A DNA stretch of 37,425 nucleotides from the NCBI GenBank assembly GCA_009377715.1, contig WHTN01000015.1:1-37425 (forward strand), given 5' to 3'. The notes below the pieces were generated by a model. That model worked only from the letters and a program-made list of their open reading frames with translations. It was not told where the DNA came from and did no database searches. Below, in pieces: positions 1-37,425 of the stretch. Numbering within the stretch: the stretch's first letter is position 1; each line of letters starts with the position of its first letter. Source of the DNA: Dehalococcoidia bacterium (lineage in GTDB: Bacteria; Chloroflexota; Dehalococcoidia; SM23-28-2; WHTN01). The translations under genes and the position numbers were made by a program.

Positions 1-306
1 ACGGAGGTAGTGAGTTCAAAGAGGGCTTCGCTCAGCGGGTAGGGCAGTACTGCGCACGCCATCGGGTGGCGCGGCCCTACAAGAAGAATGAGCAGGCCTA
101 CATCGAGAGCTCCAATCGCACGGTGCGGAAGGAGTGTCTAGGCTGGGGGAAATACCGGCCAGAGGAGCAAGCCGCCTGCCAGGCCCAAGTGGAAGCCTTC
201 TTGATGCGGTATCATTATCACCGACCCCATCTGGCCCTGGGGATGCGCCCACCCCTACAGAAAGGAGCCTAGCTGACTGTCGGATATTTACGGAGAATAC
301 TGCGAC
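1..306 (+). mobile_element. Right end of an insertion sequence (partial)
   Basis: The window opens inside a transposase gene whose stop is at 270-272. The roughly 35 bases after the stop should hold the terminal inverted repeat. The left terminus lies outside the window, so the repeat cannot be confirmed and the outer boundary is a guess. The element ends a few bases before the TTG start of the Vps62-like gene, so it may have replaced that gene's native upstream region. Confidence 0.45.
3..272 (+). CDS. IS transposase, C-terminal fragment (integrase core, DDE type)
   Basis: The reading frame is open from the left edge, so only the C-terminal ~89 residues are present. The fragment begins GGSEFKEGF and contains KNEQAYIESSNRTVRKECLGW, then a run ending in RYHYHRPHLALGMRPP. 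The DGxEF-like start and the E of YIESSNRTVRKE fit the last parts of an rve-type DDE catalytic core as in IS481/IS3-like transposases. The 'YNxxRPHxxLGxxPP' style tail is typical of these families. A GTG at 66 would only give an artificial short version. The stop lies about 40 bp before the next gene, so the right end of the IS probably lies at about 275-305. Family assignment beyond 'rve-type' is uncertain. Confidence 0.8.
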   Translation, partial: GGSEFKEGFAQRVGQYCARHRVARPYKKNEQAYIESSNRTVRKECLGWGKYRPEEQAACQAQVEAFLMRYHYHRPHLALGMRPPLQKGA

Positions 307-309
307 CAC

Positions 310-1605
310 TTGACAAATCTTGGTTCACAAGCGAGTTCACCACAAGCATCGACCGACGAATGCGGGTTAGCAGAACCCTGCGAGACGGGCGATCCTCAGC
401 AGACGAGTGCACAATCTTCTGCGGAGCGTGAGCTTGCCGAAAAGCACCGCCCCGTCCTCTACCTTAAAGAGCAGGCCGGCCCTTGCGATAGTGAGGGCGA
501 ACCTTACTACCCAGTAGCTGTCCAGACGGTACTGGTAAACCCCAACACCGCGCTCCTGGATGACGGCGCTAATGTAAAAATGGCGCCTTCGGTCGCGGAC
601 TTATACGAAAAGGGAAGCAGCTTTTACCTAGACTTTCCTGGCAACCCGCGTAAGCCTGGCTGCAAATACGAGCAGGACTTCAAAGCTATTACCCCAACGC
701 CTCCTCCCATAGTTTACGCCCGCATCGTTCGGGAAGAAGGGTTCACTGAACTGGCGCTGCAATACTGGCTTTACTTTTACCTTAACGACTGGAACAACAA
801 CCACGAGAGCGACTGGGAGTTCATGCAGATCGTCTTTGAGGAGCAGAGCGCCGAGGAGGCGCTTGCGTCCTCGCCAAAACGAGTCGTCTACTCGCAGCAC
901 GGAGGCGGGGAGAGGGCAAAGTGGTCGGACGATAAATTAAGGAAGGAAGGCAACAGACCCGTTGTCTACGTCGCAAGCGGATCCCACGCGCTCCAGTTCG
1001 ATTCGAAAAAATACCTCGGCAAGGGTGAGCCTGGCACCGGCTTTGGCTGCGATGATTCGACAGGCCCGTCGTATCGCGTCGATCCCGGAGTACGCGTAAT
1101 CCCGCATGAGATCAGCGGTCCCAACGATGAGTTCGCCTGGCTTACGTACAAAGGCCGGTGGGGAGAACGCCAGAAGGGGGAGTTTAACGGGCCGACCGGG
1201 CCGAATGCCAAGACGTACTGGGCGGAGCCACTGTCCTGGATGGAACGGCAGCGCGATACGAACGTGCAGGTGCCTGAAGATTCGATCGGGCCTAACGCGG
1301 CCGATACGTTTTGCGACGTCGTCGCCCGGGTCTCGTACTTATTATTCCAGCGTGGCCCTTACGCCACCTTAGCGCTGCTTGTCGGTGTTGTAGGGGCCAT
1401 GATCGCGACGTCCTCGCGCACTAGATTTCGTCCGGTCGCAGTTATCCCGATCCCTCTGCGGCGGCGGTTCGGGCAGATGCTTTGGGCGGCTTTCCATATT
1501 CAATTAAAGATGGGCCTTGTTTCTCGGCATAGGCGCAATGTTCATACCGCTCGGTCTACTCGCGGCCGTTGTGCAAGCGCTGGTGTTGGAGAACCCGCCT
1601 GTTGA
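310..1605 (+). CDS. Vps62-like (DUF946-type) protein, frame lost at the C-terminus
   Basis: Residues ~45-330 carry hallmarks of the Vps62/DUF946 family: HRPVLYL near the start, a Tyr/Trp-rich core with NNHESDWEF, then VVYSQHGGGE and PVVYVASGSHA. In this family the region forms a beta-rich domain of unknown biochemical role, found in fungal Vps62 and in several bacteria. A hydrophobic stretch at ~350-370 (YATLALLVGVVGAMIA) is a likely membrane segment. The start is TTG at 310, directly after the IS end, and no signal peptide is visible, so the original N-terminus may be missing. The last ~35 residues are low-complexity and Arg-rich, because the frame apparently slips near 1506. The true continuation is the overlapping frame that follows. 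Confidence 0.6.
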   Translation: MTNLGSQASSPQASTDECGLAEPCETGDPQQTSAQSSAERELAEKHRPVLYLKEQAGPCDSEGEPYYPVAVQTVLVNPNTALLDDGANVKMAPSVADLYEKGSSFYLDFPGNPRKPGCKYEQDFKAITPTPPPIVYARIVREEGFTELALQYWLYFYLNDWNNNHESDWEFMQIVFEEQSAEEALASSPKRVVYSQHGGGERAKWSDDKLRKEGNRPVVYVASGSHALQFDSKKYLGKGEPGTGFGCDDSTGPSYRVDPGVRVIPHEISGPNDEFAWLTYKGRWGERQKGEFNGPTGPNAKTYWAEPLSWMERQRDTNVQVPEDSIGPNAADTFCDVVARVSYLLFQRGPYATLALLVGVVGAMIATSSRTRFRPVAVIPIPLRRRFGQMLWAAFHIQLKMGLVSRHRRNVHTARSTRGRCASAGVGEPAC

Positions 1606-2206
1606 ACCCGTGATCGAGATGTTGGACGGGTCGATCTCGGACGCGGCAGCCGCCCTTGCGCTCGGTGCGATCCAGTTTGGCGTCGCTTACTGGGTAGTGC
1701 TGAACGCCACGATAGCAGCCGTAGGGGAAATAGCGGCTGGACGGCAGGTCAATGTCAGAGACGCATACCTGACCGTCTGGCATCGATTAAGCGATCTCGT
1801 GTTCGCCAGGATCAGCAGAGTGATTATCATTGCCCTCCTGAGCCTCACGATCGTCGGTATTCCCATCGCTGTGTTTTTAGGGATTCGCTGGCTATTCATC
1901 GAACATGCCGTAGTTTTGGAACACCAGACGTGGCATGATGCGCCAGGAGCTAGTTTGCAGACTGTGAGAGGAGATTGGTTGCGAATCTTCGGAGCAGTGG
2001 CAGCTATCGTTCTAGTCGGCATCTTCACTGGTCCGGTCATCGGAATGCTGCTTGTGTTACTTACCTCCACATCCCTGACGTTCGTAAACATCCTGAGTTC
2101 GATATTCTACGTGGTTTTGATACCGTATGTAGGCATCAGCCTCACGCTTTTGTACTACGACTTGAAGTTGAAGCATGAAGGCGTACCCGAACTAGAAGAC
2201 CTGTAG
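1517..2206 (+). CDS. Integral membrane protein; probable C-terminal half of the preceding gene
   Basis: A 229-residue hydrophobic protein with about five membrane segments (for example at residues ~5-25, 45-75, 95-125, 155-185 and 190-215). Its frame opens only at 1508 and overlaps the end of the Vps62-like frame by about 90 bp. Removing one A from the AAA run at 1506-1508 joins the two frames and reads FHIQLRWALFLGIGAMFIPLG, a smooth entry into the first membrane helix. The likely ancestral product is therefore one protein: a Vps62-like domain plus a polytopic membrane domain. The TTG start has no convincing ribosome binding site. The stop TAG falls inside a GC-rich palindromic repeat. Function unknown. 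Confidence 0.6.
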   Translation: MFLGIGAMFIPLGLLAAVVQALVLENPPVEPVIEMLDGSISDAAAALALGAIQFGVAYWVVLNATIAAVGEIAAGRQVNVRDAYLTVWHRLSDLVFARISRVIIIALLSLTIVGIPIAVFLGIRWLFIEHAVVLEHQTWHDAPGASLQTVRGDWLRIFGAVAAIVLVGIFTGPVIGMLLVLLTSTSLTFVNILSSIFYVVLIPYVGISLTLLYYDLKLKHEGVPELEDL

Positions 2207-2232
2207 GGGCGGTTCGCGAACCGCCCCTACAG
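2201..2232. repeat. 32-bp perfect GC-rich palindrome (dispersed family R3)
   Basis: The half-site CTGTAGGGGCGGTTCG is followed by its exact reverse complement. The stop codon of the upstream membrane-protein frame lies in the left arm. A near-identical copy occurs at 33290-33321, and degraded copies lie near 22235-22265, 24503-24533 and 27228-27253. As RNA it would fold into a strong hairpin, but it lacks a T tract. Confidence 0.85.
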
Positions 2233-2295
2233 GTAAAGCAACCCGTCGTCGAATGTCCGCGCACAAATGACCTTGGAGCGTGGCTAGATGGCAAG

Positions 2296-2651
2296 TTAGC
2301 CTTTTGCGTAGTTCGTAGCGCCACCCCAGTCGACACCTACGACCGGCTCATCGCCGACGACCCAGGCATCATGACCAGGCGGAATCACCGCGACATCGCC
2401 CGGTCCCGATTCCATCTCCGTTCCGTCGGCCATTACGACACGCATTCGTCCCGATATTTGGTACATGAAGTGATGTGCTTGGCAGAGGTCCGTGCCAGCG
2501 ATAGGCTTTACATCGTTCGACCAACGCCAGCCCGGTTCTAACCTAATGCGCCCGACTACTCCGCCACCGATGTTGACCACTTCCATCTGGCCATGCCCGA
2601 ATTTACGGATGTCGTCGGGGACTGCATGCTCTTGAGTTCTCCATCAGCCAT
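2296..2651 (-). pseudogene. Small cupin-domain protein with an N-terminal frameshift
   Basis: The open part (from ATG 2586) has the single-domain cupin pattern: GRIRLEPGWRWS, VKPIAGTDLCQAHH, YQISGRMRVVM, GPGDVAVIPPGHDAWVVGDEP. These proteins form a small beta-barrel, often binding a metal through His and Glu. The real start is probably ATG at 2651, nine bases after AGGAAGG, giving MADGELKSMQSP. That frame meets the cupin frame (DDIRKFGHGQMEVVNIGG) if one G is added to the G4 run at 2617-2620. With that base the gene is 118 residues, normal for the family. The substrate cannot be told. Whether the missing base is a mutation or a sequence error is open. Confidence 0.7.
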
Positions 2652-2790
2652 GATGCGTTTCCTTCCTTCCTCAATTCATGTAGCTGGCTGTCGCCGCTAT
2701 TATATTCCTCTCTGAGTTTTTTGTGGGCTAGTGAGGCTTGCACTGACAGAAGTAGCAACGCGGAAGCGGAGTTTGGAATGCCTGTCACTA

Positions 2791-2858
2791 ATGGGATTAA
2801 CGGATGCGTTCAGTAGCTACGGAGCGTAACAGACGGGCTGAGGACTGCTTCGCAGATT
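2791..2858. repeat. Dispersed repeat R4 (degraded copy)
   Basis: Contains GATTAACGGATGCGTTCAGT followed by a variant of 'aacgggctgag..tgcttcg'. The same string of words recurs as two tandem copies at about 6096-6295, and in part near 22090-22215 and 24395-24485. It is the only structure seen in the gap between the cupin gene and the small membrane protein. Confidence 0.6.
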
Positions 2859-2893
2859 TTAGCCTGAGTTAGCCGAAGCACTGGCTATAACAT

Positions 2894-3118
2894 CTATTCG
2901 CCAGGTATATCGATCTCCGTTTCGTCGCCATCGATGCTGATGCGAATGTTGTGATCGCCGCCGGGCCATTCGTAGGGCACCTCGCTGTTCCACTTCTGCC
3001 AAACTAGCGTGCGGAGGTCTTCGTCCATGGCGACGTACAGGCCGAAGATCAGCCCGGCGAAAGCGACAAGCCGGGCCACAAGGTTTATAAAAGGCAACAC
3101 GGTTAACATGTTTAGCAT
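2894..3118 (-). CDS. Small single-pass membrane protein, unknown function
   Basis: 74 residues. Residues ~5-30 (TVLPFINLVARLVAFAGLIFGLYVA) form one membrane segment. The rest is an acidic, soluble tail rich in Asp and Glu ending in ISIDGDETEIDIPGE. ATG 3118 is preceded by a purine-rich AAGGTAGG about five bases upstream, which supports the start. No family is recognised. It stands alone, divergent from the leader and small zinc-type gene that follow. Confidence 0.45.
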   Translation of the reverse strand: MLNMLTVLPFINLVARLVAFAGLIFGLYVAMDEDLRTLVWQKWNSEVPYEWPGGDHNIRISIDGDETEIDIPGE

Positions 3119-3180
3119 TCCGAACCTACCTTATAGTCCACTATACCTACGTTAATTCTAAAAATTTCTCAAATAACGCG

Positions 3181-3292
3181 TTAACATTTTCTAACTTTCG
3201 ACGTTATAGAGTGGTGGAGAGAACTGCCAGTAGGTCTCTCCTCCATAAGCGGCTGGGGTCCCTCTGCCCCCTGGAGGGGCCCCAATTATTTT
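3181..3292 (+). ncRNA. Candidate small RNA or attenuator leader with promoter and terminator hairpin
   Basis: A -35-like TTAACA (3181-3186) lies 18 bases before a -10-like TATAGA (3205-3210). The predicted transcript starts near 3216 with a hairpin GGAGAGA/TCTCTCC (3216-3222 with 3235-3241). It ends in a 10-bp GC hairpin (3255-3264 with 3274-3283, one G-U pair) followed by AATTATTTTA. This is the layout of a ~75-nt terminated RNA. It could be an independent sRNA or a transcription attenuator for the small gene at 3382, about 90 bp downstream on the same strand. No known RNA family was recognised. Promoter match is moderate. Confidence 0.4.
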
Positions 3293-3381
3293 ACACTGGG
3301 TCACGCCAATACGCCCGCTTATCGAATCTCGGATCATTTCACGCCGTGCTATACCGATGCTACTTTACCGAGGAGGAATAG

Positions 3382-3651
3382 ATGGCTTGCCCGATCTGCA
3401 ACGAGGCGTCTCGCTGCTCCCACGAAAGACGGTCGGATGGGAGCGTGACGATCCCAACGCGGGGGTATCGCGAGGAAGCGAACAGCGTGATAGTGGCTGA
3501 GAACGCGATGATCGGTGAGGGACGGGTCAGCCGAGATGTTTTCTTCTACAAGCAGAACTTAGAATCGCAACGCACGGACGCATCCGGTATCACCTGGCTG
3601 GTGCTGAAAGCGGGTGCGGCATTTTTCGTGCGCGTGAACGAACGGCAATAG
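3382..3651 (+). CDS. Small hypothetical protein with Cys-rich N-terminus
   Basis: 89 residues. The start ATG is well supported by GAGGAGGAA just upstream. The N-terminus MACPICNEASRCSHERR holds a CxxC pair followed by CxH, a plausible zinc-binding site. The rest is a compact alpha/beta-like segment ending in AGAAFFVRVNERQ. No family is recognised. The upstream hairpin/terminator (3255-3292) may control it. Confidence 0.5.
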   Translation: MACPICNEASRCSHERRSDGSVTIPTRGYREEANSVIVAENAMIGEGRVSRDVFFYKQNLESQRTDASGITWLVLKAGAAFFVRVNERQ

Positions 3652-3660
3652 CGGTCCCTT

Positions 3661-4278
3661 TCAGGGCAGCGCCGGAATCCATTTGTCACGTAACATCTCG
3701 GCACGCTGATCGCGAGTTTCGACTAATTGGCGCAGAAATCCGAGGTCTCGCTCTATTTTCGGAAATTTCTCATCAACCTCGTAGTAGTCGCTGTCCCGCA
3801 GGACTTGCAGTTCTCTCCGCACTCTTTCGAGTCGACGTTTTAACTCATAGCTAAGCCGAGGAGTGTAGAAACAGTACCGATTTATCCACGCAGTAACCGC
3901 GGCAAGAGGTAAATCTGGCTCACTTGCCGCGAGTTCTACTGCAAAGCTTACCATTTCGTCATTCGGGGTCAGCAGAAAATGGTTATTGCGAGTCAGAAAA
4001 ACGAAGGTCGTTACCATTCCCATACGTTTATTACCATCAATGAAAGCGTGGTTCTTCACCAAGGAGCGTAGCAAGGCGGCCGCTTTGATGTGCAGGCTAC
4101 GATAGTAGGGCTGTTGCGGTAAGGCAAGAGCCGACTGAAGGCGGTTAAGTCCATCCTGACCATCTAGCTTTGCAAAGAAACGAGACATCGGCTCTTCATA
4201 GTCTTCAAAGAAGGCCGCTGCTAATTTGGTGGCGATGAGTCCGACTGAATCAACCGTCGGATACCAGTAATCCGGCAC
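3661..4278 (-). CDS. Doc-like (Fic-fold) toxin
   Basis: 205 residues, with the Fic/Doc signature HAFIDGNKRM at residues 77-86. The Lys in the anion-hole position (GNKR rather than GNGR) is the Doc version; Doc proteins phosphorylate elongation factor Tu, whereas classical Fic proteins AMPylate. The N-terminal YPTVDSVGLIATKL resembles the start of death-on-curing proteins. The C-terminal third (~135-205) is a charged helical extension beyond the usual ~125-135 residues of Doc. The GTG start (4278) shares its first base with the stop of the upstream 51-codon gene (TAGTG), implying translational coupling as in toxin-antitoxin pairs. EF-Tu as target is inferred from the motif only. Confidence 0.75.
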   Translation of the reverse strand: MPDYWYPTVDSVGLIATKLAAAFFEDYEEPMSRFFAKLDGQDGLNRLQSALALPQQPYYRSLHIKAAALLRSLVKNHAFIDGNKRMGMVTTFVFLTRNNHFLLTPNDEMVSFAVELAASEPDLPLAAVTAWINRYCFYTPRLSYELKRRLERVRRELQVLRDSDYYEVDEKFPKIERDLGFLRQLVETRDQRAEMLRDKWIPALP

Positions 4279-4433
4279 TAGTGCTTTTCAAGTTCCTTCA
4301 AGCCCTGCTTATAGACTGCGATCGCTATTTCGGTAGCTTCCTCCACAGCTTTCTTCTCGCGGTCTTGGTTAGTCTTCACCGACTTCTGCCCATCGTTATT
4401 TTTTCTAACCTTTGTAACGTTGCGTTTAGTCAT
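4278..4433 (-). CDS. 51-residue protein upstream of Doc; candidate antitoxin
   Basis: Read from ATG 4433 to TAG 4278-4280: MTKRNVTKVRKNNDGQ at the start, then a helical, charged segment ending in YKQGLKELEKH. The N-terminus is strongly basic and could contact DNA. The C-terminal amphipathic helix could occupy the toxin's active-site groove, as the Phd C-terminus does in Doc. It does not look like Phd/YefM itself, and no AbrB or ribbon-helix-helix signature is clear. The stop overlaps the toxin start by one base. The gene begins 26 bp downstream of the 3' end of tRNA-Lys on the same strand, so it may be co-transcribed with the tRNA. The antitoxin role is inferred from position. Confidence 0.6.
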   Translation of the reverse strand: MTKRNVTKVRKNNDGQKSVKTNQDREKKAVEEATEIAIAVYKQGLKELEKH

Positions 4434-4458
4434 TTCTCACAGCTTAATAAGTTGTTAG

Positions 4459-4534
4459 TGGAGGGCCGTGTGGGATTCGAACCCACGACGCTCGGATTAA
4501 AAGTCCGGTGCTCTGCCAACTGAGCTAACGGCCC
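4459..4534 (-). tRNA. tRNA-Lys(TTT)
   Basis: The minus strand folds as a full cloverleaf. The acceptor stem is GGGCCGT (4534-4528) paired with ACGGCCC (4469-4463). The D arm reads TTAGCTCAGTTGGCAGAGC, the anticodon loop CTTTTAA gives anticodon TTT, and the T arm is GTGGGTTCGAATCCCAC. A CCA end appears to be encoded (4461-4459) after an unusual discriminator T (4462). There is no variable-arm extension and no intron. Confidence 0.95.
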
Positions 4535-4619
4535 TTACTGGGCGATGCCCCTCGAAGGCATCCTGATTCATCCTATCAGTAGGCTTATATCAGTTCAACC
4601 AGACCAACGGATATCCAGT

Positions 4620-4735
4620 CACCCCAAACCCCTTAAGGGATTCAAGGTATCCTTCGGGAAAATTTTTATATTAAGGGGGGGGACACCCCCCTTACCCCCT
4701 GCCAAAGGGGCTTCGCCACTCTGGATTCCTCAATG
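4620..4735. repeat. Interspersed ~115-bp repeat R1, copy 1
   Basis: Begins CACCCCAAACCCCTTAAGG and runs through CCTTCGGG, an AT-rich patch, a G-run/ACACCCCCC hairpin and a last CAAAGGGGCTTCGCC.CTCTGG hairpin. Three other copies at 10344-10457, 35861-35991 and 36707-36817 keep the same order of blocks. This copy fills most of the gap between tRNA-Lys and the sGDH-like gene. The final hairpin is damaged (CCACTCTGG in place of CCCCTCTGG). Confidence 0.85.
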
Positions 4736-4831
4736 CCTGCCGATCATCTGGGCCTTTGTCGTCGTATCATTAATATATAAGGTCTTGCATCGGGTTTCCG
4801 GGGTCGTGTGATGGTTGGAGGGATCTTAGGA

Positions 4832-6079
4832 ATGATGTTGGCGACGCTTTTACCTGTGCGGAGGGCTTTAGCATGCCTGGTCGTTATACCCGCCGTTGTC
4901 ATAGCGGCATGCTCCGAAGGGGCCGACCCTTCTCCGACCGGTACGCCGCGACCACCCGAAGCCAGTCCGTCGCCTGCCGGCAGTTCGCCCACGTCTACCC
5001 CTTCGACAAGCGCTCAACCTCCACGAGAGGACGGGTATACCGTTGCGCGTGCCTCGAACGGCGCCGATTTCGACTCGATGCTGGGTCTCGCGCTAGTCCC
5101 AGGTTCGTCCGATGAGGCCGTAATAATCACCCAGGATGGGTTCCTTTATAAGGTCTCTCTGGACGGCTCAGAGGCGCCTGTTCAATTTGGAGACATTTCT
5201 GACCACATAACAGGCGCAACAGGGTTCGAAGAAGGCCTTTTAGGGATCGCCTTTTCGCCAGACTTCCAAACCGACAGCCGCCTATACCTCTACTATACGC
5301 GCGGCAGCCCCCAGCCCAGCGTGCTCTCCCGCTTCCAGGTCGTCGATGGCGTACTCGATGAAGGTTCGGAAGAGGTCTTGCTGGAGATACCACAGCCCTT
5401 TCGCAACCACAATGGCGGCCAGTTAACCTTTGGGCCAGACGGCTATTTATACCTCGGCCTGGGCGACGGCGGAGGCGGTGGGGATCCGATGGACAACGGC
5501 CAGGATCTCGGGACGCACCTGGCCTCGATCCTGCGAGTCGACGTCTCCGGCGAAAGCATCGATATACCGGACGATAATCCCTTCGCTGGAACGGAAGGCG
5601 CCCGGCCGGAGATATACGCCTACGGCCTCCGCAATCCATGGCGGTTTAGCTTTGACCGCGAGACCGGCGAGATGTGGGCTGGGGATGTCGGCGAGAACCG
5701 ATGGGAAGAGGTAGACCGCATAGTGGCGGGCGGCAATTACGGCTGGAGTGTTATGGAGGGCTTCGATTGCCGTAGCGGTGCGAATTGCGATCAAGGCGGG
5801 CTTGAGATGCCGCGCGCGGTATATGGCCAGGATGACGGCTGTTCTATTACTGGAGGGTACGTTTATCGCGGGCCATCGCTGCCAGAACTCGACGGCTGGT
5901 ATGTCTACGGCGATTACTGCTCCGGCAACATATGGGCGCTAGATACGGAGGCTGCGACCGACCCGATCCTTTTGACCAATACGGGTCTGAGTATATCCTC
6001 GTTTGCCGAACTGTCGGATGGCGAGCTTCTCGTGATCACTTTCGATAACGCGATCTACCGGCTCCAGCGAGCGGAATAA
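4832..6079 (+). CDS. Secreted lipoprotein, sGDH/HHIP-like beta-propeller (PQQ-type sugar dehydrogenase family)
   Basis: About 415 residues. The N-terminus has a signal peptide with Arg-Arg, a hydrophobic run and a lipobox (VVIAAC), so the mature protein is likely lipid-anchored. A Pro/Ser/Thr-rich linker (~30-65) precedes the propeller. Family signatures are GLLGIAFSPDF, NHNGGQLTFGPDGYLYLGLGDGG, NPWRFSFDRETGEMW, DVGENRWEEVDRI, GGNYGWSVMEG and YVYGDYCSGNIW, matching the soluble glucose/sorbosone dehydrogenase family. The NHNGG His corresponds to the family's catalytic base position. The family includes PQQ-dependent aldose dehydrogenases, but many members have no proven substrate. ATG 4832 is preferred over GTG 4808 because GGAGGG lies about ten bases upstream of it. 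Transcribed alone. Confidence 0.85.
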   Translation: MMLATLLPVRRALACLVVIPAVVIAACSEGADPSPTGTPRPPEASPSPAGSSPTSTPSTSAQPPREDGYTVARASNGADFDSMLGLALVPGSSDEAVIITQDGFLYKVSLDGSEAPVQFGDISDHITGATGFEEGLLGIAFSPDFQTDSRLYLYYTRGSPQPSVLSRFQVVDGVLDEGSEEVLLEIPQPFRNHNGGQLTFGPDGYLYLGLGDGGGGGDPMDNGQDLGTHLASILRVDVSGESIDIPDDNPFAGTEGARPEIYAYGLRNPWRFSFDRETGEMWAGDVGENRWEEVDRIVAGGNYGWSVMEGFDCRSGANCDQGGLEMPRAVYGQDDGCSITGGYVYRGPSLPELDGWYVYGDYCSGNIWALDTEAATDPILLTNTGLSISSFAELSDGELLVITFDNAIYRLQRAE

Positions 6080-6095
6080 TTTTTGCGAACTGCGA

Positions 6096-6295
6096 TTCGT
6101 AATAGAACGGGCGAGATTGCTTCGGCGCTGAGCGCCTCGCGATGACGGATGATCTGTCAACGGATGGGTAACGGATTAACGGATGCGTTCAGTAACTGCG
6201 CTACGTAATAGAACGGGCTGAGATTGCTTCGGCGCTGAGCGCCTCGCAATGACGGATGATCTGTCAACGGATGGTAACAGATTAACGGGAGGGCT
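6096..6295. repeat. Tandem pair of dispersed repeat R4
   Basis: Two ~90-bp copies in a row, each running through 'gtaatagaacgggc', 'gagattgcttcggcgctgag', 'gcctcgc.atgacgg', 'atgatctgtcaacggatgg' and 'taac.gattaacgg'. The copies differ by only a few bases and small indels. Each holds a short internal palindrome (GGCGCTGAGCGCC). Partial copies occur elsewhere in the window. They fill the 6080-6463 gap together with a copy of R2 at about 6330-6355. Confidence 0.85.
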
Positions 6296-6329
6296 AATCG
6301 GCTTGAGCGGACGGCTATTGAACGCAGCG

Positions 6330-6355
6330 CCCTTCGACAGGCTCAGGGTGAGCGG
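6330..6355. repeat. Dispersed repeat R2 (CCTTCGACAGGCTCAGGG type)
   Basis: The word CCCTTCGACAGGCTCAGGG followed by TGAGCG recurs, with small changes, near 22055-22080, 22290-22320, 25290-25322 (inside a coding region), 35939-35958, and as the ATTCGACAxGCTCACCATGAGCG variant at 19526-19559 and 27361-27406. Between 6356 and 6463 nothing else recognisable is seen. Confidence 0.8.
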
Positions 6356-6463
6356 CGATCGGACGACGTGGTGAAAAGATGTCTCTATTGTCGTAAGCGC
6401 TGACTCCAGCCATAATCAAAGGAACGTCGTTGTCAACGGTTTGCTCTAGCCCGCGAGCCGTTA

Positions 6464-7573
6464 TTGGGGAAGGGAGTGGTGGGGTCGCCCAGAATTTTAG
6501 AAATGAGGAATGCTAATTCATCTCAGATTACAACTTACGGTGACGCACCGATCACCAGCCGAGGAGACTACGCAGAGTTGAAACGGCTTATCAAAGAAAA
6601 AGGCCTGTTAAACAGGCAGCCTCTATACTACACCTCGCAAATTCTACTGATACTATGCCTATTAGGAGCGAGCATAACGGTCCTCGCTCTCATCGACAAC
6701 CTCTGGCTACAACTGCTAAACGCTGGTTTTTTGGCTTTCGTTTTCCAGCAGATCGTATTTATCGGCCACGATTCGGCGCATCGAGAGATTTTTGGCTCCG
6801 CTAAGAATAACAACGTCATCGCCCTGATCTCCTGGAACCTGCTGCTGGGCGTCAGTAATGGCTGGTGGATGGGCAGGCACAATAGCCATCATGCTCACAC
6901 CAACGAGTTAGACGTGGACCCTGATACTGAACTCGGCTTTCTGTGCTTTTCAGAGGCCGGAGCGGTCAGGAGGACGGGGTTTCAGCGGCTTCTTCTGCAA
7001 TATCAGGCTTACTTGATGCCGGTTTTGTCACTTTACCCGATCATGCTGCGATACTACACGTTCAAATTTCTGCTTCAATCTAAGGGTAGCTATGTAGGGA
7101 AAGTGCCCATTCAGAGGCAGAGGCGGCCGGTAGAGATAGTCCTCGTAATAGTCCATTACGTGTGGTTTCTGGGCCTGCCGATTTATTTCCTCGGCATATG
7201 GCAAGCACTGCTGTTCATCCTTATCCAGCAGGCATTGTTCGGTATATATTACGCTTCGGTTACCGCATCGAATCACAAGGGTATGCCTACTTTGATCGAC
7301 GGCAACCTAGGCTTTTTGCGCCAACAGGTCCTAACGAGCCGAAACGTCCGCTCCCACCCGCTCATCGATTTTTGGTATGGGGGACTGAACTTTCAAATTG
7401 AACACCATCTGTTCCCGAGCTTGCCACGAAACAAACTGAGGGAAACTCAGCGCGTCGTGAGGCGTTTCTGCGAGGAGTGGGAGATTGGCTACCACCAGAC
7501 CGGCCTGGTCCAGTCCTACCGCGAAATCCTCGCTTCGGTACATTCCGCCAGCTGGGCGGCTCGGGAACGCTGA
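6464..7573 (+). CDS. Membrane fatty acid desaturase (acyl-lipid/acyl-CoA type)
   Basis: 369 residues with the three histidine boxes of the FA_desaturase family: HDSAH (residues ~102-106), HNSHH (~138-142) and QIEHH (~312-316). The third box with Gln instead of His is typical of front-end (delta-5/6-like) and linoleoyl-CoA desaturases. Hydrophobic pairs at ~50-95 and ~225-270 form the usual four membrane helices around the diiron site. The enzyme introduces a cis double bond into acyl chains using O2 and an electron donor. TTG 6464 gives the longest frame; ATG 6503 (MRNANSSQI) is an equally good start, and neither has a strong ribosome binding site. The presence of an O2-dependent desaturase indicates at least aerotolerance. 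Confidence 0.88.
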   Translation: MGKGVVGSPRILEMRNANSSQITTYGDAPITSRGDYAELKRLIKEKGLLNRQPLYYTSQILLILCLLGASITVLALIDNLWLQLLNAGFLAFVFQQIVFIGHDSAHREIFGSAKNNNVIALISWNLLLGVSNGWWMGRHNSHHAHTNELDVDPDTELGFLCFSEAGAVRRTGFQRLLLQYQAYLMPVLSLYPIMLRYYTFKFLLQSKGSYVGKVPIQRQRRPVEIVLVIVHYVWFLGLPIYFLGIWQALLFILIQQALFGIYYASVTASNHKGMPTLIDGNLGFLRQQVLTSRNVRSHPLIDFWYGGLNFQIEHHLFPSLPRNKLRETQRVVRRFCEEWEIGYHQTGLVQSYREILASVHSASWAARER

Positions 7574-7738
7574 TACAATATTTTTAACCTCGTCTACGAC
7601 GGAGGGGAACGTCGATTCTTTTCTGTTGCGTTTAGGCGGTTGACAAAATCTAAGCGCGTGCCTAGACTGCGGCTGCATTTGCCTGAGGATGTCATGATGG
7701 GTAGCGTTGAGGCAGGCGGAGACAACCGATAACTACAG

Positions 7739-7780
7739 GGCCGGTTCGCCGACAAGCGGGCGAATCGGCCTTATCTTTTT
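7739..7780 (+). terminator. Rho-independent terminator
   Basis: GGCCGGTTCGCC (7739-7750) pairs with GGCGAATCGGCC (7759-7770) with one G-T wobble and a 7-base loop, followed by TTATCTTTTT. It lies 165 bp after the desaturase stop and could end that transcript or a short leader RNA. The 7574-7738 stretch holds no recognisable gene. Confidence 0.7.
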
Positions 7781-8114
7781 GGAGGGCAGATCTCTAAGCT
7801 GAACTGAATGGCATTCCAGCAGCTGAATAAAAGGCGGCTCCGTACGCCTGGTAAGCCACGGAGCCGCTGCCAAAGGTGTGGAGAAACACAACTATGGCTT
7901 TGTTATTTTAGCCACGGTGTGAGCTTCAAGACAAGGCCTCGGCTAACACTGCTTAATCAGATCAGCTCCTGCGCACACGGCCAGAATATCCCCCTCATCC
8001 ATGGATGAAGGCCGAATTAGGGAACGGCTCCGTCGAAAGGAGGCATTGAGCTAGGCAGCCAAACAACAAACTATGTGTCTCTGTGGATAGTTCGAAATTG
8101 TAAGGAGGCCAGCT
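7781..8114 (+). other. Long non-coding leader with hairpins upstream of the orphan gene
   Basis: No convincing gene here; the 66-codon frame at 7808-8008 has no ribosome binding site and looks like noise. A perfect 10-bp stem GCGGCTCCGT (7834-7843) / ACGGAGCCGC (7858-7867) stands at the front, and a second GGCTCCGT word occurs near 8025-8033. TAAGGAGG at 8101-8108 is the ribosome binding site of the next gene. The region could be a structured 5' UTR, but no known riboswitch pattern was recognised. Confidence 0.35.
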
Positions 8115-9035
8115 ATGACTATGGAAAGGCTCGAGTCACTGCATCAGCAGATCGTACGAGAGATCAACGCAGAGCGTAATCGGGAGGCGCTAGATTTCAT
8201 AGCTGAGAAGAGAGCTCAGCGCGACGCGGCGGCGGATAAGGAAAAGCGCGCCTTAGATGAGATGAGAGGCATAGGACTAGAAATGGACCGATTCGATGCG
8301 TTCCATGCCAGCCTAGCTTCGACGCAGGAAAGAGAACTAGAAGAGGTCAGATCTAAGTATGCTGCTGCCGATCCAGTCGCCGCGTCGCGTATCGATCCAC
8401 AGCTTTACCGCTCCGTGGCATTAAATGCAGCACTGGTCTCTGGTGACGCCAAGAGTTTAGATATCCCAAGTTACGCAGCAGTCTTTTCAACCAAGGATGA
8501 TCAAGATGACTTATCCGGAGGCACTGGGACGGATGTGTACAACTATACGGTCATTGACTCTTGGGATTGGGCAAAGGGAGCGGGGTCGGGACTCTTCGGG
8601 TCTGGTGCTGGATCGTATCAGGTATGGGCTGAGTGGGGTTACTGGTTCATGCCGCATACTAACAAGTACTACAGCATCAACTGCCATAACACCTTTCGCG
8701 GATTTTACATTGTAAAAGCAGACGATGGGTTCTGGACATCGAAGTACGCGCGGGGCTACATCTCCGTTTGGGTCAACGTATCGCAGTACAACTGGAAGGG
8801 TTGGCATAGCGTTGGCGTGTTGGATGTGCGTGGCGACAATATCAACGCGAATAGTCGATTCGATACGGACAGGCATACGTATTATAGTTCCCTGCTCGGT
8901 GGCGGCGACTGGGCCTACGTAAGAAACGTCGTTGGGCTTTACGTGTACGCGCGCGGTAGTGGCTCGTACGCAGAACTAAACTTCGCAACCGGCGCGGCTA
9001 ACTATCTAATGGCGCCACACGTACATATTTACTAA
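8115..9035 (+). CDS. Orphan protein: N-terminal coiled coil plus aromatic-rich beta domain
   Basis: 306 residues, ATG preceded by TAAGGAGG, so translation is well supported. Residues 1-85 are highly charged and helical (QQIVREINAERNREALDF, KEKRALDEMRG), a likely coiled coil. Residues ~140-306 are rich in Trp, Tyr and Gly (DSWDWAKGAG, YQVWAEWGYWFMP, KGWHSVGVLDVRGDN, YVRNVVGLYVYARGSGSYAELNF) and look like an all-beta sandwich such as a lectin or jelly-roll fold. There is no signal peptide. The gene stands alone with its own terminator. I do not recognise a family and propose no function. Confidence 0.7.
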   Translation: MTMERLESLHQQIVREINAERNREALDFIAEKRAQRDAAADKEKRALDEMRGIGLEMDRFDAFHASLASTQERELEEVRSKYAAADPVAASRIDPQLYRSVALNAALVSGDAKSLDIPSYAAVFSTKDDQDDLSGGTGTDVYNYTVIDSWDWAKGAGSGLFGSGAGSYQVWAEWGYWFMPHTNKYYSINCHNTFRGFYIVKADDGFWTSKYARGYISVWVNVSQYNWKGWHSVGVLDVRGDNINANSRFDTDRHTYYSSLLGGGDWAYVRNVVGLYVYARGSGSYAELNFATGAANYLMAPHVHIY

Positions 9036-9087
9036 CTAGTTGCTGGACGGCAAAAGGCTAAAGCCTGACAACGCAACTTTAGGCTAA

Positions 9088-9127
9088 GAAGGGGCGGCCC
9101 CCCTTGGAGGCCGCCCCTTCTTTTATT
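9088..9127 (+). terminator. Rho-independent terminator
   Basis: GAAGGGGCGGCC (9088-9099) pairs perfectly with GGCCGCCCCTTC (9109-9120), followed by TTTTATT. It ends the transcript of the orphan gene about 50 bp after its stop. Confidence 0.88.
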
Positions 9128-9215
9128 CGATTGTAGCGAAGCGAAGTGTCTTACGCGTTAGCAGTTCTAAACGTAGACTCTTCGCGTCGCTTAGGGTGAC
9201 ATGCGAAGGAATCGC

Positions 9216-10316
9216 CTAAGAGACGGGAGCGCCCGAACTTACGATATCGCTGAGGTCTACCTTTAGCTCCGCGGCAAGCTCTTCGAGTTCATTCCAGTAA
9301 TGGTCGTCGAGCGGAATGCCGTTCTTAGACCGATCTTCCCGCGTCCGGAAACCGCGTTCGCCGGGCAGATAGATGGCGTCGACGTCCTTCTTACGCTTGG
9401 AGCCGCGGATCTCGCGAATACGCTCGTCCACCTTGCCCTTGAAGGCGTCTACGTCCTGGAAGAAGCTGATGTTCAGGGCGATGATGAACGACGGCGTCTG
9501 CAGCATGGAGTTACGGGTGAACGCTTCGCTGCCGCTCATGAGCGCCGGCAGTATGCCACCGAGCATGTCGACGGCTAGCTGAACGGCGTAGCCCTTATGA
9601 TTTCCAGCCATGTTCTCCATCGAGCCGTGCTGTTCGTCGCGAGTGCCGCCGGTTATCTTTGAGAGATCGTTAGTGGGCTCGCCATCGTCGTCCAGGAAGA
9701 GGCCGTACGGAATAGGGTTTTCGGGGTGGCGCCGGAGGACGCCGAGGCCAGCGAAAGTAGTGGACGAAGTCGCCATATCGATGATGATCGGCGGCTCATC
9801 CTTCGCCGGTATGCCGAAGGCGAGCGGGTTGGTGCCGAGCATCCGCTTCACGCCGCCCCACGGCGGGGAGATCGCTGACGAACAGGTGAAGTAGAGGCCG
9901 ATCATATCGTTTTCCGCGATCTTATGCACGAAGAAGCCGAGCGCGCCGTTGTGCGGGCTGTTCGTGATTGTCGCTGCGGCAATGCCAGTCTTCTTCGCCT
10001 TTTCGATTACCTTTTCGGTCGCCAGTAGTGCGACCATGTGGCCGACGCACCAGTCGGCGTCGATAGCGATCGTGGCGGGCGTCTCGTTCAGGATGACAGG
10101 CTTGCCGCCTTTGTTCAGGTTAGCGCCCATGACGCCCGTCCCCATATACGTTTTGACGTACGTAGGGAAATGGCCCGCGCCGTGAGTGTCGTGGCCGTGT
10201 AGGCTCGCCCAGAGGAGCGATTCGGTTACGGCGTGGGTCTCTTCATCGGTTGCGCCAGCGGCTTTGAACAAACGGCTGGCGATCTGGCGAAATTGATCGC
10301 TGGTGACTGTAGGCAT
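9216..10316 (-). CDS. Ldh/malate dehydrogenase-family NAD(P)-dependent oxidoreductase
   Basis: 366 residues from ATG 10316, chosen because GAGGAGACC lies just upstream and the protein then begins MPTVTSDQFRQIASRLF as in the family. Signatures of the LDH2/MDH2 family (YlbC/YiaK/ComC type, not Rossmann) are LLWASLHGHDTHGAGHFPTY, TNSPHNGALGFFVHKIAEN, PPWGGVKRMLGTNPLAFGIPA, IIIDMATSST and NHKGYAVQLAVDMLGG. These enzymes reduce 2-oxoacids to 2-hydroxyacids (malate, sulfolactate, ureidoglycolate, 2,3-diketogulonate), and the substrate cannot be told from sequence. The next upstream gene on the same strand is a bicupin with an R1 repeat between. Confidence 0.88.
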   Translation of the reverse strand: MPTVTSDQFRQIASRLFKAAGATDEETHAVTESLLWASLHGHDTHGAGHFPTYVKTYMGTGVMGANLNKGGKPVILNETPATIAIDADWCVGHMVALLATEKVIEKAKKTGIAAATITNSPHNGALGFFVHKIAENDMIGLYFTCSSAISPPWGGVKRMLGTNPLAFGIPAKDEPPIIIDMATSSTTFAGLGVLRRHPENPIPYGLFLDDDGEPTNDLSKITGGTRDEQHGSMENMAGNHKGYAVQLAVDMLGGILPALMSGSEAFTRNSMLQTPSFIIALNISFFQDVDAFKGKVDERIREIRGSKRKKDVDAIYLPGERGFRTREDRSKNGIPLDDHYWNELEELAAELKVDLSDIVSSGAPVS

Positions 10317-10343
10317 AGAGGTCTCCTCATACTCAGAACAATT

Positions 10344-10457
10344 CACCCCAAACCCCTCAAGGGGTTTAAGGTAGTCCTTCGGGATTTATTTTATATTAAG
10401 GGGGGACACCCCCCTTGCCCCCTGCCAAAGGGGCTATGCCCCTCTGGACTCCCCCAT
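10344..10457. repeat. Interspersed ~115-bp repeat R1, copy 2
   Basis: CACCCCAAACCCCTCAAGG followed by GTAGTCCTTCGGG, an AT-rich core, GGGGGGACACCCCCC and CAAAGGGGCTATGCCCCTCTGG. It lies 28 bp upstream of the dehydrogenase start, inside the presumed 5' region of that gene. Confidence 0.88.
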
Positions 10458-10465
10458 AGATAAAG

Positions 10466-10499
10466 AGTTGCCGCTGCACTGCGAAGCACAGCGGCAACT
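10466..10499 (-). terminator. Hairpin terminator after the bicupin gene
   Basis: AGTTGCCGCTG (10466-10476) pairs perfectly with CAGCGGCAACT (10489-10499). On the minus strand the stem is followed by CTTTATC, a modest T-rich tail. It is about 40 bp downstream of the bicupin stop. Confidence 0.65.
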
Positions 10500-10537
10500 G
10501 TCTCACTCTAATCTAAACCTATGTCGTTTTACCCGCA

Positions 10538-11365
10538 CTATCCCTGGACAAGCCCCAGACCCGATGAAGGCAGCGGGCCTTCGATGCAGAGGTATCGTAA
10601 AGCAACGGCGCCGGTGTTGATGGTGCCGTGGGTCTGTCCGGCAGCGGAGATGCAGATATCGCCGGGCTGGATCGGCACAGTGTTGCCTTCCTCGTCCAGA
10701 CGGAACTCGCCGATGCCTTCGAGGATCAACAGCAACGTGTCGGCCTCTTCGTGGGCATGTGCGTACTTGCCGGAGTTCGGCTCGACGGTGACGATGTTGG
10801 CCATGTGCTCGGTCAGGCCGCGCGGCATAACCCTCTTGATCATGTAGCCAGGGATGCCCTCGCCGGGAAGTTCGATGAAGCCGCCCTCAGCGATGAGACG
10901 GCGCAGGTTTTGAACACGGTTCAGGCCTTCAGCCTGGGCCGGTCGAGTCGGCTCGTGGCCCATCACCAGACCGCCGGCGGGCAGCGGGCCTTCGACGGCC
11001 AGATAGCGCATCGGGATCTGGCCAGTGTTCTTGGTGCCATGGATCATGCCGGCCAGCGAAATAGCGATGTCGCCGGGCTGGATGGGCACGGTGTTGTCGT
11101 GCTCGTCCAGGATGTACTCGCCAACGCCTTCCAAGAAGACGAAGAATGTGCCGGCAGTAGTGTGAGTGTGGGCGAACTTGCCGGAACCAGGCTCAACGTT
11201 GACGATGTTGATCATGTGCCTGACCTGACCACGCTCGTTGCCGCGCTCGATCATCGCCTTGACCACGTAGCCCGGGATGCCTTCGCCGGGGACTTCGTGG
11301 AAGCCGCCGGTCGCGCTCTCTACCCTCAGGTTCTTGACCCTTAGTGAAGTTGTTATTGTTGCCAT
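10538..11365 (-). CDS. Bicupin protein (two tandem cupin domains)
   Basis: 275 residues with an internal duplication. Residues ~5-130 and ~145-270 each follow the order EVPGEGIPGY (or ELPGEGIPGY), MINIVNVEP (MANIVTVEP), a SGKFAHTHTTAGTFFVFLEG-like metal-site block, TVPIQPGDI, and MRYLAVEGPLP (LRYLCIEGPLP). Each half keeps the cupin motif-1 histidines (HTH, HAH) and a Glu/Gly-rich motif 2 with His (IHGTKNTG, THGTINTG). Function within the cupin superfamily (dioxygenase, isomerase, storage) is not deducible. ATG 11365 follows AAGGAGGAG, a strong ribosome binding site. It may be co-transcribed with the dehydrogenase, although a hairpin terminator separates them. Confidence 0.8.
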   Translation of the reverse strand: MATITTSLRVKNLRVESATGGFHEVPGEGIPGYVVKAMIERGNERGQVRHMINIVNVEPGSGKFAHTHTTAGTFFVFLEGVGEYILDEHDNTVPIQPGDIAISLAGMIHGTKNTGQIPMRYLAVEGPLPAGGLVMGHEPTRPAQAEGLNRVQNLRRLIAEGGFIELPGEGIPGYMIKRVMPRGLTEHMANIVTVEPNSGKYAHAHEEADTLLLILEGIGEFRLDEEGNTVPIQPGDICISAAGQTHGTINTGAVALRYLCIEGPLPSSGLGLVQG

Positions 11366-11453
11366 TGCTCCTCCTTCAATTGCTCCTTAAGTGGTTGCCA
11401 TATGAATAACACATGCAATAAAACCTTGTCAATACTAGAGTTGTTGGCAAAAT

Positions 11454-11858
11454 TTACGCATACGAGGAGCCTGCTGTGAGGGGGGATCTGCGGAGCATAC
11501 CAGAGACGCGTCGCGTAAGTCCGCGGGGATTCTTGCGAATGGTGCATTCCCAAACCGTCATTGAAGTCCATCCCATATCAGCGAGCCGCTTCTTTGCGGC
11601 TGCGTCACGGCGGCGGTTAGCAGTGAATTTGTCGCGCCAGAAAGCTTCATGCGCCTTGGGCATCCTGGGCTTGCAGCGGGGACACTGGTGCCAAAAACAG
11701 CCGTTCACAAAAACCGCCAATTGCGCAGCGAGGAACACGAAATCGGGGGAGCCTGGTAATGACCGAAGATTCCGGTCATACCCAGCAATGCCGTACGCTT
11801 TCAGGGCTTCATCAAGCAGGTCCTCAGTGCGCGTACGCCCGTGGTTAGAGCTCATTGA
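11454..11858 (-). CDS. vsr: Vsr-type very short patch repair endonuclease
   Basis: About 134 residues from ATG 11858. The family core is complete: LPGSPDFVF (catalytic Asp), AVFVNGCFWHQCPRC (zinc Cys and His residues plus the conserved FWH), HEAFWRDKFTANRRRD and RLADMGWTSMTVWEC. E. coli Vsr nicks next to T:G mismatches that arise when a C5-methylated cytosine deaminates. An alternative ATG at 11924 would overlap the upstream ATPase gene by 35 bp and add a low-complexity tail, so 11858, preceded by GGAACTCA, is preferred. It is the third gene of a C5-methyltransferase / GHKL ATPase / Vsr cassette, which fits repair of damage caused by the methyltransferase. Confidence 0.88.
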   Translation of the reverse strand, partial: SMSSNHGRTRTEDLLDEALKAYGIAGYDRNLRSLPGSPDFVFLAAQLAVFVNGCFWHQCPRCKPRMPKAHEAFWRDKFTANRRRDAAAKKRLADMGWTSMTVWECTIRKNPRGLTRRVSGMLRRSPLTAGSSYA

Positions 11859-11889
11859 GTTCCGCACGCTGATCGACGAAGCCGGCGGG

Positions 11890-13935
11890 TTACTCGGAGA
11901 TCTCGTGCTCGTCTGCGACGCCATCGTCTGGCCTTAAAACCACCTCAATGGTCATCTCTTCATTATCTACCTGACGTATTGCAGCGATTAGCTTGGATAT
12001 GCGACCTGCTTCCTTATGCTTCTCCAAGTATTCACTGTTTGCCTTAAAACTACGGTCAATGAGTTCTTGATAGTGAATTACCCGGGTGTTGTACTCGGAA
12101 AGACTCCTCAAGCCTCTGTCCCGATCATCCGCTGCAGCCCACCCATCCGGCCACTGGCCGATGACGCATACAATCTCAATTGGGTCGTGGGGTGTTCCTA
12201 TCTGAGTCAGAAGACTTCGCAGCGCTCTGAAGTACTTCGTTACTTGGTCCACAAGCTCCCCTTGGGTAATTACTCTTTCGGGCCGCTTGAGCTCTACGAT
12301 GATATGCTTGCCCGCCGCTGTTTTGTACTTGATGTCGACGCGCCCCATCCGCTCATTGTCGTTCAGATGCACGTCGACTTCTTCGAACTCCTTAATAAGC
12401 CTTTGCTCCATATAGTCAGATCCGGCTGCGCGTTCCCATGAGTTATCAAGAAGCCAGAGGTGCTCGAAGAGGTGCTCCTGTATCAACTTCTCTTTTGCAT
12501 TCTCGTCGACAAGCTCGCTCAATGCCTCAATAAAAGAGACTCTTCCCTTCACGATTTGGTGGTAGAGTGATGCCTCGATATCGTCCAGGTTAAGAAATGC
12601 TCGGGATAGCGCCCCTAAGTTACCTGGAGTCAACTCGTCGAGTGCGTCTAGTTGGCTTTTGTATCTGAGGTGTTCAAACGCGAGAACGCCGTGAACAAAA
12701 AGCTCCCTGCGATCTGCCTCAGTCTCAAAATCCAGCTGGTTGATTCTACCGAACAGTTTCCCGGCACGTACTCGGTCATCATGGCCGAGTTGTGCCATCC
12801 ACTCCTTGATCGCCGGAATCTCCTCGGCCTTCTTCACACCTGTGTCCTTGCGCAGCGTAGTCCATTGAGCCTGAATGTTTTTCAGCTCAGGTTCTAGAAA
12901 CTGTCGAAGACTCTGGTAACGATCATCATCCTCTATGATGTGCTGTCTACTCGTCGTGGCGATATCATCCTTGTCATCTAGATCCAGAAAGTCAGCATCG
13001 ATCTCCCCGATGACGTATTTTGAATATACGCCGCCTTCGGTAAAGGTTTCTAATACGTCTTCCTGGGCCAACTTGCCGCGCACCAGGATACTTATCTTGT
13101 TCAGCGATTCGTTGCCTTCCCTCAAGTTTCCGGAGTTGTGGGCAGTCCCGATCCACCCCCTGATCATGTACCCCTTGCTCTCATCCACAATCCCAGAACG
13201 CGCCTCTTCATATTCCAGGTTCTTGCATTCGCTTACGTAATTTCTAGCGTCGTCACCGTAGTGCCAAAGATACTGGATCTTATGGAAGTAGTCGCGATCG
13301 GCGAGTCCGATAGGATCACCATTAACACGTACTTTGAAATTCCACTTGTCGCCTAATATACTGAACCTCCTAGCGATACGGCGGCGCAGGGCGGCAGGAG
13401 TTTGGCTAACGGACTTCTTCAGGGCTCTAAGAACTATCGTCGTACCACGGTCAAACGTCAATTGGTCAGTGGGCAGGGGCTGAGGGTTATAAGTTGCGTT
13501 CGGATTCTTCCTGATAAGTGCCTCAATGTCAGACAGCTTCATCCTTAGAGCGTTACGCTGGCCATCCTTTATCGTTTGCAAGTCAACGATATTTGCCGTT
13601 GAAAAAAGCGAGAGTTTACCAATGCCCTTACGGCCCATCACGGGTCTACCCATTGCTGTTACGCCACCGCCCGGCTGATCGCGCTTCTGATATCCCACAT
13701 GAAGATAACGGTTGTTAACATCGTCTCTAGTCATACCAATGCCGTTGTCCGTAATCGTGATCTGCGGTTCGTCAGACTCAATCACTATATCAACTTCCGT
13801 CGCGTCAGCATCCCACGCGTTCGCAACTACTTCCGAAAGAACCGCGGGAACGTTGCTATACAGATAGATGCCTAGATGCTGCAGAACGTTGAGGTCGATC
13901 GACAGAGAGTAGGGCGCATCCCTAGTGGAAGCCAT
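11890..13935 (-). CDS. MORC/MutL-like GHKL ATPase with C-terminal PD-(D/E)XK-like nuclease domain
   Basis: 681 residues. Residues ~10-200 are a GHKL ATPase: N box SEVVANAWDADA (E35, N39, D42), G1 box TDNGIGM (63-68), G2 box GRKGIGK (101-107). Residues ~200-340 match a transducer-like S5 region. The C-terminal part holds RVDIKY and, about 15 residues on, VELKRPE (~530-552), the D...ExK spacing of a PD-(D/E)XK nuclease. A helical linker (~350-520) joins them. The gene starts one base after the methyltransferase stop and is followed by vsr. MORC/MutL-like ATPases linked to restriction-modification genes are known (Iyer, Abhiman and Aravind, 2008), and this fits as an ATP-dependent restriction effector. 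Nuclease activity is inferred. Confidence 0.85.
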   Translation of the reverse strand: MASTRDAPYSLSIDLNVLQHLGIYLYSNVPAVLSEVVANAWDADATEVDIVIESDEPQITITDNGIGMTRDDVNNRYLHVGYQKRDQPGGGVTAMGRPVMGRKGIGKLSLFSTANIVDLQTIKDGQRNALRMKLSDIEALIRKNPNATYNPQPLPTDQLTFDRGTTIVLRALKKSVSQTPAALRRRIARRFSILGDKWNFKVRVNGDPIGLADRDYFHKIQYLWHYGDDARNYVSECKNLEYEEARSGIVDESKGYMIRGWIGTAHNSGNLREGNESLNKISILVRGKLAQEDVLETFTEGGVYSKYVIGEIDADFLDLDDKDDIATTSRQHIIEDDDRYQSLRQFLEPELKNIQAQWTTLRKDTGVKKAEEIPAIKEWMAQLGHDDRVRAGKLFGRINQLDFETEADRRELFVHGVLAFEHLRYKSQLDALDELTPGNLGALSRAFLNLDDIEASLYHQIVKGRVSFIEALSELVDENAKEKLIQEHLFEHLWLLDNSWERAAGSDYMEQRLIKEFEEVDVHLNDNERMGRVDIKYKTAAGKHIIVELKRPERVITQGELVDQVTKYFRALRSLLTQIGTPHDPIEIVCVIGQWPDGWAAADDRDRGLRSLSEYNTRVIHYQELIDRSFKANSEYLEKHKEAGRISKLIAAIRQVDNEEMTIEVVLRPDDGVADEHEISE

Positions 13936-13936
13936 C

Positions 13937-14971
13937 TCAAATATAATCCTTCATATGAACGTTCAAAGAGCGGCCTACCGCTCGCCCCAGTAGCAATGGG
14001 ACCGCATTCCCTATCAGGCGTCCTGTGACATTGAATCTGACATCTTCATTGGGGTCGACAAACTCGTAGTCCGGTGGGAAAGTCTGTAGAAGGGCACCTT
14101 CTCGTAGGGAGATGGCCCTGTCCTGCTCGGGGTGGCCAAATCGACCGTTGCCAAACCCAAAATACTGCGTCGTGAGCGTTGGCGCGGGCCGATCCCATTC
14201 CATGCGGCCATACACGGATGGGTAGGTATTGCCCGTTTCCGAATTATGACATTCTGCAATCAGGCTCTTGTCCCATTCCCTCCACGTACTTCCAGGCCGA
14301 GATACCCGGATCCGCTTCAGATTTAGATCACCGAGCCTGGAAGCCTTATGCAATCGGTCTGAGCTATTCTCTTCCCCTGAGCGTAGGGTCGGCATATGCG
14401 AGATCGTTTGTCGCACAGTCACCGGATGGTCCTCCGGATGGGTAGAGGGAGTGAGTTGAACGGAACCAAACATAGAGGCAAAGGCCACGAGCCTAGTGCG
14501 CGACTGAGGGATACCATACTGCCGACAGTCGACCACATATTCGCTCCAACGGTAACCCATGCGTTTAAGGTCACGAACGAACTGCCAGTAAGAATGGTGC
14601 TTGCGCAGTTGTCTTACGTTCTCTAATGTGACCAGTTCGGGAGACACGTAATCCACTATATCTCGAAACGCCCCCAACAGATGCCAGCGGTCCTCATACA
14701 CCCTCTTACTGCCTCTTGAGTAGATCGAGTAGGGTTGGCAGGGTGCACACCCCGCTATAATTCGAATTCCGTCCTGAGGGAAAAGCCGGTCGACTTCCCT
14801 AGGATCTACGTCCATGAGGTCACATTCGACGAAAGGGACCTCGTTGTTGTACTCGTATGGATACCGGCAAGCCGGGTCGATATCGTACCCAGCGAGCACT
14901 TGGACCCCTTCGTCAAGCAGGCCCCGAGTTAAACCACCAGCTCCACAAAACAGATCTACGGCATATAGCAA
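13937..14971 (-). CDS. DNA cytosine-5 methyltransferase
   Basis: 344 residues with the ordered m5C-methyltransferase motifs: I DLFCGAGG (~6-13), IV GCAPCQPYS with catalytic Cys (~75-82), VI LENVRQL, VIII QYGIPQSRTR, a target-recognition segment (~190-270) containing RPAPTLTTQY, and X GNAVP near residue 325. It transfers a methyl group from S-adenosylmethionine to C5 of cytosine in a specific site; the site is not predictable. The stop TGA lies one base before the ATG of the GHKL ATPase, so the two are translated together. About 108 bp separate it from pyrE upstream on the same strand, room for its own promoter. It probably protects self DNA in a restriction-type system. Confidence 0.93.
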   Translation of the reverse strand: MLYAVDLFCGAGGLTRGLLDEGVQVLAGYDIDPACRYPYEYNNEVPFVECDLMDVDPREVDRLFPQDGIRIIAGCAPCQPYSIYSRGSKRVYEDRWHLLGAFRDIVDYVSPELVTLENVRQLRKHHSYWQFVRDLKRMGYRWSEYVVDCRQYGIPQSRTRLVAFASMFGSVQLTPSTHPEDHPVTVRQTISHMPTLRSGEENSSDRLHKASRLGDLNLKRIRVSRPGSTWREWDKSLIAECHNSETGNTYPSVYGRMEWDRPAPTLTTQYFGFGNGRFGHPEQDRAISLREGALLQTFPPDYEFVDPNEDVRFNVTGRLIGNAVPLLLGRAVGRSLNVHMKDYI

Positions 14972-15079
14972 CGATATGCGACCCTCCTACTGCTGTCCAT
15001 TCTAGCAACACCACAAATACCGTTCAATTCGGCTCTGCGGGAGCCTGCGTTTCGAATGACGGAGGCGTTGTTCAGGATG

Positions 15080-15634
15080 CTACGTCTTCGTTAGTGGGAC
15101 GCTTTCGGCGCATTTGGGGCAGGCGTCAGGCTCGTAGCTGGGGACGACAAGCGGTAGGCAGGAGTACAGCGGCAGGCCGAAGTCGGCCTGGCCGCCGGTG
15201 CGGTCGAGAAGGACGCCAACGCCGATAGGCTCGCCGCCAGCGGCCCGGACTGCCTCCAGGACGTCTCGAATGCTACCGCCGGTGGTCAAGATGTCGTCGA
15301 CGACAAGCACGCGCTCGCCGGGGTTGAGGACGAAGCCACGGCCGAAGGCCCGGCCGCCGTCGGCTGATTCGGCGAAGATGCCGCGCACGCCGAGCTGGCG
15401 GGCGACTTCGTAACTGATTATTATGCCGCCGGTGGTGGGGCCGGCTACTACGTTGACTTCGTGCGAACGAAAGTGGTCGGCGATGAGACAACAGAGGATT
15501 TCGGTATGACCCGGGTTCTCCAACAGGCGGAACTTTTCGACATAGGTATCGGAATGCCGCCCGGAGGTTAGTTGGAAGTGGCCTTTAAGGATAGCGCCGG
15601 TGCTGCGAAAGAGGTCTTCTATGTCGTAGGCCAT
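15080..15634 (-). CDS. pyrE: Orotate phosphoribosyltransferase
   Basis: 184 residues. The PRPP-binding motif VLVVDDILTTGGSI and the flexible loop region GRAFGRGF are present, as is the N-terminal LTSGRHSDTYVEKFRLLE typical of the longer (thermophile-type) OPRT branch. The C-terminal CPKCAESVPLTK matches that branch. It catalyses orotate + PRPP to OMP in UMP synthesis. ATG 15634 lies two bases after the lepB stop, so lepB and pyrE form an operon. Length is normal for the family. Confidence 0.93.
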   Translation of the reverse strand: MAYDIEDLFRSTGAILKGHFQLTSGRHSDTYVEKFRLLENPGHTEILCCLIADHFRSHEVNVVAGPTTGGIIISYEVARQLGVRGIFAESADGGRAFGRGFVLNPGERVLVVDDILTTGGSIRDVLEAVRAAGGEPIGVGVLLDRTGGQADFGLPLYSCLPLVVPSYEPDACPKCAESVPLTKT

Positions 15635-15636
15635 GG

Positions 15637-16341
15637 TTATGGCTGAGCGAAACTTACGGTCTCGTTAGGCGCGAGACCAAAATTTTCTAAGGGCCAGTAA
15701 GAGAATAACGCTTTGCCGATGATGTTCTGCTCAGGCACAGGCCCCCAAATGCGCGAGTCGCTGCTGCTCGTCCTGTTGTCGCCCAGGACGTAGTACTCGC
15801 CCTCGCCGAGAACGATGGGGCCGCAGTATTGCGATCCTCTCTGACAATTGGTCACGCTGTCAATCTCAGGCTCCTCTAAAGGCAAACCGTTAATCCAAGG
15901 CTTACCATCCCTGATCTCAATGGTGTCCCCTGGCTGCCCGATGACCCTTTTAATGAAGTCGACCGAAGGGTCTTGGATAGAGTGAAAAACTATGACGTCT
16001 CCCCGTCCGGGCGTGCCGAAAATATGTTTCACAGGATTATTGCCAGCCTCGAAGAAAGGCAGGAAGTCGAAAGAGCTCAGATCGAGCCCAGCGTAAGCCA
16101 GCTTATTGACGATGATGTACTGGCCGTGATCGAGGTTCGGATCCATGCTAATGCCCTCTACGCGAAAGTTTTGTACGGCTGAACGTACGGCCAGGAAGAT
16201 CAAGAGCGCGAGGATCAACGTCTCTAGAACTTCGCGAAAGTATACCGGCCAGCGCCGGTTGCGCTTCGGCGGTTCGAATCCCGGTTCTAGAGGTGGCCCT
16301 GGCGGTAGTGCGAGGTAGGATGGTCCTGGCGGTAGCTGCAT
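15637..16341 (-). CDS. lepB: Signal peptidase I
   Basis: 234 residues from ATG 16341. A Pro-rich cytoplasmic tail (LPPGPSYLALPPGPP) precedes one membrane helix (LETLILALLIFLAVRSAV, ~35-55). Then come the catalytic Ser in VEGISMDP, the catalytic Lys in DFIKRVIGQPGD, and the downstream box VLGDNRTSSSDSRIWG. It cleaves signal peptides of secreted proteins at the outer face of the membrane. The longer frame from 16368 overlaps a TATACT promoter-like word, so 16341, preceded by AAGAGAG, is the better start. First gene of the lepB-pyrE pair, divergent from the sigma factor gene. Confidence 0.93.
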   Translation of the reverse strand: MQLPPGPSYLALPPGPPLEPGFEPPKRNRRWPVYFREVLETLILALLIFLAVRSAVQNFRVEGISMDPNLDHGQYIIVNKLAYAGLDLSSFDFLPFFEAGNNPVKHIFGTPGRGDVIVFHSIQDPSVDFIKRVIGQPGDTIEIRDGKPWINGLPLEEPEIDSVTNCQRGSQYCGPIVLGEGEYYVLGDNRTSSSDSRIWGPVPEQNIIGKALFSYWPLENFGLAPNETVSFAQP

Positions 16342-16431
16342 GTCTCTCTTACGAGTATAACATAGCATAAGGCTCTATCAGCGGACGCTCGCAATATAAA
16401 TAACGCCTCTGCTTCTGCTAGAATCGCGTCG

Positions 16432-17022
16432 GTGACGAGCGAAGACGAAGCCGAACTCATCCGCAACAGCCAGTCCGGCGATCTAACGGCGTTTAACTCT
16501 CTCGTAAGGGCATATCAAGACCAGGTCTACAGCATCTGTCTCCGCTTCCTAGGAAGCCGCGAGGCGGCGGAGGATGCCGCTCAGGAGGCGTTCATCTCCG
16601 CTTTCAAAGCGATCTCGCACTTTCGTAGCGGCAACTTCCGCGCCTGGCTGCTACGCATCGCGACGAACGCCTGCTACGACGAACTACGGCGTAGGCAGCG
16701 ACGACCAACGACGCCCTTAGAAGAAGCATTCGATGTCCCGGCGCAGAACGACCCGTACACACCAGAGGCTTACGCTCAACAGCGGGAGCTCGCCGGGCAT
16801 ATCCAACGCGGCCTCGCAACGCTTCCTATGGATCAGCGGCTGGCAGTGATCTTGTGCGACGTCCAAGGTTATAGCTACGAGGAGATAGCGCAGATCACTG
16901 GCAGTTCGCTTGGGACAGTGAAGTCACGCATAAACCGGGGGCGTAGACGGCTAGCGGAGCATCTAAAAAACCAGCGGGAACTTTTACCCTTCGATGGGCG
17001 TCATATAAGTGAGGACGAATGA
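16432..17022 (+). CDS. ECF-type RNA polymerase sigma factor
   Basis: 196 residues. Region 2 (~20-90) contains AFNSLVRAYQDQVYSICLRFLGSREAAEDAAQEAFISAFKA and FRAWLLRIATNACYDELRRRQR. Region 4 (~125-180) contains LATLPMDQRLAVILCDVQGYSYEEIAQITGSSLGTVKSRINRGRRRL, the -35-binding helix-turn-helix. This is a standard RpoE-like group 4 sigma factor. The GTG start lies seven bases after a TAGAAT -10-like word (16419-16424), suggesting a leaderless mRNA. Its stop overlaps the next gene's start (ATGA), so it is co-translated with its likely anti-sigma factor. Confidence 0.93.
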   Translation: MTSEDEAELIRNSQSGDLTAFNSLVRAYQDQVYSICLRFLGSREAAEDAAQEAFISAFKAISHFRSGNFRAWLLRIATNACYDELRRRQRRPTTPLEEAFDVPAQNDPYTPEAYAQQRELAGHIQRGLATLPMDQRLAVILCDVQGYSYEEIAQITGSSLGTVKSRINRGRRRLAEHLKNQRELLPFDGRHISEDE

Positions 17023-17726
17023 TGGTATGGTCATGGAAGAGCCTGCAGCACGGACGATGGCGCAGCGATCTTCCAGCTTACATTGATGGCGAGATCGAAG
17101 CATCGCGCGCGGCACGGTTGGAGGCGCATCTAGCAACTTGCGAGCGCTGCCGCGAGGAGCTTGCGTACCTCCGAGCCACGAAAGGCCTCTTGCTGCAGCT
17201 TCCACAGATACAAGCGCCACGTTCGTTTGCTTTACTTTACGCTCCGTCCTCACAACCAGAGCGCACTGCGCCGGCGTGGTTCGGAGCTTTACGCGGCGCC
17301 ACGATCGCGGCGATTGCGGGGCTAGCGGTGCTGCTGGCGGTCGATTTCGTAAGCGTCGAGCTTTCCGGCATGTCGGGCGAGGAAGAATCCGCTTCATTTC
17401 AAGTGCCGGCAGCACAACAATCGACGGCGGAAAGCGCGACGTCAGGTGCGGCACAGGATGCCATGACACCCACGTCAGGCAACGAGGGTGCGCTTGAACT
17501 GTCCCCCACACAGGATGCGGGAGAGGACGAAAGGGCCTTTGAACCGCTCGCTACGGAGGATGCAGACGAAACGAGGGAACGTGATTTCAGGCTTAGATCA
17601 GAGGACGCTTCATCGAATGACGACTGGAGTGCGCTGCGGATCGCAGAGATCGCTTTAGGGGCGAGTGCTTTGCTGCTCGCTACCGGCTGGATTATCACCG
17701 CTCGCCGACGGCAGCGGCAGGCGTGA
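17019..17726 (+). CDS. Zinc-finger anti-sigma factor, membrane-anchored
   Basis: 235 residues. The N-terminal zf-HC2 domain has the ZAS signature H37-xxx-C41-xx-C44 (HLATCERC) following LPAYIDGEIEASRAARLEAH. A membrane segment at ~90-110 (ATIAAIAGLAVLLAVDFVSV) is followed by a long Ser/Glu/Asp-rich extracytoplasmic part, and a second segment at ~208-227 precedes a basic tail. It should hold the cognate sigma factor inactive at the membrane until a signal triggers release. The start overlaps the sigma stop by four bases. Confidence 0.9.
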   Translation: MMVWSWKSLQHGRWRSDLPAYIDGEIEASRAARLEAHLATCERCREELAYLRATKGLLLQLPQIQAPRSFALLYAPSSQPERTAPAWFGALRGATIAAIAGLAVLLAVDFVSVELSGMSGEEESASFQVPAAQQSTAESATSGAAQDAMTPTSGNEGALELSPTQDAGEDERAFEPLATEDADETRERDFRLRSEDASSNDDWSALRIAEIALGASALLLATGWIITARRRQRQA

Positions 17727-17757
17727 AATAAGAGGGCAATTCGAAAGGAGAAAAAAA

Positions 17758-18558
17758 GTGTACCGTTTCGTTCCGTTAATAGCTTTGGGGGTTATGACAG
17801 GGTTGGTTGTAATCGGCATGGGATGCTCGTCAGGATCGTCGGCGAAGGGAGCGAGCAGTGTCCCAGTTACAGGTTCCGGAGGTGATTCAGTGGCACTTAC
17901 GCAGATAGGCGATAGTGGCATACCGGGAGTCAGCGCTACTGGCACGGGCAGGGCAACCGGCACGCCAGACGTAGCGGTGCTAAATATGGGCGTGCAGACT
18001 CAAGCGAGCACTGTCCAGGAGGCGAACACGCAGGCGCAGGATGCAATGGACAGCCTGATGAGCACACTGCGATCCAATGGCGTAGAAGAGGATGATATCC
18101 AGACGCAGTACTTTAACATCTCGCCGCAGTACGGTTCTTCCTTCGCTCCGGACCGCCAACCCCAGATCATCGGCTACCAGGTCTCGAATTCGGTAAACGT
18201 AAAGGTTCGTAACATCGACGACGTTAGTAAGGTGATCGACAGCAGCGTTTCTGCGGTCGGCGATCCGCTGCAGGTGAACGGCATATCGCTGAGCATAGAC
18301 GATCCGACGGAACTGCAAGACGCGGCGCGGGAGAATGCAGTCTCCGTAGCGAAAGAGAAGGCGCAGAAGCTAGCCCAACTGGCCGGCGTGGGACTCGGCG
18401 ATCCTGTGTTCGTGTCGGAGGACAGCGCGTTTACGTCGCCGCCTTCGCCTGCGTATGATGCACGGCTTTTGGAGGCGCAGGCGGCCGGCAGCACGCCGAT
18501 CAGTCCGGGCGAGCTGGAGGTGCAGGTGACCGTGCGGTTGGTTTACGCGATCCAGTAA
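17758..18558 (+). CDS. SIMPL (DUF541) domain lipoprotein
   Basis: About 266 residues from GTG 17758, chosen because GAAAGGAG stands seven bases upstream. A signal peptide (FVPLIALGVMTGLVVIGMGC) ends in a lipobox-type Cys. The SIMPL domain follows: VSATGTGRATGTPDVAVLNMGV, DAMDSLMSTLRSNGVEEDDIQT, GYQVSNSVNVKVRNIDDVSKVID, and AVSVAKEKAQKLAQLAGVGLGDP. SIMPL proteins are periplasmic or surface-exposed; biochemical role is poorly known. The gene lies 31 bp after the anti-sigma gene in the same direction and probably belongs to the sigma factor operon, perhaps as an envelope-stress output. Confidence 0.9.
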   Translation: MYRFVPLIALGVMTGLVVIGMGCSSGSSAKGASSVPVTGSGGDSVALTQIGDSGIPGVSATGTGRATGTPDVAVLNMGVQTQASTVQEANTQAQDAMDSLMSTLRSNGVEEDDIQTQYFNISPQYGSSFAPDRQPQIIGYQVSNSVNVKVRNIDDVSKVIDSSVSAVGDPLQVNGISLSIDDPTELQDAARENAVSVAKEKAQKLAQLAGVGLGDPVFVSEDSAFTSPPSPAYDARLLEAQAAGSTPISPGELEVQVTVRLVYAIQ

Positions 18559-18642
18559 CACTACCTTGGTCGCTATCTTGACAGCCCTCCTATAATTTAA
18601 GGGTCAGGGATCACTACCAGCAAAGAATTATTGGAGGTGGAT

Positions 18643-19364
18643 GTGGCAGAGATATATGAAGTCGCGGACGATATCTTCCGCATAGCGAGCTTCGACCCGT
18701 CGTATCCTGTAACGGTGACGCAATTCTTAATCCGGGACGAGAACCCGCTACTGTTCCATACTGGTCCGAAAAGCTGGTTCTCAGATACTTTGGATGCAGT
18801 TAAGCGGATCGTAGAGCCTTCCAAACTACGTTATATTAGATTAGCTGGTCGCATTTGGAGGGTGACGAATGCGGCGCAGCAAACGATTTCTTGGGAGTTG
18901 CGCCGCAAGCGGAGCCGGTGGCCGGCGCTACAGGCGTCTTCCTGGATGTGGGGGACTTCTTCATCAAGCCGGTCAAAGAGATGAATGACGGCGAGGTGCT
19001 AGACCTCGGCAAGCACAAGCTAAGGTTCTTCCTGACGCCGCACGTACCTCATGCCTGGGACGCCATCATCCCGTACGAGGAGACGACCGGGACGCTCTTC
19101 GCCAGCGACCTGTTCGCCCATTTCGGCGAAACAAAGCACCTTACTGACAGCGACATCGTCGAGCAGGCTCTCGCTGTGTACAAGCAGTTCCCAGAGTATT
19201 TGGCGGTCGGGCCTCATACGGACACGATATTCCGACGGCTAGAGGCACTGGAGCCGAAAATCTTAGCCGCTCACCACAGCCCGGTCTTCACGGGCAACGT
19301 AGCCCAGGCATTGAAAGACTTCCGAACGGGCATTATGGGCAAATCGGGCAGTCCGGCTATATAG
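18643..19364 (+). pseudogene. Metallo-beta-lactamase-fold (flavodiiron-like) protein split by a 5-bp duplication
   Basis: The first part (GTG 18643, after GGAGG) reads MAEIYEVADDIFRIASFDPS and runs to SKLRYI. The second part reads ISWSHLEGDECGAANDFLG, then HVPHAWD, ASDLFAHFG and AAHHSPVF. SHLEGDE carries the HxExD diiron ligands of the flavodiiron/ODP-type branch, but no flavodoxin domain follows. The frames are joined perfectly if one copy of the tandem duplicate ATTAG ATTAG (18835-18844) is removed, giving LRYISWSHLEGDE. The intact product would be about 238 residues. Members of this branch act in O2/NO reduction or O2 sensing. As written the gene is inactivated unless the duplication is an assembly error. 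Confidence 0.8.
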
Positions 19365-19525
19365 CTAAGTAGCGGATTGGGCCGCTTAGGGTCTGACACT
19401 CTGCAAGGACTATTTTCCGCTCACCCTTCGGAAGCCCGCCTTAGGAGAGAGCCTGCCGCGCCCGCATGCCGCTGGCGCTGGCGGGTCGAAGGGCATTGCC
19501 CTTAAAACCGCTATCAACCGTAACG

Positions 19526-19559
19526 CCGCTCATGGATTCGACAAGCTCACCATGAGCGG
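19526..19559. repeat. Palindromic repeat, R2 variant
   Basis: CCGCTCATGG and CCATGAGCGG pair around ATTCGACAAGCTCA. The same element with a longer stem lies at 27361-27406. The rest of the 19365-19678 gap has GC-rich low-complexity sequence and no gene seen. Confidence 0.8.
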
Positions 19560-19678
19560 CTTCTCTTCATAAGAGCGCTGCCCCGCGTGTTGGCGAGATT
19601 TGTCCGCGAGCGTACGGCGATGGTACAATGGCGCGACTAAAGGCATCAACTGAAGGCATCTTGCGATAGGGGGTAGGC

Positions 19679-20242
19679 TTGGTTCTCAGCGACCGCACGA
19701 TCAAAGAAGAGTTACGTTCGGGTCATCTAGTTATCGACCCGCTGGACGAAGACTGCATCCAGCCGGCCAGCGTCGATCTGCACCTCGACCGCACCTTCCG
19801 CATATTTCGGATTCACCGCAGCCCCTATATCGACGTCAGCCAGCCGATGGAAGACATCACAGAACTTGTCGAAATCGACGATGAGCAGCCGTTTATAATC
19901 TCCCCAGGGGAATTTGTTTTAGGCAGCACGCTGGAGTCGATCACTTTGCCTGATGACATCGTCGCCAGGCTGGACGGTAAGAGTTCGCTCGGCCGCCTAG
20001 GGCTGCTAGTCCATGCTACCGCAGGGTACGTTGATCCCGGCTGGACCGGTAAGCTCACGCTCGAGCTTTCGAGCGTCGCCAAGATGCCGATAGCCATCTA
20101 TTACAATATGAAGGTCTGCCAGATCTCTTTCCTGCGTTTAACTACCCCTGCGGACCGGACTTACGGGTCGGCTGAACTTGGCAGCAAGTACCAAGGGCAG
20201 CGAGAACCGACGGCCAGCCGGGCGTTTCGCGATTTCGCTTGA
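19679..20242 (+). CDS. dcd: dCTP deaminase (Dcd/DUT family)
   Basis: 187 residues. The start LSDRTIKEELRSGHLVIDP and DEDCIQPASVDLHLD are typical of Dcd. GKSSLGRLGLLVHATAGYVDPGWTGKLTLEL covers the substrate-binding Ser/Arg and the catalytic Glu region. The C-terminal QREPTASRAF resembles the closing lid. It converts dCTP to dUTP (or dUMP in the bifunctional branch) for dTMP synthesis. Start is TTG 19679, preceded by AGGGGGTAGG. It precedes ribD in the same direction. Confidence 0.92.
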   Translation: MVLSDRTIKEELRSGHLVIDPLDEDCIQPASVDLHLDRTFRIFRIHRSPYIDVSQPMEDITELVEIDDEQPFIISPGEFVLGSTLESITLPDDIVARLDGKSSLGRLGLLVHATAGYVDPGWTGKLTLELSSVAKMPIAIYYNMKVCQISFLRLTTPADRTYGSAELGSKYQGQREPTASRAFRDFA

Positions 20243-20247
20243 GCCTC

Positions 20248-20269
20248 GGACAGACCTTTAGGTCTGTCC
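20248..20269. repeat. Perfect hairpin between dcd and ribD
   Basis: GGACAGACC and GGTCTGTCC pair around TTTA. No T tract follows, so it is more likely a small dispersed palindrome than a terminator. No FMN riboswitch is visible in the short dcd-ribD gap. Confidence 0.6.
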
Positions 20270-20300
20270 CTACGACGTTTGACTGTGGACGTTTACGACC

Positions 20301-21467
20301 GTGGGCACATCCATCGTTAGCCAAGAGTACGAACCACAGGGGAGCGACAGCGCCTATATGCAGCGCGCTCTAGAACTCGCGGAACGTAATGCGGTCGGCG
20401 TCAGTCCCAATCCGGCGGTCGGGGCGGTAATCGTTCGCTACGGGGTCGTTGTAGGCGAGGGCTACACACAACCGCCTGGCGGCGCCCATGCTGAAGTGAT
20501 GGCCCTGCAACAAGCGGGGGGAAAAGCGCGAGGCGCCACGATGTATGTATCGCTGGAGCCGTGCTGTCACTACGGACGCACGCCACCCTGCACCCGGGCG
20601 ATCATATCGGCGGGGATCGCCGACGTGCATTTCCCGATCATCGATCCAGACGCACAAATGAACGGTCGAGGCAAGGATGAGCTACAAGCTGCTGGCGTCG
20701 GAGTGCACATTGGCAAGGGCGAGGAACAGGCCCGAAGCCTCAACGAGGCCTATCTTAAGCACCGCACTACCGGCCTTCCGTTTGTAATCGGCAAGTTCGC
20801 GTGCAGTTTAGACGGCCGGATCGCGGCGCGTAGCGGCGAGGCGAAGTGGATCAGCGGGCCAGAATCGCAGGAGTGGATACATCAGCTTCGCACCAGGGTG
20901 GATGCGATCATGGTTGGCAGCAACACCCTTCTCGCGGATGACCCGTTGCTGACAGCCCGACCGGGCGGCAACGAACAGGGCGCACATCAGCCGATTCGTA
21001 TCGTCCTCGACAGCCAGGGACGAACTCCGACGACTGCACGAGTCCTAGCCGGCCCTTCTCGGACAATCATCGCAACAACCGACCGTACAAGTTCTGACTG
21101 GCGCGAGGCAATCGAAGGTACCGGGACAGAAGTGCTCGCAATGCCGGGAAAAGACAGCCGCGTCGATCTCCAAATCCTATTCCGTCAGCTAGCTGAACGA
21201 GGCGTTATGAGCATCCTGGTCGATGGCGGTGGCGTGCTGTTAGGTTCGATATTCGACGAGCACCTCGTGGACAAAGTTATCGCTATTATTTCGCCGCTGA
21301 TAATAGGCGCCTCAGACGCTCCGGCGGCGGTGGCTGGGCGGGGAGCATGGCGCTTGGCCGATGCATTGTGCTTAACGAGCGTTACTATAGAAAAATTCGG
21401 TAAGGACATCATGGTGATAGGCTATACCGACGAGAGTTACAGCAGGTCTATCCTGAAGCAAACGTAG
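20301..21467 (+). CDS. ribD: Bifunctional riboflavin biosynthesis protein RibD
   Basis: 388 residues. The N-terminal cytidine-deaminase-type zinc domain has GGAHAEVMAL and EPCCHYGRTPPCTRAI. The C-terminal NADPH-dependent reductase domain (~165-380) begins FVIGKFACSLDGRIA and includes WISGPESQEWIHQLRTRVDAIMVGSNTLLADDP and ILVDGGG. It carries out steps 2 and 3 of riboflavin synthesis (deamination and ribosyl reduction). GTG 20301 gives the full length; ATG 20358 would give a more typical short N-terminus. Two bases separate it from ribE. Confidence 0.95.
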   Translation: MGTSIVSQEYEPQGSDSAYMQRALELAERNAVGVSPNPAVGAVIVRYGVVVGEGYTQPPGGAHAEVMALQQAGGKARGATMYVSLEPCCHYGRTPPCTRAIISAGIADVHFPIIDPDAQMNGRGKDELQAAGVGVHIGKGEEQARSLNEAYLKHRTTGLPFVIGKFACSLDGRIAARSGEAKWISGPESQEWIHQLRTRVDAIMVGSNTLLADDPLLTARPGGNEQGAHQPIRIVLDSQGRTPTTARVLAGPSRTIIATTDRTSSDWREAIEGTGTEVLAMPGKDSRVDLQILFRQLAERGVMSILVDGGGVLLGSIFDEHLVDKVIAIISPLIIGASDAPAAVAGRGAWRLADALCLTSVTIEKFGKDIMVIGYTDESYSRSILKQT

Positions 21468-21469
21468 AG

Positions 21470-22048
21470 ATGTTCACCGGCATCGTCGAAGAGACCGGAA
21501 CAATACAAGACGCTCTCCCAGGCGGACTGATTATAGGCGCGCGCGTAGTCTTGGCCGGAGCTAAGCTCGGCGATAGCATCAACGTGAACGGCGCGTGCCT
21601 GACGGTCGTCCAGCTTCACGAAGGCGCGTTTACGGTCGACCTGATGCCGGAAACGATACGTCGAACCAACCTCGGTTCGCTGAGAATAGGCGATACAGTC
21701 AACCTCGAACGCGCTGTAGCGGTCGGTGAACGTTTGGGCGGCCATCTGGTGCAGGGACACGTCGAGGCCACGGCACGCGTCGTGTCCGTTACGCCGGAAG
21801 GCGAGGCTGTTCTTGTGCGGTACGAAGCGCCTACCGAGATAATGCGGTACGTTGTGCGCAAAGGCTTCATCGCCGTAGATGGGGTGAGCCTTACGGTTGT
21901 AGACCGTGACGACGGTTCTTTCAACGTATCGCTGGTGCAGTATACCCAGGAGAACACGAACCTCACACGACGGCAGCCGGGCGGTCTGGTGAATTTGGAG
22001 ACGGATATTCTTGCGCGTTATGTCGAGCAGCTACTGAAGTATGATTAG
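21470..22048 (+). CDS. ribE: Riboflavin synthase, alpha chain
   Basis: 192 residues, beginning with the diagnostic MFTGIVEETG. Two lumazine-binding repeats are visible: GDSINVNGACLTVV...DLMPETIRRTNLG and FIAVDGVSLTVV...SLVQYTQENTNL. It dismutates two molecules of 6,7-dimethyl-8-ribityllumazine to riboflavin. It is tightly linked to ribD. In this window the next rib genes follow only after an inserted ~3.4-kb segment. Confidence 0.95.
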   Translation: MFTGIVEETGTIQDALPGGLIIGARVVLAGAKLGDSINVNGACLTVVQLHEGAFTVDLMPETIRRTNLGSLRIGDTVNLERAVAVGERLGGHLVQGHVEATARVVSVTPEGEAVLVRYEAPTEIMRYVVRKGFIAVDGVSLTVVDRDDGSFNVSLVQYTQENTNLTRRQPGGLVNLETDILARYVEQLLKYD

Positions 22049-22054
22049 GCAATG

Positions 22055-22320
22055 CCCTTCGACAGGCTCAGGGTGAGCGAGGAAGGGCGACCATCAACGG
22101 ATGGACAACGGATTAACGGATAAGGTGCACGACCTTTAGAGGGCGTAATGGAACGGGCAGAGATTGCTTCGCTTCGCTCGCAATGACGGAAGGGCAGTCT
22201 GTAAACGGATAGATACGCCTGGCGGCTTGCAATGCTGTGGGGCGGTTCGCGAACAGCCCCCACACGGAGGTCGCATAATGCGGCTACGGTCAGCGCCCTT
22301 CGACAAGCAGACAGGGTGAG
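22055..22320. repeat. Repeat-filled gap; left direct repeat of an inserted segment
   Basis: The gap 22049-22449 holds no gene. It contains an R2 copy (about 22055-22080), R4 words ('aacggattaacgga'), and from about 22146 to 22270 a ~125-bp block from 'taatggaacgggcagag' through 'tacgcctggcggcttgcaatg' to 'cacacggag'. That block recurs in direct orientation at 24395-24536. A second degraded R2 copy lies near 22290-22320. Confidence 0.8.
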
Positions 22321-22449
22321 CGCGGATACCGTGTTCTGGCGCACTCGCAGGCAGACTCGAAGACTCTCACCTTGGTCTGAACGTGAGAACTTTCTCATGA
22401 TGGTCTCACATTCATTTAATCATTCGCTGTCATACTACGTACTACTTTC

Positions 22450-23605
22450 ATGCGTGATAGCGGCATCTCGGTGCTCATCATCGATGGTGAGCGATGGCTC
22501 TCTCTGCTCGTTGTACGCTGCCTGGCTCAAGCGTCAAACATACAGGTCCACGTCCTATCAGAACTCCCATGGGCGCCGCTGCGCGTCTCGCGACACCGGC
22601 GCAGCTACCAGGTAGTGCGGGCGCGCCACGACGCCGGACGCCGTCTCGAGGTCATTCACGACGCGGTAAAGCGGACAGGAGCCAATGTCATCCTCCCGGT
22701 GGCCGAGGAGGCAATTCGATTCGTAATCACTCACGCGGCTGAACTCCGTGACACCGCTGCGCTGGCGCCCCTTCCCTCACTCAGAGCTTTCACCGAGGTG
22801 ACGAACAAGTGGTCACTGGCGGAACTCGCCATGCGACAGGACCTGCCGATTCCTGAAACCATTTGCTACACTGGCGATGCGTCCTTCGATGAGGCGTTAG
22901 AGGCGCTCGAGTTTCCGGTGCTGGTCAAGCCGGTATACGGCGAGGGCGGCAAGGGCATCCATGCTTTCAAGCGCCCGAATGATGTGTGGCGCTATCTGCG
23001 CGGCCTCCCCGGCGATCAAGCGGCACAGTATATCGTCCAGACGTTCATCCCCGGCTGGGATATCGACTGTAGCGTTCTCTGTCGGGATGGTCATATCCTC
23101 GCCCATACCATCCAACGTCCCACTGTAGCGCCGAGAGATTTCAAACCTCCGACCGGCATCGAGTTCCTCGCCGACGACGGCGCCTTCGAGGTCGCCCGAC
23201 GGTGGGCCGCTAGAACCGGCTGGAGTGGGGTAGCGCACCTTGACATGCGGCTGCCGGCTGCCAGCCACTCATTCTGGAAGTGAACGCCCGGTACTGGACG
23301 AGTCTGCTCGGCTCATTGATGATGGGGGTCAACTTTCCGTATCTGGCATGCCTTACAGCCCTAAACATACCGTTGCGCCACCGGGCTTTCGCCATGGTCG
23401 CTACTCTGAATTCGGGGCTGCGCTCCGTGAGCGGCTAAGCCCTCTGAGTAGGCTCCCAGGGCGCTCCGAGCATTCCCACCTTTTCAATGAGACCTCCCTG
23501 CGCTACAGCCTCGCCGACCCGTTCGCCGACATCGCCCATATCGGTCGGCAAGCGGGCCTAACACGACTCTTGCCGTTCCGGGGCCAAGTCAGCACGCGCA
23601 CGTGA
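22450..23605 (+). pseudogene. ATP-grasp (CarB-like) ligase gene with two frameshifts
   Basis: The open first part (22450-23283) holds an N-terminal pre-ATP-grasp region ([19 protein letters not shown]) and the ATP-grasp core: [54 protein letters not shown]. It stops just before the last catalytic motif. That motif, [16 protein letters not shown], is in the next frame from 23274. The tail ([18 protein letters not shown] ... [16 protein letters not shown]) is in a third frame ending TGA 23603-23605, which overlaps the next gene's ATG. One missing base at about 23245-23271 and one near 23374 would restore a ~385-residue protein, normal for this family. Such enzymes ligate carboxylates to amines or thiols; substrate unknown. 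Confidence 0.78.
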
Positions 23606-24264
23606 TGATGGTCGCATCCGCTCTCCGCCGGCAGTTGCGCTCCCTGTGGCCGGTCATGCTGCTGATCTACACCCCAGTTGTGATCACCTTGGGTATGGTG
23701 GTTGCGGTTAGGATAGGCACGGGCACCGCCATAGCCAACCTTACTCGGGACCCGCTGCAAGTGGTCAGCGCCCCCTTTTACATCGGGATCGTGTCGACTG
23801 CTGGCGCACTCATCTGGTCAGCAACGGCAGCAGTGTGCATATTTAGCTATGTCGTTATCCGGCATCGGGCTGCTCGCAGAGCGCACGCTCGATTCTTACT
23901 GGCTGGAGGACTCGTGACGGTACTCTTGCTCCTTGACGACGTTTTCATGTTCCATGAGATGGTTTTCCCACAGCACCTTGGCGTGCCTGAGAAAGTAGTG
24001 TACGCAGCGACCGCAGGCGTTGTGCTATGGTTTTTGGTAGCATTCCGATCGACGATCCTGCAAACAGACTTCTTGCTCCTCGCTCTCGCGTGCGCCGCGT
24101 TCAGCTTCACTGTCGGCGCAGACTTCATCGAACCGATCTTTCCCTATCCCGCCTTTTACCTACTCGAGGATGGCGCAAAGCTCTTCGGCATCGTCAGTTG
24201 GGCGGCGTATTTCATTATGTTCAGCTACGGTAACTTGGCCGAGGATCGCTCGTCTGGCGTATGA
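23605..24264 (+). CDS. Polytopic membrane protein paired with the ATP-grasp gene
   Basis: About 219 residues with six or so membrane helices (roughly 15-40, 55-85, 100-115, 130-150, 155-175, 190-210). Conserved-looking polar residues sit in or beside helices: LLLLDDVFMFHEMVFP, GADFIEPIFPYP and LLEDGAKLFG. The buried acidic and His residues suggest a membrane-embedded metal hydrolase or transporter, but no family is assigned. The ATG overlaps the stop of the last frame of the ATP-grasp gene (TGATG), so the two were a translationally coupled pair. The membrane gene is intact while its partner is broken. Confidence 0.65.
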   Translation: MMVASALRRQLRSLWPVMLLIYTPVVITLGMVVAVRIGTGTAIANLTRDPLQVVSAPFYIGIVSTAGALIWSATAAVCIFSYVVIRHRAARRAHARFLLAGGLVTVLLLLDDVFMFHEMVFPQHLGVPEKVVYAATAGVVLWFLVAFRSTILQTDFLLLALACAAFSFTVGADFIEPIFPYPAFYLLEDGAKLFGIVSWAAYFIMFSYGNLAEDRSSGV

Positions 24265-24394
24265 TGTTTTTGGCGAACATCTGCTGAAAGCCCGGGCCGG
24301 TCAACGGATGGATAGCAGATACTCGTCATTGCAAGGGACGCGTAAGCGACCGAAGCAATCTCTCAATTACCCAAAAGTTCAGCCATGTATGTCA

Positions 24395-24536
24395 GCGTAA
24401 TGGAACGGGCAGAGATTGCTTCGCTTCGCTCGCAATGACGAAAGGTCATCTGTCAACGGTATGGATAACGGATTAACGGATACGCCTGGCGGCTTGCAAT
24501 GCTGTGGGGCGGTTCGCGAACTGCCCCACACGGAGC
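24395..24536. repeat. Right direct repeat flanking the ATP-grasp/membrane segment
   Basis: Matches 22146-22270 in the same orientation: 'taatggaacgggcagagattgcttcgcttcgctcgcaatgacg' in pieces, then 'tacgcctggcggcttgcaatgctgtggggcggttcgcgaac' in pieces, then 'cacacggag'. It has about 17 extra bases with R4 words (AACGGATTAACGGA). No gene is seen from 24265 to 24558. Confidence 0.85.
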
Positions 24537-24558
24537 GATGTGAGCGGAGAATACCGTA

Positions 24559-25368
24559 ATGCAATTCGATCATCTGGCGCTTTACGGCGACCGAATAGCC
24601 GATATCTACGATGATCTGCATCGACACATGGCCGACGTTGGGGCGATGGTCTCGGTCTTAGCAGAGCTCGCGCAAGGCGGCCGGGCGCTCGAACTAGGCG
24701 TCGGCACGGGCAGAGTGGCTTTGCCGCTCGCCGGAAGAGGCATCGAAGTTCACAGCATCGACGTATCGGAGGCGATGGTCGCTAAGTTTAAGGCTAAGCC
24801 TAATGCAGATAGCGTTCCGGTCACTGTCGGCAATTTCCGAGAGGTGGCCGTCGAAGGTCGATTCTCTCTCATCTTCGTAATATTCAATACGTTCTTTGCC
24901 CTCTTAACGCAGGAGGACCAAGTCCAGTGTTTTCGAAATGTAGCAGAGCATCTAACAGATGACGGCGTATTCGTCATCAAGGCGTTCGTGCCGGACCTAT
25001 CGCGCTTCGTGCGGAACCAGAACGCCGATGTAACCCTGATAGAGGCCGACAAGCTAATGATCAGCGCCACAAATCACGATCCCGTAAATCAGCGCGTCAT
25101 CAGCCAGCATGTCGCTATCACCGAAGAAACGGTTAAGATTTACCCAGTGCGATTACGCTATGCCTGGCCGTCCGAACTCGACCTTATGGCTCAGCTCGCC
25201 GGGATGAAGTTGCGAGAGCGATGGTCGGACTGGGAAGGGAAGCCGTTCGCGGCCGCCAGCACCGCCCATATTTCGATGTATGAGAAAGTTCGACTCCCTT
25301 CGACAGGGCTTAAAGTGAGCGGAGAAGCGGCGAGCACGGGCCATATTTCCGCGTACGAGAGAGCATAA
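24559..25368 (+). CDS. SAM-dependent methyltransferase (class I) with a duplicated, repeat-derived tail
   Basis: 269 residues. Motif I is ALELGVGTGRVALPLA (~40-55) and the acidic loop is VHSIDVSEAMVAKFKAK. Later blocks FSLIFVIFNTFFALLTQEDQ and LTDDGVFVIKAF complete a Rossmann methyltransferase, with a beta-sheet insert at ~175-215. The substrate is unknown. The C-terminus is odd: ASTAHISMYEKV is followed by LPSTGLKVSGE, encoded by a copy of dispersed repeat R2, and then by a second copy of the tail, ASTGHISAYERA. ATG 24559 is supported by GCGGAGA upstream. It lies between the inserted segment and ribBA. Confidence 0.85.
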   Translation: MQFDHLALYGDRIADIYDDLHRHMADVGAMVSVLAELAQGGRALELGVGTGRVALPLAGRGIEVHSIDVSEAMVAKFKAKPNADSVPVTVGNFREVAVEGRFSLIFVIFNTFFALLTQEDQVQCFRNVAEHLTDDGVFVIKAFVPDLSRFVRNQNADVTLIEADKLMISATNHDPVNQRVISQHVAITEETVKIYPVRLRYAWPSELDLMAQLAGMKLRERWSDWEGKPFAAASTAHISMYEKVRLPSTGLKVSGEAASTGHISAYERA

Positions 25369-25431
25369 TACGCAAAATCGAGGTTCTCGACTATAATGAA
25401 TGTGGCTAAATTAAAGTAAAGTGAATACAAG

Positions 25432-26724
25432 ATGGCGAAAACAAAGAAATCGCAGCTAGAAACATGGTTCGCAACTGTCGATGAGGCGATCGAAGAGTAC
25501 CGTCATGGCCGTTTCGTGATCATCGTGGACGACGCAGGACGCGAGAACGAAGGCGATCTAACGTTGCCGGCGCAGTTCGTGACCGCCGAATCGATCAATT
25601 TCATGGCCACCTACGGCCGCGGATTGATCTGCGTCCCAATGACCGCCGAACGCCTCGAAGAATTGAAGATACCGATGATGGTGGAAGACAACCGGACGCG
25701 TTTCGGCACGCCTTTCGCTGTCCCGGTTGACGCCGCTATCGGCACGACGACAGGTATCTCGGCCTACGACCGAGCGAAGACCGTCGAAGTCCTGCTCGAT
25801 CCCGCGACAACGCCGGGCGACCTGGCGATGCCAGGCCATCTTTTCCCCCTGCGGGCGCGAGATGGCGGCATCCTAGTGCGCGCCGGCCATACCGAGGCTA
25901 CCGTAGACCTGTGCAACCTAGCCGACCTTTATCCATCTGCGGTGCTGTGCGAGATCATGAACCAGGACGGCACAATGGCTCGCGGGCCTAAGTTGCGACG
26001 TTTCGCTCGGAAACATGGTTTAAAGATGATAAGCATTAACCAGCTAATTGCGTATAGGATTGGGAGGGAGAAGTTGGTTGAGAGGGTGACGGAGGCGGAA
26101 CTTCCCACCCGCTGGGGAGATTTCCGCATTGTGGCGTATCGGAGTTCCATAGACCCCGACGAGCATGTAGCCTTAGTAAGAGGCGACATCGCCAGTCTAG
26201 AGCCGGTGCTAGTGCGAGTGCACAGCCAGTGCGTCACCGGCGACGTGTTCCACAGCATGCGCTGCGACTGTGGCGATCAGATGGAGAGGGCTCTGGAAAT
26301 GATACAAGAAGCGGGTCGCGGCGTCTTCTTATATATGAGACAGGAAGGGCGCGGCATAGGTCTGCACAACAAGCTCAGAGCGTACGCATTGCAGGACCAG
26401 GGAATGGATACCGTCGAAGCGAACGAGGCACTGGGCTTTCCAGCCGACCGCCGCGACTACGGCATAGGTATGCAGATCCTGGCCGACCTAGGCCTAAAAG
26501 AGATACGCCTGCTTACGAACAACCCCGATAAGCGCGCGGGGCTAGAGGCTTACGGATTGCAGGTAGTTGAAAGGGTCTCGCTGGAAGTGCCTCCCAATTC
26601 CCACAACATACGTTATCTGCGGACTAAGCACGAGAAGATGGGGCATCTATTGGAACTGGATATTACACAGCTAGAAGAAGACGGGCCGATTCTGGAAGAG
26701 GACACGGACGCCGCCGGTGGGTAG
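25432..26724 (+). CDS. ribBA: Bifunctional 3,4-dihydroxy-2-butanone-4-phosphate synthase / GTP cyclohydrolase II
   Basis: 430 residues. The RibB half (~1-215) has [16 protein letters not shown], the acidic active-site loop, and [32 protein letters not shown]. The RibA half (~220-420) has the zinc site [40 protein letters not shown], and [16 protein letters not shown] with the catalytic Tyr/Arg. It supplies both substrates of the riboflavin pathway. A TATAAT word at 25392-25397 is a possible -10 box, without a clear -35. The end overlaps ribH. Confidence 0.96.
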
Positions 26725-27190
26725 AACATACGAGGGCAACCTAAACGGCGCCGACCTCAGCATCGCAATCGTTGTGGCGCGCTTCAATGACGCCATCTCG
26801 CGACAACTTCTAGCAGGCGCTCAAGACGGCTTGCTTAGGCATGGCGTAGACGAGCGAGACATCGATATCGTCTGGGTGCCAGGGTCGTTCGAGATACCAC
26901 TAATGGCGAAACAAGTGGCGAGTACGGGTCGGTATCAGGCGGTGTTATGCCTGGGCGCCGTGATTCGGGGCGAGACGGCGCACTACGACCACGTGTCCAA
27001 CCAAGTAAGCAGCGGTATCGCGCGGGTCGCGTTGGATACGGGCGTGCCTACGATCTTCGGCGTGCTAACCACCGATACTGTCGAGCAGGCGTTAAACCGC
27101 TCCGGCCTCAAAAGCGGTAACAAGGGTTACGAAGCTGCCGTAGCGGCCATCGAAATGGCTAACCTCACCCGCGCTCTCCGCGCGGATTAA
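26717..27190 (+). CDS. ribH: 6,7-dimethyl-8-ribityllumazine synthase
   Basis: 157 residues. Signatures are [55 protein letters not shown], and [17 protein letters not shown]. It condenses 5-amino-6-ribitylaminouracil with dihydroxybutanone phosphate. The GTG start overlaps the ribBA stop by eight bases, so translation is coupled. Last gene of the split riboflavin cluster. Confidence 0.95.
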
Positions 27191-27360
27191 ATTTTCAACC
27201 ACTTCAACTCGCAACCTTTCGCGTAAAGGCGGTTCGCGCACCGCGCCCCTACAATCAACGACCAGCTGAATCGCAGAACGATCCTTCCACCGAACGTCCG
27301 TCACAAGGCGACATCTCAGCAGCCAATGCATCCGTTAATCCTATCCGTTGACAGCGCGTC

Positions 27361-27406
27361 CTAATACCGCTCATGGATTCGACAGGCTCACCATGAGCGG
27401 TATTAG
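27361..27406. repeat. Palindromic repeat, R2 variant with 16-bp perfect stem
   Basis: CTAATACCGCTCATGG (27361-27376) pairs with CCATGAGCGGTATTAG (27391-27406) around ATTCGACAGGCTCA. It ends ten bases before the TTGACA of the next gene's presumed promoter. The rest of the 27191-27360 gap holds a degraded R3 palindrome (about 27228-27253) and inverted R4 words (ATCCGTTAATCC). Confidence 0.85.
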
Positions 27407-27415
27407 ATAATAGGC

Positions 27416-27464
27416 TTGACAGTTGTCATGCACGGCCTCAGGATACAAGTACACCACTGTACTT
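27416..27464 (+). promoter_or_regulatory. Promoter region with 7+7 inverted repeat, likely autoregulatory operator
   Basis: A consensus -35 TTGACA (27416-27421) is followed by a weak -10 area and by AAGTACA CCAC TGTACTT (27447-27464), a perfect 7-bp inverted repeat just upstream of the regulator gene's ATG at 27477. The spacing suggests that the regulator binds over its own transcription start. Confidence 0.5.
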
Positions 27465-27476
27465 TACGTCTGCGGT

Positions 27477-28223
27477 ATGGAACTAAAGGACATCCTCAGC
27501 CAAGTGCCCGGCCTCCACAAGAGGTTTATCTACTATCTCGAGTCGCAGGACTACATCCATCCAGAAAAGCTTCGTCGCCAGCGCATCTCAAGGCGCGACT
27601 ACAGCACTGAAGACCTGCGCGTCATCCGCGAGATGTGGCGCTATTACGAGCGTGGCTATTCCGTTCAAGCGGCTTACGACCTCATCAGCCGGAACGAGCG
27701 TATACTTTCTTACGTCACGCTGCCCGCCCCATTCGGGCAAAGACAGCCCCTGCTGGACGCCCTTCAAAAGCAAGCGGAGGTCGTCGAGGCTAGCGCTGTT
27801 TATGGCAACAGTTTGGACATCATCACTAAGATCGAAACGCCAGACGAAGGCGAAGTCTATCAGGTCTTATTGCCGGCTTTGCGGTCGGTCGGACTAATAG
27901 GCTCGCCAACGGTGTTTAGGGTCATACAGCATTATCAAACAGAAGGCTTAGAGAGAGGCAGCATCATTATGATCGCTTATGTGCTCATGCGGGTCCCTGG
28001 TAAGGACGCCGACCAAGTGATACAGGAACTTCGCCAATTCCCCCACATCGTGGAGGCGGCCACGGTCTACGGCGAGACCGATATAATCGCGAAGGTAGTC
28101 GTCGAGAATCAGATGGACCTCGACCGGCTAATCATGGAACGATTGCACAGCCTGCCCGCGGTGGAATCCACACGTACGTTTATAGTTATCGGCGGCCTTC
28201 ATTGGAGCCGCGACGGCAACTAA
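27477..28223 (+). CDS. Transcriptional regulator: MerR-like HTH plus two Lrp/AsnC RAM domains
   Basis: 248 residues from ATG 27477 (MELKDILSQVPGLHKRF). Residues ~1-75 resemble a MerR-type winged helix: FIYYLESQDYIHPEKLRRQRISRRDYSTEDLRVIREMWRYYERGYSVQAAYDLI. Two RAM-type ligand-binding repeats follow: ~85-150 (VVEASAVYGNSLDIITKIE) and ~165-240 (IIMIAYVLMRVPGKDADQVIQELRQFPHIVEAATVYGETDIIAKVVVEN). The RAM fold usually binds amino acids or similar small effectors. The combination is unusual compared with classical Lrp (HTH plus one RAM). The longer frame from 27423 overlaps the operator and is rejected. Confidence 0.82.
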   Translation: MELKDILSQVPGLHKRFIYYLESQDYIHPEKLRRQRISRRDYSTEDLRVIREMWRYYERGYSVQAAYDLISRNERILSYVTLPAPFGQRQPLLDALQKQAEVVEASAVYGNSLDIITKIETPDEGEVYQVLLPALRSVGLIGSPTVFRVIQHYQTEGLERGSIIMIAYVLMRVPGKDADQVIQELRQFPHIVEAATVYGETDIIAKVVVENQMDLDRLIMERLHSLPAVESTRTFIVIGGLHWSRDGN

Positions 28224-28242
28224 CCACGGAGATGAGTGGATT

Positions 28243-28510
28243 ATGCCCAAAAATATTTGATCGAGCACTCCTACGAATCTACGCACGCCGAAGTGTGCGC
28301 GTTCTTAAAGCGTTCGCTCAGGCCGGAACACATTACTTACTGAGGACCGATTTCGGCTGTAAGGACGATGTTGACACGGGCTGGATCACGATCGAGGCAG
28401 AAAGCGAGTCCGACGCCCGGCTGATGGTGCCACCAATATTTCGAAATGAAGCGCGGGTTATGAAGCTTCCCAACTATACCGCCGACGAGCTCAAAAACAT
28501 CGCCGAATAG
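28243..28510 (+). pseudogene. Small conserved hypothetical protein, 5' part frameshifted
   Basis: The C-terminal part is well preserved: VLKAFAQAGTHYLLRTDFGCKDDVDTGWITIEAESESDARLMVPPIF, then NEARVMKLPNYTADEL, in the frame that is open from 28202. The natural start appears to be ATG 28243 (after CGGAGATGAG), reading MPK and then, with one more A in the A5 run at 28248-28252, YLIEHSYESTHAE. A second missing base at about 28290 returns to the downstream frame. Restored, it is a ~90-residue protein of a family I recall only as hypothetical ('MPKYLIEHP...'). The annotation of the frame from 28202 as an intact 102-residue protein would be misleading. Confidence 0.65.
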
Positions 28511-28530
28511 CCACCGAGCGTTGCATCAGC

Positions 28531-28571
28531 CATAGAAAAAATGCGGCTTTATCGGCCGCATTTTTTCTATG
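28531..28571. terminator. Strong bidirectional terminator hairpin
   Basis: A perfect 17-bp stem, CATAGAAAAAATGCGGC paired with GCCGCATTTTTTCTATG, with a 7-base loop. The A6/T6 runs make it a rho-independent terminator in both directions. It ends the preceding small gene. The only ATG of the following hexapeptide gene (28541) lies inside its left arm. Confidence 0.85.
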
Positions 28572-29062
28572 AAGCGCTGCTAGATCTTGAAGCGCTTCTT
28601 GACCTGAACGCGCTGCTCTGCGGTCTGCCGATCATCGATACTATCGATCCGTTGGGACTCCTTTGTGCCGCTGGAACATTGGAGACTCTCGATCTGGAGG
28701 CCTTACTAGATCTAGAGACGCTACTCGACCTTGAAGCGCTATTGAACCTTGAAGACCTCCTCGATCTAGAGGCGTTGCTGAACCTTGAAGACCTCCTGGA
28801 CTTGGAAGGTCTGCTCGACCTGGAGGGCTTGCTAGACCTCGAAGGGCTACTTAACCTAGACCAGCTTCTCGATCTCGAAACTCTGTTAGGTATAAATCTG
28901 ACGAATCTCGTAACAACCGCAGCCATCGCATCGACTGCCACTACGGTGTGCGGCGTGACCGGCATACCAACGGTAAGCGGTAGTTCCAGCATCTTCAAAC
29001 TGAACGTCCTAGGCATTCCGATAATCGTAACAGGATCCCCTAACCAGGCGGTCAAATCGTGA
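28541..29062 (+). pseudogene. Hexapeptide-repeat (DLEALL) protein, N-terminal part of a broken surface protein
   Basis: The frame encodes at least eleven consecutive hexapeptides of the form (D/N)L(E/D)xLL, with x = A, T, D, G or Q (28697-28894), preceded by less regular ones. Codons for Leu, Asp and Glu vary freely at third positions between units while the amino acids hold, so selection acted on this protein frame. A beta-rich segment follows, with GSSSIFKLNVLGIPIIVTGSPNQ, resembling choice-of-anchor P-type proteins. There the frame ends; one missing base near 29058 would lead into VINEQISP in the next frame. ATG 28541 sits inside a terminator, so the native start is unclear. Confidence 0.6.
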
Positions 29063-29385
29063 TCAATGAGCAGATCAGCCCGCCTTTAGCAGGCAACCAC
29101 GATGAGATAACCGTTAACGCGCTGCGCATAACGATTAACATACCTTCTTAGCTCAACATCAACCTCGTGGTCGCCCACTCGCATGCTGGTATCACCTGCC
29201 CATCGGCTACGTCGACCCCGACGCCGACGGGCACGGCAACGCCTACGCCTACGGGCACGGCGACCCCTACGCCAACCGGAACAGGGACGCCAACTCCGAC
29301 TGGCACAGGAACGCCAACGCCTACCGAACCAGCCGGAGGACTTCGACGGCTTCCAGGACCAGGACGGCTGTCCAGACCCCGATAA
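29059..29385 (+). pseudogene. Middle part of the broken surface protein: beta domain and Thr/Pro linker
   Basis: In this frame VINEQISPPLAGNHDEITVNALRITINIP continues the previous fragment, as in choice-of-anchor-type beta domains. An in-frame TAG at 29149-29151 interrupts it, after which LNINLVVAHSHAGITCPS and a repeated PTPTGTATPT-type linker follow. The linker is encoded by a ~24-bp tandem repeat (about 29209-29325). The frame shifts again near 29330. Confidence 0.6.
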
Positions 29386-30058
29386 CGACGGGGATGGCAT
29401 TCCGGACATCAACGACCAGTGCCCTAACGATCCTGAGAACTTCAACGGCGTTGAAGATGAGGACGGTTATCCAGAGATCGTCGCCAGCGAGTACACGGTG
29501 CCGCTATACGCTGTGTGGAACAACGTCTCCTACGGTCCGCCCTGGAACGCGGTCAATGGCGTATTACGGCCGGCTTCGGCTGGGGATGCTGGCGACTGCG
29601 TGACGATCCAGCAGGCGGTAGCGAATCTAACGGCGGCAGGCGTACTGAATGTCGTCTGGTTAAGAGTTAACCTTATCGACGGCTGGATGGGCTACGATCC
29701 GGACGCTCCACCAGGTGTAAACGATCTAGGAGACCTGTGCATCAGCGACCTGCTATGGGTCAACGTTGATGTTGACATCATATGGACGCAGACGATTCCA
29801 GGCACCGCCGATCCTGAAAATACCAGCCCTGTATCATCGGCAAGCTGGTCTCTCTACTCGGTCTGGAACAACGTAGCTTGGATAGTCAACGCGTGCACGC
29901 CTATCGGCGAGGCGATGAGCAATCTCTCGAATGAACCGAAGGTCGCTTGGCGATGGCTCAATCCTCAACAGTCTTGGCTTGGTTACGATAGCACCGTTCC
30001 TCCTGCTATCAATAACCTGGCGGAGATCTGCCCTGGCGACCATACCTGTTGCCAGTGA
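29183..30058 (+). pseudogene. C-terminal part of the broken surface protein: TSP3 repeats and two Trp-rich modules
   Basis: Meaningful sequence in this frame starts near 29328: QPEDFDGFQDQDGCPDPDN, then DGDGIPDINDQCPNDPENF, thrombospondin type 3 Ca2+-binding repeats with the usual DxDxDG spacing. Two copies of a Trp-rich module follow (~residues 110-205 and ~215-290), each with VWNNV, an A-rich helix, a W-R/L strand, a W-x-GY-D block and a final N-L-x-x-I/C stretch. The Arg-rich start before 29328 is a wrong-frame reading of the Thr/Pro linker. The protein would be extracellular. A related module ends the convergent CAP-domain gene, with which it overlaps. Confidence 0.65.
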
Positions 30059-30589
30059 CATAGGCTGGCAGCAGCTCCCATTACGGCCGGTTCTTTCATG
30101 TACAGCCAGTAGGCGTAGAGGGGTTCTAAACCCTGGAGGGTATTCACGCCTTCCGGCGAATCGGGCGAGTAGCTGAGCCAGCGCTCATTCGGCGCATCCC
30201 AGTAGAAAACGGTGTTGATTGAATCAGCGATCGATTCTAGCGCCGTTGCAGGAGCAAGCGCAGGGGCCAGTGTAAACCAGGTTGTTCCACCCGGCCTCTA
30301 ATTGGACTTCTTTGGCCGGCAAAGTCAAACGATGTTCAGGATCTTGGGCGTTGTCGACATCTGTGGGAGGGATGACTACTCCTTCAGAGTCAACGGCAGA
30401 CGTGTCGTCGTACCCAGCCATCTCCAACGCCCAGTAGGGACGATTGCTCCCTGCGCTAATTACAACCGCCACACCAGCAACTTCGAAGTACGGGCTCAGC
30501 AAGTTTGCATGATGGCTCACCGAGCCCTTCCAAAGGGCCAAGACGCCTCCGGCGTACGCGCTCCGCTCGCAAGGTTCTCTCCCATCCAA
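29983..30589 (-). pseudogene. C-terminal parts of a CAP-domain secreted protein (two frames)
   Basis: From about 30547 downward the frame reads VLALWKGSVSHHANLLSPYFEVAGVAVVISAG and YWALEMAGYDD, the second half of a CAP/SCP domain (HxN and the E-H pair), then EAGWNNLVYTGP. At the G4 run 30263-30266 one extra base shifts the frame. The continuation ALAPATALESIADSINTVFYWD ... ERWLSYSPDSPEGVNTLQGLEPLYAYWLYM completes the GWNN module and runs to a stop near 29983, overlapping the convergent gene by about 75 bp. Confidence 0.65.
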
Positions 30590-30954
30590 GCGTTATGCAC
30601 GTAGCCGAAATCCGCCAGCCGGGCCGCGGTGCGACGACCGCGAGAGTCCATGTGATTGACGGAGTCGTTCTCGGCCATGTCCTGGGCCATCCACTCCGCG
30701 GCGGCTTGCAAAGGCGCGGATATTGTTAGCGGTTTCAAGTTGTATTGAGCGCGGTAATCGTTCACCAGCGCTAAGAGTTGTTGCGCTTCTGCTGCTGACG
30801 GTGAGTTGGCGTCGGCGCGAGAAGCCGGTATCGCGCTGATCAGCGCTATGCCGACGATAAGCATCGATATCGCAAGCATCGACGCTGTCCATACGGCTTG
30901 CAAGTTAAGGCGCTTTACCAAAGCCAGGCTTAAAAAACGGGTCGCTAATCTCAA
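30517..30954 (-). pseudogene. CAP (SCP-like) domain secreted protein, N-terminal part
   Basis: A signal-anchor (AVWTASMLAISMLIVGIALISAIPASRADA, ~20-48) precedes the first part of a CAP domain: AQQLLALVNDYRAQYNLKPLTISAPLQAAAEWMAQDMAENDSVNHMDSRGR and GYVHNAWMGENLASG. The conserved His (NHMDS) and Glu (GENLA) of the CAP cavity are present. The frame breaks near 30547: ARTPEA should continue to VLALWKGS in the next frame. CAP proteins are secreted, with varied and often unknown activities. Restored length would be about 320 residues. Confidence 0.7.
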
Positions 30955-31126
30955 ATATCTTTACCTTCATGACCGTTCGGCCAATAGGCAATATTAGCAT
31001 TTGGGATTGATATATCAGTAAAGTACTAGTCAATAAGCGGTTGTGATTTGGTTAACAAACGGTCTGGGGAGACTGCCGCAAAATGAAGTGTTTAGAGGTT
31101 GGCGGCCATCCGGAGCCGCTGGAGTT

Positions 31127-31705
31127 CTATTCGGGTGCGGCGTTGCGCTGGCTACCGTCGATAGCGATGAGTTCGGCTCCCGACGGGAACAGCGGCTCAC
31201 GGATCTCATGGACGAGGCCATAAGCTTTCGCTTGGTCGGAGTTAAGGGTCGTTCGCTCTACCATGTCGGCGAAGACCATCTCCTTCCGTTTACCCGCGGC
31301 GGAGGCGATCACGCCGGCGATGTTCTCCATGTCAAGCTTCAGCCCCTTGAGGCGCTCTTCGAGCTGCTTCTCCTCCAGGCTGGCGTTTTGGGGAAAGTTT
31401 GCCTGGACGCCATGGAGTAGGAAGCGGCCATGGGGCACGCTGTAACGTCGCTCGCCGGCGCAGTAGAGGACCAAACCCATAGAATCGACCTGTCCGAAGT
31501 TGTGAGTGTGGACTTCGGCCGGGACACCGCGCAGAAAGTTGTAGGCGGAGAGGCCGTAGAAGACGCTGCCTCCCGGCGAGGAGATGAGGACGACGAAGCG
31601 CTTGGCACCCTCGGCGAGCTTACCCTGGACGGCAGTCATCAGACGGTTGACGCTGTTGGCATCGACCTGGGTGAAGTAGCGTATGTAGACGGTTTCTTGA
31701 GGCAT
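31127..31705 (-). CDS. ClpP-like serine protease, non-canonical
   Basis: 192 residues. ClpP-fold signatures are VVLISSPGGSVFYGLSAYNFLR, then GQVDSMGLVLYCAGERRYSVPHGRFLLHGV. Ser75 (DSMG) and His98 (LLHG) match the catalytic Ser and His of ClpP. The third triad position, normally Asp in 'GLID', reads GLVHEI here. The N-terminal ~10 residues lack the usual ClpP axial loop. Such paralogues are common in bacteria and their partners are unknown. The ATG overlaps the stop of the upstream PIN-toxin gene (TAATG). A ~70-bp copy of its 5' end lies at 32464-32531 beyond the toxin-antitoxin pair. The 30955-31126 gap downstream shows nothing recognisable. Confidence 0.82.
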   Translation of the reverse strand: MPQETVYIRYFTQVDANSVNRLMTAVQGKLAEGAKRFVVLISSPGGSVFYGLSAYNFLRGVPAEVHTHNFGQVDSMGLVLYCAGERRYSVPHGRFLLHGVQANFPQNASLEEKQLEERLKGLKLDMENIAGVIASAAGKRKEMVFADMVERTTLNSDQAKAYGLVHEIREPLFPSGAELIAIDGSQRNAAPE

Positions 31706-32145
31706 TAGGGTTCGAGCCGACTGATATCTTGAATGCGATCAAAATCCGTATCCCAGCTATAAATTTCTAAGACGTTATTACTCCGCATAACAGCGATGTT
31801 GTAAGCGTCCGCAAATGACAACGAACTGTTGCCAAATATATCCAGCGCTTGTAGCAAAAGTTCTTTGCCCTCGAGCCGTAAACCTGGTAATCGAATGAGA
31901 GGCGCTATCAGTTGGGAGATTCGAGCGTTAGAGACTCGGTAACTCCTATCGAGTGTAAATATAGTCTCGAAGATAACCATGGATGAAGTAATAACCGTTT
32001 CTGCCCGCTCTCCAACTCGCAATAACAATGCAAACGCCCTTTGGGCTTTCTCTTCGTCATCACGCGTGAGATGCCGCAGTAATACATTCGTGTCAAGGAA
32101 TCTAACTGACGTTCGAGGCCGTCTCCGCCGCAACGTCGGCTGCAA
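31705..32145 (-). CDS. PIN-domain ribonuclease toxin (VapC-like)
   Basis: About 130-146 residues. PIN acidic residues are visible: FLDTNVLLRHL (first Asp), VIFETIFTL (Glu), SFADAYNIAVM (Asp), and SWDTDFDRI (last Asp). VapC toxins are Mg2+-dependent RNases acting on tRNA or rRNA. The real start is uncertain: ATG 32145 overlaps the antitoxin by 44 bp, and a TTG at residue 5 is possible. The region before RFLDTN is Arg-rich and likely untranslated or spurious. It lies directly after the AbrB-type antitoxin gene. Confidence 0.88.
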   Translation of the reverse strand: MQPTLRRRRPRTSVRFLDTNVLLRHLTRDDEEKAQRAFALLLRVGERAETVITSSMVIFETIFTLDRSYRVSNARISQLIAPLIRLPGLRLEGKELLLQALDIFGNSSLSFADAYNIAVMRSNNVLEIYSWDTDFDRIQDISRLEP

Positions 32146-32374
32146 CTCCTCTTTCGAATTCGTCTCGTAGCTTCTTAAAGTCCTCGGGCTTTGTGTGAGG
32201 CCGGACAGCGCCGAAACTGGCTAGAAGTTCAGCCGAAACAGGGCGGAGTATAGCAACCCCATCCTGAAGTTCAAAACTAACCATGTCTTTAGGCTTCAGG
32301 CCAAGCGCCTTGCGAATTGAGAGCGGCACGGTGATCTGGCCTTTCTGGGTTAAGGTGGTGTACTTACTCGTCAT
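32102..32374 (-). CDS. AbrB/MazE-type antitoxin (VapB-like)
   Basis: 90 residues. The N-terminal swapped-hairpin DNA-binding domain is clear: YTTLTQKGQITVPLSIRKALGLKPKDMVSFELQDGVAILRPV. The acidic C-terminus (TKPEDFKKLRDEFERGVAADVA) should wrap the toxin. The start region upstream carries GTAGTACTA-type short palindromes (32375-32390), a plausible autoregulatory operator. It is the first gene of the antitoxin-toxin pair. Confidence 0.9.
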   Translation of the reverse strand: MTSKYTTLTQKGQITVPLSIRKALGLKPKDMVSFELQDGVAILRPVSAELLASFGAVRPHTKPEDFKKLRDEFERGVAADVAAETASNVS

Positions 32375-32463
32375 GGTAGTACTATACTTCCTTGTAATAC
32401 TTGCCAGCTAGGATACTACCTTATCTTACGAAGAAAACGTTGTCAAGGATCGAATGCTTGGAC

Positions 32464-32531
32464 GGCCACCGTCAGACGGTTGACGCTGTTGGCGTCAACC
32501 TGGGTGAAGTAACGTATATAGACGGTTCTTG
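32464..32531 (-). pseudogene. Duplicated 5' fragment of the ClpP-like gene
   Basis: On the minus strand this ~68-bp stretch reads VYIRYFTQVDANSVNRL after one small indel, matching residues 6-22 of the ClpP-like protein at 31127-31705. DNA identity by eye is about 85%. Nothing more of that gene is present. The fragment and the intact gene flank the VapBC pair in direct orientation. Confidence 0.8.
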
Positions 32532-32555
32532 CGCCACGAATGAAGTATAGCTGTC

Positions 32556-32882
32556 TTAGGACACGGTGTGCCAGGCGAGCGCGCCCACCGGCTGAAGGCT
32601 GTCCTCGTCCATCTGGACGTGGACAAGCCAGGGATCAGCGTTCGCTTTCAGCGCACGCGAGACGAGCGAGTACCTTTCGGCATCCGTCAGCATCGGAGGC
32701 TGGCCCGGGAATACCGCGGACTTCACCTGAATGAAGACGCGGCGCTCGCCCAGGGCGACAAGTATATCGGTGGCGCCGGAAGGCCGCGCTTCTTCTAACA
32801 GGACCGTCCAGCCGTGCGAGCGTAGTATTTTGGCGACATGGCCTTCGCCAGCTTTTGCGAGTTCATCGATGGTCCAGAGCAT
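32556..32882 (-). CDS. Small protein with a PD-(D/E)XK-like core
   Basis: About 108 residues from ATG 32882 (MLWTIDELAKAGEGHVAKILRSHGW), with GGTGG upstream. GATDILVALGERRVFIQVKSAV has the D-(x)n-(E/Q)xK pattern of restriction-endonuclease-like folds, with Gln replacing Glu. The N-terminal helix followed by a 'GW.V' strand and this core is the layout of short Holliday-junction-resolvase-like or DUF-type nucleases. Whether it is active is unclear because of the Gln. It lies upstream of the ClpP fragment, divergent from the small gene at 33039. Confidence 0.6.
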   Translation of the reverse strand: MLWTIDELAKAGEGHVAKILRSHGWTVLLEEARPSGATDILVALGERRVFIQVKSAVFPGQPPMLTDAERYSLVSRALKANADPWLVHVQMDEDSLQPVGALAWHTVS

Positions 32883-32965
32883 CGTGCTCACCACCTAGTA
32901 GTTTTGCATTACTATAAAGGCGATTAAGCAGTTTGTCAATTCTTTTTTGAATATTTTCAAAAGTT

Positions 32966-33009
32966 TATAAAGTCCAAGTCTTGACTTAGACTTTATATGG
33001 GCTTAGAAT
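32966..33009 (+). promoter_or_regulatory. Promoter with a 32-bp near-perfect palindromic operator
   Basis: TATAAAGTCCAAGTCT (32966-32981) is followed by TGACTTAGACTTTATA (32982-32997), the reverse complement apart from one mismatched pair (32975/32988). The -35 box TTGACT (32981-32986) sits in the centre; a 17-base spacer leads to the -10 TAGAAT (33004-33009). A regulator bound to this palindrome would block the promoter. The site faces the small gene at 33039. Confidence 0.75.
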
Positions 33010-33038
33010 ACAGAAAAGAAAGCTGGAGGAAATACGTA

Positions 33039-33239
33039 ATGCAACTACAACATGAAATACAGACGACGACAGCTCTGCAGAAGATCGAGGCGGAATTGCG
33101 AGAGGCCCACACCTACGCCCGGCAATACGGCCAGGGCTGGGAGCACGTTGAGGAGCTACAGAAGCTGCACGCCATGTACGTAGAGGCGCTGGCCTCACAA
33201 GGCCACACCTGCGAGCCGGTGCTCGCACAAGCGGCTTAA
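33039..33239 (+). CDS. Small helical protein under a tightly controlled promoter
   Basis: 66 residues from ATG 33039, preceded by GGAGGAAA; the predicted transcription start (~33016) excludes the longer frame from 32997. The protein is charged and helical (EIQTTTALQKIEAELREAHTYARQYGQGWEHVEELQKLHAMYVEAL) and ends with a single Cys in HTCEP. No family recognised. The strong operator suggests that it is made only under a specific condition. Confidence 0.6.
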   Translation: MQLQHEIQTTTALQKIEAELREAHTYARQYGQGWEHVEELQKLHAMYVEALASQGHTCEPVLAQAA

Positions 33240-33289
33240 GTAAACCAGCTACGTAGGCAACCTCAAAAGTTACCAATACGCAACTCTGG

Positions 33290-33321
33290 CTGTAGGGGCG
33301 GTTCGTGAACCGCCCCTACAG
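33290..33321. repeat. 32-bp GC-rich palindrome R3, second full copy
   Basis: CTGTAGGGGCGGTTCG, then TGAACCGCCCCTACAG; it differs from the copy at 2201-2232 by one base in the centre. It lies 50 bp after the small helical gene. Confidence 0.85.
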
Positions 33322-33375
33322 TAATGATCTTCCCGATTGGTGCGGTTTACACTGCTTAGGGTCGTAATTAAAAGC

Positions 33376-33400
33376 AATGCCGCACAAAAAGTGCGGCGTT
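33376..33400. terminator. Hairpin terminator between convergent genes
   Basis: GCCGCAC (33379-33385) pairs with GTGCGGC (33391-33397) around AAAAA, with two more A-T pairs outside a wobble. T-rich sequence follows on the plus strand (TAGCTTTTGCTTGTTTT) and on the minus strand (ATTGCTTTTAATT). It can end both the small gene and nrdJ transcripts. Confidence 0.7.
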
Positions 33401-33430
33401 AGCTTTTGCTTGTTTTAAGCCCTTCCTCTC

Positions 33431-35818
33431 TCAACTACACGTGCTGTACCCGCAGCTCCGGCACACTAGGCAGCCCTCCTGGTACGCTAGGATCGAGCCG
33501 CACTCAGGGCAACCGACGCCGGAGGAGTTGCTGGCGTCTAGCGGGACGATAGGCACATCGGAGACGACGTCGACGGTGTGGCCGTTGCCGCCGCGCTGAT
33601 CGGCAGGGACGAACTTGATCTCCAGCCAGCGGTAGATGTAGTCGACAAGCGACGTCGCGAAGGGGATCTCGCGGTTGGCCGCCGGGCCGTACGGCTCGAA
33701 GCGGGTGTTCTTCAGCTTGCGGACGAGGTCCTCCAGCGGAACGCCATACTGGAGCGTCATCGAGGTGAGCACGGCCATCGTGTCCATGAGGCCGGAGACG
33801 GTGGAGCCTTCCTTCGAGATCTTGATAAAGATCTCGCCGGGGGTGCCATCATCGAACAGGCCAACCGTTAGGTAGCCCTCCTGCCCGCCGACCGTGAACT
33901 TATGCGTTATCGACTGCCGTTCGTTCGGCAAGCGTCGTCGGTAGGGCGTAGCGCTTGGCGTCCCTGAGGAAGGAGGAAGGAGGTCGAGCGAAGCAGTTCC
34001 CTCACCTTCCTCCGTCCCGCTTTCTTCTTCCTTCTTAGCATGCGAGAGGACGGACCAGTCGCGACTGCCTTCGCGGTAGATAGTGATGCCCTTGCAGCCC
34101 TCTTCGTAAGCCAGACGGTAGGCGTTCATCACGTCCTCGACCGTGGCGTCGAACGGGAAGTTGATGGTCTTGGAGACGGCGTTGTCCGTGTGGCGTTGGA
34201 AAGCCGCCTGCATGCGGACGTGCCACTCCGGGCTGATGTCGTGCGCTGTCACGTAGACCTGCTTCACCCACTCTGGCACCTCGGGCCGGTCGGCGAGCTT
34301 GCCGCCTTCGGCCAGATACTGCATCAGCTCCTCGGAGTGGAAACCCTCCTCTTTGGCGACGCGCAGGAAGTAATCGTTAACGTCGGTGAGCTGCGTGCGC
34401 TTCGAGGGGTCTTTGGGGTCGAGGAAGTGCTGGCGAACGAAGGCCAAGGCGAAGATCGGCTCGATGCCAGACGAGCAATCGGCGATGATCGAGATCGTGC
34501 CGGTCGGCGCGATGACGGTGCGGTTGCAGTTGCGGTAGCGCAGGCCAGCATCCTTATGGATCGAGTCTTCCCAGGCTGGGTAGACGTTGCGTTCCGCGGC
34601 GAGGGCGATGGAAGCCTGGTTCGAGCGCTGCTGAATGAAGCCCATGACTTCCTGGCCGAGCCGCACGCCCTCTTCCGAGTTGTAGGGGACCTTCAATTGG
34701 AAGAGAAGGTCGGCGAAACCCATCACGCCGAGGCCGATGCGCCGCATCTTGTGGCTCCACTCCTGAATCTGAGGGATAGGGTAGCGGTTCATGTCGATGA
34801 CGTTGTCGAGGAAGCGGACGGTTACGTCGACGACCTCGCCCAGGTGGGCGTAGTCGATCGTCTTCTTGCCGTCAACTTCCTTCACAAACATCGCAAGGTT
34901 GATCGAGCCGAGGTTGCACGACTCGTACGGGAACAGCGGCTCCTCGCCGCAAGGGTTAGTCGCCTCGATGCGCCCGTACTTCGGCGTGGGGTTGGACTCG
35001 GACGCGTTGATGCGGTCGATGAAGATGAGGCCGGGGTCGCCGTTGCGCCAGGCGTTCGTGACCATGCGATCGAACATCTCGCGGGCGTCGCGCGTGCCCA
35101 CCGGCTCGCCGGTGCGCGGGCTGCGCAGCGCGTACGATTCGCCGCGCTCGACGGCCTGCATGAACTCTTCAGTGACGGCGACAGAGATGTTGAAATTGGT
35201 CAGCGTCACCATGTCGGACTTCATAGTGATGAATGACTCGACGTCGGGATGGTCGACGGCGAGGATGCCCATGTTCGCGCCGCGGCGGGTGCCGCCCTGC
35301 TTGATCTGCTCGGTGGCGCAATCGAATATCTTTAGGAAGGAGACCGGGCCGGACGCCACGCCCATCGTCGACTTCACACGGTCACCTTCAGGGCGGACGC
35401 GGCTGAAGGAGAAGCCGGTGCCCCCGCCAGACTTGTGGATAAGCGCGGTGTGTTTGATCGATTCGAAGATGCCTTCGATAGAGTCGTCGACCGGCAGGAC
35501 GAAGCAGGCCGAGAGCTGCTGGAGGTCGCGGCCGGCGTTCATCAGGGTGGGGGAGTTCGGCATGAACTCCATGCTGGCCATGATCCGGTAGAACCGGTCT
35601 TCCCACTGGTCAGCGGCGTGCTCAGGGTCTTGGCCAGCATAGCGACGCTCAGCCTGGGCGATGTTGTTGGCGACGCGACCGAATAGCTCCTCAGGCGTCT
35701 CGATCGCTTCGCCGTCGTCGTTCTTCTTGAGATATCGGCGCTCCAGGACGACGCGCGAGTTGTTCGACACGGCAACCGGCGGGCGAACTTTGACGTGGTT
35801 GTTGTTTAAGATGGCCAT
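33431..35818 (-). CDS. nrdJ: Adenosylcobalamin-dependent (class II) ribonucleotide reductase
   Basis: 795 residues. The barrel signatures are present: NSPTLMNAG, LSACFVLPVDDSIEGIFES, KSGGGTGFSFSRVRP, QGGTRRGANMGIL, the catalytic-loop motif ATNPCGEEPLFPYESCNLGSINL, and APTGTISIIADCSSGIEP. The C-terminal end CPECGSILAYQEGCLVCRSCGYSTCS is the zinc-ribbon tail seen in NrdJ-type class II enzymes. It makes deoxyribonucleotides using a cobalamin-generated radical. No N-terminal ATP cone is visible. ATG 35818 follows AAGGAGAAGAGG. nrdR lies ~1.2 kb upstream on the same strand. No NrdR box was recognised in front of nrdJ. The frame is intact over 2.4 kb. Confidence 0.96.
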   Translation of the reverse strand: MAILNNNHVKVRPPVAVSNNSRVVLERRYLKKNDDGEAIETPEELFGRVANNIAQAERRYAGQDPEHAADQWEDRFYRIMASMEFMPNSPTLMNAGRDLQQLSACFVLPVDDSIEGIFESIKHTALIHKSGGGTGFSFSRVRPEGDRVKSTMGVASGPVSFLKIFDCATEQIKQGGTRRGANMGILAVDHPDVESFITMKSDMVTLTNFNISVAVTEEFMQAVERGESYALRSPRTGEPVGTRDAREMFDRMVTNAWRNGDPGLIFIDRINASESNPTPKYGRIEATNPCGEEPLFPYESCNLGSINLAMFVKEVDGKKTIDYAHLGEVVDVTVRFLDNVIDMNRYPIPQIQEWSHKMRRIGLGVMGFADLLFQLKVPYNSEEGVRLGQEVMGFIQQRSNQASIALAAERNVYPAWEDSIHKDAGLRYRNCNRTVIAPTGTISIIADCSSGIEPIFALAFVRQHFLDPKDPSKRTQLTDVNDYFLRVAKEEGFHSEELMQYLAEGGKLADRPEVPEWVKQVYVTAHDISPEWHVRMQAAFQRHTDNAVSKTINFPFDATVEDVMNAYRLAYEEGCKGITIYREGSRDWSVLSHAKKEEESGTEEGEGTASLDLLPPSSGTPSATPYRRRLPNERQSITHKFTVGGQEGYLTVGLFDDGTPGEIFIKISKEGSTVSGLMDTMAVLTSMTLQYGVPLEDLVRKLKNTRFEPYGPAANREIPFATSLVDYIYRWLEIKFVPADQRGGNGHTVDVVSDVPIVPLDASNSSGVGCPECGSILAYQEGCLVCRSCGYSTCS

Positions 35819-35860
35819 CCTCTTCTCCTTCGATTATCGATTATTGATTGATGAAACCTT

Positions 35861-35991
35861 CCACCCCCAAACCCCCTCAAGGGGGTTTTAGGAAAGCCCT
35901 TCGGCTCTTTACAGGGGGACACCCCCTGTGACCCCCCGCCCCTTCGACAAGCTCAGGGCAGGCTTCGGGTTTCACCCCTTTGGAATCCCCG
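35861..35991. repeat. Interspersed repeat R1, copy 3, with an R2 copy inside
   Basis: CACCCCCAAACCCCCTCAAGG, CCCTTCGGC, GGGGGACACCCCCTG, then an R2 word (CCCCTTCGACAAGCTCAGG, about 35938-35958) in the place where other copies continue directly, then CACCCCTTTGGAATCCCC. The nesting suggests that R2 inserted into R1. It begins 43 bp upstream of nrdJ. Confidence 0.85.
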
Positions 35992-36024
35992 CACTTCGTC
36001 TCGCGAACCTATTCGCGCCTTTGA

Positions 36025-36549
36025 CTAAACATTGCGTTTTAGCTCTTCGAGGCGGGTGCGCGCCTCGGCAAGATCGAGTTCGTGCATGTGCAGCTCGCGG
36101 CGCTGCTTGATGCGGATGCTTATCTTCACCTCGTGGCCACGCTCTTCGAGCTGCTCCATGTACCAACGCCAGACGGTGCTCAGCCCGCTTACCAGCGCGG
36201 GCGACGGCCCCTTGAGGTGAAGGCGGGCGAGTTCGCCGTTGTCCGGTGGCGGCGAATCGGAGACGACGAGTTCTGGAGTCTTGCGCAACTCGGCGGCGAG
36301 TTCGACCTGCAGGACGCCAGTCTCGTGGCCACCGACGCGCACCATGATGCCCTCATCGGGAGCATCCTCGGGCGGCGTCTCCGACTGCTGTTGCTGCGCC
36401 GACAGGTCGCCGAGGTGGAAGACCCGCTGCCGTGGCTCGTCGCGAGCGGCCTCGAGCCGCTCTTCGCCGATGTAGCGGCGCAGGATCTCTTCGCCCTGCT
36501 GGACTATATCCTGCGATTCAGGTTGCTCTTCTTCGGGCGGTTGTGTCAT
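36025..36549 (-). CDS. Hypothetical protein between nrdR and nrdJ
   Basis: 174 residues. Residues ~1-70 are acidic and low-complexity (QPPEEEQPESQDIVQQGEEILRR). The middle has LQVELAAELRKTPELVVS and LKGPSPALVSGLSTVWRWYMEQLEERGHEVKISIRIKQRREL, a possible alpha/beta unit. The C-terminus is a helix (DLAEARTRLEELKRN). No motif allows a function call. Its place in the nrd operon may be incidental. Confidence 0.6.
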   Translation of the reverse strand: MTQPPEEEQPESQDIVQQGEEILRRYIGEERLEAARDEPRQRVFHLGDLSAQQQQSETPPEDAPDEGIMVRVGGHETGVLQVELAAELRKTPELVVSDSPPPDNGELARLHLKGPSPALVSGLSTVWRWYMEQLEERGHEVKISIRIKQRRELHMHELDLAEARTRLEELKRNV

Positions 36550-36558
36550 TAACGTATC

Positions 36559-36686
36559 CTACTTCTTCTTCGTTATTTTGATTGTTTCAACCGTGCTGGT
36601 CTTAGACTGAGCTGAGCTTCTTTGACGGGCTTAAACCGCCCAGTTCCCGCATCTCGTCTGACCTTTCGGGTCGTTTGTCCAGCCAT
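36559..36686 (-). pseudogene. Small 'RDAGTGRF' protein with one frameshift
   Basis: From ATG 36686 (after TTAGGAGATAAGAG) the frame reads MAGQTTRKVRRDAGTGRFKP and then VKEAQLSL, and ends in LRPARLKQSK. One base added near 36610 would give instead KTSTVETIKITKKK with stop at 36559, which is the conserved C-terminus of a widespread ~40-residue family beginning 'xRDAGTGRFV'. Function of that family is unknown. It lies ten bases before the hypothetical gene at 36549. Confidence 0.6.
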
Positions 36687-36706
36687 TCTCTTATCTCCTA
36701 ATATTT

Positions 36707-36817
36707 CACCCCAAACCCCTCAAGGGGTTGAAGGTAGTCCTTCGGACTAAATTTGAGATTAAAGGGGACACCCCTTTAAAACCCCGCCAGAGGGGAATAT
36801 CCCCTCTGGTCTCCCCA
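36707..36817. repeat. Interspersed repeat R1, copy 4
   Basis: CACCCCAAACCCCTCAAGG, GTAGTCCTTCGG, AT-rich core, AAAGGGGACACCCCTTT, and CAGAGGGGAATATCCCCTCTGG. It lies 20 bp upstream of the small RDAGTGRF gene. The two G-run hairpins carry compensating changes compared with other copies (AAAGGGG/CCCCTTT). Confidence 0.88.
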
Positions 36818-36825
36818 ACTCAGCA

Positions 36826-37022
36826 TCAGCCGCTTGCCTTCCTCTCTTTCAAGTACTCTTCGAATGGACGTGTCGGCTCGCTTTCTCTTTCGCAAGCGTT
36901 GCTATATCCAGAAGGTCCTCGCGAACGTCCTGATCTTCTAGCATGCGTTCCAGGATCGCTAATTTTTCGGCCTTGGGAAGGCCAGAGAATGCCGTCCAAA
37001 CTTTTTCAGTCGCAGCCTGCAT
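36826..37022 (-). pseudogene. Small helical protein downstream of nrdR, 3' end frameshifted
   Basis: From ATG 37022 (overlapping the nrdR stop, TAATG) the frame reads MQAATEKVWTAFSGLPKAEK, then LAILERMLEDQDVREDLLDIATLAKEK, and stops at 36849 after 57 residues. One base changed near 36892 continues instead as ESEPTRPFEEYLKERKASG, stop at 36826. The 'R-PFEEYL' end is typical of small bacterial antitoxin-like proteins of unknown role, so the longer version is probably native. Confidence 0.55.
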
Positions 37023-37425
37023 TAGCGCCGTGCCTCCTCACCAGTAGGCTCGCCGCCGACCACTTTCAGCCCGCCGCGGACACCGTTTTGTGGCGCTTCT
37101 TCAGGAAGCAACGGCAGCTGGCCGGGCAAAACCTTCTCGGCGGCGGAACGAGCGCGCTCCAGCCGTTCGATCTCGGCACGGACGTCGTCGACATCGGCGA
37201 AGGAGCGGTAGACACTGGCGAAGCGGATGTAGGCGATGTGGTCGAGGTTGCGCAAGCGCTCCATCACCAGATCGCCGATGAAGGTGCTCGGCACTTCGGC
37301 CCGACCCTGAGCGGCTGCGGCGGCCTCGACTTCCTCGGCGAGCACCTCGACGGTGCTGGCCGGTATCGGCCGCTTCTCGCAGGCACGACGGATGCCGGCC
37401 AGCAGCTTCTCGCTGGAGAAGGACT
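37022..37425 (-). CDS. nrdR: Transcriptional repressor NrdR, partial
   Basis: The gene runs off the right edge; about 134 C-terminal residues are seen. The ATP-cone part is clear: SFSSEKLLAGIRRACEKRPI, then EVLAEEVEAAAAAQGRAEVPSTFIGDLVMERLRNLDHIAYIRFASVYRSF in segments. The N-terminal zinc ribbon lies outside the window. NrdR senses ATP/dATP through this cone and represses ribonucleotide reductase genes. The C-terminus after FADVDDV is longer than usual by ~40 residues and Pro/Gly-rich. nrdJ downstream is the expected target. Confidence 0.95.
   Translation of the reverse strand, partial: SFSSEKLLAGIRRACEKRPIPASTVEVLAEEVEAAAAAQGRAEVPSTFIGDLVMERLRNLDHIAYIRFASVYRSFADVDDVRAEIERLERARSAAEKVLPGQLPLLPEEAPQNGVRGGLKVVGGEPTGEEARR

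Follow-up and report, generated by a model that had tools for sequence, protein, structure and literature searches.

What does a long, nearly symmetric stretch of DNA do when it lies between two divergent open reading frames and across a promoter? The question is raised by TATAAAGTCCAAGTCTTGACTTAGACTTTATA, a 32-base near-palindrome read from the sequence of a Dehalococcoidia contig, within a window of 37,425 nucleotides (the whole stretch of DNA that was analysed). A first-pass annotation had taken it for a rare, perfect operator serving a single gene. Here we examine its symmetry, its surroundings and its possible relatives, and weigh the operator reading against other explanations.

Results

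Symmetry of the palindrome and layout of the spacer

An inverted-repeat search returned arms TATAAAGTCCAAGTC and GACTTAGACTTTATA, each of 15 nt and 93% complementary, around a spacer of 2 nt. Over the whole element 28 of the 32 positions are self-complementary, the mismatched pairs being the tenth and the central T/T. The first-pass annotation was right about the palindrome, but two pairs fail rather than the one it had allowed for, and the operator is not perfect; its span also ran on to 33009 and so took in the -10 box, which lies outside the palindrome itself (Table 1). The inner 12-bp core, AAGTC-TT-GACTT, is symmetric except at its centre. Four half-sites can be recognised (AAGTC at 32970 and 32976, GACTT at 32983 and 32989), like half-sites recurring at 6 bp.

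Table 1. Features of the palindrome and its flanking ORFs, in window coordinates
Feature	Position	Strand	Basis or remark
Orphan ORF, nuclease-like	32556-32894	-	112 aa (GTG start) or 108 aa (ATG start, 32882)
Divergent sigma-70-like promoter, TTGACA-17-TATAGT	32911-32939	-	11/12 consensus
Imperfect palindrome, presumed operator	32966-32997	.	14/16 pairs; chance tests
Sigma-70-like promoter, TTGACT-17-TAGAAT	32981-33009	+	10/12 consensus; -35 box wholly within palindrome
Ribosome-binding site GGAGG of 66-aa ORF	33025-33029	+	Read from sequence
66-aa orphan ORF, predicted mostly helical	33039-33239	+	Codon score; low-confidence model

Two promoters were found in the spacer, compared with a mean of 0.4 in shuffles, both being consensus matches alone. 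The rightward one, whose overlap with the palindrome had been correctly annotated, places the palindrome over putative promoter elements of the 66-aa ORF. The -35 box of the leftward one lies 26 bp from the left edge of the palindrome. Judged by the -10 boxes, transcripts would begin near 33016 (rightward) and 32904 (leftward). This second promoter and the nuclease-like ORF, which both point left, went unmentioned when one gene was said to be served; as a leftward promoter stands before that ORF, the palindrome may serve two genes.

The 66-aa ORF, which starts at ATG 33039, is a plausible gene: its ribosome-binding site is good and its codon use is like that of the host. With 60,268 codons of the assembly's long ORFs as reference it scored 0.152, a value attained by none of 2000 base shuffles; the antisense ORF at the same locus scored -0.459, and nearby scores were 0.152 for an antitoxin gene, -0.106 for a PIN gene and 0.376 for the ribonucleotide reductase gene. 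Its structure model is helical at low confidence (mean pLDDT 67.6). No relatives were found in 99 further genomes from the order and class, among which those listed included none of the same genus or family, nor among plasmids, phages and viral contigs; Pfam and NCBIfam gave no family match above cut-off, and no DNA-binding family was recognised. PADLOC returned no match over E 0.04 significance and Rfam a single match, far below its cut-off. The leftward ORF matched UPF0102/YraN below threshold in both Pfam and NCBIfam (E 0.012 in each), and from its motifs we take it to be a possible PD-(D/E)XK nuclease; its structure model has a mean pLDDT of 56.5, and a search of 24 further genomes from the order found no relatives.

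Further copies of the site

The first-pass annotation had proposed a genome-wide scan for the core as a means of defining a regulon. In the assembly, which is 93.55% complete, AAGTC-NN-GACTT occurs at one place (control 0), and with one mismatch allowed the count is 41, the reversed control giving 45. Even at up to 3 mismatches the nested 20-base pattern was found at a single place in the assembly (control 0). Wider spacings were no more productive: AAGTC-N4-GACTT was found at 3 places in the assembly (control 5) and AAAGTC-N0-22-GACTTT at 2 (control 5), the other place for the latter being a 24-nt stretch with a GC-rich middle on C29. With a single core, no excess at one mismatch and no second 20-base site, nothing points to a regulon, and the absence of other copies, which had been named beforehand as refuting the proposal if joined by constitutive expression, is what this assembly presents. 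It follows too that no regulator gene in the assembly carries a recognisable copy of the site.

Searched at up to one mismatch, 1 of 393 genomes of the class held a match, namely the genome itself, with none in the other 392, and viral contigs yielded no matching stretches. The 18-base pattern was present in three stretches of genome contigs. Two belong to E14_maxbin.225_sub (L007:4745 and L008:7185), where longer palindromes surround AAGTCATGACTT and have CATG at the centre instead, the first lying between convergent ORFs or same-strand ORFs in one case each; they are possibly terminators or a lineage repeat. The third, in an Actinomycetes MAG, lies within an ORF. These contexts are not those of operators of a related gene and we judged all three stretches unrelated; by a rough estimate, a few such stretches are expected from chance alone. 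A partial match in a sampled stretch (17/22 at L033:12965) was set aside, as by eye it has little symmetry of its own.

Matches to regulator families in the genome comprised 3 TetR_N, 2 Rrf2 and 11 MarR_2 (7 of the latter above cut-off). None of the three TetR_N genes is on the contig of the window or adjoins the palindrome, and the best site match in the surroundings of the three loci, 14/22, is no better than background. At the 2 Rrf2 loci and 4 of the 11 MarR_2 loci no site match reached 15/22.

These results bear on the reading first proposed, in which a small winged-helix repressor of the MarR, ArsR or BlaI type would bind as one dimer and occupy only the inner AAGTC-TT-GACTT. The near-symmetry of that core and the 11 MarR_2 matches agree with it, yet it leaves the symmetry of the outer arms, out to 15 nt, unexplained, and the core is neither repeated nor enriched at one mismatch; we hold it to be unlikely, though still credible. 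As to the class itself (MarR, ArsR, CadC or BlaI), it is something that sequence cannot show, and the length and half-site spacing suit two dimers at least equally well.

Long palindromes in the genome and expectation from chance

Repeats with 15-nt arms, at most one mismatch and a loop of 0-8 were counted as comparable. There are 21 such long repeats in 303 kb of this genome (the window has 5, and a sample of 265,929 bases from the assembly has 16), a frequency at odds with the rarity that had been ascribed to so long an operator. Of the 20 others, 16 sit 6-118 bp past a stop codon, one straddles a stop and three lie within ORFs, as placed by a crude ORF caller that took the longest frames first and required 80 aa or more; the distance of the window copy at 33290 was measured from the ribonucleotide reductase gene. 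Only the palindrome at 32966-32997 is upstream of both its neighbours, that is, between divergent genes; the caller chose the antisense ORF there, so this context was placed by hand using codon scores. Since long palindromes are common after genes in this genome, it is position, not length, that sets this one apart.

Most of the sampled long palindromes thus sit where terminators or repeat-type hairpins would, which lends something to the view that this one is such an element with no regulatory role at the promoter. However, the GC-rich stem, T-tract and upstream gene of an intrinsic terminator are all missing: GC is 0.28, there is no T-tract, the neighbours diverge so that the palindrome follows no gene, and an antisense ORF with its end at the palindrome has a non-coding score. 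A comparison is offered by an interspersed family of palindromic repeats, GTAGGGGCGG, to which some of the long palindromes counted above belong. It is found at 8 places in the assembly at up to 2 mismatches, and two copies, of the form TGTAGGGGCGGTTCG(C/T)GAACCGCCCCTACA, lie in the window at 2202-2231 and 33290-33321, the latter about 290 bp from the palindrome studied here. It too is a long palindrome, whereas ours is single-copy and AT-rich, and a terminator or hairpin seems to us quite improbable.

Of 200 window-length sequences generated by a first-order Markov model of the window, 6 held a comparable repeat with loops of 0-8, and with loops of 0-2 the mean was 0; when the model was built from the local 160 bp, 2 of 5000 sequences contained an equally symmetric repeat (loops 0-8). 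By these simple models, which make no correction for the palindrome having been picked as the most striking among many features, the symmetry exceeds chance. Functionless symmetry arising by chance in an AT-rich spacer would be in keeping with a single copy and with conservation not having been shown, but given these frequencies there is little to commend it.

Neighbouring regulators and other features

That no regulator gene is adjacent, as had been stated, holds for both flanking ORFs by family matches but not for the wider surroundings. On the minus strand at 31705-32374 lies a VapBC-like pair, a PIN-domain toxin and a MazE/AbrB-type antitoxin whose genes overlap; the antitoxin gene (32102-32374) is about 0.6 kb from the palindrome. 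About 5 kb away, the regulator at 27477-28220 combines a weak, sub-cut-off MerR-like N-terminus with a clear Lrp/AsnC ligand-binding domain, to our knowledge an uncommon pairing. In the spacer upstream of the VapBC-like pair, GGTAGTA/TACTACC repeats are visible by eye.

Control by a local regulator, either the 66-aa protein itself or the antitoxin, is the least probable explanation, for although antitoxins of the MazE/AbrB-type fold bind DNA and this gene is close by, the repeats upstream of it look different, the nested pattern has no 3-mismatch copy elsewhere in the assembly and no DNA-binding family was recognised in the 66-aa protein.

Two further features of the window were observed. An ATP-cone fragment (37022-37345, minus strand), which we take to resemble the C-terminal part of NrdR, lies near the window end, upstream of the ribonucleotide reductase gene (33431-35818). 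The ORF at 28541-29062 is made up of repeated LLDLEALLDLE-like units and has no Pfam match at E 0.01.

Discussion

Because the palindrome is the only one of the 21 placed upstream of both its neighbours, its best explanation is that of an operator for a DNA-binding repressor encoded elsewhere in the genome, to which, taken as a whole, we assign a probability of about 55%. In favour of an operator are symmetry beyond chance, the covering of the -35 box of a plausible gene and a single copy, unlike the GTAGGGGCGG family; against it count the lack of another site in the assembly and of any match within one mismatch in the other 392 class genomes, flanking ORFs for which no relatives were found and a promoter recognised by consensus only. 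As the only copy found in the assembly, it has the appearance of an ordinary switch with a local role, and a single-site operator of this kind is probable on the sequence evidence.

A repressor bound here would cover the rightward -35 box and exclude RNA polymerase, so that the 66-aa gene would stay silent until a signal freed the repressor, while the leftward promoter, 26 bp off, would be unaffected or affected indirectly. The nesting of two AAGTC and two GACTT half-sites 6 bp apart suggests two adjacent dimers, which would sit side by side, each on AAGTC-N8-GACTT with an offset of 6 bp, the arrangement of regulators that bind as a dimer of dimers. The sequence itself, its promoter-like boxes, its place and its single copy are observed; protein binding, repression and the arrangement of two dimers are inferred.

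One might go further and suppose that the two orphan ORFs and the spacer between them act together as a switch private to this gene pair, for example a defence or toxin-antitoxin-like pair beside the PIN/MazE-type module, with one two-dimer site balancing the divergent promoters; we mention this as a speculation and think it highly unlikely. The operator reading, if true, would add one further repressor site, at a gene without known relatives, and a handle on the timing of production from the 66-aa gene, and would define neither a regulon nor a new mechanism.

Operators of the MarR, ArsR and BlaI type are likewise inverted repeats over a promoter. They usually bind one dimer at a shorter core; the present palindrome is symmetric over a greater length and has no gene of these families beside it. 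With the dimer-of-dimers TetR operators (QacR, CgmR) the palindrome has in common its length, long inverted symmetry, promoter overlap and nested half-sites, and the QacR dimers are shifted by 6 bp, which resembles the nesting seen here. We know of no relation in sequence to QacR/CgmR-type operators, and the present site differs in that no TetR gene is adjacent or seen to be self-regulated through the same site and that binding is putative. According to PMC4150764, operators bound by two TetR-type dimers measure 28 bp (QacR), 32 bp (CgmR), 31 bp (MS6564) and 22 bp (CprB), and single-dimer operators 15-17 bp. By the same lengths our palindrome fits the range of about 22-32 bp, symmetric throughout, that marks dimer-of-dimers TetR operators. 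As a lead drawn from this analogy, its 32 bp and hexamer-spaced half-sites appear closer to two-dimer operators of the QacR/CgmR type than to the site of a single MarR, ArsR or BlaI dimer.
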